Positions 1-64,000 of a stretch of DNA of 64,000 nucleotides are shown here, in pieces. The notes under the pieces were generated by a model. It saw nothing but the letters and a program-made list of their open reading frames with translations. It was not told where the DNA came from and made no database searches. The DNA comes from Labia minor (taxonomy: Eukaryota; Arthropoda; Insecta; Dermaptera; Spongiphoridae), in contig OY720346.1 in the NCBI GenBank assembly GCA_963082975.1, positions 48,394,296-48,458,295 on the forward strand, in the 5' to 3' direction. A program made the position numbers and the translations under genes. The first letter of the stretch is position 1; every line of letters starts with the position of its first letter.

Positions 1-975
1 TTTATATATAATTTAAAATAAATTAAAATATTGCAACTTCCAGCAAAATAATATTTTTTTTATTTTCAAAGTAAATTTATTTATTTAATTATTAATTTCG
101 CCTAAATAAATATTCGTATATTGATTATAAATCGAGTTATAATATATATATATATGTATATATCTATGTTGTTTAATAAATACATTATAAGTGGAGGAAA
201 GTGGAAATAAGGATAAGGAAGAGTAGCGGTGGGAATTTAGGGTAAATGTCATGATTACTACATTAAGGGTGAGTGAAGGAATAATCTAATGTAAAGCCTG
301 TGAAGTAATATATATTCTAAGGTAAATCTCATTTTGAATACGAACGGTCTGCCCTAAATAATTTAACTCTGAAATTCTCTATTATCTGCAAAAGAAACAA
401 TATAAAATGATTCTTGTCTTCCTCCACTTTTGCATCTGTCTTTAGACTTCATAAAAAAATTCTAATATATATACAAAACAAAACCAATATCAAAATATTA
501 AAGAAATTGATGTATAACGATAAAAAAATAAATCTAGATAAATATATGTGTGTATATCATAATATTTTATTTTTTAATTGAACAATTTATGTTTTGTTTA
601 ATTAAAACAATATAGTATATATATATTATATTTATTTATTATATTTTTCCCTAATTTTAATTGGAGTGAATTTTATCCACCCTCACACACATAAAGGCCT
701 GGTAGTTTGTTATGAAAATACTTGCCTTTTCAGCAGGTTATTAATTAAAAATATAAAATGATGTCGTAAAAAGAGGAAAATATAATATAATAAGGTTTGT
801 ATTTTTGTTTTTTATTTTATTTTGTTGTTGTTCTTCCTAATCTAATTAGTATTATTGATAATTTCTTTTGTAATAATATATATATATATATATATAATAG
901 AATTTTCATTAGATAAAAACGGGTAATGATCTTTAGAACAATCATTAGGGCGTTAATGAGAGAAACAAGTAGTAT
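1..975. other. AT-rich stretch without a gene
   Basis: Contains TA-type microsatellites (about 140-160, 610-640 and 870-895) and A/T-rich sequence. No coding, RNA or transposon signal was recognised. Confidence 0.6.
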
Positions 976-1150
976 TTCTGACTCTAGGGCGATTATCGTC
1001 CCCCTTTCCACCATTCCCTTTGCCACGGGGTAGTTTTTGCCACCCCTGGAGGCCGATTAGGGTCATTAGCAGAGGTCGTACGTGGCCAGCCCCCAAAACG
1101 ACCATCCCCCTCCTTTTCCCTTAGTCCGCTTTCAAAACACAAACACATAC
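976..1150. promoter_or_regulatory. GC-richer island, candidate intronic regulatory element
   Basis: About 170 bp of markedly higher GC than its flanks, with non-repetitive words such as GGCCGATTAG and GGTCATTAGC (TAAT-type homeodomain half-sites) and GTACGTGGCC. The overlapping short ORFs look like chance reading of this block. The regulatory role is inferred only from composition and the host-gene context. Confidence 0.25.
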
Positions 1151-4100
1151 TCATGTTCACATTGAGAAATACTAACACACACACACTCACATAAAATAAA
1201 TTATCAATAAAAGATTATCTCTTGTGTATTTTTTTTTCTTTTGAAAATAAACAATTTTTCATTTATATATATATATATATATATATATATGGCTTTTAAC
1301 CTTGTATATAACAAAGTTACAAATCAAATCGGTCAATTATATCGTAAATTATATCTTAAACATTTAGTTATGTTATTTTAAAATAATTATAACACAAAAC
1401 ATACTAAACCAATAAAAAATCCCAAGGAATGTATTGAAAAAAACTCTCTCCTATACATCATTGGATCTTCAAAACATTTCGATCCAGATCTTTAACAATT
1501 ACCGTATTCGCTTGATTTTGCTCCATAATACAAATGTATAAATACACTTTAATGCGTATATATTTCAAATCGTGTGTTGAAGGTGATTTTTTTACAATAT
1601 TATTGTTTTAAATGTCATTAATGGAATCTATGCGATAAAATTGTTTACAAGAATAAATAAAGAAAATAAAGATAAATAATGATTTAATCATTCAGATAGT
1701 TTACTTATTTATTTATTATATTTGAATATGTTTCTATTTATATTAATTATATATTAAAAATATAATCTATATGGCATATTAAGAATAAACAGTGAAATTT
1801 ACTTCAATACAAATTTAACAAATCTTCAAAAAGGAAAATTAAAAAGTATTTGATTATTCTGCCAAATTATTTTATGCAAATTGACTATTTCTTTAATTTA
1901 AAAAAAAATTAATTTCTCTTTACACAAAGCTCTTAACGGGCAAAAAAATAATTTCAAATAAAAAATGTATCAAGGCATTAAAATAGCTGCAACAGGTGCT
2001 GTGTTCGATACCTTTATACTTTCATTTACATAAATAAAAATTTGTTTTTTTTAAAGAAATACACTCAAGAAAATTCAATAAAAATTCAAAAATTCACTAA
2101 ATTAAAATCAAAAAAATAATTTTTAACAATCTATCATAGAAAAAAAATCTTGGCAATTACAGCCAAATTCCCACTTCATCATCCAAACTAACTAAGACCA
2201 TGACAATATTTATAAAAATAAATTTAAAAATACAAAACATTTATTATAGAAATATAGTATAAACATTATAACATTTTTTCATATAATAATAAAAATAAAC
2301 TATAAAAATGTAACAAATATAGATAAACTATATTATTTAATTCAAAATGTATACATAAAATCTATATTACTTTGAATATATTAAAAAAATATATTCTTTT
2401 TATATAGATTTTGATCAAATAACAAAAATTGTTTCCCTAAAGCTTTTTTAAATGACTAATGTATTATATTAATAAATGTTTTCCTCGAATAAATATTCCT
2501 TTTAAATTATTAAGTACTGATTACTTTTTTAAAAGTTAAAAAAGCCGCAGTATGAAAAAAAATATGATCAAATTTCTTTTTCAAATTAAATTAATTATCT
2601 CTTAAACATCGTGGCCAGTTTAAAAAAAAAACATAAATGCATGTAATGCAATTAGCATCTAAACCTGTAAAAGTTTATATTATAACAATTAAGATAATAC
2701 AAGTCCCATTAATGTAAGTTTTTTTTGTTATTTTATTTTTCATTTTTTATTTTTTACGAAGGTAAAAAAAAGGTTAAACTGAGAGAGTGAGTGGTTCAAG
2801 TAAAAAGATGAAATGTCTTTTTCTATAATGTATTTATATTTAAATATATATATATATACAAAAAAAAAAGTTAGACCAAAGGTATTCTTTTTTATTTTTA
2901 ATTATCATGGGTTTTTTGTATACATTCTCCTAAATAAATTAGTTTAATTTTTCTATATAAAATCTTAAAATGTTTTGTTTATCTTTATCTACCAATTTAT
3001 CTTTGTGTAGTTATAATGAACTTGAAGAGATTAAGCTGCAACAACCACATTTTTCAAACCATCATTCTGAGCCAGCTCCATCCAATTTCTATTCGCTTCT
3101 AATTTCCTACCATACTGAATTTTCTATTATGGTTTCTTTTGTGTTTGTTTAGATTATTCATCTAAATTAAAAAAATAAAAAAAAAATAACCAGAAGCAAT
3201 AGTTTCCTCAAAAGAGTACAATAATAACTAATATATGTGTGCTACATTGAAATTATTGATCTTATAATTATCTTAGAAAGTAAATAAGTAAAATGTTGAT
3301 ATATTAGGGGAAGAAATGGATAAACAAATTAAATATGAATTATAATTTTCCAATAAAATAAGAAAGAATTCATAAAGTACAATAAAAACAAAGGTTTTTA
3401 TTATAATAAATTTTAAAATAAATAAAGTAATTAGACATCAAAATAATATTTAAAATTAAAAAAAAATTATTTTTCATAGCCCATTTAAGGTGCCCACCGA
3501 TAATTTTTCAAAAAAATTTAAATATTTTTATTTAGAATAAAGTACTACTATCGATAATTCCATTAAAAATCATTTTTTTATTGATATCTTTTTTTTCTTT
3601 ATATTTTGGTCAATTTATTAAATATTAAAATTAAAAAATTTAAAATTTGTTTCTAAAATATCTCAATTATTTTAAAATGCCTACTTCTTCATTTACATTG
3701 CATTTAAATTCAATAATTCACAAATAAAACATACTATTTATTTAATATATTTATATATATATATACATATCTAATAATAGAAGTAAAATATGCTCTGATA
3801 TAATGAATGTTTTAGTAAATATTTCAGATTTCTATAATTTTTCATTTTGTCCTCTCCTCTTCCCACTCATCACCCAACTGCCCCAGAGGCATCCATTGCT
3901 AAAATATTAATAAAAACACGATTGTTAAAATTTCACTATAAATTTCAATGTGTCTCATAAATATTTAATTCAATTAATTATTCATTTTTAACTGTAATGA
4001 ATTAAATAATACTAATTCATTATGCATTATCTAAAATTACCTAAAATGTTGAATCATAAAATAAAAAATAAAAATATATATATTATTTAAATGAATGACA

Positions 4101-4855
4101 AAAAAAAATACAATAATTTAATTCTTTTAATAATTAGTATATTAATATTAATAATAATCACAATAACAGTTTATATTGTTTTATATGGATATAATATGTA
4201 GTAACAATCACATATAATCTTCCATTTACGACTAATTCCTTGTTTTTATTTTCATTATTTTTATAAAAATAATGATATTTTACTATAATATGAAGAAAAA
4301 ATTCAAAAATTTAAATTAATATGAAACTTGATTTTTTAATATAATAGATCATTTTAAAAAGTTTCCACTGTTTGTTTTGCCACTAGACATCCAAACATCA
4401 ACCTTTCTTTTGAACCCTTTTATATATTCATATGATTCTAAACTGTCATGTGATTGATCTTAATGCATTCATTATTACCTCAAGTTGCAAAATTTAATCG
4501 ACTTTTTCAGTTTGACTGACCAAAGCAAGGAACAAAATAAACTAAACGTGGATCCTTTCATCACTTATTTTATATGAGCAACGAGTTAGAAAGTTATCAT
4601 TAATGTAAAGCGAAATGTCACCTTTGAAGCACATGTTCGTTATATATATTATAAAGAAACCAATAGTAATAAGATCTCCAACTAATCCTGCCCTACTGAA
4701 GAGCATCTAAATAATGTACTCAATTTATATTCCTTTCAGAAAATTCATAAACATTCTTTACAATTGTATATTTTATTACTATTACATATCAAAAACTACA
4801 ATCATATTTATCATTTGATAATTGAAATAGTTTTGTTATTTTTTTCCGATTCGGT
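1151..4855. other. AT-rich stretch without a gene
   Basis: Long A/T-rich tract with TA runs near 1265-1290, 2850 and 3755. At about 1985-2025 there is a short tRNA-like B-box word (GTGTTCGATACC) preceded by TAGCTGCAAC, possibly a scrap of a SINE. Nothing else supportable was seen. Confidence 0.4.
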
Positions 4856-4859
4856 AATC

Positions 4860-5255
4860 GTTAAAATGAATCCCTTTCTCCCCTCTACCCTTTCCGCATA
4901 CACATCACCTCATCCTCATCTAATGCGTTTGTAATGTTCATTAAATCCTGGAGGTGTCCTCTTAATACTGCGATTACTTCACTCGTTGACTTTTTAAAAA
5001 AACATCATGTCCAGCGACATTTTCATAATATTGGAATTTATTAAGACCATTAAGATACATATAGATGAGCTCGGTTGTAAAAAAAAAAATTACAACATGT
5101 CCAAATGTCCATTTGGTACATAGATTATTAACATATGGCAGGTTTTAGTTATCAGTCTTTATCAAGCCAGATCATAATATTATGACGTGGCTCTTCGGAA
5201 AATGGCGAATACACTGTCTAATTAATAATTATTAAGGTTTTTTTTTGTCATCCGA
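4860..5255. promoter_or_regulatory. Complex-sequence island, candidate regulatory element
   Basis: About 400 bp of non-repetitive sequence between AT-rich flanks. Visible words include GATA-type TTATCAG and TTATCAAG near 5150-5165, TATTATGACGTGG near 5180, and TAATTAATAATTATTAAGG near 5220. There is no ORF. Candidate enhancer by composition and motif density only. Confidence 0.22.
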
Positions 5256-7159
5256 AATGAATACTATAGATCTACCAAGTAGCAGAATATTATGTTATTC
5301 GTATGACACAAATCACAAATTTATATTAATATATATATATATATTAATAAGAGGGTGAAATGATATAATGTTTAGGTTTAATAGGTTGTATATCAAATTA
5401 AAAAGATAATTATTTATAATCATTATCATCCTTTGATGCTTATACATAGGTTCTTTGAATATACACTCATAATTCATTAAAAATATAGTCAACATGAAAA
5501 TATTCTTAAGATATTTTTTTTTTAATTAGATTATTATAAATAGGTCGACAAAGGATAAAATATCATGATTAATAGTGAATATTGCATAATTATTAAGGTC
5601 ATATTTTTTTATTTTTTAAAATTATTCAATATTAATTATCATTTCTTTTAGGTTTTTATGAAAAAAATAATCAATGATAAAAAACGATTATATATGTGTA
5701 TATATATGAAAAATATGAATTCTAAGAGTGAATAAGTTAGTAGAGGAAGGAATACTGTTAATATTTCAAATTTTTATTATTTTCTTGATTGTTTAGTATT
5801 GTGGGTATCAAAAGATATTAAAAAAAAGAGGAGAAGTGAAGGGGGAGTGAATAGGAGGAGAAACGCTAATGAAGAAATGAAATTTTTATTAAGAGACAAA
5901 TCCCATTTGGGACACTACTTATATATAGTATATCTATATAGATATTATATATAGTTAAATATACAGAACTCCAATAGACATAGAAATTAAGCTAAAGAAA
6001 TTTAATAATAAAAAAAATATTAAAGATTAATTGAGTTTAAATATTAAATTTATTATTTATTAAAGATAGAGATAATAAAAATTAATTAAATAATTGATAT
6101 TTGGAGAGTAGAGTTATCAATTAAAACTCATAGAGAAGTAAAATAATTCAAAGGAAATTTAACTTTTCAACATTGTAAAGCCAAAATCGCAGTCCATAGA
6201 ATTATTTTCTTTTATTTATATATATTAGTATATAAGATATTATTTTTTTAAAGTTAAAAGCATATTCCAGCATAAATTGGATAAAATATTGATTAATATA
6301 ATATTTGTGTTGTTTTAATCCTTAGAATGTTTGTATTTTTTTGTGTAAAATCAGTTATAAAAAAAGTTATAATTAGTGATAAGTCAGTTAATGAGGGGCT
6401 TGGAATTTTATAGATCACATCTCTCTCCTCTCCTCTCCTTCTGTATTTTTTTTTTCTTTTTATATTTTATATTTATATATGACTTGATATTTTAGTAAAA
6501 TATCACCCCTATATAATGATAAATTTTATTGTAATTAAACTTAAAAACATGACGATGATAAATATTAATTAAAATGTCATTCGGGTAGGCTCTCATTAAA
6601 AGGAGACATCATTAATTCAATGAGATTTTTGTAAAAATGGAATTTTAATTAATTGCAAAATTTAAATCTTATATATGAACGACTACTTTATTAATGAACC
6701 TAATAAATCAATTTAATTAGAAATGATGGTATATATATAAATATATATATATATTAAGATGGAGGCGAGTAAATACATATTCTAACTACCATCTATTCAA
6801 ATATTTATATTTTATAAAGGGTAAATCTAAGAAATATTAATAGATATAGATATATTTACATTTAATTATCAAAATGCATACAAAACTATAATTATTTGAA
6901 TCAAAATATAAGTAAACTTTAAAACAATGAATTCGGTGTCATTCAGGATAGGGATAGTTGGAGGGTTGAGGTTGCTGCTGCTTAAACTTTCCTATTCATT
7001 AGCGTACAAAAAAATAAATAGAATTAATATAATATAAATAAATGAATGAAATGAATAGAATGAAGTATAAAATTATTTAATTGTATTTTATAAATATTTA
7101 AGATTTTTACTACTAATAAAAAAAATTTTCTTATTCTTGTTGAACAAAGTCTCAAAATC
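5256..7159. other. AT-rich stretch without a gene
   Basis: AT-rich sequence with TA repeats (near 5328, 5925 and 6735). A small richer patch at 6930-7010 contains GGATAGGGATAG and a GCTGCTGCT run. No gene was seen. Confidence 0.5.
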
Positions 7160-7349
7160 TTTTTACATTCTCGCCATTATTCAAAACCACGACGTGGTGC
7201 CACCAACAAAGAGCCAAACAGGCGTTGGTTTAATAAATATTATTTATTAAATGTAATTTATAATTTAATTAATTAAGTTTGATTTAAATATAATATATGT
7301 TATTTAATTCAATTCAAATTTGCGAGATAGTCGAGTGGAGACACTCCAG
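7160..7349 (-). mobile_element. HINE/DINE-like repeat family, copy 1 (internally deleted)
   Basis: On the minus strand this begins with the family start CTGGAGTGTCTCCACTCG, then ACTATCTCGC, follows the family for about 160 bp through TTTGGCTCTTTGTTG and GGCACCACGTC, then jumps to a degenerate family 3' end (GGCGAGAATGTAAAAAG). It is therefore a deletion derivative of the roughly 590-bp element seen at 39.2, 40.3, 55.8 and 60.1 kb. No coding capacity. Confidence 0.7.
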
Positions 7350-7999
7350 ATTTTTGGATGTATTGTATGATGAATAATATAAAAATGGCTATAATTAGAT
7401 AATACTATTGTAAATCTTCTAAATAGATATATTATAATAATTTAGACATCTTGGAAATTTGAATGTGTATTACAAAATAAATTGATTAGGTATTAAACAC
7501 AGCTTTGATATTTTTTTAATATACTTTTTTATATTAAAAATTTTAATTATTTTATTAATTTTTTGTTTTTGTTTTTGTGATAATTATATTGACGATATAT
7601 TTCATTATTAAATGGAAGTCAGTATAATTTTATATATATATAACAGTTTGGGGTAGTTAATAACATAAAATTAAAAGTATAAAATAATAAAATACTGACA
7701 TTTAAGTAATTAAATCGAAGGAATTTTATTTTAATCATCATTATTGTATCATTAATATATCATTAATGTTATTAATTAATAAAATATTCGTTTGTAATAA
7801 TGAAAACAAAAGAAATAATTGATTTTTTTTTTGTTTATATACCTGTATATTTTCTATTATTTCAATTTTATAATAGTGTGAATATGCATAAGAATAAAAA
7901 AAATAGATCATTAAATAATGAGATTGGAGTTTTTATTTTTTTATTTTTATTTTTATTTTTTTTTTCTGTTTTATTTCACTCCCGGTTGAATGTATATAT
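7350..7999. other. AT-rich stretch without a gene
   Basis: Poly-T and AT-rich sequence. The ORF at 7800-8096 is rich in Phe/Lys/Ile from A/T runs and shows no family features. Nothing else seen. Confidence 0.5.
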
Positions 8000-8720
8000 A
8001 GTTGCTGAACAAACGCCACCTCCTTCATTTGTCTTGAAAGAAATAAAGCAAGATAAGGGAAAAATAGGACGGATAAGAGACAGGAGAGGCGTTTAAAAAA
8101 AAAAATGGGTGAAATTAAAATAACGACTGGTTTTATTGGACTAATTAAACCCGTGCAGAGAAGGAGAATAATCGCATTTGTTTTAAGGTCCTTGGATGGA
8201 TCGATTCGACCCCTTCGTTGTCGTCAAGGGTGTAGTGGAGGGTTAATGGCTGAACGGACACCCCCCGCCCCTCTTTCCTTTCTCTCAATCCCTTCTTGTT
8301 ACGCACTTGATGAAATTATGTTGCTAATACCAAAAGATGGAATGAGATATGGAGAGGGGATGAGTGTTAAGGGAGAGAGGGAGTGGGGGAGGGGGGTCGA
8401 GAATTCTGGGTTCTCTCCCTACCCGACCAACTAAATTAAAAATACCGAAAGGTCGGCCGGTTTAATAAAAGATGGCCGCATGAATTATTACCACGAATGC
8501 ATTACTTTTAATTGGCCAACGCACCGCACCCCATCCCCTCCCCCCCTCCTTTACCCCGTGCAGCCACCCATCCTCGATCTCACTCCCCCACTCTTACTTC
8601 CAGCTTTGTAATTTCAATTTAATTTTCAATCCTTGCGAGTTCCTTTAATTTTATATATACGGATAAACCCTCCCCCCTCTCACTCTTTTTGAGTGACGTC
8701 AGGCTGGTGGAAGGGAGAAA
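8000..8720. promoter_or_regulatory. Large GC-richer island with a CRE palindrome
   Basis: About 700 bp of complex sequence, including GGACTAATTAAACCCG near 8138, TGGATCGATTCGACC near 8195, GGTCGGCCGG near 8450, GAATTATTACC and TTTAATTGGCC near 8480-8515, and a perfect CRE/ATF palindrome TGACGTCA at 8694-8701. Pyrimidine-rich runs follow at 8535-8600 and 8670-8690. The ORF at 8105-8434 shows no protein family. Best read as a candidate enhancer or other conserved intronic element. Confidence 0.3.
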
Positions 8721-9940
8721 AAAAGTAATTTAGGTATGGAGAAATAAATGTGTACATGCATACAGTCGTATTTAATTCGAAGTTAAATATTTAATTATTA
8801 ATTTATATTATGCAGATTTAAAAAAAAACGCGTGTTGAGAAGTTGATGACGAATAAGCGAGGGACAAGAAGCCAAAAGAGAAATTAAAAAACATACTATA
8901 TATATATACAATTTATTAAATTAATAAAATAAAAAAAAAATAATAATAAAGTGGAAATATTGGGCTCGGGGAATTAATAAAAAAGGCTTGTTGTCTCTGA
9001 TAAAAATATATTTAATAAAAAATCTTTTTGAAAAAGCTTCATTATTAAAAAAATATTATTAATCCCTCATTGTCCCTCTTTTCTCACTCTCTCTCTCTCT
9101 CTCTATCTCTCTTACGTTTTCTCATGCTCTATAACTCTATATCTATAAAAATGAATGATTCTAAGTATATGTGATATTATAATTTATACAAAGTAAAAAA
9201 TTACATTGCAATTGAGCATTGATATATTACTAATTTACTAAGAAACAAGTACTAGCCTATCTTTATTTTAAAACTTGCAAAGGAAACCCAGTAAGTAAAA
9301 TTTTTCTAAAAGAAAATCCTATATATTTAAAAAAAAAAATTTGCAATTTTTTTCTTATTATTTTATTAATTTTTAATTTTATTTTAATTATATTTCATCG
9401 ATGGTAGAAATAGGTTTAAATAATTATATTTATAAAAAATATAATAAAAAGTTAAGATTAAGTTTTTTAAATTATCAGTGAATTATTAAAAATTCATTAT
9501 TTTTATAGATTTCTTCAATATTATAAATATTTAGAATTTTATTTCGGGTATTAATTTAATCTAACAATGATTTATTTGAGCAAATTGATTGAATTACTTT
9601 AGTGAATTAATATTAAAAATTACTTAAAGAACGATAAATGTCAAAACATTCAAGTTATTAAAGTGAAATTAAATCATATCAAAAAATCAATTACATTCGT
9701 TCAGTTATGCCTATCCTGAGTCGCCCTCCTATTCTCCCTTATTTCTTTAATATTATTATCTTGCCACGGCATTTTTGATATACCCTATCATTATTTTCCT
9801 GATTGGTTTTCCCATAAACTATTTCATTAAGCTTTCCTCCTCTTAATGTCCTCACTCACAAATCTCTCAATTTGCACTACCTATAGATATAAAAAAAATC
9901 TTCAGCCTTTAGTAGATCCTACGAAAGACTCTCATCTGTC
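8721..9940. other. AT-rich stretch without a gene
   Basis: AT-rich with a CT microsatellite at 9086-9112. A moderately complex patch at 9700-9900 (GCCTATCCTGAGTCGCCC, CTTGCCACGGC) carries no recognisable feature. Confidence 0.5.
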
Positions 9941-9942
9941 AT

Positions 9943-10056
9943 GTCGGTTGCAACCTAAGCGGGTGCATAAGCATAAAGGTGTTCTATGATCAGTAGAACG
10001 GATACTCTCAATTTTAACCTTGATTTTCTTGTTTGGAGGCGCTACTTTTTATATCA
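9943..10056 (+). repeat. Unclassified dispersed repeat, copy A
   Basis: Shares an ordered run of words with 51540-51650 read on the opposite strand: CTAAGCG, GGTGTTCTATGATCA, TAGAACG, CTTGATTTTCTTG, GGAGGCGCTA and TTTTTAT. A six-base-stem palindrome (GTTCTA / TAGAAC) sits in its centre and is conserved in both copies. No ORF or known terminal sequence was seen, so the class is unresolved. Confidence 0.55.
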
Positions 10057-10370
10057 AATATATTAAAGAAATTAAAAAAATAATTTAATATTAATTATAT
10101 AATAATTTGGAGTCTTTAATGGTCCCTTAATAAATATGAGTATTTTGAATCCTGGATATATAACAAATATATGATTTTATTTTTAAATTTATTGAAAATC
10201 ATTTTAAATTCATGAAAATTGTCAATTTAAAACACCTCCTAGTTATTATTTATATTTATAAGTTGTTATTATATTTATTTAATAGTTATATTTAATCATT
10301 AATAGGCAATATATTGTATTAAATCTGATGTTAGGTGTTCTAATTTGAAATTGAATAATGTTTGTCTACT
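10057..10370. other. AT-rich stretch without a gene
   Basis: Mostly A/T, with nothing recognisable. Confidence 0.5.
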
Positions 10371-10870
10371 TCAAAATGAACGCCTTCCGAGAGGCGATGC
10401 GTAAAGATACGTCTCTCCAGTTGAAAGGAGAGTGCTAATTAAATAACGAATATTTATTTCTAGAAATTATTTACATTGCCAGCTGTTAGCAGTGAATTTA
10501 AATTAATTGACAACCTGTCCCCCGGTTTTGCTGCTGACGAATACGTCCGTCTGTCTCTTCTCTTCTCTCTTCTCTGTTCTTACTTTCTCTCTCACTCTCT
10601 CTCCCACACACATATATACATTCTCTCTCTCTATGTGTGCTCTGACAGTTGAAGAAAATAGCTTTTATTATTACTTCTCAGTATTTAATTAAAAATAAAT
10701 AAGTTCCATATAGCGAGTAACTAATTAGAAGATGAAGGACAAGGTTGGGGGAGGCATTTGCAAGAAGAAAATTCCACTGAAAAGGTTGCAAGAGGTTTTT
10801 TTTTCCTGCTGTAAGCCAATTCCAAACAGCACCGTATGGGTTCTAGAGCGTTGTTTATTAATTAACTTTG
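10371..10870. promoter_or_regulatory. Islands of complex sequence, candidate regulatory element
   Basis: 10371-10530 holds GAGGCGATGCG, AGTGCTAATTAAATAACG, an E-box CAGCTG near 10480 and TTAAATTAATTGACAACC. 10550-10640 is a CT-rich microsatellite. 10735-10870 has further complex sequence ending in TTTATTAATTAAC. No coding sequence was seen. The homeodomain-type TAATTA words are the only functional hint. Confidence 0.25.
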
Positions 10871-10985
10871 TTGTTATTTTTTTGCTTAATTAAGAAAATT
10901 ATTATATTTAATAATATTTTTTAACTAATTAGCTAAATGTAATGATGTTTTCGATATAGAAAATATAATAACTTTGATATATATA

Positions 10986-11515
10986 TGTGGGAATGGAGCC
11001 TTTTGGCTCATCACCGTCCGAATCATCAAAAGCCTGGCACATCTTACTGCCTCAGGGTCGGCCATTCTCAACCACAATATCATCGGAGTTGGTGCTTCCT
11101 CTCAACGCCGCTCCAAGCAGCGAGCGCCCCAGACGCCGTCGCCGCCTCCCCACCATGAGCTACCATCACCGTCGCCGCCATTCTCCCACTCCACGCCACC
11201 GACCAATAGCAACCGAGTTCCAGCTGTTTGGACTTCCTTTTAAAAAGGACACGGACACGATTCGAGTTTAGTTGTACAGTTTCAGTTTAAGTTCAAGTAT
11301 ATAGTCAGATTTCAGTCAGTTTACAGTTAAGAGTTTATTCAGTCTTTTGTACATCGCCAGAAGTATTCAAGAAACGAAGAAGTTACGATTTCATTTATCT
11401 TTACACTGTATTTTTATCTTGTTCATCTTTATTCAATAAAACGATATTTTTGCAACCATTTAAACAAAACAGATATTTTTTGCTAAACAACCCCTAGACA
11501 ACGAAATTCCCTACA
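10986..11515 (+). repeat. 5' LTR
   Basis: 530 bp, TG...CA ends. GC-rich first half with CGCC/GCC runs. A TATA-like TTTTAAAAAGG lies near 11239, followed by several TCAGTTT/TTCAGTC initiator-like words, and AATAAA near 11435. Identical on reading to 13287-13816. Confidence 0.88.
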
Positions 11516-11540
11516 AATTGGAGGCTCAGTCCGTGATTGA
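11516..11540 (+). other. Primer-binding-like segment after the 5' LTR
   Basis: The sequence TTGGAGGCTCAGTCCG begins three bases inside the LTR boundary. It starts with TGG, as tRNA-primed sites do, and resembles the tRNA-Pro-type site TGGGGGCTCGTCCG in shape, with differences. The primer identity is uncertain. Confidence 0.4.
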
Positions 11541-11581
11541 AAACAACTCGTTTATCGTTCGGGCAAAAGAAGATTCCTAGA

Positions 11582-11845
11582 CTTATTCACTCTCAAGATT
11601 TTATGTGAATAATCTTCAAGAAAAGATACACGATTCAAGATTCAAGTTTTATTCACTTTCAAGATTTTTGTGAATAATTCTTACGAAAAAGATACAAGAT
11701 TCAAGATTGAAGATTTATTTACTCTCAAGATTTTTGTGAATAATTGTCAAGGAAAAGATACAAGATTTAAGATTGAAAACTTATTCACTTTCAAGATTTT
11801 TTTGTGAATAATCAGCAAGAAAGAAAATACAAGATTTAATACAGT
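11582..11845 (+). repeat. Leader tandem repeat, four units of about 66 bp
   Basis: Units begin at about 11582, 11649, 11715 and 11781. Each contains TTATTCACTCTCAAGATTTT (with small changes), TGTGAATAAT, then AAGAAAAGATACAAGATT. The array lies between the primer-binding-like segment and the ORF start, where a packaging or translation-control leader would be expected. No function can be read from it. Confidence 0.8.
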
Positions 11846-11874
11846 AAAGATTAAAGAAATAAAAATATATTAAG

Positions 11875-13572
11875 ATGATGAATTTGGTTTTTTTTCCAAA
11901 AATCGCAAAAAACATCAATGAGGCCAAACCATATGAATTGAAAGGATTAAAAACGATAATAACGGGTGACGCAACATGCCGCCTCAGTAGAAAAACCCTA
12001 CTCAACTTTGAAGGGTTCAACTTTGTTGAAGGTTCTGAGGAATACGAAAAGAAAAATGAAGAATTAAAGGAAAAACTTACCAGTAAGCAACTACGTCGAA
12101 CATCTAATATACTCAATCTTCCTGAGCAAGACAGCGACGAACTAATCAGAGGTAACATTCTATCTTGGTTATGTACACTGGACGAAGATGATGAAGAAGA
12201 AGAAAAAGAAGAGACTGATAAGAAAGAAGAGACTGAAAAGAAAGAATCTAATAAAAAAGAAGAGACTGATAAGAAAGAATCTGATAAAAAAGAAGAGACT
12301 GAAAAGAAAGAATCTGATAAAAAAGAAGAGACTGAAAAGAAAGAATCTAAGAAAAAAGAAGAGACTGAAAAGAAAGAATCTAAGAAAAAAGAAGAGACTG
12401 AAAAGAAAGAATCTAATAAAAAAGAAAAAACTCAAAAGAAAGAATCGGAGAAAATTAAAGAGACTGATAAGAAAGAATCTGATAAAAAAGAAGAGACTGA
12501 AAAGAAAGAATCTAATAAAAAAGAAAAAACTCAAAAGAAAGAATCGGAGAAAATAGAAGGGACTGATAAGAAAGAATCTGATAAAAAAGAAGAGACTGAA
12601 AAGAAAGAATCTAATAAAAAAGGAGAGACTGAAAAACAGGAAGTCAAAGAAGAAAAGAATGAAGATAAAGAATCTCTAACGACTGATAATGAAAAAAAGA
12701 CCGAAAGTGAAGTTAATGAAGAGGATAAAGTAAATGACGATGAATCAATGGAAGTTGATAAGGATGAAAGCACTTCAGAAGATCGAAATAAAACAATTCG
12801 TGAAGAAGAGATTGATCCCAATGATAAAATTTTTTATCTTGATGAAACAATGCCTGAAAGTGAAGATGGTGAGAAAGACAGTGAAGAAGATGACGTTACT
12901 AATTTAAAATTCGCCTGGAAAGTTTTAAAATTGGCAAAAGTGATTTATGAAAAACAAGCAAATGAAGGAAATAAAGAAACAAAATTAAATTTAGAAAATG
13001 TTTTTTTAAAATTAGACGAAATTAAAGAAGAAAGTTCTAACGATAATGATAAAACACAAACTGCAAGTAAAGTTGAAACTGAAGATAGTGTTTTAAATAA
13101 AGAAAATGAAGATTTTAATGTGGATTTAAATTTAGAAACAGGCATAAATGATTTATCCAAATCACAAGATATACTATTTTACGTGAAGAAAAAAATCGAT
13201 AAATATCGAAAAACGAAGGCGAAGTGGAGAGATAAGGAAAAGAAGATTAACGTATTCGAGGCCGAATACATCGCAGGACGGCCGAATGTGGGAATGGAGC
13301 CTTTTGGCTCATCACCGTCCGAATCATCAAAAGCCTGGCACATCTTACTGCCTCAGGGTCGGCCATTCTCAACCACAATATCATCGGAGTTGGTGCTTCC
13401 TCTCAACGCCGCTCCAAGCAGCGAGCGCCCCAGACGCCGTCGCCGCCTCCCCACCATGAGCTACCATCACCGTCGCCGCCATTCTCCCACTCCACGCCAC
13501 CGACCAATAGCAACCGAGTTCCAGCTGTTTGGACTTCCTTTTAAAAAGGACACGGACACGATTCGAGTTTAG
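11875..13572 (+). CDS. DEK-like / NASP-like chimeric ORF carried by the LTR element
   Basis: One uninterrupted 565-codon frame. Residues about 5-102 align in order with the DEK pseudo-SAP/SAP region: YELKGLK, FEGFNFVEGSEEY, KKNEELKEKL, LNLPEQDSDELI, NILSWL, matching DEK words such as FSGFPFEKGS, YKKKEEMLKK and LVKRILNFLM. Residues 103-260 are acidic then Lys/Glu-rich with an 11-residue repeat (EETEKKESDKK). Residues about 335-395 (EEDDVTNLKFAWKVL, KLAKVIYEKQ, VFLKLDEIKEES) match the SHNi-TPR segment of NASP (NLQLAW, LAKIIF, LKLGEV). Residues 471-565 are encoded by the 3' LTR and are Ser/Pro/Arg/His-rich. DEK and NASP are nuclear histone chaperones, so a chromatin role is plausible but unproven. 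The join may come from two captured genes, or from one unusual host gene. It is intronless, as expected of cDNA capture. Confidence 0.6.
   Translation: MMNLVFFPKIAKNINEAKPYELKGLKTIITGDATCRLSRKTLLNFEGFNFVEGSEEYEKKNEELKEKLTSKQLRRTSNILNLPEQDSDELIRGNILSWLCTLDEDDEEEEKEETDKKEETEKKESNKKEETDKKESDKKEETEKKESDKKEETEKKESKKKEETEKKESKKKEETEKKESNKKEKTQKKESEKIKETDKKESDKKEETEKKESNKKEKTQKKESEKIEGTDKKESDKKEETEKKESNKKGETEKQEVKEEKNEDKESLTTDNEKKTESEVNEEDKVNDDESMEVDKDESTSEDRNKTIREEEIDPNDKIFYLDETMPESEDGEKDSEEDDVTNLKFAWKVLKLAKVIYEKQANEGNKETKLNLENVFLKLDEIKEESSNDNDKTQTASKVETEDSVLNKENEDFNVDLNLETGINDLSKSQDILFYVKKKIDKYRKTKAKWRDKEKKINVFEAEYIAGRPNVGMEPFGSSPSESSKAWHILLPQGRPFSTTISSELVLPLNAAPSSERPRRRRRLPTMSYHHRRRHSPTPRHRPIATEFQLFGLPFKKDTDTIRV
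12206..12645 (+). repeat. 33-bp (11-residue) Lys/Glu repeat array in the captured ORF
   Basis: About 13 units of a 33-bp period encoding variants of EETEKKESDKK. A larger block (ESDKKEETEKKESNKKEKT followed by QKKESEKI) is itself duplicated, showing higher-order expansion. It lies between the DEK-like and NASP-like parts, in the position of the acidic stretch that interrupts NASP TPRs or of the charged linker of DEK. Confidence 0.85.
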
Positions 13573-13816
13573 TTGTACAGTTTCAGTTTAAGTTCAAGTA
13601 TATAGTCAGATTTCAGTCAGTTTACAGTTAAGAGTTTATTCAGTCTTTTGTACATCGCCAGAAGTATTCAAGAAACGAAGAAGTTACGATTTCATTTATC
13701 TTTACACTGTATTTTTATCTTGTTCATCTTTATTCAATAAAACGATATTTTTGCAACCATTTAAACAAAACAGATATTTTTTGCTAAACAACCCCTAGAC
13801 AACGAAATTCCCTACA
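13287..13816 (+). repeat. 3' LTR
   Basis: 530 bp, identical on reading to the 5' LTR. It contains the last 95 codons of the internal ORF. There is no clear polypurine tract directly before it; the nearest purine-rich run is at about 13220-13247. Confidence 0.88.
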
Positions 13817-14925
13817 TATATATATATAAAACTTCAAAAAATTCTTTGGAAAATAAAAAGTACCTATGTATAATTTATATTTTTCATCTTAAAGAATAAT
13901 GTATAGCATTTTATACAATTTCTTCCACTTTATTAAATTATTAAATAAAATTTAATTTAAGAAAAAAAAAAATCTCAAATGAAGATAAATAAAATATATT
14001 TTAAATTTTTGATTTTAATAAACTTTTTTTTAATAATATTTAATTAATTTATTTATTTTTTTAATATAATTTATTTTTATTTAATAATTGAACTTATTAA
14101 TAAGTTATTTTTATGCACATTGTATCAATTGTTTTTTGTTTTTTTTTTTTTTTTGTTTCAAAATTTATTTTTTAAAATATTATCAAGGAAAAAAAAAACA
14201 ATTAATTCCATTACTTAATTTATAAAATAATTTTACTTATTTAGATATTTTGAATTACTTAATTATTTAATTTCATTTTCATATTTGTTCATGTGAGTTA
14301 TTTAATCTAAACTAAATAAAATGAAACATTAAATGTGATTATTTTCTTTTATTTTTTATTTTTAATATAGAATGACCTTATTAAATATTTATTATTATTT
14401 GTGTATTGCTTACCCTAGAGAGATAACATAAAATTATGTTTTATTTATTTATTAAATCATTTATGATTTTCTTTTTAATCATAAAATTATATTAATATTA
14501 AACTAAATAACGAATTTTGGAATATTATATTATGTATTATTGAGACAACTGACAAATAAATAAATATAGAAAAATCATCAAAAAAATTATCACTATTCCT
14601 ATTATTATGAAAAATAAAAATAAATAAATAAATAACTAATAATACAAAAAAATATATAGTATAGGTGATAAGTTTAATTATTTTCTTTTTTTAGATAATA
14701 TTAAATAAAAATATTAATTGGAAAAAAAAATTGAGTGAAAAAATGATAAAATAACAGAACATAAAAGAGAGAGAGAGAGAGAGAGAAGGGAGAGGGGAAA
14801 AATTAATTAAATTAAATGAAACTTTTTGTCAAAATGTCAAAATACGATTTTTCGTAATTAATTAGAGATAATCATGATTATATTTGGATTTTTAGCATCT
14901 CGTTTTTTTTAACCCTCTCCTCCAC
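13817..14925. other. AT-rich stretch without a gene
   Basis: A/T-rich with poly-T near 14140 and a GA microsatellite near 14768-14787. Nothing else seen. Confidence 0.5.
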
Positions 14926-15240
14926 CCCTCTCTCACTCTGATTGTCTCAAAATAAAATAATATAAAGCGAAATTTGTGTGTAAGTGCGTATGTGTACGTG
15001 TGGGTATGTTTGTGTTAGTGATGTGCTCATTAGCTTAATTAGCGCCATGTAATGTTTTATGAGCCCATAATATCCGAAGCTTTCGTATACATACACAATG
15101 GCCGAGCTGTTTAGTCTTTTTTTTTTTTTTTTATTTTTTTGTTTTTTGTTTATTTGAAAATCGGTAGAGGGATGTAGGAGAAGGGGAGAGGAAGAGGAAG
15201 AGGAGGAGTGAGGTGTAGTAGGAGGAAATTTGATTCGAAT
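14926..15240. promoter_or_regulatory. Complex island with paired homeodomain words
   Basis: Contains GCTCATTAGCTTAATTAGCG at about 15025-15044 (two ATTAG/TAATTAG cores within 20 bp), then CATGTAATG, and GCCGAGCTG near 15103, followed by poly-T and a purine-rich run. No ORF. The close TAATTA-type cores make it a candidate enhancer in a developmental-gene intron. Confidence 0.3.
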
Positions 15241-15592
15241 GAATAAGAAGTAAAAATAGAATACAAAACAACGACCCTATTGTATTTTGTTAATTATCAA
15301 TTACCATATAGTAATATATATATATATATATATAGGTATGTATAAATACAGACTAAATCCAATTTAATTAAATATCTACACTCTCTCATAATAATGAAAA
15401 ATAATAATAATAATTTTGAAAATCTTTTAATTGGATAGAAAGGATTATCAATTGACCAATCCCCTAGATTCTCCACAAACACACACACACACACACATAC
15501 CATAATTAAAATCAACTGTAGATATAATGAAATAATAGTAAAAACATCAATCAATGAAAATTATCAGACGAATATTTTTTTATCCTATATTA

Positions 15593-15977
15593 CAGTGATT
15601 CTCAACCACTGTGCAACGAGATTTTCCAAATGTGCTTGTCAAATTTTACAAATGTAAAGTTCAAATTAAGAATAAGTACTTATTTATACTATATGTATGT
15701 AAAAAAAAAAGTAAAATGTTTTTGCAATCAGGCTCTTAAACATTTTCGATTTTTCAATACGGCTCTAAGTATCAATCCCCCCCTGTTATTTTATTTCAGA
15801 AATGTGCCAGCCTATTGAAAAAGGTTGCCGACCCCTGATTATTATCATAAATAATATTACACAGTCTATTATAGGTAAGTAAATAACTTTTGCACTTATC
15901 TTTTTCTTTGTGTGCCGCCAAATTTTTAAACCGTTAAAAGTGTGCCGCCGTAAATAAAAAAAGGTTGAGAATCACTG
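15593..15977. mobile_element. hAT-type MITE with perfect 8-bp target duplication
   Basis: Terminal inverted repeats CAGTGATTCTCAACC and GGTTGAGAATCACTG enclose 385 bp, and both sides are flanked by the 8-bp duplication CTATATTA (15585-15592 and 15978-15985), the hAT signature. Inside is TGTGCCGCC-type sequence known from such elements. A second hAT-like end (GGTTGCCGACCCCTG, 15820-15835) belongs to a different subfamily and suggests a nested fragment. No transposase remains. Confidence 0.88.
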
Positions 15978-16397
15978 CTATATTATCTAACTATAATTCG
16001 AAATATTTTTCTAATGTATATTTATTATTTCTTTTTATTTTTTTAAATTAACTTTTGAAAATATTGAATTAAATCAATCATATTTTAATATAATTTAATA
16101 ATATATTATATTAAATAATAGATTACAATGATGAAATAGATCAAAAGGTCATTTTCAATTAAATGAATTGAATTTAATTAATACATAATAATAAAAAGAA
16201 TAGGAAAAAAGTAATTTATACGGTAGTAATCCAAAATAATTAAAATATTGTATTATTTTTTTTAGGCAATAATCAATTTTCATCAATATCACTAATTAAT
16301 AAATATTAATAATAACATTTTCTATTTTAAAACTTAATATATTTTTAATTTCTAAATTATTGATAGATTAGATATTTTCTCATAATATATGTAAATA

Positions 16398-16532
16398 CAC
16401 TGGCTGACAAAAAAATTAAGCCACTGAATCGGAATGTTCGTGTTTTTAACTTTTAAGCGGATATTAGTCAGTTCACGTTTTATCCTGGCTAGCACAATTC
16501 CCAGACCACAAGCCGATTGTGATCAGGCAGTG
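16398..16532. mobile_element. Short Tc1-like MITE
   Basis: Left end CACTGGCTGACAAAAAAAT and right end, read inverted, CACTGCCTGATCACAATC form imperfect terminal repeats around 135 bp. Both are flanked by TA, the target site of Tc1/mariner elements. No coding sequence. The ends are degenerate, so this is an old copy. Confidence 0.5.
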
Positions 16533-16599
16533 TATATAGTAATTTAAGTAAATAGAGTTTTTACAAGATTTTTACAATCAACTAAATGGTAGATTTTAG

Positions 16600-16990
16600 A
16601 ATGTCAATGATGAAAAAATATAACCCTGGGATAGTCTCAAAATGCAATTAATTTTGATCGGTGAATGATTTTAGTATTTTATCTTTTTGCGCCTAATTAA
16701 TACTAATTTTTAAATATCACTATTACGAAGAAATTTACAATTGAAAATTGGATAAATAATAATAAGGGATTTTAAATTTTTTTTATAAGTTAAATTAAGG
16801 GAAATTGGTATATGATAATATTTATTTTAACGAACATATGTGTGTGTAGAATTGATATTGATTTTATAGAAGTCATAAATGGGGAATATATAATAAAATC
16901 TATGCAAATTAACTCAATGAAAAGTTCAATCAACAAATTTCCAACCATTATTTGCTAAAATTAATATAAATTTCTTTTCAATATTAAATG
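16600..16990. other. AT-rich stretch without a gene
   Basis: No recognisable feature. Confidence 0.5.
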
Positions 16991-16999
16991 TTAATTTAT

Positions 17000-17600
17000 A
17001 TGTAGAAGAGAGAGAAAGATATATGGATAGAAGGAGGGGGGGGATGGGTGGAGGAATGAAAGTATTTGTAATTGAAATCCGTTTCAGGAATCTCATCAAT
17101 TTGTCTCACCATTGAATTTGACGGGGGTATAGTTGGGTGGATGATGGTAAAGAGGGGTAAAGGGTGTAGTGGGGGTTATATATCCCGACGGATTCATTAG
17201 CGAATTGCTAATTAAATTCGATATAATAGCAACACAGAGGAGTTGGGTGGGGATATCAGCGAATGTTTACATTATTCGACGGCAGACAACCAATTTAATT
17301 AAGTCATCGTATGCATCGCAAGCCTGAGGGGAAAATGAAGAACACCACCCCCGTTGGATAAAGAAAGGGATGGGTTGAAAGAGAGAGGGGGAGGGTATCT
17401 TTTAGACGATGTGGAATCTGATATCGCAGTTTTCGGTCGGGTAGAGGGAATGGTGGGGATGGAGTCAAGGCAGTAGGTTGATGTGAGAAGGGGAGGGGGG
17501 GGGAAAGTTTGAATGAAATACCGCAGCCCACTCTGGCAGCTTTCTTCATATATTGGCTGATTTGAATAGTTCACTTGCTAATTAAATACTATTAGAAAAT
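17000..17600. promoter_or_regulatory. GC-richer island, candidate regulatory element
   Basis: About 600 bp with purine-rich runs (17030-17060, 17375-17395, 17485-17505) and complex segments: TTAGCGAATTGCTAATTAAAT at 17198-17218, ATGTTTACATTATTCGACGG (fork-head-like TGTTTAC) near 17263, and CCAATTTAATTAAGTCATCG near 17290. The minus-strand ORFs here are Pro/Ser-rich readings of purine runs and show no family. Confidence 0.3.
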
Positions 17601-20030
17601 AAATTATTAATTAGATCGCAATTTGGGTGGAAGAAGAAATGTGTAGAAGGGTGAAGGAAGAGAATGAGAAAGGCAACGAAAGAAGGGAAAGAGAGAGAGA
17701 GAGAAGGCAAATTTTTACGAAAAATTTCCTCTAATTAACTTTAACGAGAAACTCGTTATAAAGTTTGTTTCTTGATAAGAGAGAGAGAGAGAGTCTATAA
17801 AAAAATTATTTATAAAATAAAAAATTTTTGGCAAGAATGAAAAGTGATTGGCTTAATATCCAAAATGTATTATTAATTAAAAAAATGTTTATAAAGTATT
17901 TGGGTAGGGGAGCTGCATAACACGAAAAAAAACATTGTAAGATTAATTAATCAACGAGAGAGGGAAAAAAAATGTGTCGAATAATAACATTTTAAGTAAT
18001 GAAATAGAGAGGATTAGATGAATTTAAACGAATCACGATTATGAAAATGAAAAATACACCCTCAATGTGGAAATTGAATTTTTTTTTTATAGCTTTTAAT
18101 TTTAGACAGAAAAAATAATTTATTAATTAAATGATTTTTTTTTCTTCATGAAGAATTAAATTCACAAGTTTTTACTAAATTTAGATCTGACCACAAAAAT
18201 AAATACAAAAATAATTACATGTATTTATTAGAATTATTATTGAATTATTATTTTATTTTAATAAATTTTAATTATTATATATTAAATTATCTTTTGGAAA
18301 TTAAGCGTATTTTAGTCATTTTACAAATTTAGTAGATCAAAAACACATTTTAATATAAAATTTAAAATTTTAGTAAATTTGAAGAGAATTTGAAATCTCG
18401 CTATCAATATATCATATAGGTATTATATAAAAATAATTTAAATCAATCTAATAAAAAATTTCAGTTTAATTTATTAAAAATTTTGTATACTTTTCATTAA
18501 AAGCAGTTATATGAAAAATTGTCCAAAAATGTGAGTAAATATTTAAATATGAAAATTAGAAATTAATTAATTCAATTTAGAAGGGGAATATATTAATAGA
18601 TTAATATAGGTTTACTAATACCAAATCAAAATTAGATTTGTATATATTATAAATATATATAATTTTAATATATTTTAAAAACAAATAAAAATAAACATTT
18701 ACAAATATATAGTATTCTCGTGTTATAGAAGTTATAATAAAGAAGTAGATATTTATTTTTATTCTTTGAGTACTTACTTTAATGTCAAGAAACAATAACG
18801 TATCGAAATAATGGCTGCTTACCTGAAACAAATAAATAAAAGTAAAAATAATATTAGTATAATGATGAATAAAAAGATGGATAAAATATAATAATAAAAA
18901 GAGAGACAGTGAGGGAGGAAGAGATTGAAAATGAAATGGACAAATATTTATTTAAGCATTGTTTAATATGCATAAATTAATAAATATTATTGAAAATGCC
19001 TTCATAAATCGGTCCAATAATGATGAATAAATAAATAAATACAAATTGTACATAATTAAATAAAGTATAAATCGACCTCGAATGATAATTAAATATAAAT
19101 AGAGAAAATTGTACATTACGATTAATTTGTAATTTTATTTGATAATCAACGGAACAAAAAATAGAAATCAATTGTTAATTGACCACCTCCCTTCTTCCAC
19201 CCTTATCCCTTATCGTATAGCTAACCCCGTTTTAATAATTCATCAAATTAAAAATAGTGCAGAAAGTTAATCAGTGGGGTGATAGTAGAAGTTGCTGGAT
19301 CAGCTAATTTTAGAACAATTAATAAATTAGAACTGATCATAAATAAATAAATAAATAATTAAAAATAATTATTTTAATTATTTTTATATAAATATGTAAT
19401 GCGTTGATGAATTAAATATTTTATTTTATTTTTTATTTGATTAATATTAAATAATTTAATTTAATTTAATTATTAATAATAATAATAATAATAATAATAA
19501 TGATAATATAAAAAATAAATTTAAGGGTTATAGAAAAATTTCAATCATACATAAATGTGAAATACAAGCAAATTTCAATTTGTGTTTGTACACAATTCAA
19601 TAATGAAATATAAATTGATATTTAAATAATTTAATTTACATTAATAATATAATTATTTGGAATATAAAAATAAAATTTGTTTGATATTAAATTTATTTTT
19701 TTGTAGAAAAATTCTTTTTTTTTGTCAGAAAAATTCTTTTTTTTTTTTGATGTTAAAGAAAAATAAATTAAATCAGAAAAAGAATAAATTTGTTAAAAAA
19801 TATTTTCTGACGAATTATTCATTTGAAATTTTCTATTTATATTAAATGAAACCAACTTGATTTATTTTATTTTATTTTACTTTTTATTTAAATAAAAAAA
19901 AAAAAGAGTATAGATGAATTTTTCACTTGGGTAAGTGGAAGTATGTTTTAAAAAGTATTACTTAAATGGTTCGCTTAAACAAATATAAAATTTTTCTTTG
20001 GTTAATTTGTTGATATAAGAATTTATTTTT
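17601..20030. other. AT-rich stretch without a gene
   Basis: GA microsatellites at about 17690-17705 and 17778-17793, an AAT array at 19478-19500 and poly-T runs near 19715-19750. Short ORFs are low-complexity. No gene recognised. Confidence 0.5.
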
Positions 20031-20560
20031 CAATGTGATGGTGGCTCCTCGTTTCTCTCTCTCGATTCTTCCCTTCATGGTTGGCCCATCCTTCTTGTTT
20101 GCCTTTTGCTTTTGAACCTCCTCCACCTTCCCTCACTTTTTCCCACCCACCCACATTTGTCGTCAGTTCTTTTTTCTACCGCAATCACCGCGTCACTGTC
20201 AGTTTGACTCTAGTTAGCAAATCTCTCTCTCTCTCCATATATATATATATATATATTTGTCTCTCGAATTTTTCACCCCTCTAAGCGTTCATTCTCACCC
20301 AGTCATCCACCCACTTACATCCTTTCCCATTCCACTCCAAAGAGCCAATCATTTGAATTTTATTTCATTTTTTTTTTCTGCTTTTTCAGTCTCCAAGGTA
20401 ACTCGGCTATATGTGTATACATATGTGGGATTGTCAGAAGGGGAGAAAAATATAGAATCCCATCCTCTTGCGCTTTCCACCACCCACCCCTCAGTGAATT
20501 CCTCCAACGCCACTTCCATCTCCTGACAAGTTTACAAGGGAATGTTTAAAAAGTGGTCTC
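20031..20560. promoter_or_regulatory. Pyrimidine-rich complex island
   Basis: Contains ACCGCAATCACCGCGTCACT (Runx-like ACCGCA) near 20178, CT and TA microsatellites near 20222-20255, and CCCACCC clusters. The two overlapping ORFs are translations of biased sequence. Regulatory role inferred from composition only. Confidence 0.22.
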
Positions 20561-21365
20561 TGATGTGGAATTATTGATGAGAGGCCAATTTCATCTTAGA
20601 TAGGTATTTACAAAGCGATTCACAAAACAATTTTAAATATGTATAAAAAAAATTACAAATTTTTCATCCATAAAATAATTTATATATATATTGATATTGT
20701 ATTCAGGAATACAAGTATTTATGTATATATATTTCTCGAATATAAAATTAAAATCAATGAAAAAAGACTTTCACACGTATAAATATAATAATAATGAGAT
20801 TTGGATTATAAATATGATATGTTGAACTATTATATTAAATCAATAGTAATTTTCTTACTTATATTTATTATAATAAGAAAAAATTAGACAAATAATAATT
20901 TTCTGAAATTAAAAATTTGAATAACAGAAATTGTTAAATTTATCAATAAATGTAGCTATCAAATGGCTATTGAAAAGATAAAATAAGAAAAATAAAACAA
21001 TAAAAAGAAATAAAGATTTTAATTTAAAATTTATTGATGGGAAATCCTATTAGAATATCACACATGGGAATGAAATAGATAATATCAATCAGATATGAGA
21101 GAATTTGAAGAGAATTGAAATTAGATGGAGGTGGTAAATGGTGTTTTAAGAAATGTAATGTGGAAGAACTTTTACATTCTTGGTAAATTTGGCTTTCATA
21201 TAATATATCGATATTATATACAATTTTAACCAATAATGTTATCTATTTTATTTGAAGGCATTGATTAAGAATATAAATAATTAATTCAATATATATAAAC
21301 GAATTCAAACGATAGCATTGGATTGTAATCTCTTTAGTACTTTTTTTTTATTTTACTAAAGTCTA
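20561..21365. other. AT-rich stretch without a gene
   Basis: Nothing recognisable in either strand. Confidence 0.5.
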
Positions 21366-21535
21366 TATAGTTGATGTTTTCTTTTCTTCCTCATGGGAGG
21401 ATGCGGCTCACTATTCTACTTCTAACGCGCCCTCACCCTTCCTCCTTCTTCCTCTTCTTAATGGATATAATCCCTCTTTCATTAAGCCTAACTCGTGTCA
21501 AAATGATTTAATTAATAAAAGTCCTAAAAGCTTTG
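21366..21535. promoter_or_regulatory. Small complex island with a paired OTX-like word
   Basis: Holds GGGAGGATGCGGCTCAC, TCTAACGCGCCC and ATGGATATAATCCCTC near 21460 (inverted GGAT/ATCC, OTX/Bicoid-like TAATCC), then ATGATTTAATTAATAAAAG. Candidate regulatory site only. Confidence 0.22.
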
Positions 21536-21862
21536 CATTAAATATTATTAAATATTTATGCTACAATTACATTTAATAATTCAAATACCAAAAAAAAGAT
21601 ATATATATATATAAAGGTATATATAAAAAATTAAATTTAATCTTTAATTTTATTTAAGGAAATGAGAAATAAAAAAATTATTTTTCTGGTTACTTTATGA
21701 TTTTTTTCTTTTTGAAATAAAAATAATAAATTTCTACTGCTGAATAAATTATCAGTCAACTTTAGAAAAAAAGTATTTAAAAATTTTTTTTTAAATATAT
21801 TAATATCTATTTTCATAGATAAAAAAATAAAAATGTTTTAAAATATAATTTAATTTTAATTT

Positions 21863-21925
<63 letters not shown>

Positions 21926-23285
21926 ATTTATTTTTTATTTTCAAAATAAAAGATTACATTTGAAAAAAATGATATTAACGATATAACGCCTCTTTATGAT
22001 AATTTCATTTGAAAATCAAAATGAAAATAAAATAAAATTATATTCTGATGAAATTTAGAAAATTCAATTTAAATAAATTACAAATTAAATAAACTATTTA
22101 TATAAATTAAAAAAATAAAAATATGAATAATAAATTAATAATTTTATTTAAAAAAAAATTATTCAATTTGAATAAAAATAGTAAAAATAGATCTGTATTG
22201 TAAAGGAGGGAATTTTTCATAGTATAACAGAATGGAAAGTCTAAAACTGAGAAACAAACTTAATTGTCCTTTATAACGAAACCAGGACATAAAAACTTGC
22301 AGAGCATGCAGAACAGAAATCGAGGCATACCATCAAAGATATGAAAATGGAAAGATTAGGCAAAAAAAAAAACTAGACGAGGAATTAAAGAATTGGAACG
22401 AACAGAACTGAAAGCGACGAAAATCTGGACATTTTTAAGAAACGTAAGGGACGAGATAATCAGTCAATTAATTAGAAGAATAAAAAAAAATTATAAATAA
22501 AAAGAAAATATTTAGTAGATTTTTATACTAAATAAAATGTGAAATTATAAAGATAATTTAAGATCTCCGAAAACACTCAAAAAGAGATAGAAAAACAAAA
22601 AATAATAAATAAATAAATAAATATTAAATGAAAATAAATAATAAAAAAAACTTAATCAGACTGTTTTATACTTATTTTACCCACTTATTTTTATTACTAA
22701 CATTTAAAAAAATTAATTTAAATATATATATAACCTGTTTGGTTGAAATGAGTTTTTAATGATTTTCTTTATTAAAAAAAAAATAATTAAAATATATTAA
22801 ATTCTGGAATGGACCTTCAATGTTTAAAATATTTAATATTATTTTTTCAATCTTTATAATAATAATAATAATAAGTATTTTATAAAGAAAATAAAAAAAA
22901 AAATGAGTTTTTTATATTCTTTTTTTCAATTAGATTTTCGATCTACATATTTATATGAAATTAACTATTAATTTATGCTAAGTTGTGCCTTCACTCTTAA
23001 AATGAAAATTTAAATAGAATGTCCAGAAGAATAAGGAAATAAAAAAAATCCATTAAGGAGATAAAAATAAGAAAATAAAAAAAAAAATTAGTTTCAAATC
23101 ATTAATATTATTATATTCTTTGGCAAATATTTAAATGATTAATCATAAAAAACAACTAAATAGATAAATAAGTGTATATTTTAAAATAAAAATAATTCTT
23201 ATTAATTAAAAATACATTGCTAGTATAATAAATAGTGGTAATAAGAGTTATTTTCTGAATCATTGACTGGATTAATAAATACTGG
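21536..23285. other. AT-rich stretch without a gene; long TA microsatellite
   Basis: Includes an uninterrupted (TA)n of about 50 bp at 21870-21921. At 22200-22450 there is a purine-rich segment of higher complexity (CCAGGACATAAAAACTTGC, AGAGCATGCAGAACAG, GGAACGAACAGAACTG) that could be an old retroelement or coding scrap but matches nothing I recognise. Confidence 0.4.
21870..21921. repeat. (TA)n microsatellite
   Basis: About 26 uninterrupted TA units, among the longest simple repeats in the window. Confidence 0.9.
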
Positions 23286-23760
23286 TGGGAGCTTCTTAAA
23301 TGCTAATATAATAAGGCACCTAACGAACATGCTTCACCAATCTTCGAACGCATGTCACGGCTTGAAAGGGTGCATGTAGATCTGCACATGGAAATTGGAG
23401 TGGGTGGGTAGGGGTGTTTGATCAGGCGCGTCTGCTTGCTGCGTATTTAAATCCAGGCTATTTGATTTTGCAATTTGCCATTTCGTGTACATTCACGCCA
23501 AGCGGATGGGGATGTTAGGGGGTGGAAAGGTTTGTGAGGTAGTAGGGAGGATGAAGATGTAAATAAAATTAGGCCCGTTGCCGTCGCTTCTTTATTTGCC
23601 TAACGACACACGGACCTTAGGGGGTGTTAAGGTGGCGTTCTAATGAGGGAAGAACCCATTCTCTCCCCCAAGAAGGGGCTCCCACAGGGCCTTCAAATCA
23701 CAGACGTCACTTCAGACGGCGTCTCTTGAATGAAGGATTTCCTTGAGAAGTCAACGTTTG
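23286..23760. promoter_or_regulatory. Largest GC-rich island, candidate conserved regulatory element
   Basis: About 470 bp of complex, near-balanced base composition between very AT-rich flanks. Words include GCATGTCACGGCTTG, ATCAGGCGCGTCTGCTTGC, TTCACGCCAAGCGGATGGGG, TTGCCGTCGCTTC, CTAACGACACACGGACC and CAGACGTCACTTCAGACGGC. No ORF over 60 residues fits a family. It is the strongest composition-based enhancer or cryptic-exon candidate in the intron. Confidence 0.33.
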
Positions 23761-24779
23761 GCATGCATTTATCTCTTCATCAAGAACAGATTAACATTCA
23801 AGCAACTGAAAATTATTATCATCTGTTTAGAATTTAAAAAAAAATCTGGGAAGGAGAAGTGGAAAGAAAGTTTATTTTCTACTTTAGCGTTGAGTCTTAT
23901 TATTCATCAATTTACAATATTGAGAATTTCACTTCCTTAGGAAGATACAAAAATTAGGATAAATTTATATTTAAGAATGAATTGAAGGTTGGATCTAGGT
24001 TTTTAGTTTTTACTTTTAAAAAAAATAAGAGAGTATTTTGTGCTGATAGAGTAAATGGAGAGAACCTTAATATTATAGCAACAATGAGTCTGGTCTTTGA
24101 GGTAAACTCGCGGGTTAAAGAATAAAGGGGAGAGATGGCTAATTTAATATACTAATATTAACAAAAGTCCCATTTAACTTGATTGTTCGATGAAAGTATG
24201 AAAGTAAGATGTAAGTATGAAGCCTATTATGTGCTTAAATTATAAATATTTTTTTTTTTTTTAAATTTTCTTCATACATCAATAATATAACTAATAGTAT
24301 AATTTCACTTTATCATTTTCTTCGTCATTAAAGATTAATATTGAAGTCCATAAGAAAATTTTTCTATTAATGAATGAGTGATTGAGAATCCAATTTTTTT
24401 TTTCTAATTAATTATTCATTTATTCTTCGAAAAATATTTTCATTTATTGATTTCTTTATTTTATTTCTTTTTTTTTTAATCAATAATTTTTTTTTTTTAT
24501 TTTATTTTTAACTTTATCTCTTTTGCATCCCTCTCACAACCCACGACCACCTACCACCACCCACCCACACCCCTTACATACTAAACAATTCTCTCTTCTA
24601 TCTATGTCCGTCTTTGATAGATAGTTTGATTGAAAAGCAAAAGAGCGATTGAAATTGTTTACCATCACCGAAATGCTGCCCCGTGACTCGTTAAAATTCC
24701 ATTGAGTATTCTCCCAGCCAGTTTATTCCTAGAGTAAAAATGTGCAAAGCTTTTCCTATACCCAACTTTACATAGTCAC

Positions 24780-24816
<37 letters not shown>

Positions 24817-26150
24817 TATACACTCCCGCATTCCCCAACAAAAATAAATATATAATTTTAGAATATTATTCATTGAAATAAACAAAACAATATTTTAGAT
24901 TCAGTTTATACATAGTCGCCAAATATTAATCTATTATTTGAATAATTATTATTTACTTAAAAAAACAAAACAAAAAAAAAAAAAAAATTGTTATTGTATT
25001 ATGATTTATATTGGTAAATTCTTAATTTCTATATATAAATTATAAATATTATTTTAGGGGAGGAAAAATAATTTAATATTTTTTATTGAATATAAAAAGA
25101 ATAGAGTTATAATTTCTCGAACTTTTTTTTTTATTTGTCTTATCCATTGAAATAATTTTAAATCTGTATATAATTCATTTATATAATAATAAATTTATAT
25201 TTTTTAAATGATAAATAAATGTATGAAAAAAATTCATAATTTTAATAATTCATAAATATTTTTTTTTTACATTTTAAAGTAATTTAAATGATTAATACCT
25301 TAGTACAAGATACATAGAAAGACAATGAGATTGAGAGAGAGAGAGAGAGATGATAGTTTTGAAAAATTTAAAAACTACTAAGAATATTAAAGATTATGTT
25401 AATCTTATTTGAACTTCACAATTTCAAAAAAGAAATTTTAAAATTTCCCAATTATAATAATCTGATTCAATAAGAAGATATATAAAAATATATGTAGTAT
25501 ATATATATATATAGTAATAATATTAATAAAAAAAATATTGTCAATTCATTCTTTTTCTTTCACTTTTTTATTTCCTGTTCGATTAAAAAAAAAAAAAAAA
25601 AAAAAAAAATTATCTAAGAAATTTCTATTGGCAAATGTCGATGAAGACGCTGAATAATGATGCCCTGTTATTTAAAGAATAGAAAAGAATGTCAAATGTC
25701 AATAGATGAGTGGGCAAAATCTCTTGAGAACATATCGCAAAAAAGATATTAATTACAAATTGATCAAATACTTAGTATTAAAATAAGTGATGCCCTCGTG
25801 CCATTTATCCATAGAAATGTATATTATTATTATTATTATTATATTTTTTGTAATTTTTAAATATGATATATTATATTTGATTTGGATTTGTATGTATATA
25901 CATTTCGGAGGATGCTTAAGAAAACGCGTGCTAACAAGTTCTTTTTACCTCTAAACTGAAGTTATAAGCGAGTGTGAAGGGATGGAATGTCTATAAGGGT
26001 GGAGAAGAGAGAGAGAATCCAAGATGTGAATCGACTTCTCCCTTTCGTCTGCCATCAAGACATAAAAACGGGGAGAAAAAAAAACAAAAAATAAAAAAAA
26101 GGTGAAGAAAATGAAAGAAGAAGAAAAAAGGAGAGTGGGTATGTATGTGT
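23761..26150. other. AT-rich stretch without a gene
   Basis: Contains poly-T (24245-24262), (TA)n at 24784-24814, a 25-base poly-A at 25585-25609 and a GA run near 25333. A modestly complex patch at 24530-24720 (CACCACCCACCC, ATGCTGCCCCGTGACTC) is unremarkable. No gene recognised. Confidence 0.5.
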
Positions 26151-26475
26151 GTGTTTAAGAAAGAGAAAGAGAGAGAAACCCGTCATGGAGGGCCAGGGGG
26201 GAAGGGGAGGAGAGTGCGAGGTTCGTCAGTCTTTTAACGAGGATTTAAACGCTTCTCGCCAAGATTGGATTGTATTTGCTATCTAAATGGGCCCCAGCAA
26301 CATGTTGTCCCAGCAAACTTGCTTGCATTCCAGTTCATTTTTCATAATCATCATTGCAGACGGTTTAGAAAACCATTTCATGAAACAACCGAGGAATGAA
26401 GACTGACATTCAATGCCGGATCGTGAAAGAAAAATGCAATCGGAATTTTCCGGCTCATTTACTAGATAGTATTAT
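26151..26475. promoter_or_regulatory. Complex island, candidate regulatory element
   Basis: Follows a purine-rich run. Words include CTATCTAAATGGGCCCCAGC, AACATGTTGTCCCAGC (E-box-like CATGTT), GCAGACGGTTTAG, GAATGCCGGATCG in spirit near 26410-26425, and AATTTTCCGGCTC. About 270 bp without an ORF, standing out from the flanks. Confidence 0.25.
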
Positions 26476-26926
26476 TATTATTTATTTATTTATTTATTTT
26501 TTATTTTTAAATTACTGTTTGCTTTACTAAGAATATAAAGAAGTGAAGTAGAAATGTTTTATTAACGTAAAGAAGAAATTCCAAACCATTTTCATTTTTT
26601 TCCAATTTTCTTTTATTCTTTATTAATCTCCATGTGATAACTTAAAATGATATCATAATCAATTTGTAGTATATTTCTTTAATATATTAACAAAACGATA
26701 AAAATAAAGGTTTAGTCTTAATTTATGGTTTCATAATTTATAATTGAAAATTTTGTATTATCATATCTAAGTTCAAGTTAGTAGGGCAATGGATTTTATC
26801 TTGAACATTTATCAAAAATTGGTAATAAATATAATAAACAAGAGTTAGTTCACACTAGGCATTCATTAGTGGGTGATTTGGAACTTTTATTCTTCAATTG
26901 TGAATTAATGAAAATGAATGTTAGAC

Positions 26927-27211
26927 CATCGGTCGCTAAACTTTTTTTTATCATCGACCCCTATATAATTTTTTGAAATTTCCATCGACCCCCATAAAGT
27001 AATTTTCAATTAATTAAAATACAACTCTATGTTTGTACATTTACTTTATGATTTTAAACATTTATTAAAATAATAATAGTATATTGTGTAAAAATAGTTT
27101 GATGAAAAATACATTAATGTTGGATAAATACCTTAATATTTATTCGACCCCCACTTTTGTTAAACAGACCCCTGGGGGGGGGGGCTATATAGACCACTTT
27201 GCAGACCTCAG
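26927..27211. mobile_element. Degenerate hAT-like MITE
   Basis: Left end CATCGGTCGCTAAAC and right end, read inverted, CTGAGGTCTGCAAAG fit a worn CAGNGGTCNGCAAA hAT terminus. Direct flanks TGTTAGAC (26919-26926) and TATTAGGC (27212-27219) agree at 6 of 8 positions, as an aged 8-bp target duplication would. Internal words TCATCGACCCC and TTCGACCCCC are typical of this type. Confidence 0.6.
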
Positions 27212-27693
27212 TATTAGGCAATTAAATGACAAAATTAAATTCTTAGACCTTTCTTCCTCATTTCATTTTTAGAAAATGAAAAAATTATATTAATCGATAT
27301 AAATAAATTTTATATATAATTGACTTTTTCTCTATTAAAAAAAGGATGGGTAAATGGGATTCAGGGACCTAAGCCCAAATAAATAAGCAAATATAAAAAT
27401 TAATACCTATAGTATTTAACATATATAGTATGTAAAAATATCTCACACATTAAACAATATAAATTATAGATTTCTAAATTAAATCTTGTTTACTTAATTC
27501 TCTTGTTTTAAATGAGATATTTTCAAATCTCAAGTGATTTTAACGAAATAATAAAATTTAAGAAAAATAAAAATTGAAAAACTAAAAATCATATTGTCTT
27601 GAAATTTCCCATTTAAATTGGATTAAATTGAGAGCAATAAGATATTTCGATTTGAAATTTTTAAAAATGTATAAGAAAGTTATATTATTTTAT

Positions 27694-28312
27694 TTTTACC
27701 GACTGACGATAGTAAGTAAGTAATTGTTTTCACACCAAATTTCACATGTGGAGATTTTTACATATCTTCACGAATCATGCATTTTCTTAACAGAAAAAAA
27801 GTATTTTTAGCATGATGTCTGTCTGTCTGTCCGTCCGTTTATATGTGTACAGCTTGAACGGCTCAACGGATTTTGATAAAATTTTTATATTTACTTAATG
27901 CATCAGTATGATGAATTGATCAACTTTTGGTGCAAAACCGGAAACCGGAAGTGGTAGTATTAGCGATCGACGATGGGAAGGGTTATTTTCACACCAAATT
28001 TCACATAAGGAGATTTTTTACATATCACCACGAATCATGCACTTTGCATTGGTTTTATCCTCGAGATAAAACATCTTTATTAGTTTTTTCTTAATTTAAA
28101 ATTATATGACGTCATCCAGCCATTCATGACGTCACAGCCTGGTCTTGCATATATATTATAAATAAAATAAAATTAAAAATATTTATGTTATATCCATATC
28201 TGTTTTTTATTACATTAATAGATATATTAAAATTATTTGAAATTGTTTCTGTAGCTGGAAATTAATTTACTTCAAATCGTCGGTCGGTTCGGACCTGGCC
28301 ACAATTCAACTT
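27694..28312. mobile_element. ACCGAC-start repeat family, copy A
   Basis: About 620 bp shared in order with 62487-63205. It begins ACCGACTGA, has TTTCACACCAAATTTCACAT twice, a CTGTCTGTCTGTCCGTCCG run, ACGGCTCAACGGATTTTGAT, two perfect CRE palindromes TGACGTCA (28107-28114, 28127-28134) and ends near TCGGTCGGT then CCTGGCCACA. The start ACCGAC and the near-end GTCGGT are inverted, so it has subterminal inverted repeats. Non-coding, probably a non-autonomous DNA element. Confidence 0.75.
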
Positions 28313-28555
28313 ATTTTAAATTATTTAATATCTAATAATCTAATTGAAACAGTATATAATAAGCAAATCGATATTGAATTATTCAAAATTGTTTATGAAA
28401 TTGAAACTAATTATTTATTTCTTTAAACTATTAATTGTGATTATTAAAAACATCAATGCTTTTTAGAAATTAAAATCTAAGTTAGTACTTATAATATATA
28501 CTAATTTCCAAGCGTTGCAAAAGCATTTTATAAGTAAATTGTACAGTGAACTTAC

Positions 28556-28589
<34 letters not shown>

Positions 28590-29575
28590 TTCATTTATAA
28601 AATAATTACTCTAAATATCACATGAATGAAAAATATTCACTAAAAATTGATTGAATTCTTTTATTTGAATAAAAACAGTATTTTTAGAAATTTATTTTAT
28701 TATATCAGCAAGTAAAATAAAAAATAAAAAAAATGAATGATTTTAAAGATAAATAAATCATGTATAATAATAAAAATAAATGATGTGTTTTTTTTTTATT
28801 AAAACGATGAAGAATAAAGATTATTAATAAAAATTAAATGAAAGAAATAAATTTGAATTGGATTCAATTGAACGTGAAATACTCTGAATTAAACAAATCC
28901 TTTGATTTTTTCATGCAACAACATTGCTTTTGCTACTCTACTGCTGCTCAACAGGTGATTTCCATCAAGCCTCCTATCTCTTCTATCCCCCCACCCCCTC
29001 CAAACACCACCTATCACAACCAAAACCCATCTCTACCTCTACTACCCTACCTATTTATTTGAATTTAAAAAAAAAGTATTATTTTACTCAGCATTTACAA
29101 TAAATTTTATTGATATATTCTTTCCTTTTCTATCGAATTATAAAATTTAAGATATTATTTTAATAATATTATGAATTTATATATAAATAATACTTAATTT
29201 TAAAAAATATATTAATTTTTTTTCAATATTGTGAAAAAAAATGATTAGATAGACATATATTATTATATTTATATCTTGGATAAATATTTAAAAACAACAA
29301 CAACAAAAATAATAAGAATATAAATTAAATGGCTGTTGGTGATTACGAAGCAATTCACAGCGGTCACCAACCTTTTACTCCTCAAGGATTACCAGGATTT
29401 TTTTTTTAACATTAATTTTTTATTTATAATATTCAATATTTTATAATATTGAAACTTCACTTCCCCAATTTTACATTGAATAATTTTATATTTTTAGAAA
29501 TATTTCTAAAATAAATAAAAAAAAGTAAATATTATGTAATTATTGGGATATGGAGAGCACAGAAGATTGAAATAA
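28313..29575. other. AT-rich stretch without a gene
   Basis: Contains an ATT array at 28558-28590. The ORF at 28838-29062 is low-complexity. A short richer patch at 28915-29050 has no feature I can name. Confidence 0.5.
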
Positions 29576-29581
29576 AAATTA

Positions 29582-29765
29582 TTTATTCCAGGTTTTGGGT
29601 GCAGGGTCGTATCCTTCCTCAGGACTAGAAAGATGTTAATTATACATTTTGTGGTAGTGTATTTATGGGCTGACAATTAATATAACATATTAAATAACAA
29701 CTTTCTAGTCCTGAGGAAGAGTGCCGCCTTTAACTCGAAACCTCGTAAGAAAGCTGGAATAAAAA
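29582..29765. mobile_element. Inverted pair of hammerhead-like motifs (Penelope-like relic)
   Basis: A perfect 19-bp inverted repeat (CTTCCTCAGGACTAGAAAG at about 29614-29632, its complement at 29701-29719) with matching outer words TTATTCCAG / CTGGAATAA. On the plus strand the right arm reads like a hammerhead: stem I CTTTCT with AGAAAG, core CTGAGGA (29711-29717), stem II GAGT with ACTC, then GAAA (29737-29740). The left arm, on the minus strand, keeps CTGAGGA but lacks a clear GAAA. Such motifs are known from Penelope-like elements; that assignment is inference. Confidence 0.45.
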
Positions 29766-29769
29766 TTAG

Positions 29770-30550
29770 TATTTCTTTCTTCTGTGTTGTCCACATTCTC
29801 AATTTTATATTTTATAAAGTTGTACAAAAGATTGTAAATGTTTTTTTTTAATTTGATTGTGGGAAGTTGAAAATTGTAAATAATAGAAACTGGTTCGTCG
29901 GGTGACAACTTTTATCTGGAACAGCAAAGCTATTTAAATTAGGCCACTGATACAACTCTACTAACTTAATTTTTTTTTATTTCCTTAATTCTATCAACAG
30001 ATTTATGATTATTTCTTCTATTATACCTATAAATTTTTATTTTTCATATAAAATATTATTTAAATATTATCTTCAAAATGATTATACATAGTTAATATGC
30101 ATTCATGTGTTTTTTTTAAATTCAATTACTTATATATAATAGATCAAATACTGATAATAATATAGTTTATTGAAAAAATATAAATAATCTCGAATGTTTT
30201 TAATATTTTTCAAAATAATGTAAAATTTAGATAACAAATAATATCAATATTTTTTTATATTTGAAAATATAAAGCCCCATGCTTATATAATCTCTAGATA
30301 TATAATTGAAAAACATACAATTATTAATAATATAAAATAATATTTTAACATATATTATGTAATATTAGAATACTAAATACGTGATCTTTTTTTAATTTTA
30401 ACTTAATTAGATATTATTATAATAAAATTTTAATTATTATAATTTCTTTTTTTTTATAATTTCTAAATTTTCTTATGAAATTCATAGCCACAGTATACAT
30501 ATTTCTTCTAAAGTAAAAATTTACCTAATATATACCTTCATTTTACTTGC
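29770..30550. other. AT-rich stretch without a gene
   Basis: No recognisable feature. The short minus-strand ORF at 29705-29908 overlaps the inverted motif pair. Confidence 0.5.
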
Positions 30551-30761
30551 CAGTAAGTGTCTTAAGCCCAATTTACACTTTTTGAACGCCCGCCGGCCCG
30601 TTGAAAAAGTTGGCTCTTATTTTGATTTTTCGTTCAATATGTCTCTTAAAAAAAAAAGATAAATTTTTTTTATTAGTGTTTTCGAAATATGGTCCTCCGG
30701 CCCGGAAGACATTTTGAAAATTTCATTTTGGCCCGCGCTTAAAAGTATTTGCCCATCCCTG
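30551..30761. mobile_element. hAT-like MITE relic with GGCCCG words
   Basis: The right end ATTTGCCCATCCCTG (30748-30761) is the inverted form of a CAGGGATGGGCAAA hAT-type terminus. The left boundary (CAGTAAGTGTC) is degenerate. Internal words CGCCGGCCCG, CTCCGGCCCGG and TTGGCCCGCGC are typical of this group. No clear target duplication and no coding sequence. Confidence 0.5.
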
Positions 30762-30779
30762 AACTAACGGCAAGTACTA

Positions 30780-31840
30780 AGGCCGTGTAAATTAAGTCCA
30801 CACATTCACCGGTTTTATTTTAAAATAAAATTCAAATTATTTTTTTTTAGTCAATATTTTACAATTTTACATAAAGTATCATTAATATTACTTATTATTT
30901 GAAATTAAATTAAGTATCCACCTAGTATTGAGGAACATTTGAATAATTTACAAATTTTTTTTTCCTTTTTTTTTTTTAAATAAAGTGTAAAAAATTCAAT
31001 ATTCGTTTCTGGAAAATTTACATCGTTTTATTTTTTTATTTTTTATTATTTTAGATTTGAATGACATATCCTGGTAGCTGATATGGTTTGTTATATCGTT
31101 ATAGTCCCTGCATTCAAGAGGTGGTTTCTCTCTCTTGGATAACTTGAGGCTATACAGTTGTACATTGTACTTCCCACTCCACATTCATTTCCACCCCCTG
31201 GGGAGATTGACGTCGGTACAGACTAAAATAATATTTTCCAACCATTTCAACAAGCATTGGAATTCACCAGATGGTGTTACTATTTTCAAAAATCACAATT
31301 TAAATGTATGTTGTACATATGTATATTATGAAAAGTGTTAGTATTAAGTGGGTGATAACGCAAGAGTAAAATTCTACCACCTAAATTCATGAAAAAAAAA
31401 AGATTTTATAGCAATAGTGAAAAATAAAATAATAATATCAATAATAATAAACATCATAATATTTTTAGTTATTTCAGGTACGAATTTATATTATTCAAGA
31501 CCTTTCATCAATTTGGAATTTAGGCTATTCACATTTAGTAAAATCAAATTAATTTTATGATTTTAATAAATATTTGAGAAATAAATGTTTGAAATATATT
31601 TATAAATTCATGTTCAAGCAAAAAAATTCCCCTTAGAAATCATTAAAATAAACACATTGGATTTAAGCAAGATGATAATAAATTTTAAATTGTTTTAAAA
31701 AAATTTATTAAAAAATATTAATTGAATATATATCTATATATATATATATATATACATATATATAGATATATGTAGTTTTATATTGACTGTTAAAATTAAT
31801 ATAGAGATTTGAGAATAGGTTAATGTGAAAAATAATAAAA
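30780..31840. other. Stretch without a recognised gene
   Basis: AT-rich apart from 31060-31220, which is more complex (CCTGGTAGCTGATATGG, CCACCCCCTGGGGAG, TTGACGTCGGTAC) and is overlapped by a 62-codon minus ORF with no family. A TA repeat sits at 31730-31755. Confidence 0.4.
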
Positions 31841-31892
31841 CGCGAATCCTGAAGTAGGTCTTGATATGATACCGAAACGTCATTCCATTATT
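31840..31892 (+). mobile_element. Hammerhead-like motif (Penelope-like relic)
   Basis: CTGAAGT at 31849-31855 (worn CUGANGA), stem II GGT with ACC, then GAAAC-GTC at 31874-31881, with stem I GAAT (31844-31847) opposite ATTC (31882-31885). The direct CGAAACGTC join matches the short-stem-III hammerheads of Penelope-like elements. No reverse transcriptase was seen nearby. Confidence 0.4.
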
Positions 31893-32389
31893 TGGAAAAA
31901 TAAGTTAGATAGTTTAATTTCTCCAAAGAAAAGTGACATATTTAAAGATTGGTGTTTTTCCAAAACAAAAGTGCCCCTTCTCACTCTCTCACCCTCTTCT
32001 TTCTAAACATTAATATTATTTCATTTATTCTTGATTATTATTATTATTTCCCAAATACAATTTTATATATATATATATTTCAGCCTCTATATCATCACGA
32101 ACTCTCTTTCATATTAATTTAATTTATTATTAATTTTTTTTATATTTTATAGAATATTTCAAGGAACCTGGCCTGCTTAGAGAGAGGGTAGAGAAGCTCT
32201 GAATGTGTTTACTAATTAATTTTAATCTTTTCAAAGTTCATTATAACAAATATATATATATATATATATAAGAAATAATCGGATTTTATTTATTCTTTTT
32301 TTTAATAAGAATGATCCTTATAAGGAAAAAAGAAAAGTGACGTTAATTATAAATTTTCATCAATGTTGAAAAAATAATCACTCACTACA

Positions 32390-32548
32390 GAGCCGGAAAA
32401 ATGTAAACGCCATGGGGCAGGGTTGCTTCCCTGAGGAAGGAGGGTTGCTTCCCTAACTCTATCGGTGTCCACCCGAAATTTTGTTCTTAGTGTTCTACAC
32501 TGGACTACTGATTTGCTAGTTCGATGAGCTACCAGTTAAATTATTCTC
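32390..32548 (-). mobile_element. tRNA-like SINE fragment
   Basis: On the minus strand, AACTGGTAGCTCATCGAACT resembles a tRNA A-box region, followed by AAATCAGTAGTCCAGTGTAG and a worn B-box position, then TTTCGGGTGGACACCG. The far part has an internal duplication (GGGTTGCTTCCCT twice). A diverged SINE is the best guess. Confidence 0.35.
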
Positions 32549-32829
32549 CTCCCCAAATTAATAATAAATTATGATTATATATATATATATATATTTAAAT
32601 TTTAAAACTAAATTATATTGATTCATTATTTGGAGAATATTATTTGGAGAATATTATATACTTATTCTTAGTAACTGAATTTAATTATTATTATTTTTAA
32701 TATTAGAAGTAAAAATGTGTCTATATATATATATATATATAGTGTTTTTTGAATATTTTTTTATACTTGAAATCATTTCTCTATTGAAAATGTTCATAAT
32801 TTTCTATATATATATATATATATATATAT

Positions 32830-33215
32830 TCTTAATTTTTTTCCACCCACTCCACTCTTTAACTCTCTCGCGTTTGAAACCGAATTGTTGGAAATATTTT
32901 ATCAATCTGTCGCTTTATCGCACACTTGTGAATGTTAAGTCGTGCTTCAACCAAACCACCCTGAACCACTCTCTCTCTCTCTCTCTCTCTTCCCTATCCA
33001 CCGTGAACATCCACCCCTCGTCGTTCGTTCTCCGGCTGACTTCATGCATAAACATCGTTGAGGGTGGATTGGAATGGGTGGAGGGAGGTGGAGGGAGGTG
33101 GAAGTTGGTGGGGGATGACGAGAAGAAAAGGGGGAACAGCAGTAACAGCAGCACAGCTCGTCTACCCCAAGGGATAAAAATGCCCTGGTATTCAATTCAA
33201 GACTAAAGACATACC
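32830..33215. promoter_or_regulatory. Complex island, candidate regulatory element
   Basis: Contains GTCGCTTTATCGCACACTTG, a CT microsatellite at 32969-32990, CGTCGTTCGTTCTCCGGC, GGTGGAGGGA duplicated near 33077-33100, and GCAGTAACAGCAGCACAGC. ORFs on both strands are biased readings of these runs, although the region is long enough to deserve a homology search. Confidence 0.22.
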
Positions 33216-33995
33216 GGCCTGCTAATATTTGAAATTATTATAATATGATCATCGTTCATCCATCGTTTAAATATAAAAATAAGAGTTTTACGAAATTCCA
33301 AAAAAAAAAAAAATTAAAGGGAATAATTGTTATAACAAAAAAAAAAAAAAGATTCAAATATTATCGACAATATTTTTAATTTATTATATGTTGGGCATAT
33401 AATATATAATTAAATAAATGGAAATAAATCAATTATATAATTCGTAGTATATTCTTTAATTAATTAAATATTTTAAGGTATTGTTTTTAAGTTTTTAAAA
33501 AAGCGTAAAAATAACTATTATTGTATTAATTATTTAATTAATTGTTAATTATAATTAGTAATTGGCAAAATAATTATGTTGAAGTTAAATATAATCTTGT
33601 GAATTGTGTACATTCCTTTCCTCTAATTTAAAAAGAAACATAAGAGAAAAACCTAATAATTTATTGAATAATTTAAAAATTCTTAAAAAAAGAAACTATT
33701 TTATTTAGGGTTTATTAGTAAATAAGTAGTATTGTAAGGTAATATTTATTTATTTAAATAGTTATATATATTATTATTATTATATATATGATTATTTAAT
33801 TTTTTTATTTATTTTAAGAATGAAAAAAATTACTATTTATAGCTATTAATTATCTATATAACAGACAAATGATAAGAACAATGCCACTCTCTTTGATATA
33901 TATATATATATATATACATATATTTAATGTATGATATATATGTATATATATATAATGCTTTATTATATTATTTCTCTAATTAATTACCGTATCTT
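33216..33995. other. AT-rich stretch without a gene
   Basis: Poly-A tracts near 33300 and 33340 and TA repeats near 33898-33950. Nothing else. Confidence 0.5.
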
Positions 33996-34225
33996 GAAAC
34001 TGGCATGTAATTTAACTTTTGTCTGTCACGTGTCATTGCCACAGCTTGGTTATTAATTTAATAACACGAATTGCAATCCTCCTCCGATGCCTGCTGCCAT
34101 GAAGGAGGAGGCGGAATGTCCGATGACCTCATCCAGGTTTTCAATTAATCCATCAAATCAAATACATTCGGGATAAACCCCATGAGTCGACAATTCTAAT
34201 GTGGAGGAGAAGTCGATTTTATTAG
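33996..34225. promoter_or_regulatory. Complex island with E-box and CRE-like words
   Basis: Holds TGTCACGTGTCATTGCC (E-box CACGTG) near 34026, GGTTATTAATTTAATAACAC (palindromic homeodomain-like) near 34048, GAAGGAGGAGGCGG and TGACCTCATCC. About 230 bp with no ORF. Confidence 0.27.
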
Positions 34226-36395
34226 AAAAAAAAGAAAAAAAAAATGAAAATGCAAATCAATTATTTTCAAGAGTAAATACGAGCACGAATTTATTAATAG
34301 GGTAAGTTTAATGAAAGAAATTCCTTCCAATTCAATATTAAAATCATGCGACATATAATAAACAATGCTATATTTCATTCTCTATTAGGAATTTTGAAAT
34401 ACATACATATCTATTTTAATTAATTTTTTAAAAATAATTATCTTTTAATAAAACGATGTACTTTCATTAATAGTAAATAACTAATGAATAAAGATCAACG
34501 AATTTGAACAATGTTATTATCAGAAATTGTTCATTTTAATTAATATAATAAGTATAAATACTTTAATGATCAATTACCAATTTTTAAAATTTATTTTAAA
34601 TTAAAAGAATATTTAATAATTAAATAAGAAATATTAATTTTAGTATAAATCAATTTTTAAGATTTAAGAGAGGGATGCTGACAAGAGATTATCGTTATCA
34701 TCAAATATTCTCTCCCCCATTGAAAAATCTGAAAAATACTAGGAAGCATTTTATTTATAATTATTCGTATTTTCTTCTTATTTTTAAATGAAACTTTATT
34801 CCCTATAGGGATTGCCAACAAAACCCTTATTAGTTCTTCCTCACTCTATGCATATATGATTAGTTATTATAGAAACTAAACCCATAAAAAAGGGTGATCA
34901 AAAGAAATTATCTTATTGGAAATTATTAAGACATAAAATTTAAAAAAAAAATCCCTCCTTATTGTGTTCACCTATTCCCATAAATATCATCCATAAAATA
35001 TTACTTCAATATAAAAAAAGGAGATGGAAGGGGGAAAAAAAATTTATGATAAATTCTATTAAAACGAAGTTACTCGTTAATTTCATTGAAATTCTTTTCA
35101 AAGTAATGATTTTCCCTTCCCTTGTGTATGTATGATAATAAAAAAAAAAAGAGAAAAATCCACCAATGGAAGAAACTTAAAAAAAATGAGATGGCCTCTT
35201 AAATATCTTTCTTTTTTTTCGTAAAACCATCAATATTATCATGTTTAGTGTCGATTTTATTGTATGAATTTAATATCAAATTTAATTGAAATCCATTTCA
35301 GGGAAAAGATCAATTATAGATTGGAATATTAACACCAACCCTCTCTCTTTCCTAGCCAATGAAAATGGCAGTCCATAGCGCTTAAAATAAACTATTCAAC
35401 CCCTTAAAATAGCATTAAATTGGTGAATTTATAACAAAATAATAATATCGCAAATAAAATTATGATCCATTTCGAGAAACATTTGGAAGGCTTTGTTATA
35501 AAATAAACGAAATCAAATTATATATATAATATATAATAAATTTGTTATTTTACATTTGGATAAAAAATATAATTTAAAGAATATTTCTTTTTAATAAATA
35601 ATAATGAGGAAATAAAAATAGACTGAGTTCATGTGTATTGAAGGTTGCTGTTTTAAGGGGTATATCAGTTTGATTTTTCTTTTTGTTAATTAGTATAAAT
35701 AATTAAAACAATTCAACTAATAAATATTATTAATTACAAATAAATATAATCTTTTTTATTAATTTAAAATATTTCATTTTATTAAAGGTTTCATTAATAA
35801 TTATTTTAAATAGATATGCAAGTTTCAAAAAGTCTATAAATTAATATTTCACGAATTTGCATTATTTAATTGTTCTTAAAAATAAAAAAATATCAAATTA
35901 AGTTATATTTTTTTAAAATATATATTATATTATAAATATAGAAAATAAATCTATTTGAATGATAGTTTAATTAATATAAAATTAAACTATTAAAACAATA
36001 ATTGATTATTTAATGAATTATAATTATAAAATTAAAATTAAAATTTATAAATACCAAAAGATATTCCCTTTATTATATTTGAAATATTATACTATTATTT
36101 ATAAATTTAAATTGATTTATTTTAAGAAAAATTATATATGTTAAATATAAGTGAGATATTGTCTTAAATAATAAATTAAATTTAATTATTATTTTATTTT
36201 TATGGAGATATATTAAATGATGGGTTTGGAAAGTCGTGCGCGTGATCCATAGAAATGCAAGTCAAGCAATTAATTCTTATGGTCATTAATTAATTATAAA
36301 GTTTGATTCAAATGTTAAAAGGTATATTTTTAAAATGATTTATATGTAGAAAATACAATTTTAGGTGTGGTATTCTTTTATTTTAATGCTTAATT
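34226..36395. other. AT-rich stretch without a gene
   Basis: Mostly A/T. Slightly richer patches at 34800-34950, 35340-35420 and 36225-36290 (GAAAGTCGTGCGCGTGATCC, CAATTAATTC) have no recognised identity. Confidence 0.45.
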
Positions 36396-36860
36396 ATCAG
36401 CCCATAAATCAAAGCCATCATTTCTCTCTCTCTCTCTTTAAAAGAGCTATTGTTTGATGTCTCTTCAAAATTTAACTATTTACTTAACACGCCATTTTCT
36501 TAGCTTTCACATGTGTACGTTTTAAACGAAATCAAATCCATTTTAGTGATAAACTATTCGTTTTATGTCGCTTCAGCTTCAGTGGCTGGAAGAATCCGCC
36601 AACCCAATGGACGAAAGGCATCCTTCCTTATCGATTTTCATTCTCCACCCTCCTCATACCATAGAAAGCCCCAAACCTCAAGGGGTACCTGGGACCCCTT
36701 TTCCTTTCCCGTTCTCTCCTCGCTAATTGTGTTTTCTGCGCAATTAAAACGCGCCCCTAATGTCTCAGCGCTCGTTAAAACTCTTTACTTCCTATTCGCT
36801 CTCATCCCCCATCCTCCCCCTTAATTCACCCGTTTTCATCCACCCACTGGAAAAAAAAGC
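36396..36860. promoter_or_regulatory. Complex island, candidate regulatory element
   Basis: Contains a CT run near 36424, then GCTTCAGTGGCTGGAAG, AATCCGCCAACCC, TTATCGATTTTCATTC, CAAGGGGTACCTGGGACCCC and CAATTAAAACGCGCCCC. The plus ORF at 36513-36824 has no family features. Confidence 0.25.
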
Positions 36861-37685
36861 AAGATGAGGTCCAAAGCCCCACTGAAATAAATGAAACTAC
36901 CCAACAAAAAATAATTACATTCTATATGCATTAAATTAATAATAACTCAATTAGAATATTTTATAACATATGAACAAAATTCTTTGTTTGAATATTGAAA
37001 TGACTGACCATGCCATGGAATGTTTTGTTGTTTTTTTTTTTTGTCAAAAACGGACTTGATAATTATGCATAAATATCAGTTTAATTATTTTCATAATTTG
37101 TTTTGATGAATTTAAATGAACATTTTTAATCTAAGATGATTTATCTAAGGATCAAGAAAACGTTTGGAATTTAAATTGAAACAGGAAGAAATATCAGTTT
37201 TATAATTATACAAAAATTTATCCACTCATTGATAAATAATAATTGGCATGAAAAAGATAAAGAATAATGAGATTAAAAAAAATTAAACAGTAACATTTTA
37301 AGTAAATTATAATTGAATTTATTAAAATATAAAACTTGTAAGAATAAGTTTTAATTAAAACCCCTGATAAATATTCAAATTGATTAATTTATTTACTTTA
37401 TGCGCATTTCAATTCTTAAACCGTTATTAGAATTTTTCCTTTTCTCAATTGATTTTTGTTATTTTTTACAATATTGTGAATTGTGAGATGAAAGAAGAGA
37501 GAAAGGGAAATATAAGTATATATTTAATTCTAAAAATAAAATCCCACTTTATATGATTTTTTAGTAATATTTAAAGTGAGACAAATGAATGTGAGGGGTT
37601 TGATTTCTTGTCACCTGTTTGTTATTTATCACTCTCACTTATCAATACAATTTGTTTATTTTATTTTATTTATTTATTTATTTTT
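36861..37685. other. AT-rich stretch without a gene
   Basis: No feature recognised. Confidence 0.5.
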
Positions 37686-37890
37686 TGTTAACGAAAGGGA
37701 TTAATCGACCAAACTCTCCTACTTTTCCCACCTCTTTTCCATGTCCCCTCTCCACCCACCAAACATTTCAAGACACCCATCAGCCCCTTTTACGATTATA
37801 TATGCCCGAGGACGTTAACTCCTCCGAACCACTTAAAACGAGCAAATTAATGCTAATTAAAACAATCATTTTGGAGAGATGGATAAAAAA
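37686..37890. promoter_or_regulatory. Complex island with TAATTA words
   Basis: Includes GGATTAATCGACC near 37698, GCCCGAGGACGTTAACTCC near 37803, then CAAATTAATGCTAATTAAAA near 37841. The overlapping ORF looks fortuitous. Confidence 0.25.
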
Positions 37891-39202
37891 AATTAAATTA
37901 AATTCATAGTATATTAACTTCTATTTAACATATTAATTAAAAGATCTTATCGGTATTAGTAAATATTAAATAACATTTTTAACTAATTTTTTTAATTAAG
38001 AATTATGCGTTTCTATTTTTTTTTAATCAACTTGTCATTCATATTGCATTCAAGCGTGGAGTGTTTCCTTTCTTGTTAATGATTAAGAACAATTTGATTC
38101 GTAGCGGATCATAAAATTATAAATTTAGATATATATGTATAGAAATATATATAATTATATCCTGAAAATTATTTTTGAAAAATTTGATATTTTTTAATAA
38201 ATTATGAAAGAAAATTTTTTTAGTTTTATTTGGATATTTTATCAATATTCATTAAATTATTATTATTACTACTATTAATCGATCTCTATTTTATATTATA
38301 AATAAAATTTCAAATAGAATAATACTAAAATTTATTATAATATTTAAAAAAAAAAATGGATTTATTGCATAAAGAATAAATAATAATGCTTGCTTCTTGG
38401 GAATATTAGGAAATTTAAATATTTTTTGGAATTATACTATATATACTTTTTTTAAATTAATTTATATAACAATTTATATTTATACAATATTTGATGAAGT
38501 AGTTAAACTAACTAATTATTAATTAGAATTAACAATATAACGAACTCTGAATTGAATTATTAATATATACCAACTATAATTAATGAAAAATCCGGAAAGA
38601 ATGGATGGTGCAAACAAAAACCTTGAAATCGAGAACATTCCATTCTATGTGCTACCTGAAGTGATTGTTTTTGATATTTGGAAAAAAAAAAATTATTTCA
38701 TGCGTTTAATTAACAATACCCTCAAGAATTGTTGTATATACAGTTTTTAAAAAATAAATAATTATTAAAATTAAATAAATAATTTGCAATTCAAAGGAAT
38801 AAGTATATTCCTGTTTTCTTATTTGGGATCTCATTAAACAGAAAATTTAAAGGAAATGATTTCGCATCTCTAATAATTTTTAAAAGAAGAATTATAATTA
38901 TAAAGAATTTTCAGGCATAAAAATTGAAAAAGTCTGTACAGGGCTTTTGTGTAGAAAATATATGGAAGCAAATTTGCAATGCTTTCATAAAGACCTTTTA
39001 CAGTTGTAAATTGTTGTTTTTTTTTTAATTCGTGATAAATTTTAAGTATATCATCAAAAATGAAAAAAGAAAATATATTTATTTTAGGTAAAAAATTAAT
39101 AATAATAAACATGTATTAACAATACTATAACTACATCTATTATATTATAATATATAATTGACATGATCTTCATATATAAATCATAATAATTATAAATAAC
39201 AT
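37891..39202. other. AT-rich stretch without a gene
   Basis: At 38590-38670 a short complex patch includes GAGAACATTCCATTC (TEAD-like CATTCC). Otherwise nothing. Confidence 0.45.
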
Positions 39203-39781
39203 CTGGAGTGTCTCCACTCGACTATCTCGCAATTTTGAATTGGAATAATTAACATATATTATATTTAAATTTTAATTAATTAAATTATAAATTAAAATTA
39301 ATCAATAATATTTCTTAAACCAGCGCGTATTTGGCTCTTTGTTGATGGCACCACGTCATGTGCTGGAGCGTGATTGCCAGTCAACGTGTTAAAAAATTAA
39401 TTCCGGTACTTTAAGCGATTCAATCAAGCTGAAATTCTATATATAGTAGTTTTATACATTTTTTAATCATGTGAAAAACTATCAAACATATATCTTTATT
39501 TTTATGGTCAGTTTAGAGGAAAAAAAATGAAAACGTGGTAGGTAATGACCCTCTTTTAAAAGAGCTATATTTCTCAAAAGTTGATAGAAAACTACGAATT
39601 ATGAATAATGCCCGTGTACCAAAAATTTCATTATTCTATCTCATAATATTTGCACACACTCACACACATTTTTTTTCAACCTTAGTAATAATGATTTAGG
39701 GACCTTCAAAACGTATAAAAAGATCAAAATCTCGAAATCGAAAATTTTCGTGATCGCAATACTATCTCTGGCGAGATAGTA
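39203..39781 (+). mobile_element. HINE/DINE-like repeat family, copy 2
   Basis: Full-length copy from CTGGAGTGTCTCCACTCG to GCGAGATAGT. Near the start ACTATCTCGC is an inverted match to the end of the element. The 3' end is a hairpin (ACTATCTC-TGGC-GAGATAGT). Inside lie a CA microsatellite and the words CCTTCAAAACGTATAAA and AAAATTTTCGTGATCGC. Subterminal inverted repeats, an internal microsatellite and a 3' hairpin are the marks of Helentron-associated (DINE-1-like) elements. Non-coding. Confidence 0.75.
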
Positions 39782-40274
39782 AAAATAATAAATAATAAAT
39801 AAATTGGTTTTCATGATAACTTCTCTATTCTAATATTAGATATGCTTATAAAATTACTCATTCATATAAATATTTATTTTGATTTTACGGTTCAAGATAA
39901 TTATATAACAATTAATTTTTATTATTAAATTATTTTATAATACACAATTATTTTATTATCATCATCATCATCATCTTTAAGAAAATCTCTTAAGTTTATT
40001 CAAATAACGCCTTCAAGGTGAATTTTAGAAAAGAAAAAGAAAATATATTTTTTATATTAACTGATCACGCTTAGCCAAGGGTATTGCTAGATTATAAATC
40101 CCGTTTTTAATTTGAATTTTGATTTTGATTATATATATCTATACTATATACATCTGTTCAAAAAATATAAACAAGACAAAAAAATCAACTGTTTTTAATT
40201 GTTAAATTATTAATACTACAAACTATGAACCAGTTTATTAAATGAAAACAATCACACTACTTTTTAAAAATTAG
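39782..40274. other. AT-rich spacer
   Basis: Lies between two copies of the same family. It contains an ATC array near 39958-39976. Nothing else seen. Confidence 0.5.
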
Positions 40275-40866
40275 CTGGAGTGTCTCCACTCGACTATCTC
40301 GCAATTTGAATTGGATTAAATAACATAATATATTATATTTAAATTAAATTTAATTAATTATAAATTATAAATAATAAATATTAAACCAGCGCATATTTGG
40401 CTTTTTATTGATGGCACCATGGCACGTGTTGGCGTGTGAGATTTGCAGTGCTAAAAAATTAATTCTGGTACTTTGAGCGATTCAACCAAACTGAAATTCT
40501 ATATATAGCAGTTTTATACAATTATTAATCATGTGAAAAATTATCAAACATATATCTTTATTTTTACGGTCACTTTAGAGGAAAAAAAATCAAATCTTTG
40601 TAGGTAATGACCCTCTTCCGGTTGAGCTACATTTCTCAAAAGTTGATAGAAAACTATGAATTTTGAATAATGTCCATGTACCAAATTTCATCATTCTAGC
40701 TCAAACCGTTTTTGCGCAATCTTGTCTACATACATACACACACACACACAGACATTTTTCTCAACCTTAGTGAAAATGATTCAGGAACCTTCAAAACGTA
40801 TAAAAACATCAAAATCTCAACATCGAAAATTTTCGTGATCGCAATACTATCTCTTACGAGATAGTA
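40275..40866 (+). mobile_element. HINE/DINE-like repeat family, copy 3
   Basis: Full-length copy in the same orientation as copy 2. Hairpin end ACTATCTC...GAGATAGT with loop changed to TTAC. Includes CCTCTTCCGGTTGAGC, CAAACCGTTTTTGCGCAATC and a (CA)n run at about 40736-40750. It is most like copy 5. Confidence 0.78.
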
Positions 40867-41395
40867 AAAATAAAGAAAATAATACAATTATATAAATATA
40901 TTTATTCGAATATATATTGTATAATTAACTTCAATATATCTAAAGAAATACAATTATAAAAAAAAATAAGTTATTTCATATTAGTTTTTCTCGTTATTTA
41001 GTTTAGATTTTTACTTCCTATTTGAAAAGGAATCATTATTTTTAATGATTTATAATCGGAATGTAATAATTATTTTGTAAATTAACGTTACTCAAACTTT
41101 GAAACACGCGACCCAAATATTTTTTTCTTATTAAAATTAAGAGTACAATACAAATAATAAGAAATATTATAAATGATCAATTATTGCAATAATCCATCCT
41201 CGACAATTAAAGCTAACAATGTTCATTTACAATAAATCATCTAAGTCAAATAAACAATAACTATAATTGATACAACGATGATGAATTTAACATTAATTCA
41301 ACAATAACAAAAAAAAAAATCCATTATTATATTTCTTATTGTACAAAGAGCAAAAATAAAACAAAATAAAGTACTTAAATTATTTTATCACAATT
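40867..41395. other. AT-rich stretch without a gene
   Basis: No feature recognised. Confidence 0.5.
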
Positions 41396-41680
41396 TTCTT
41401 GAAGGCATGTTTCATTTGTTGTCTGTCTGTCTGTCTTCTAGTCGAGGTTAACGGGGCACGTATTATACACCTGAACATAGAACATGATGAACCGACACAA
41501 GCATGCCGCACTCGCACACGTCCGACTCGTGACCAGCGAAACTCAACGTCTAATGGGTCTGGCCTTTGAAAATAAAAAAAAAATAAAAAAAATAAAAAAA
41601 AAATGAGGGCCTCCTGGTGAGGGGCGGCTTTACCCCATCCTTTACATACTTTCCTATCATTCAATATCAACCACTCACAC
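41396..41680. promoter_or_regulatory. GC-richer island
   Basis: Contains a CTGT run, GAGGTTAACGGGGCACG, AACATGATGAACCGACAC, GCCGCACTCGCACACGTCCG and GAGGGGCGGCTTTACCCC around an A-rich tract. The minus ORF through it has a poly-Phe core and no family. Candidate regulatory element or unidentified repeat. Confidence 0.22.
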
Positions 41681-42183
41681 TATTCATCTACCAATAACCT
41701 TCTTTATTATATTATCTTTTTTTGGTGGGTTAAAATTGCCATCACCTTTCAATATTAGAAAGAAATCTTTAATCTATCATTTGACCTTAAGTTATTCTCC
41801 AATTTCACTGATAACAAATTTTCTTCACTTTTTATAATTCAAAATCATTTTTGTTATTTTAATTAACGATATGACGGCTGGAAATGAAAAAAAAATACAA
41901 TTAAACAAATTTCATCCTTGAAAAGAACAAAACAAAAATGTCAGTTAAGAAGTAATGGAATAAATATATAATTGTTTAAGAATGCTCATTCAAGATCAAA
42001 ATTTACTTGGCGTAAATTATATTATAATTATATATATATAAGAAATTAACTATGTTGATTTTCAGAATTTAGACCAGGAATATGTAACTTAACCAAGATC
42101 ACGAGACAGGGAGCAAATATCATAATAAACAAATTGAATGTGAACTGATATATAGCATTTTTTATTGTACTTATCTATTCTAT
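41681..42183. other. AT-rich stretch without a gene
   Basis: Nothing recognised. Confidence 0.5.
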
Positions 42184-42819
42184 ATATCTTATCTTATTAT
42201 GCTAGCTAAAATTGTATATATCTATCTATCTATATATATTGGTTCTCAAAAACCGCTCTAACGATTTTTTTCAAATTTACACTAGATATAGTATTTATAA
42301 AGAAAAATTGAGTTTTATTGATCACATCTCTTGAAACTTACAGCTTCATTATTAATTTCTTAATTGAAAATTATATATGGGTGTGACGTCATCAATTTTA
42401 CTTCAATTAATATTTTTTTTATATTTAAAATATTTTAAAATAAAATAAATTTCGAAATAAAATTAAAAATATTTATTTTTAATAATATATATATATATAT
42501 ATATATATATTTATTAATCTTAATTAATTAATTATTAACAAAAAAATACGGTTGGTTGATTCCCGCTTTTTTTTAAATGAATTGTATTAACATTTTTTTA
42601 TATATTTAAAATATTTTAAAATTCATTATTTAATTTCAAAATAAAATTAAAAATATTTATTTTTAATAAAATATATATATATATTTATTAATCACTCTCA
42701 AAAAAAACAAAAACAAAAACAAAAAAAACATATAATTCTTGCAAAGAGATTAAAAATGTCATTTTATAGAAAGAAATATAGATATATACAATTTTAGCTA
42801 GCATAATAAGATAAGATAT
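42184..42819. mobile_element. Non-autonomous DNA element with 42-bp terminal inverted repeats
   Basis: The left arm at 42184-42225 and right arm at 42778-42819 are near-perfect inverted copies built on CTTATCTTATTATGCTAGCT then AAAATTGTATATATC. The 636-bp interior has CTCAAAAACCGCTCTAACG, a GTGACGTCATC word like that of the ACCGAC family, and two tandem copies of an AT module (ATTTCGAAATAAAATTAAAA). No ORF. The superfamily is unclear because the target duplication cannot be seen in TA-rich flanks. Confidence 0.7.
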
Positions 42820-42880
42820 TGGGTAAAGGCACTGTTTTGAATAGTCAACTTAGCAGGATCGAAACCGGCGGAAAAAAATT
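42820..42880 (+). mobile_element. tRNA-like SINE scrap
   Basis: GGGTAAAGGCACTG, then AGTCAACTTAGC, then AGGATCGAAACCGGCGG, whose GGATCGAAACC closely fits a tRNA B-box, followed by an A-rich tail. It directly abuts the inverted repeat at 42819. Confidence 0.35.
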
Positions 42881-43457
42881 TTTTTTTTTTTTTATCTATT
42901 ATTTTATATTTATTTATTCATTGTTCTTTGATTAAATTTAATTTCTTTTATTTTATTTTATTAATTAAAATGATGCAACATTTAATAATTGTAATATTGT
43001 AATAAATTTTATTTTTTTTATTTTATTAATTACTTATTAGTCATTAACTAATAATTTAATATTAATTCAAAATTTTATAAATTTTTATTATTTAATTTTG
43101 CTTTTGTTTATATATATATTTTAATTAACTTATCTTATCTTTTAATTTATATATGGACAAATGACACTCATATTGAAATTTGACTCCCGCCTTTTTTTAA
43201 AAGATATTTTTTTTATATTTAAAATATTTTAAAATTTTTTATTTAATTTCGAAATAAAATTAAAAATATATATTTTAATAATATTTTATAATTATAAATT
43301 ACGATATATATTTATCATTCTTCCAATAAAAAAAAAATATTCATGCACTTAGAAACATATATCTAATAATACATATTTATGTATTATTGAGGACCCCAAG
43401 TTCCATGCAATGATGCAACATTTAATAATTGTAATAAATAATTAAAGAATTGTATAT
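42881..43457. repeat. AT-rich tract with repeated modules
   Basis: Holds a third copy of the ATTTCGAAATAAAATTAAAA module (about 43180-43300), next to GACTCCCGCC as in the element to the left. A word ATGATGCAACATTTAATAAT occurs at 42970 and again near 43411. This points to local duplication of element pieces. Confidence 0.5.
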
Positions 43458-43558
43458 CAGCTCGGTGTCCCAAGTATTAATATTACCAGCCAAACCCAAT
43501 ATAATAATGAATTATTTTTTTTTAACTTAATTACCTAGCCGAGGCTCGGGGTCCCGGT
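43458..43558 (+). repeat. 100-bp direct repeat, unit 1
   Basis: Starts CAGCTCGGTGTCCCAAG, includes TATTAATATTACCAGCC and AAACCCAAT, ends GAGGCTCGGGGTCCCGGT. It is repeated 243 bp downstream. Confidence 0.75.
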
Positions 43559-43700
43559 GTGATCTTAATATATTGTCAGAATTAGATAAATAATGTAGAG
43601 AAAAATTATTTAAAAATAGATATTTATTTAAATGAAATAAAATGATTTAATTTACAGAATGAAAATGTCTATAATAATGTCTAAACATTTTTTCGAGCGA

Positions 43701-43800
43701 CAGCTCGGTATCCCAGGTATTAATATTACCAGCCAAACCCAATAATAATGAATCATTTTTTTTAACTTAAGTACCGAGCCGAGGCTCGGGGTCCCGGTAC
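43701..43800 (+). repeat. 100-bp direct repeat, unit 2
   Basis: Same order of words as unit 1 with a few changes. CTCGGTA near the start and TACCGAG near the end are perfect complements and could close a stem; in unit 1 this pairing has decayed. Confidence 0.75.
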
Positions 43801-43925
43801 TGTATATATAAATTAATAAAGTTTAAGTTTCTGAAGACCATATTTAGTGACAATAATATAAAATAAATTCAACGGCCGAATTCGGCTCGCGGGCCACACG
43901 ACTTAGATTCTTAGATCATCAATTT
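43801..43925. mobile_element. hAT-like MITE fragment
   Basis: AATTCAACGGCCGAATTCGG and GCTCGCGGGCCACACGAC are typical of hAT-type non-autonomous elements with GGCCCGCGGGCC interiors. No ends or target duplication are visible. Confidence 0.3.
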
Positions 43926-46345
43926 TCTTTTTGTATTTTTAATTATAATATAAATTAAATTATACAATGTTATTGGTAATTTCTTTTTACTTTTATTAAT
44001 AAATTGATATGGGGAAGTGATCATTTAAATCTGTCACTAGAATACCTGAATCTTTATTAGCAATAGTTTTGTTTTATTGAAACCTTTTGATGAGAAAAAT
44101 TGGTGTTATTTTTCTAATGATTTTATTACTGATTGAAAGTCCCAAAAACATTTTGGTTAATTTTTGAACAACGAATTACATTTTTTTTTTTTTTGTAAGT
44201 AAATTCTTCCGACAAAATTATATTTGAAATAAAAAGATGATTATTATAAAATTTAATCATTACCTATATGGTTATAATTCTTCTTGAATAGCACGTGGTA
44301 ATTTTACTTTGAAACGAATTAACCACACTACACACGAATATATGTATTTATAATAAGAATAATAACTTAATTTTTTTCCTCGCTAAAGCATTTCTTGAAA
44401 TAATCATTATATACATATCTCCATGTATATATAAAAAAAAAATATTGTGCTAAATGAGTTGTTCACGCACATTTCTCATCAAGACGGTAATGTCTAAGAA
44501 TTATATATGAATTGTTCGTTGTTCGGTGTTTTCTCCTTTGTTTCTCTTATTTCTCTTCCAACTTAAGAATCCTGCTTGATTATCTTTACCAATCCGAGTA
44601 AAAGCCATAAGTTTAATCTCATTATTATACCGATGATAATTTGTCTCCACTTTGTGTTTGTCTGTTTTTTTTTTTGTTTTTTTTTTGGTCTTAACAATAA
44701 TTATTTATTAATTATACATTAAACATAGACATATCCATAAATATTCCATAAACGAAAATCTCATAAAGATATAAAAGGAAATTTAATATTAAGATTTCAT
44801 GAACCAAGTTATGCTAGAATTATTTAATATTAATCGAAAAGAAAAGAAATTTAACTTCATACTTATATATAGACGAAATAATAATATTACAATATCAATG
44901 AAATATGTATTATATTATTTTCATATAATAGATATTGAAATCGTTAGAATATTTTATTATATTCTACAAATATACGTTTGAATGATACAACAAATGGACA
45001 TTATTAGGTCAGTGAACACATTGTTAAATATATTAGAATAGATTTATTGAATTTTATGTATTAGGAATGTATATATTGGAGCAGAGTACATGTTTAAATA
45101 TGTTTAAAAGAAGAATAACGTGACTAATAATGATGTAACTCTAATAGATTATCAAATATACTAATCGGTGTTTATCTATCAGTCTTATGTGACGTAATCA
45201 GTCTGAAGATAGCAATGTTAAAATATTGACATTAAAATATTCCATTTTAGTTATTATTATTATATAAATTTAAAATACAATTAAATTCTCAAAAAATGCT
45301 ACTTGTTAACTTTGAAATAAATAGAATTCCTCTTCATAATTATAACCTAAAAACCCCGGTCATTATGAGTTTATTTTTTAGTATCCTTTGATTAGAAAAT
45401 TAAACTATGAAAGAAGGAACGTAACTATCCATTGTTAAATATATTTTAAAAGTGTGTTATAAGTTTGTTCTATTTACAAACAAAATACACACAAAGATTA
45501 TATATATATATTTATTTTAATCTAAGTTTCAATAGTTTAATTTTCTGTTATTTTTTTAATAAAATAATAAAATTATATAATAATATAAAATAAATACTTA
45601 TGTGTGTGTATAATATAAATAAATAATATTTTGAAAAGTTTGATAATAAAAGCGGTTAGACAGAAATGTGTGTATTAAGTTTAAACTTTATATTTAAGAA
45701 TTTTAGAAATTCTAAATTCACTAAGAATTGCTAACGATTTGAATAAAAACAGACATTAAGATAATTACTCTTAAAATTAATTACAAAAATTTTCTATTCT
45801 TAAATCATTTAAGTTATCATTACAATAAATTTGATAATAATTTTTATTTGATGAATTTATATAATTTTTTTTTTTATAATAAAATTAATTATTAATCATT
45901 AATGAATAATTAAAAACAATTCCTAGAAAATGTAACGATTAAATAAAATAAAAAATAACTTTAAAGGATATACGTAGGTTACATAAATTCTAATTTTCAG
46001 AATTCAATCCATTTTGATAATAGATATATGAGAAAAAGAAAAAACAATACACATATCAGATCTAGGGAATCTTTCTTCATCAAATTTCATATTATTATAA
46101 TCAATTTAAAAGTTGAAAAGTGAATCCAATTAAAGAAGCCTTCAATTGAGATGGAAATGCAACGCAAAGAGAGTTAAGGAACATAAAAAAAAAATAAAGG
46201 CGGCTCATTCTATTTAAGGCATATTCTAATTAGAGTTTATCCTTTAAACATTTAAAAGCATAATTATTAGATTCTAATCTAGATGGCATTATTTTTATTT
46301 TTATTTTTTTTTTTTTAAGTAATTATTTTTTAGATGATGATAGTT
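43926..46345. other. AT-rich stretch without a gene
   Basis: Poly-T near 44180 and 44665-44685. A slightly richer patch lies at 44450-44600. No gene or element recognised. Confidence 0.5.
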
Positions 46346-46740
46346 ATGTGAGGAGGTAGAGGAGAAAGGAAAGGGTGCACTTGTGTCAAAGTCGTACTTT
46401 GTGTACTCTGATGACGGGATACTGATAGTTACAACCGAGTGAACGCGCGCCCACTCTCAAACAATAACAAAGCTTGTCGTTATCCACTTCTTCAGAGGAG
46501 ATCTTCATGTTCATAGAGGCTAATGCGTTCAAGGTGATGTTGATTAATCAATTCATCCCTCCACCATAACCACCACCCTTGCCTTCTCCTCCACCTCCTT
46601 GTCCCACTCACCCTTCGTTGAAAGGTTGCGGTTTCATCAAATTGATTTATGCGTCTAAATGCATCGTTTCTCTTCCCCCCATTCTCTTCTTCCTGCCTAA
46701 TAACTGAACTATCCATAACCTTTAACGAACAAATAACGGA
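46346..46740. promoter_or_regulatory. GC-richer island, candidate regulatory element
   Basis: Contains TCTGATGACGGGATACTG, CCGAGTGAACGCGCGCCC, AACAATAACAAAGC (SOX-like ACAAT) near 46460, CTAATGCGTTCAAGG and GATGTTGATTAATCAATTC (palindromic TTGATTAATCAA) near 46533. The minus ORF at 46492-46716 is Arg/Trp-rich and shows no domain. Confidence 0.3.
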
Positions 46741-47345
46741 ATCTTCAATAATAATTGATTTTAATACAACTATTTCTCGTTTAATAATAAATTAATTTAA
46801 AAAATAAAGATTATCTTTCTTATATGATATATAAAAATTTAATCAACTCACTTTTTAATCAATAAAAATGGTTAAATTATTTCTTAGAAAAAAAATATTA
46901 AAATATTTAAATATATATTTATATATATTTATATATATACATTATTTTTAATAGATATTTTTATATCGTTTCTTAATAAAATTTAATTAAGTCATGGTCA
47001 TAATTTTTAAACAGTTAACGAATATTTAAATAGGAATCTGATTTTTAATGAATATTCTTGGAAAGGGGTGTTCATTTTCTGTCCCACACAATGAAAGAAG
47101 AGTTGTTTTTCCCCATTATCGATTAGTACCTAACAGTAAAAAAATAAAATAAAAATATTTAACTAATTCAAACTTAAAAACTTTTGTTCCAGTTGTTTTA
47201 GAAACTAAAATGTGTGGTCTGCAATAAATCGAAAAAACTCAGGTTTTATATTAATTTTGCTGAAATGTTTTCACTTATTAAATTTTTCCAATACTTTTCT
47301 TATATATTTATATACAAGAGTTATTTATTCAATCATGGCAAAATA
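46741..47345. other. AT-rich stretch without a gene
   Basis: Nothing recognised. Confidence 0.5.
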
Positions 47346-47348
47346 TTA

Positions 47349-47886
47349 TTAACATAACAGAGAATAAGGTATATCCAAAATTTTACGATACACAAATGAA
47401 TCATAAGCCTTGAACTTAATTTTTAACACCACTAGATAGCCTAAATGTTTGATAATATCGAAGAAAGATGTGCGCAGAATCAGTACTTTTACAACATTTG
47501 TCAGTGTCTGAAGTTGCCCATCAGGAGAAACGTTCTTATTTAAAAATAGCATTTATCATTCTTTAAACATTGTTGAGTAGGATGACGTTTTGAACAACAC
47601 AAGTTATTAGTATTAACCTAATAGACTGGAATATAGTAGCCCTTCCTAAAACTTTTGTGTATGGAAGGGAACAGTTACTTAAAGATGATGCAAGTTCTAT
47701 GTGATATTGCTTTGTATTTTTATCCCACAACATCACTAGAAATAGTTGTTCCTGATTTGAGAACATATTATAGGGTCCATGTTTTATAGATGTTTTGTAA
47801 AATTCGGGCCAAGGCTTCGGTCTGTTTAATAAAAAAATATGTTTCCATGACTTGTAAGTAACCCTCGAGTATACTAGTTTGTCCAA
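47349..47886 (-). other. Unrecognised, possibly decayed coding remnant
   Basis: Two minus-strand frames lie end to end: 47563-47886 (107 codons) and 47349-47552 (67 codons). Composition is less A/T-biased than in the neighbours and the residues look protein-like (for example RPKPWPEFYKTSIKHGPYN, YHIELASSLSNCSLPY, SPDGQLQTLTN). I do not recognise the family. It abuts a mariner relic on the opposite strand, so it may be a piece of another repeat or a processed pseudogene. Confidence 0.25.
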
Positions 47887-47904
47887 GTTGAGTTGAGAGT
47901 CATC

Positions 47905-48366
47905 TATTCGTCAATATCATTGAAAAAATACAAGATGTGGTATTAAAAGACCGCCGATTGACTGAAAAAGATTTAATAGAGGTATTAGGCATTTCATTGA
48001 GCACAGTGAGCAATATTTTGAGTGTAAATTTGGGTTTCAAAAAACTATGTGCAAAATGGGTGCCGCAAAAACCATTGCTAAAATAACTGAATTGAAGTAC
48101 GAATTGTTATAACATCCACCTTTTTCGCCAGATTTAGCTCTCTCCGATTTCTGGCTGTTCCCACACCTCTAACAATATCTTCGTGGAAATCGATTTTCTC
48201 CAAATGAAGAGGTAATTCCACTACAGTCAAGAAATCCATAAAATAGAAGACCGTTGGAATAAGTGTATTGAAGTTGAGAGAAACTACGCTGAGATAAATT
48301 AAGTCATTTTTATAAATAAAAATTGGTTTCTTCAATTCTGATCCGCGAACTTATTGACAAACCTAT
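47905..48366 (+). mobile_element. Mariner relic, internally deleted
   Basis: The plus strand encodes a mariner HTH segment (KDRRLTEKDLIEVLGIS, STVSNILS, GFKKLCAKWVP), then after a stop the C-terminal block PPFSPDLALSDFWLFPHL and RGNRFSPNEEV, which match the conserved SPDLAPSDFWLFP region of mariner transposases. The catalytic centre between them is missing and several stops follow. The right end, read inverted, is TAGGTTTGTCAATAAGTTCG, a mariner-type terminus next to TA. No matching left end was found. Confidence 0.75.
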
Positions 48367-49335
48367 TATATATATCTTAAGTAAAAAAAAATAAAAAATT
48401 ATAATCAAATAGAAAAACTATCTTGATATAATTATTAGCTAATGTTAGCCTGATGTTTCAATTTAATCTAAAATTAATATATATATATATAAATATTAAT
48501 TTTATATTTAAGAAAAAGTATACAAGTATTATAAAAAGATAGAAAAATTTACAAGTTATAATAATTTTAAAATATTACATAAAAATCAATATTGTGAAAT
48601 GATATCGTTAAATCTCTATCGAGTTTATATAAAATAATTGGTTGCGGTTAAAGGATTTTTCAATTTTAAGAAGAGAAGAGAAAGAAATACGATTTCTTTC
48701 TCTCTCTCTCTTTCAAACTCTTCTTCGTTTTAGTCTCTCTTTTTCTATCTATTTCTCTCTCCCCTCCTTCCCTTCCCCCACCCATCCCCCCAACACCCTT
48801 CTCTTATTCTACTTCCCCAATTCCCTCCTGTCATTCTTTTACTTTCTTTTCACGTCAAGTTCTTTATTGGAAAATTGCAAACATTCCATTAATAGATTTA
48901 TTGCTTTTAATTGAATTTTATTTTATTTTTTATTCTTATGATAAAGATTTTATTTAAATTTTTTTATCGGTCCATATCGTCTCTCATTCTTACTAACTCT
49001 TCATTTTATTTAAATAAAAATTAATTTTTATATCTTGTCATACGATTTTAATTTAATATAAAAATTACCATTATTTGTAAATTTCATCGATACAAATTTG
49101 GAATAATTAAAATATATATAATCCATAATCCTGTAAACTAATATACTACTACTGGTTAAAAGTCTATTTTTATTTAATATTATTTAATATTTTTTAATTA
49201 AACTATGGACATAAAATTATTTTAATTAAGAAAGCGTCACACTATAAAGATTTTGATTATAAATTAATGGTGGTTATTGGACGGTTTAATTGAAAAATAT
49301 AAGATGTTAAGTTGAGTTAGTAAACGTATATACAC
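48367..49335. other. Stretch without a gene; pyrimidine-rich tract
   Basis: 48690-48800 is a CT-rich run (CTTTCTCTCTCTC, CCCTTCCCCCACCC) that generates a fortuitous ORF. The rest is AT-rich. Confidence 0.5.
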
Positions 49336-49605
49336 GAAAAGTTGGTTGAGTTGAAGAGGGGGTGCTGCTGCTGTCTGCACTGACTGCAAAGACAAACAGC
49401 TGCAGTCTCTCTTTCTCTTAATTGATTGACACGAATTAATTAAACCGCACTTGAGCGCCCCTGGCGACTTGCAGCTTAATTACTCCTCGGCCCTTACGGC
49501 GAAGTAAGTCAAATTAAAAATTACATCGTCGACTTGTTACCAGCTAATGAAGCCTCTTTGCCCACTAATTAATAAATAAAACAACCCCTTGTATGGACTC
49601 TACAT
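49336..49605. promoter_or_regulatory. Candidate enhancer with E-box, PBX/MEIS-like and homeodomain words
   Basis: About 270 bp of complex sequence: E-box CAGCTG at 49397-49402, TGATTGACA at 49423-49431 (Exd/PBX-MEIS type), immediately followed by GAATTAATTAAACCGC, then CAGCTTAATTACTCC, AATTACATCGTCG, ACCAGCTAATGAAGCC and CACTAATTAATAAAT. The density of TAATTA cores is the highest in the window. No ORF. Confidence 0.4.
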
Positions 49606-49660
49606 ACAAGAGAAAAGTCAGCTCAACTCGAAATTTATATACTAACATACATAAACCTAC

Positions 49661-49695
<35 letters not shown>

Positions 49696-51480
49696 CAGTC
49701 CCCCTAGATGTCAATTATAGAACTAGTAAAGTGAATAAACTGTTTCATTAATTTACCATCTTATAAATTCAATATTATAAATATTTTCATTTTGTTCTTA
49801 ATTTTATTAAGCTTAAAATTTTGTAAAAGCTTTTAATAAATTAACTTCGATTGAAAATAGATTTGTTATTTAAAAAAATAAAATTATTTTTGTTGATTTA
49901 ACCTTCCAAAAAGATATAAATAAATTATATTATTATAAATGAATTTTAAATCTTTATTTATTTCATTTTATTCTTCTTTCTCTTAAAATTGAATTATTTT
50001 TTTAGGATGCGTTCTGTCTCAAGCGGTAATTTTATTATTTTGAATTAAAAGATTATTGTAATTGTTTTTCCCTTTATCTTAAGAGGTGTTTTGTTGGCTC
50101 TATCGATATATATAATATAATTTAAATTATTTAATAAAATTTTATATACTTGTACCAGGTTTTACACAATAATAATAATAATATTATAGATAATTTAAAA
50201 GAAATAAAAAAAAACAAAGAAATGTACTTTATAATCAATGGATTAAATGTTAATCAAATTATAATAATTAATTACGTTTGTCTTGACAGAGACTTATTAT
50301 AAAAATTTTTAAATTTATCAAATTATTCAAAAAATTATAACTAATATTATATTATAAAAATTATGATTTAATCCAAATATTTTTGACAATTTTTCATAAA
50401 CCCCAATTAAAAAATGTGTCAATTTTTAACATAATTGAAGTATTATTCACGTTATATAAGAAAAAAATAATTATAAATTAATTATTGAACAAATTATTTT
50501 AATAAATTTATTTACATAAATAGTTTGTGAGAATTTAATTAATTAATATTTTAATTAATAATTGAAAATTAATTAGTTTAAGTGTTTTTTTTTATAAATT
50601 TTCTTTATGCTTTTTAAATATCAATTTTCAAATTTTATAAGAATTTATCTTTGAAATATCAATTAAATATTCAAATTATTCAAATAGAGATCGATAGTAT
50701 AGATAGTATCATCAAATAAAAAAGATATATAGACTGGTAAAACAGGCTCCTATTTATTTTTAATCTCTAAAGAATGGGTGAGAGAAGAAGAGAGAGAGAG
50801 AGAGAGAGGTGAAAAAATTTCTATTTTTAAAATAAAAAGTAATTTTTTATCTATTGGGAGTTTTTCTTACTCGTTGATTAAATGAAAAAGTTTGCTGAAT
50901 TTAGTTATTTATTTTATTTATTAAAATTCTGAATATATTATAATTAGTTAACAAAAAAAAAGAGATAATCCTCACCTTGAACTAAATTTATGCATGATTT
51001 CTTATGATTGAATACTTTTATTAAATATCTTCTTTATAATTCACTTTTGAAGATAATCACTAAAGTTTTCTATGAAAAAGAAGATATATTAAGCCTAAAT
51101 TATACCCTTGGGAGGGTGCGGGTGGTGGGAGGTAAAGGAAATTAAAAGTTATGGCTTGTCTAATTAATTGAAACCCAAAATGACTTCCATTATACTTTCT
51201 AATTATTCTAAAAGATATTGATATTGATTTTATTCTACTAATTTATTTTTAAAAGAGTAATTTTACTCTTAACTTGAAAATTAAGTGTGTTTAACTACTA
51301 ATGAGCCATAATTTGTGATAATTTTCTTTTAACCCAAATGTATTAGTATTTATTTCTTATTATAATTTGACTTAAAAAATTATTTATAATTTACTAGTAT
51401 AAAAGAAATTCTTGGAAAAGTTTTACACTAATAAAATGACTTTTTGAAGGAATATTAGATGTAGATACTTATATATATAT
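49606..51480. other. AT-rich stretch without a gene
   Basis: Holds (TA)n at 49664-49694, an AAT array near 50170 and a GA run near 50790. Nothing else. Confidence 0.5.
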
Positions 51481-51539
51481 ATCAGGAGTCGAAGGGGGGA
51501 GGGGTCTCTCAGCCTCCGGGATCAAAATTGGGGAGCTAC

Positions 51540-51650
51540 TTGATAAAAAATAGCGCCTCCGATCAAGAAAATCAAGATTAAGGGAGAGAAGACTCGTTCT
51601 ATTGATCATAGAACACCTCTATTTCGCTTAGACGACAAACGACTTGATAG
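51540..51650 (-). repeat. Unclassified dispersed repeat, copy B
   Basis: Minus-strand counterpart of 9943-10056, with the same central palindrome (GTTCTA..TAGAAC) and words GGAGGCGCTA and CTTGATTTTCTTG. The GC-rich segment 51483-51539 (GGAGTCGAAGGGGGGAGGGG, TCAGCCTCCGGGATC) may belong to the same element. Confidence 0.55.
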
Positions 51651-52375
51651 GTGCATATGAAATTTGTAGGAAGTAGATAGAAAAGTTAGAAATGTATATA
51701 TATATGTAAATAATATTTGGGAAAAACATTTTAGATTTTCTTAATATGTGGTGTTAAATCCAATATCCTTGATAATTCTTATTTCACCAGGGTTTTTATA
51801 TACTTAATTACATTTGAGAAATTATATAAAGTTATATTTTTTATCTTATATTTGGTCAAAATGTATAATAACAGGTGAAATTTTTGCAAAAATTTTCTAT
51901 ATTTGATTAGTACTATTAAATATTTTCAGGTTTGAAAGAAAGTGGATATATTAATATTAACTTCAACTTTACGATTATGATGATATCATTATAACTAATC
52001 CTGATGAATATAATTGGAGGGAGAATTTAATAAGTTATTCTAAATGACAAGATAGTATGTTTCAAGCCTAAAAATTAGTTTGTGGTGAAATTTTCAAGCC
52101 ATTTTTTATCTATTTTATTATTCTACTTTTTTTACTATATATTTATTTGAAATTAACCACAAACATCTGTTAAAAGTTTTTAGATGTACGATTAATGTGA
52201 TTATTTAGAATCTTGGTTTATAAGAAATTAGAAAAATTGTTAGAAAAAAAACAAATAAATTTTATTTTTGGAAAATTTCTAAAAATATAAAAATGTGGTT
52301 TTAAAGTGGAAAATAGATTTGATGAAAGAGAAAAATAAATTAAAAGCAATATATTTTTATTTTTATTTATTTATT
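51651..52375. other. AT-rich stretch without a gene
   Basis: No feature recognised. Confidence 0.5.
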
Positions 52376-52432
52376 TACGACCACCTGGCTGACGTTTCGA
52401 TTAGAAGTTGGAGACCAAATCATTGTGGAGGT
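52376..52432 (-). mobile_element. Degenerate hammerhead-like motif (Penelope-like relic)
   Basis: On the minus strand, TCGAAACGTCAGCCAGGTGG carries the GAAACGTC join (52391-52398) typical of short-stem-III hammerheads, preceded by TTGGTCTCCAAC and a worn TGATTT where CUGANGA is expected. CCAC and GTGG could close stem I. Confidence 0.33.
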
Positions 52433-52689
52433 TAAAAAATAAATAAAATCAAAACATGTGTGTGCTGCTTTTCTTATTTTTTTCCCTCAATCATTAATTT
52501 TAAAAATAATTATAAAATAAAAACTAATAAGAAATTATATATGATTTAGAAAAAAAAATATAAAATTTATATTTTTATAACGTTTTTCTTAACTTCACTT
52601 GGCGTCTGACTCTGTCTCTGGGTCTGTTCGCTCTCTTGACAAATTGAAATAAATTTTTCATCGACTTTTTACTGAGATAGATTTTTGTA

Positions 52690-53815
52690 AATTTTTATGA
52701 CGTTTTTTCTTTGGACTAAAAAGAATAAAATAATTTTTCTATAAGCCTACCAAAGTTTATGGATGAATTGCTTCATATTCAACTAAAAACGTTGGACGCT
52801 TTTAGTTCTATGCAATGGATTTAATATGTAAACTTAATAAAAATTATTTTAAATTTTGATACATAAGTACAGGGTGTGCGGCCAAAAACCGGACAAATTT
52901 ATCATTTTTGTTTACACTATATTATTTATTAAAAAAATGAAAAATTATACAAATATTCTTTACCACACAATATATAGTACCACAAAGAATAGATTTATTC
53001 ATATAACCCCCCACTTACATGAACGACCGCTTCCATTTTCAGTCTAATGCGATCGCAGGCACGGCGTAAGGCATCACGGTCCATCTCGGCGAATGCTACA
53101 TCAATAGCGGCTCGGAGAGACGCTACATTTGGATGTCTGGACTTGTTTGTCACCCTTTCAATAACGCTCCATACGTAGTAATCAAAGGGATTTAAATCTG
53201 AGCTGTTAGGAGGCCAGAATTCCTTGGACCAAAACATGTCGACATTGTCCGATAACCAATTTTGCTCCAAGTGACTCCGGAACCTTCCTCGAACTTCTCA
53301 GACTCCTACTTTGCTACAAAATCGTAAACTGTGGATCTCGGGTATCCAAAGAACCGGATAATCTGTCACTGAGAGACCAGCGCGAACACTTTCAAAGATC
53401 GCTTCTCTTCGGTTATACTCCTGGCTTTGTCTCAACATTGCGACTGCTTAGTAGATGCGAACACGATATTTAGGAGCCAATTGCGACATCCGTTGGTATA
53501 GAACAGCGAAAAATTAAAATCAAATTTTGTCCGAATTTTGACTGCGCATCCTGTATATTACAGTGAAAAATAATAAAAGATTAATTTCTTAGCTCGTAAA
53601 CTATCAATTTTATTGCATGATAAAATAAATTGTCAGTTGATGTGTTTAATAAAATTTTTATTATTACAAAAATTTGACTTGATTGTTCATATAAATAAAT
53701 AAAACTAAATGCGCCCAACGTTTTTCGTTGAATATGAAGCAATCCATAAACCTTATAGAAAAATTATTTTATTCTTTTTAGTCCATTGGAAAAACGTTTT
53801 TTTATAAATTTTTTT
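52690..53815. mobile_element. Inverted-repeat DNA element hosting a nested mariner/maT-like relic
   Basis: The arms 52690-52808 and 53702-53815 are inverted copies of about 110 bp (GGACTAAAAAGAATAAAATA, TTTTTCTATAAG, GCTTCATATTCAAC, AAAACGTTGG), diverged by substitutions and small indels. They bracket spacer plus a separate transposon at 52870-53553. Age order: the outer element or foldback first, the mariner later. Outer termini are not precise. Confidence 0.65.
52870..53553 (-). mobile_element. Tc1/mariner (maT-like) transposon, internally deleted
   Basis: Terminal repeats CAGGGTGTGCGGCCAAAAAC and, inverted, CAGGATGCGCAGTCAAAATT, flanked by TA on both sides (52868-52869, 53554-53555). On the minus strand an N-terminal HTH piece starting near 53438 (MLRQSQEYNRREAIFESVRA) is followed, after loss of the middle and a stop, by the C-terminal part at 53270-52995 (FWPPNSSDLNPFDYYVWSV, then ERVTNKSRHPNVASLRAAI). 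The PPNSSDLNPFDYYVW block is the conserved region around the last catalytic residue of the family. The element cannot encode an active transposase. Confidence 0.88.
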
Positions 53816-54570
53816 TATATTTATATTATTTACTTTGAATTGAGATGTTTGTACTCAATATGAATATTTTGATACTATCAATTTAAAATAATGAATTATA
53901 TTAAATAACTATTAAATAAATACTCCTTTAATTGTATGATATCTTTTAGCATGATTGAGATGATTGGATGAGTGTTCGTATAAATTAGCACAAGAAAACT
54001 GGCCACGCAATGAATGGCTCTAACTTTACAAACGATTGAACCGGTTATGCGGGTGGCAGAAATAAGGGGCCAAATGTTGGGCGTGCATTTAAAAAAATTC
54101 ATCTGGACATTTTATTAAAAAAATAATAAATTGAAATTAGATTTTTTAATTGATTATTATTATTATTATTGCATACTTCTTAATGATTTTAAATTAAAAA
54201 ATATAAATTTATATAGTTCATACACTTATAATAGAAAAATATTAAATTATAATATTTAAAATATTAAATTATAATTTTATTTAATTTATTCAATATTTAA
54301 TTGTTAAAATGGTATATGTACAATGAAATAAACAAAAAACAAAAAAACAAACAAAAAAATGATAAAATAAAAAGAAGAAAATAATTTAAAAAAAAATAAT
54401 AGAAAATTGAGGTTTTTTTTGATAAATTGATTTAAAATATTCTAAATTATTATATAATAGTTTATAAAATAGTGTTGATAATGTCATCTTCACACACATG
54501 AGAATTACCAGATGCACATTTTTTTTCTTTTTTTATTAATATTATTTTTTTGTATATATGTCTGTAGATG
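53816..54570. other. Stretch without a gene; small complex patch
   Basis: 53965-54100 is richer (GAAAACTGGCCACGCAATG, GAACCGGTTATGCGGG, AAATGTTGGGCGTGC) and may be a regulatory or repeat fragment. The rest is AT-rich. Confidence 0.35.
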
Positions 54571-54690
54571 TGTGTAGGTTAACGCGCGAAGTGGCTTGGC
54601 GCGAGCATCGTTTGCGACTGCACTTGACTCTCGAGGGCTGGAAAACCCTCTTTCCCACATCATCTACCACTCGATGTCCCACTTTTTGAA
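54571..54690. promoter_or_regulatory. Small GC-rich patch
   Basis: TTAACGCGCGAAGTGGCTTG, GCGCGAGCATCGTTTGCG and CTCGAGGGCTGG within about 100 bp. No family or motif identified with certainty. Confidence 0.2.
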
Positions 54691-55055
54691 TGGAGTGGAG
54701 AAAATGAAAGTATTTATCAAAACATACATATATACATATATATTAATATTGTTATCTATGTATATACATAGAAAAAGAGATGCTATCACTCCAAGTGAAA
54801 GTTTGATTAACAAATTTTTAGACAATTAATAATTTATTATTTCAATATATGATTAATATCGTTTAAAGATGATGTGTTGAAAATGTTTCATTGCAATTAA
54901 TGTTACCCCTTTATTAATTTTAATTTCTTTAGGCATTCTTTCACCTTTACTTTCTCCTCATTTATCCTCAACTTAACATTGAAATGTAAATATATCCCTG
55001 GGACCTTTTCCTCTCACACGGGCATTATCTTCTCTCCTCTACATAGATTTTAACC
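54691..55055. other. Stretch without a gene
   Basis: AT-rich, with a CT-richer segment near 54940-55040. No feature recognised. Confidence 0.45.
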
Positions 55056-55340
55056 ATCTGTCTATGTATTGTAACGTACACATGTCTACATGTCAGTCTT
55101 TGTTTTATGTGTATTTGTGTGTGTGTGTGTCTGTGTGTGTACGTATGCTTGGTCGGTAATTAGAAGGTCCCAGTGATGTATCGCCTAGGCAGGCATTAAT
55201 CACCTGCTATAGTTATTTGGACAGCGCCCTTTGGAGCTACCGCTAAGGGTTGGCAGCGGACAACGTTTAGTTAACGACACTTCCAACTTACCCCTCCAAC
55301 AGTGGTGCTCAGCCATTAAAAAATTGGCTAGATTGCAACG
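55056..55340. promoter_or_regulatory. Complex island, candidate regulatory element
   Basis: After a TG microsatellite (55117-55140) come GGTCGGTAATTAGAAGG, GATGTATCGCCTAGGCAGGC, ATTAATCACCTGC (E-box CACCTG), GGACAGCGCCCTTTGGAGC, TAAGGGTTGGCAGCGG and TTTAGTTAACGACAC. No ORF. Confidence 0.3.
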
Positions 55341-55777
55341 CATCAGCTCAACAAAACAAAAACAAATTATAAATGATTAACAAAAGTGGATGAGAAAGAG
55401 AGAGACAGAAATTCATTTTCTAAAATGTTTAAATACCCGTTAAAAATATAGGTCAAATTAAATATTATTTAGAAATGGATAACAAAGATATATATATATA
55501 TATATAATTAATATAATAGAAAATTGATGGTAAATTAGTAGAAAATAGATGTTGAATGGATAGGGATATTTGGAGGAATCTGGTTACTGGGGCCAAGAAC
55601 TTTTGAGTTTATAATGTCTAGAAATAGATAAAGTGAAATATTATATACTTAATCTGTCATTAATTCATGTATTATTTTATTTATTTGTTTTAATTACTCC
55701 TTAATGTAAAAATTTGATTAAATGTTTTTATTTTTTTTTAAAATAATGATAGATGATTGATTTCCAATTAAAAAAAT
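55341..55777. other. AT-rich stretch without a gene
   Basis: TA repeat near 55490. Nothing else. Confidence 0.5.
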
Positions 55778-56365
55778 CGGGAGTGTCTTCACTCGACTAT
55801 CTCGTAAATGTGAATTGAATTAAATAACATATATTATATTTAAATTAAATTATAAATTAAAATTAATAAATAATATTTATTAAACCGGGGCATATTTGGC
55901 TCTTTGTTGATGGTACCAAGTCACGTGCTGGCGCGTGATTTGGAGTGTAAAAAATTATTTCTGGTACTTTCACCAAATCAATCAAGCTGAAATTCGATAT
56001 ATAGCAATTTTTAAACATGTGAAAAACTATCAAACATATATTTTTTATTTTTACGGTCGGTTTAGAGGAAATAAAAATGAAAACTTGATAGGTAATGACC
56101 CTTTTCCCGATGAGCTACATTTTTCAAAATTTGATAGAAAACTACGAATTTTGAATAATGACCGGGTACCAAATTTCATTATTCTAGCTTAAACCGTTTT
56201 TGCGTAATCTTGTCTATATACACACATACACACATACACACAGACATTTTTCTCAACCTTAAGTGAAAATGACTCAGGGACTTTTAAAACGTATAAAAAG
56301 ATCAAAAATTCGAAATCGAAATCGAAAATTTTCGTGATCGCAATACGATCTCTGGCGAGATGGTA
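55778..56365 (+). mobile_element. HINE/DINE-like repeat family, copy 4
   Basis: Full-length but more diverged copy, from GGGAGTGTCTTCACTCG to GGCGAGATGGT. Subterminal ACTATCTCG, the internal CA run and AAAATTTTCGTGATCGC are kept. The 85-codon ORF inside (55935-56192) is a chance reading. Confidence 0.75.
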
Positions 56366-57025
56366 AAAAGAATATTAATTATTAATTAAACAATGAAGAA
56401 AATAGATTTTGCTTAAAAATTTTCATTTATAATTTTTTGATGAGTTACAAGATAAATTTATTTTCAAATTTCATATTGTATTAAAATAATTAATAATTTT
56501 TGGAAATTTGTGTTGATTGAATTTACTCAAATAGGCATATCACTAAACTATATTGAAGTCATTTGTCAATGATAATGATGGAGATTGGTAAATAAAAGGG
56601 ACAAGTATTGATTAAATCCCACACAGATTCTATCGCTTCTTTATTAAGAACGAATAATAAAAAAAAAAAAAAATGTTAATAAATTTTTTAATAATATTGT
56701 TTAGGTATCAACATGCAATATTCACAAAAGCAATTTGTTTCAAAAAGAGAAAATTAATCACAATGAACTAGAGAAAAAAAAAAGAAAAAAAAAGTCAGGC
56801 TGGTGGGGTGAAATCACTATAAATAATCAAGTGTTTTAATTAAATCCACACAAGATTTATTTAAAACCATATTTTATATTAATACACATATATAATATTA
56901 AAATTTGATAAATTTAATTAAGTCTAAAATTGAAATGAAAAGAAATTGAAGTGGATAAATCGAGCGAAGGTAAATAAATAAAATTCAATTAGCATAAGCT
57001 TATCTAATTGATTATGATTTAATTA
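56366..57025. other. AT-rich stretch without a gene
   Basis: Nothing recognised apart from short poly-A runs. Confidence 0.5.
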
Positions 57026-57440
57026 AATCTGCTTGAACATGAGTTCGAATAGTGAAACGGTGAAGGGAGGAGAAATGAAAAAGGGAAGGGGTGAAAGAGA
57101 GGTTTTGGATCATGCAGGGAAAGAGAGAGAGAGTGGGGGGAAAAGGGAGGGTGGAAGGGAGAATATTGCAGCCGTGACAGCCGCCTTTTCGAGATATTGG
57201 AATCGGCGATTTATCATTTTAATTGGATTTTATCCTCAGGAAAGAAGCGAGAAAGAAGAAAAAAAAAGAACTTTTATAGAATTCTTGTAAAAATATGTAA
57301 CCTCCTCTCTTACTTTCGTCTTTGCCCATTTGAAAGCGATTATTAACAAGGTAAAAGGGGTCGAGTGAGTGAGAAAGAGAGAGTGAGACTGGAGGTGAAT
57401 GTATAAAAAGAAGAGAAGTAGACGATTCGTTTTAAAAGGG
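57026..57440. promoter_or_regulatory. Purine-rich island
   Basis: Runs of GGGAAGGGG/GAGAGAGA type enclose a complex core GCAGCCGTGACAGCCGCC, TTGGAATCGGCGATTTATC and TTAATTGGATTTTATCC. The ORF at 57033-57290 is Glu/Arg/Gly-rich low complexity. Confidence 0.22.
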
Positions 57441-58985
57441 AAATGATCCCCTTAAAAGAATCTTTTTTTTAAAAAAAAAAAAGTCCAAATAATTATATAT
57501 AAATCGACTGAATAAAAACACTTGCAACTTACAATATCAATTTTAATATTTTATTTTATTGAAAATAAAATAAAATATTCAGGTTATACAAATTATACTC
57601 TTTGACATTAAAAACAAATAAATAATTATTAATTTTTGTTGGTAATTTAATTATAATTATATTTTATCTATATTTTAATTCAATTCTACTAGTAAAGGGA
57701 TTTAAAAAAGGTTATATATAAATTTTAAATAATTTAATTAATTAATTAATTTATAATATATATATATATATTTAAAATTATAATCAATTGTAATTACATT
57801 AAATAATAATTACTTATTATTAATAGGCAAATTGTTTTAATTTTCAAATGTGAATTATAAACATGTAATTAGAAAATAAAATTTAATTAGATGATTAAAA
57901 TTATGCCAATAAAATCAGAATTTCATAAATTTTCAAGACTAGGAATATAATATACTTTTTTAAAATTTGATAAATTAAAAAAAAAACATTAGATCAAAAT
58001 TTTTTTAATATTAAAATGTTTTTAATGTTGAAAATTGTTCTGTGCATAGAACTATGAATTTTTTAAAATTAAATATTAACTAAATATTGTGGATTATTCA
58101 ATTTGATTGTGTCAATTTTATTTGTATATATTAATAATTTGTAATTGTAATTTACGATATTTTTATTAAATAATTTTATATGATCCTATACTAATTTATA
58201 ACCATTTTCATAAATTGGTAATTTTAATAATCAAAATAAAATATATAATTACATTTTGCTAATTATAATGTTAATATTTTAAAATCAAATTTCAGACATA
58301 TAAAAACAATTTAAAAACATTTATTTTCATATTTCCTATAAAATTTTCAAAACAAACAAAAAAATGACAAATTTATCAGATCAACTATTCTTTAAATCAA
58401 TTTTTATTTACTATATTTATATATATATATATATTATTCTTATTAATAAAATATACATAAAAAGGTCAATAAAAAATAATTAAATTTAACCTTTTCATTG
58501 AATTATTGATTTTTGTTTTGTTTTTGTTTTTTTATTTAAATTATTATTTATTTTTTAATTTATATTAGGTGTGTCATTCCAATAAACATTCTTTAAATTA
58601 TGATTGAATTATATATTTTTAAGCCCTATGGCTTGTTCATAGAATATTTCAAATAGTTAATAAAAATCATTCTCTCTCCCCTTTCCTGAATGGTATAATA
58701 TTGTATGGTATTTAAATTTCCTATTAGTGGAAAATGTTTGCAAATGATGGAATGTCTGTTATTTGCCTGCATGAATCAATAATAAAGCCAATTCTCATGT
58801 TTTCAAGAAGAATTCCAAATATGAAAATGATAATTATTTAAATGATTTGGTAGGTATTAATTAGATATTATAGTGATGTTTTAGTGTATATGGAAAGAGA
58901 GGGTATATGACATATATATATGGTATATATAACGAATACCTAGTGAAATTCGACTGAATGTTTCTTACTCGATATGTTATTTAAA
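57441..58985. other. AT-rich stretch without a gene
   Basis: No feature recognised. Confidence 0.5.
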
Positions 58986-58989
58986 TATC

Positions 58990-59180
58990 GGCAAGGCAAA
59001 ACGAGGCGACTTGGGTTTCACTTAAGCTCCTCTGGCCTAGTGGTCGGCTACCCTGCAAGGGTCTGTAGGCATCTATAATGCAGGGCCAAGGGCATTTAGT
59101 CCTCCGATCTAGACTAAATAATTTGAGAAGGGCTTCCAACTTTGGGAGAGAGTTTGCCACCAGGGATGGTAAGTTCGTTC
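58990..59180 (+). mobile_element. tRNA-like SINE candidate
   Basis: CTCTGGCCTAGTGGTCGGCT at 59030-59049 fits a tRNA A-box (TGGCnnAGTGG). A complex body follows (CCTGCAAGGGTCTGTAGG, GCAGGGCCAAGGGC, CCTCCGATCTAGAC). A clear B-box and tail are not visible, so this is a guess at class. Confidence 0.35.
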
Positions 59181-59602
59181 GCAGATTTACTTGACCAGTT
59201 TATTTATGAGGTCTATTTCTTTTTTTACACGCGGCGTAATGGAATTAATTCCATAAGAAATTTTCATTTAATTAAATATATATATATATATATATCGAAA
59301 GTCATATTAAATTTTTTTTTAACTACTTTGCCCTTTTTTAATGTTTTTTCACATTTTTGAATGTTATTAATTTAACCTGGTGACTTGATTTTATGATTTT
59401 TATATTATATTACAATATATGTAAATTTATATTTTAAATAAACCTGTTTAATAACTTTAAAGGAAGCAATGGCAAGAAATATGACCAATATGGTTCAGAG
59501 AATAAAATTTAATTAAAAATGCACTTACATTGATAAGAATGAATGACATTCACATTCCGTAAGTGTTCTTAGTGAATCAATAAAACCTTAGCTTAATATA
59601 GA

Positions 59603-59637
<35 letters not shown>

Positions 59638-59639
59638 GT
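59181..59639. other. AT-rich stretch without a gene
   Basis: TA repeats near 59275 and 59610-59636. Nothing else. Confidence 0.5.
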
Positions 59640-59985
59640 AGGGTTGGTGGCTTCGACGCAGGTTTTAATAAAAAATCGTTTTTGTTGAAAAATATAGCAA
59701 AAATAATATCTTTTTTATTGGAAAATATTAGCAAAATAATATCGTTTTTGTTTAAAAATAGTAGCAAAATAATATCGTTTCTGTTTAAAAATTAATAAAC
59801 AAGTTAAAATAAACTTCTTGATGAGCGTCGCTTTCTGAAATAATCATGTTCGTCGTATAGGGTCTCCCTAACTTGACGTCTTAAACATGAATGAAGCCGT
59901 CTGAGCAAATTCGTAGCACTTTATACCCCTCTGGTGACGTCTTGGATAAGAAGTCGGCGACCAATCGGGTGGCAGGCTCTATGTT
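59640..59985. repeat. Mosaic repeat: four 35-bp tandem units plus a GC-richer block
   Basis: 59675-59800 has about four units containing AATATCGTTTTTGTTTAAAA then TAGTAGCAA. 59820-59980 is GC-richer (GATGAGCGTCGCTTTCTG, GTATAGGGTCTCCC, TTTATACCCCTCTGGTGACG, GACCAATCGGGTGGC). The layout resembles an element end with TATA- and CCAAT-like words, but no partner copy is present in the window. Confidence 0.45.
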
Positions 59986-60075
59986 TTATTATTTAATTTC
60001 GAAATAAAATTAAAAATAATTATTTTAATAAAATATATTTATTAATCTCAAAAAACAAATACGGCTTGGTAATTT
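59986..60075 (+). repeat. Fourth copy of the ATTTCGAAATAAAATTAAAA module
   Basis: TTAATTTCGAAATAAAATTA, then TTATTAATCTCAAAAAACAA and ATACGGCTTGG parallel the modules at 42.4, 42.65 and 43.2 kb, including the ATACGG(T)TTGG end word. Confidence 0.5.
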
Positions 60076-60146
60076 ATGTTTTGCAAACATGTGTTGTTAT
60101 TTTTTTCTCTAAAATATTTGAAATTTTTTAATGTTTTGTCGTTTAT

Positions 60147-60258
60147 TACTATCTCGCCAGAGATAGTATTGCGATCACGAAAATTTTCGATGTTGAGATT
60201 TTGATGTTTTTATACGTTTTGAAGGTTCCTGAATCATTTTCACTAAGGTTGAGAAAAA

Positions 60259-60300
<42 letters not shown>

Positions 60301-60704
60301 TGTGTATGTATGTAGGCAAGATTACGCAAAAACGGTTTGAGCTAGAATGATGAAATTTGGTACATGGACATTATTCAAAATTCATAGTTTTCTATCAACT
60401 TTTGAGAAATGTAGCTCAACCGGAAGAGGGTCATTACCTACAACGTTTTGATTTTTTTTCCTCTAAAGTGACCGTAAAAATAAAGATATATGTTTGATAA
60501 TTTTTCACATGATTAATAATTGTATAAAACTGCTATATATAGAATTTCAGCTTGATTGATTCGCTGAAATTACCAGAATTAATTTTTAACACTGCAAATA
60601 TTTATTATTTATAATTTATAATTAATTAAATTTAATTTAAATATAATATATTATGTTATTTAATCTAATTCAAATTGCGAGATAGTCGAGTGGAGACACT
60701 CCAG
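60147..60704 (-). mobile_element. HINE/DINE-like repeat family, copy 5
   Basis: Minus-strand copy bounded by the 3' hairpin (ACTATCTCGCCAGAGATAGT) on the left and GAGTGGAGACACTCCAG on the right. It contains the longest TG/CA microsatellite of the family (about 60262-60310). It closely follows copy 3 but lacks about 60 bp between two ATT words, consistent with a microhomology deletion. Confidence 0.8.
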
Positions 60705-61045
60705 CTAATTTTTTTGTTAGTTTTGTTTTGTATAGTTTATTTTCACAGAAACATTTTTTTAGATTAAAGTTACTTTGTAATGGAATAATATTTTTTGAAC
60801 CTTAAAACGAGTATTTCCGTTGTATAGTCAATTTTGAATTTTACACTAATAACAATACTTTCCTTAAAATATATATACAATTAATATCAATCGTCTATGT
60901 TGATTGTTCACTTTTTACGTACCATATATAATTGTATATTAATATAGTTGGTAAAGGTAAATATGGTTAAATCATTCATAAAAAAAAATAATAATATAAT
61001 TTTGTTCTATTTAATTCTCTATTCATTGATTAAATATAGATATCT
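60705..61045. other. AT-rich stretch without a gene
   Basis: Nothing recognised. Confidence 0.5.
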
Positions 61046-61400
61046 CTCCCTGGACACCTCCAAAAAAAGCAAATATTATGTTAATTTTAATTTGAAAATT
61101 TCTCCCAAGAGAGCCGATTGACTAATCAACGTAAATTAACCCGATAAATGTAATAACCCACCGACGCGTAGTTTTTAAATTATATTTTCATTATAATCGA
61201 TTGTAACCCCCCCCCCTCTCCTCTCCATCTCAATTCTAACTAATTGACGATTTGCAAACGTTGTGATAGAAAGATTGATTACCGTTTGATTGTTTTGATA
61301 AAAGATCTCCCACCAAAAATATCACCAAGAGATTATTATTTTTTTCCTCTGTACTTGCCACATCCACGCCCTCCCTCTTTTAAATATCAAAATAGAGACC
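61046..61400. promoter_or_regulatory. Complex island, candidate regulatory element
   Basis: Includes GAGCCGATTGACTAATCAAC, TAACCCACCGACGCGTAG, ATTATAATCGATTG, a poly-C run at 61208-61217, CTAATTGACGATTTGC and AAAGATTGATTACCGTTTG. Repeated TGATT/AATCA cores are PBX/homeodomain-like. No ORF. Confidence 0.27.
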
Positions 61401-62486
61401 AAACGATGGTTATCAATACATAAACAAAAAATTAATAAATCATATCATGTTATCTAAACGTGTATATATAACTTGCAATTTATATAATCTTCATGGAATC
61501 GAGAGAGACATTAATTTTTGCTGCTTTATATTCGATTATACTCAACTATACAAATATAATCTATACCACTAGATAAAACAGGAGAGAAATATTTATTTAT
61601 TTTTATTTTTTTGCTCCTCGTAAACTTTTTTGTTTGATTTATTATGAATCAAAAACGATAAATGAATTTTATTAATGAAAAAATAAAAATTGTCAATTAT
61701 AATTTCTTACTCTATATTTTTTTTAATATATTTTTGGTTATTTTCATGAGTCTAATAAAATTTTAATTATATTCTTTATTAAACAAACAGCTTGGACGTT
61801 AATAATAAGAGAATAGGGTAATACATGTGGGTGGTAGGCGAGAGAAGGGGGGCGGTTTGAAAAGTTAATTTATTAATTTGAATTAAAAAAATTTACTGAT
61901 AAATATAGTTAAATATTATTAAAAACAAGAATGAGAGGTGTATAGTAAATTCGGATAGATTAAATAAAATGATTGGTACATTCGCCCTTGCCTGTGCATT
62001 ATGTAGGACCTTTAATTTTTATGCATTACAAAATCAGAAAATAAATAACTCTTTGTATATTGAACATACAGTTTATTTATAAATTAAAAATCACGAAAAC
62101 GCTGTAATAAGTCATTTTGTAGTTTTGATTAAAATTGAACATCTTCAGTAGTCATTTTTTTTCAACTTGCAATGAATAGAATTGATGTTAATAGTTTTGT
62201 CAAATTAATTAAATTAAATTGATTAATTATCGATTTTTATATAGGATTAAAAGATTTCTCTTATTGGTATATGAAATTTAACAAGGAATAAATGTGTGTC
62301 GGCTTAGAAACTTGAGATATCTTGGGATCAAATCTCATCGGATCATAGATTGTTTAATATTTAATTTTCAAATAATTTTTAATATTTTAAATAGAGATTT
62401 GACAGAGTTAAGTAGAAATTGATTATAAAATTTTTATTTTATATTATTGTTTTTTATAAATTCACTTTTGTAAAAACTTTCTAATT
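61401..62486. other. AT-rich stretch without a gene
   Basis: A word GGGATCAAATCTC at 62327 resembles a tRNA B-box without an A-box. Otherwise nothing recognised. Confidence 0.45.
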
Positions 62487-63205
62487 TTTTACCGACCGAT
62501 AGATAGTTTTCACACCAAATTTCACATGTGGAGATTTTTACATATCTCCACGAATCAAGTATTTTCTTAAAAGAAAAAAGTATTTTTAGCATGATGTCTG
62601 TCCGTCCGTCCGTCCGTTTAGATGTATACAGCTTGAACGGCTCAACGGATTTTGATGAAATTTGGTATATTTACTTAATGCATCAATATGATAATTTGAT
62701 CAACTTTTGGTGCAAATTCGGAAACCGGAAGTGGTAGTATTAGCGATCGACGATAGGAAGGGAAGGGTCACACCAAATTTCACATGAAGAGATTTTTTAC
62801 ATATCACCACGGATCATGCACTTTGTATTGGTTTTATCCTCGAGAAAAATCATCTTTATTAGTTTTTTCTTAATTTAAAATTTCACATGAGGTGATTTTT
62901 TTACATATCTCCACAAATCATGCACTTTGTATTGGTTTTATTCTCGAGAAAAATCATCTTTATTAGTTTTTTCTTAATTTAAAATTATATGACGTCATCC
63001 AGCCATTCATGACGTCACAGCCTGGTCTTGCATATATATTATAAATAAAATAAAATTAAAAATGTTTATATTTATTATTTATGTATTCATATCTGCTTTT
63101 TATTACATTAATAGATATATTAAAATTATTTGAAATTGTTTCTCTAGCTGGAAATTAATTTACTTCAAACCGTCGGTCGGTTTGGACCTGGCCACAGGTC
63201 AACCT
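62487..63205. mobile_element. ACCGAC-start repeat family, copy B
   Basis: Begins ACCGACCGA and ends TCGGTCGGT then CCTGGCCACA, the two end words being inverted. Same internal order as copy A, including a CTGTCCGTCCGTCCG run, ACGGCTCAACGGATTTTGAT, and CRE palindromes TGACGTCA at 62990-62997 and 63010-63017. It differs by a tandem duplication of about 105 bp (roughly 62778-62882 and 62883-62985). The 69-codon ORF inside is fortuitous. Confidence 0.78.
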
Positions 63206-63487
63206 ATTATTTTTTTTTTTATTTCATTATTTGTTATACTTTTTTCTCTTGTCGAATAAGAAAAGATTAAAAAAAATGCATTAAATATGGATACGTTTCT
63301 ATTTAATAATTTTTTTTTCCATTATTTATATTACATGAGGGGGACTGATTCAATTTATTTGATAGTAATGCAGAGGGAAGACAATATGAATGCTGTTTCA
63401 TTTCAGATTAAAATTGATACACTTAATATACATTTCCCAATTGCATTTGTTATGACAATAGATAGATTGAAAATGTTGAATATGTAG
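63206..63487. other. Intron sequence next to the LMO4-like exon
   Basis: AT-rich. The 66-codon plus ORF at 63287-63487 is in intron sequence on the wrong strand and shows no family. Confidence 0.5.
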
Positions 63488-63496
63488 GCTTACCGT
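63488..63496 (-). other. Splice donor of the LMO4-like exon
   Basis: Read on the minus strand, the exon ends ATACG and the intron begins GTAAGCC, a strong donor (G|GTAAG). The last exon base is 63494. The cut falls inside the Arg codon of NDYIR, leaving two bases of that codon in this exon. The frame would hit a stop immediately if read through (GGT AAG becomes CGG TAA), which supports splicing here. Confidence 0.8.
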
Positions 63497-63972
63497 ATGT
63501 AGTCATTTTTGCAGAGTATCATATTTGCCTTGGTGAAGCAGGAGCCGCCAATATCAGCGAGCATAGCGTTACAGCAGGAACATTTTAGGCATCCATTGTG
63601 CCAATATCGGTCAAGTGCGTGCAATAAAAATCGCTCGACAATTTTACCACCACAGCCAGCGCACACTTTCACAGTCGGACAATTATTGTTATTATTTGTA
63701 TTGTTATTGTTGTGATGATGGTGGGCATGAAGATTGGGTGGCGGAGGGGGTGGTGGTCCGCCAGCATTTGGCGGGGGTCCATAATGACCCTGGCCGGCTG
63801 TAGGATCGCCAGGATGTGTCGGTGGTTGTTGTTGGGTGCCATTGGGCATGCCCCCTGGTGCACCCGGGGTACCCAGGGGATGATACCCTGACGCATCCGG
63901 TGGCGGAGGTTGTGGGGCTGGCGGCGAATGAGGCGACGCCAGCTCAGTGTAAGGATGGTAATGGGGGTTCAT
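63494..63972 (-). CDS. LMO4: LMO4-like LIM-only protein, first visible coding exon (N-terminus and LIM1)
   Basis: The exon encodes 160 residues. Residues 1-97 are low-complexity: Pro-rich, with Gln, a poly-Pro run near 73-79 and a His/Asn run at 80-97. A full LIM zinc-binding domain follows, with spacing C104-x2-C107-x17-H125-x2-C128-x2-C131-x2-C134-x19-C154-x2-D157. The words CAGCGGKI, RFLL, YWH, CLKCSCC, MILC and NDYIR are those of LMO4 LIM1 rather than LMO1-3/Beadex. LMO4 proteins are nuclear adaptors that bind LDB/Chip and other factors through tandem LIM domains and do not bind DNA themselves. Only LIM1 is here; the exon ends in the Arg codon after NDYI, at a splice donor, so LIM2 must lie further along the minus strand. 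The ATG has G at -3. The frame stays open upstream to the window edge, so an earlier start is possible. Confidence 0.9.
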
Positions 63973-64000
63973 GACGGCAGCCAGTTTGACGGAGTGGGCT

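Follow-up and report, generated by a model that had tools for sequence, protein, structure and literature searches.

The 565-residue reading frame examined here is a chimera carried by a small, recently active, non-autonomous LTR retrotransposon of the Ty3/gypsy type, which lies in a 64,000-nucleotide stretch of the Labia minor genome (the window; C4:48394296-48458295). It joins the N-terminus of the Gag protein of a parent element to a piece of the host gene encoding the histone chaperone NASP, about 53 residues of another host gene (gene 3), a stretch of about 21 residues with a scrap of the parent, and about 95 residues coded by the LTR. The best overall explanation, which we consider highly probable, is an element mobilised by its parent that acquired the NASP and gene-3 pieces behind the Gag N-terminus by template switching and later lost internal sequence. 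The third source gene, 58 further short copies, longer intermediates and the parent itself were absent from the original prediction.

Structure of the element and its reading frame

The complete element occupies positions 10986-13816 of the window, and its parts, apart from the target-site duplications, are given on the + strand. Its 5' LTR (10986..11515; 530 bp, TG...CA) and 3' LTR (13287..13816) have the same sequence with no mismatch, and TATA target-site duplications stand on both sides (10982..10985, in uncertain register within a TA run, and 13817..13820, identified by flank comparison), which confirms the complete-looking LTR element of the original prediction. The sequence of the LTR contains a candidate poly(A) signal, AATAAA (11435..11440, also 13736-13741). 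A candidate primer-binding site, TGGAGGCTCAGTCCGTGAT, is located at 11519..11537, where a comparison of copies identified 22 conserved bases; we take it to resemble tRNA-Pro. Some other copies carry TGGGGGCTCGTCCGGGATT instead, so that at least two kinds of primer-binding site occur, along with minor variants, which would suit the use of two tRNA primers; the kinds separate L009, L013, L014, L028, L031, L033, L034, L039, L040 and L043 from the remaining copies. The leader contains three imperfect 66-bp repeats (11583..11780), a possible packaging or translation signal. By eye, no clear polypurine tract was seen directly 5' of the 3' LTR, a purine-rich stretch stopping about 40 bases short of it.

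The chimeric ORF (11875..13572) begins at the predicted ATG at 11875. Its predicted end at 13286 has to be moved, as the frame reads on for 286 bases into the 3' LTR, the first 286 bases of which code for the last approximately 95 residues and the TAG stop (13570-13572). The open run inside the element comprises 474 codons, whereas 2000 first-order Markov simulations reached a maximum of 137. TRIM and LARD elements are defined by a lack of coding capacity; here, a 565-residue ORF is open in most copies.

The N-terminal, DEK-like Gag module (11875..12195; match over residues 14-99) is 92.8% identical at the DNA level to the gag-pol frame of the parent L010. It is followed by an acidic and K/E repeat region (12196..12828), of which 12349-12828 corresponds to host NASP at 82.6% and in which lies the point where the sequence was rejoined when capsid, knuckles and protease were lost. 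The NASP piece proper (12829..13023; 88.7% DNA identity) runs from the last part of the acidic stretch into the SHNi-TPR region, of which it includes a part. The gene-3 piece (13013..13171; 82% DNA identity to L046) leads to the stretch of about 21 residues (13172..13234), for which similar residues were noticed by eye in the frames of a second family (family B, below), and to 52 bases from the 3' end of the parent (13235..13286; 96% to L010:7172-7223). The whole ORF matched no Pfam family at E<=1 and its pieces matched weak unrelated families only, which argues against either half containing a complete domain.

Copies, intermediates and the autonomous parent

The search covered the host genome of 604 Mb in 71 contigs. 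At least six loci, including that of the window, code for the 470-residue core unchanged and have identical internal DNA (90 of 5919 candidates scored). Residues 385-454 were matched at 97-100% by 75 loci (118 of 118 candidates scored), counted from the table as 59 short and 16 long copies. Frames of 503-619 codons are present in 55 of the 59 short copies, the other four being shorter (195, 395, 457 and 484), and frames of 887-1123 codons in 14 of the 16 long ones, the other two being broken. Out of 33 copies that were cut out, 31 were non-tandem and evaluated, L025 and L038 giving no result and the tandem L011 being counted apart. Equal 4-bp flanks were found in all 31, although these flanks are TA-rich and single matches may be due to chance; LTR pairs were identical in 28 of the 31, indicating that the copies are young. 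L011 is a tandem array of two units, the LTRs of which are identical and the outer flanks of which agree (ATAA), and another array, at C5:65615604-65623211, has four units 2121 bases apart that share LTRs.

Parent-type frames of 1398-1399 codons, led by the same module, occur at at least six loci, one of which, L010, was read. This element has identical LTRs of 479 bp; its LTR is 86.8% and its leader 97.5% identical to that of the window element. Pfam matches follow the DEK-like module in the order Retrotrans_gag (24.9 bits, cut-off 24.1), zf-CCHC, protease, RVT_1 (128.5 bits), RNase H and integrase, so that L010 represents an autonomous partner in which integrase comes last. Since LTRs and leader are shared with this co-resident family, the short element is very probably mobilised by it in trans.

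Intermediate forms have also survived. In five longer relatives (L009, L011, L013, L014 and L015), the same NASP piece is still preceded by capsid, zinc knuckle and protease; in L014 the N-terminal module is out of frame and in L015 the frame is broken. Between the window element and the long elements, the difference spans the region from the acidic end of the N-terminal module to the K/E repeats and is GAA-rich on both sides. As the N-terminal module differs by 7% from that of L009 and the tail is identical, the window element is not a simple deletion product of L009, and the copies are mosaic. A scan of viral contigs for relatives found none.

The DEK-like module belongs to Gag

The similarity of the first approximately 100 residues to DEK, as originally predicted, was upheld by both profile searches and controls. 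The first 107 residues matched DEK (2jx3) at E=1.9e-4 and the whole ORF at 0.0013 (phmmer, PDB). In Smith-Waterman comparisons, which were controlled by 5000 shuffles each and by ranking among the 473 window frames of at least 40 residues, the score was 87 against a shuffle mean of 27.7 and maximum of 60, and the ORF ranked first. The module was aligned from 12 sequences: those of the window, L010 and L011 together with nine of 20 fetched stretches, 11 near-duplicates or fragments being left out. The resulting profile retrieved human DEK from the PDB over 100 residues at E=1.8e-15, the next match, at 0.25, being unrelated. The alignment also matched the host DEK exon at E=4.3e-11 (hhalign), and this exon is identified as DEK by 1.1e-24 to 2jx3. 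None of the 12 members matched Pfam at a cut-off giving a name (best E 0.0038).

The original prediction had further proposed that the ORF is not gag and that DEK had been captured by the element. Neither proposal survived: the module forms the N-terminus of the Gag of the autonomous parent L010 and heads many other divergent Gag frames in the genome, with identities down to 29% (150 of 261 candidates scored). A recent capture of DEK from the host was also rejected because host DEK is nearer to human DEK (40% over 87 residues) than to the module (33% over 55 residues). Module and DEK appear to share an ancestry, judging from the profiles, with an old split and a transfer possible in either direction. 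The module thus resembles the SAP-region domain of DEK (2jx3), but it is long diverged from host DEK and precedes a retrotransposon capsid in the parent. As the DEK C-terminal domain, PF08766, found no match in a Pfam search of the ORF, the element protein is not filed as DEK. Between window and L010, the dN/dS of the module is 0.26, as expected if the divergence took place mostly under constraint in Gag. On a limited literature search, a DEK-like domain at this position would represent a type of Gag domain that appears to be new, and a candidate chromatin tether that may attach the parental Gag to chromatin.

The NASP piece derives from the host gene

The second original assignment, NASP similarity in residues ~335-395, was reproduced at residues ~334-391 by phmmer and shuffles. 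Residues 319-470 matched human NASP (7v1k) at E=4.5e-5 and Arabidopsis NASP at 4.9e-5 (phmmer, PDB); the Smith-Waterman score was 108 compared to a shuffle mean of 28.3 and maximum of 55, again placing the ORF first of the 473 frames. In a cross-test, neither the DEK-like half against NASP nor the NASP-like half against DEK exceeded the shuffles, and the K/E middle did not score above shuffles against the stretches of DEK or NASP used.

The proposed capture of NASP from the host is supported directly by a donor on another contig with 83-89% DNA identity. This host NASP gene (C1:91119173-91121293; L012:2674-4794) is the sole PF10516 match in the genome and scores 56 bits. Counted from its ATG, the gene reads through 701 codons without interruption, including a very long K/E-rich insert, and intron loss is therefore uninformative for the NASP piece itself. 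In the long element L009, parental sequence gives way to NASP close to where the protease ends, at a shared ACAGAATCC; the match to NASP extends over some 780 bases, with 89.4% identity in the main part of 606. The piece ends inside the TPR domain, after LKLGEI in the host (LKLDEI in the window). With NASP/SHNi-TPR histone chaperones it thus has in common a host-derived portion of both the acidic stretch and the SHNi-TPR region, but it lacks the rest of the TPR domain. With the SHNi-TPR domain cut short and no match of PF10516 to the ORF, whole or in pieces, the element protein is not filed as NASP. An alignment with plant NASP had suggested further NASP TPRs in residues 385-454; this was rejected, as gene 3 matches there.

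Gene 3 and the joints

The residues following NASP match gene 3 at C2:84131102 (L046), with 82% identity over 170 aligned bases. Gene 3 found no Pfam family at cut-off, and its N-terminal 200 residues gave a best E=0.34 against the PDB. Its VDLTLDDEE motif, which we take to be ATF7IP/Windei-like, led to a guess of ATF7IP/Windei that is unsupported, as the only fn3_4 match is on C1 and gene 3 is on C2. The joint between NASP and gene 3 (13013-13023) reads TAG[A/G]CGAAATT, a sequence found in both donors.

Pieces of both genes are also carried by family B (L047, L048 and L069), whose Gag is related to that of the parent (35% identity in L069, 37% in L047). L069 has a DEK-like module and the start of L047 does not. 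The NASP pieces of this family are nearer to host NASP than to the NASP piece of the window element. The joint in L047 is the same as in the window, and we read this as a single origin of the NASP/gene-3 joint with a probable transfer between families. Shared substitutions had been considered as proof of a single NASP capture, which is unsupported at one shared derived site out of 121; the joint is the better evidence.

The common joint, and the order gene 3, NASP, gene 3 in both L047 and L069, would also be expected had a chimeric host transcript of the two genes been captured in one step. This is improbable, since the donor loci lie apart on different contigs, the two that were read carry NASP without gene 3 (L012) and gene 3 without NASP (L046), and L048 and L069 have other joints.

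Other families carry different host pieces

A sister family, L071, comprises nine loci with frames of 829-833 codons, in which Gag is followed by 317 residues of a coiled-coil protein and the C-terminus of integrase. Its donor on C9 matches in six blocks at 95.8-100% DNA identity, and the five gt...ag introns between them are absent from the element; the joints are AGAG and AAATAAAAAAA. L071 is a capture of spliced mRNA. A by-eye guess that the piece is Girdin/CCDC88 found no Pfam match and is not claimed. L074 consists of Gag and a D/E-rich piece, the host match of which falls in two exon-like blocks (C1:79175911-79176205), and the piece also matches contiguously at 94% at C1:26530382. L075 (Gag, protease and an acidic piece) has a probable donor at C1:117798793 (97%). 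L070 (Gag, protease and a coiled-coil piece) matches 33 loci, with a probable donor at C1:44219684 that has a 1265-codon frame.

The pol-less Gag frames of L069, L070, L071, L074 and L075 hold in-frame, host-like coiled-coil or acidic pieces. Charged residues make up 37-64% of the captured pieces and purines 62-77%, compared to 30% and 56% in the parental pol, the sole comparison made. These families might belong to a guild of LTR elements in this genome that begin with Gag and lack pol, charged or coiled-coil segments of host mRNA having repeatedly taken its place in frame. Selection would keep an open frame rather than the captured function, and the ancient DEK-related Gag domain could steer particles or DNA to chromatin. 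We put this forward tentatively, with the balance inclining slightly against it.

Selection on the reading frame and possible function

Compared with the window copy, 26 short copies showed 83 missense, 25 synonymous and no nonsense differences (expected from the same spectrum of changes: approximately 77, 24 and 7.4). The lack of nonsense changes has P=0.0006, a biased test as these were the best matches without stops; the less biased figure is four of 59 short frames below 500 codons. Nine of ten indel events in the ORF kept the frame, most of them slips of a 33-bp repeat, versus one of eight in the leader (Fisher P=0.003; events counted by hand). The frame thus seems to be kept while residues drift, although these counts are suggestive only. 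Among distinct copies pN/pS was 0.85 for the NASP piece and 0.45 for the N-terminal module, and comparison of the NASP piece with the host gave 0.56-1.07; by this measure, the NASP piece is evolving near-neutrally among copies.

The original prediction had ascribed to the ORF a chaperone function, by which a working DEK-NASP fusion would alter chromatin at the element or its host. In its favour, DEK and NASP proteins both act on chromatin, the long frame is present in 55 of 59 short copies, and part of the NASP acidic stretch is kept. However, the TPR domain is cut inside the SHNi-TPR region and goes unrecognised by PF10516, which recognises host NASP, the NASP piece shows near-neutral substitution among copies, and in other families this position is taken by coiled-coil or acidic pieces that are unrelated. 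We therefore give little credence to a working fusion, and chaperone activity of the element protein is unlikely, given the truncation and the near-neutral drift. What keeps the frame open might be that RNA translated as far as a normal stop escapes nonsense-mediated decay or is better packaged, rather than any histone chaperoning; this is a possible explanation that we hold with clear reservation.

A probable route through template switching

Template switching between co-packaged RNAs has been reviewed for LTR elements (PMC5408686, PMC13317346), and the anatomy of the window element fits this process, which we regard as the most likely route. Reverse transcription in a particle would have run the minus strand from the 3' LTR through the 52 parental bases and then switched from the parent RNA to gene-3 mRNA, from there to NASP mRNA, and finally to the parental template again, close to where protease and RT adjoin, guided by purine-rich microhomology. 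These switches into host mRNAs would account for the loss of RT, RNase H and integrase. The region from capsid to protease would have been lost later, through a further switch or through recombination of GAA-rich tracts, and the 2.8-kb remainder would then have multiplied to at least 59 loci, as opposed to at least six of the parent type.

Having no interruption in the host genome, the NASP stretch could in principle have entered, together with the gene-3 piece, as DNA by recombination or repair. We consider this very unlikely: the sister family L071 carries a spliced piece, the NASP, gene-3 and L071 pieces all keep their sense orientation and are read in their original frame, and the junctions coincide with purine-rich microhomology. 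The spliced capture and the junction microhomology favour the RNA route. That the similarities of the K/E-rich ORF arose by chance or composition has a negligible probability, even though its middle is low-complexity and Pfam is silent on it, as the shuffle controls, the reversed ORF (no PDB match at E<=10), the 82.6-88.7% DNA identity to host NASP and the DEK profile at E=1.8e-15 refute it.

Relation to known gene captures

Capture of genes by LTR elements is already known from plants (Bs1) and animals (as cited in PMC5408686). The maize retroelement Bs1 contains pieces of three host genes (PMC13317346, PMC5408686), and the window element likewise contains pieces of more than one, NASP and gene 3. 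Both are LTR elements with several host-gene pieces in one reading frame; Bs1 differs in being a plant case, whereas here the frame has a DEK-like Gag start, Gag/protease intermediates survive, the NASP/gene-3 joint occurs in two element families, and several families carry host pieces. Metazoan LTR-mediated retroposition (Tan and coworkers, as described in PMC5408686) joins packaged mRNA to LTR cDNA at microsimilarities. It shares with our case the joining of cellular mRNA to element cDNA by template switching; there, as described, the products are gene retrocopies, whereas here the piece continues the Gag frame of an amplified element. A search of open-licence literature, a limited basis, found no DEK-like Gag domain and no NASP capture, and on such a limited search it also appears to be new that pol has been replaced in frame repeatedly within a single animal genome.

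Gene capture by an animal retrotransposon can here be followed in stages, from the parent through intermediates to an amplified end product, with donors in the same genome. It thus becomes possible to test which mRNAs are taken into particles, what determines the joints made by template switching, and why a frame stays open without capsid and polymerase.

Neighbouring features in the window

On the - strand, an ORF at 52998-53297 looks by eye like a remnant of a mariner transposase, with no Pfam match, and 63493-63999 contains a LIM-domain exon (Pfam 47.8 bits), presumably of the LMO/Beadex type. A dispersed repeat occurs at 39192-40902, 55767-56366 and 60111-60713 in direct and inverted copies that are up to 99% complementary.
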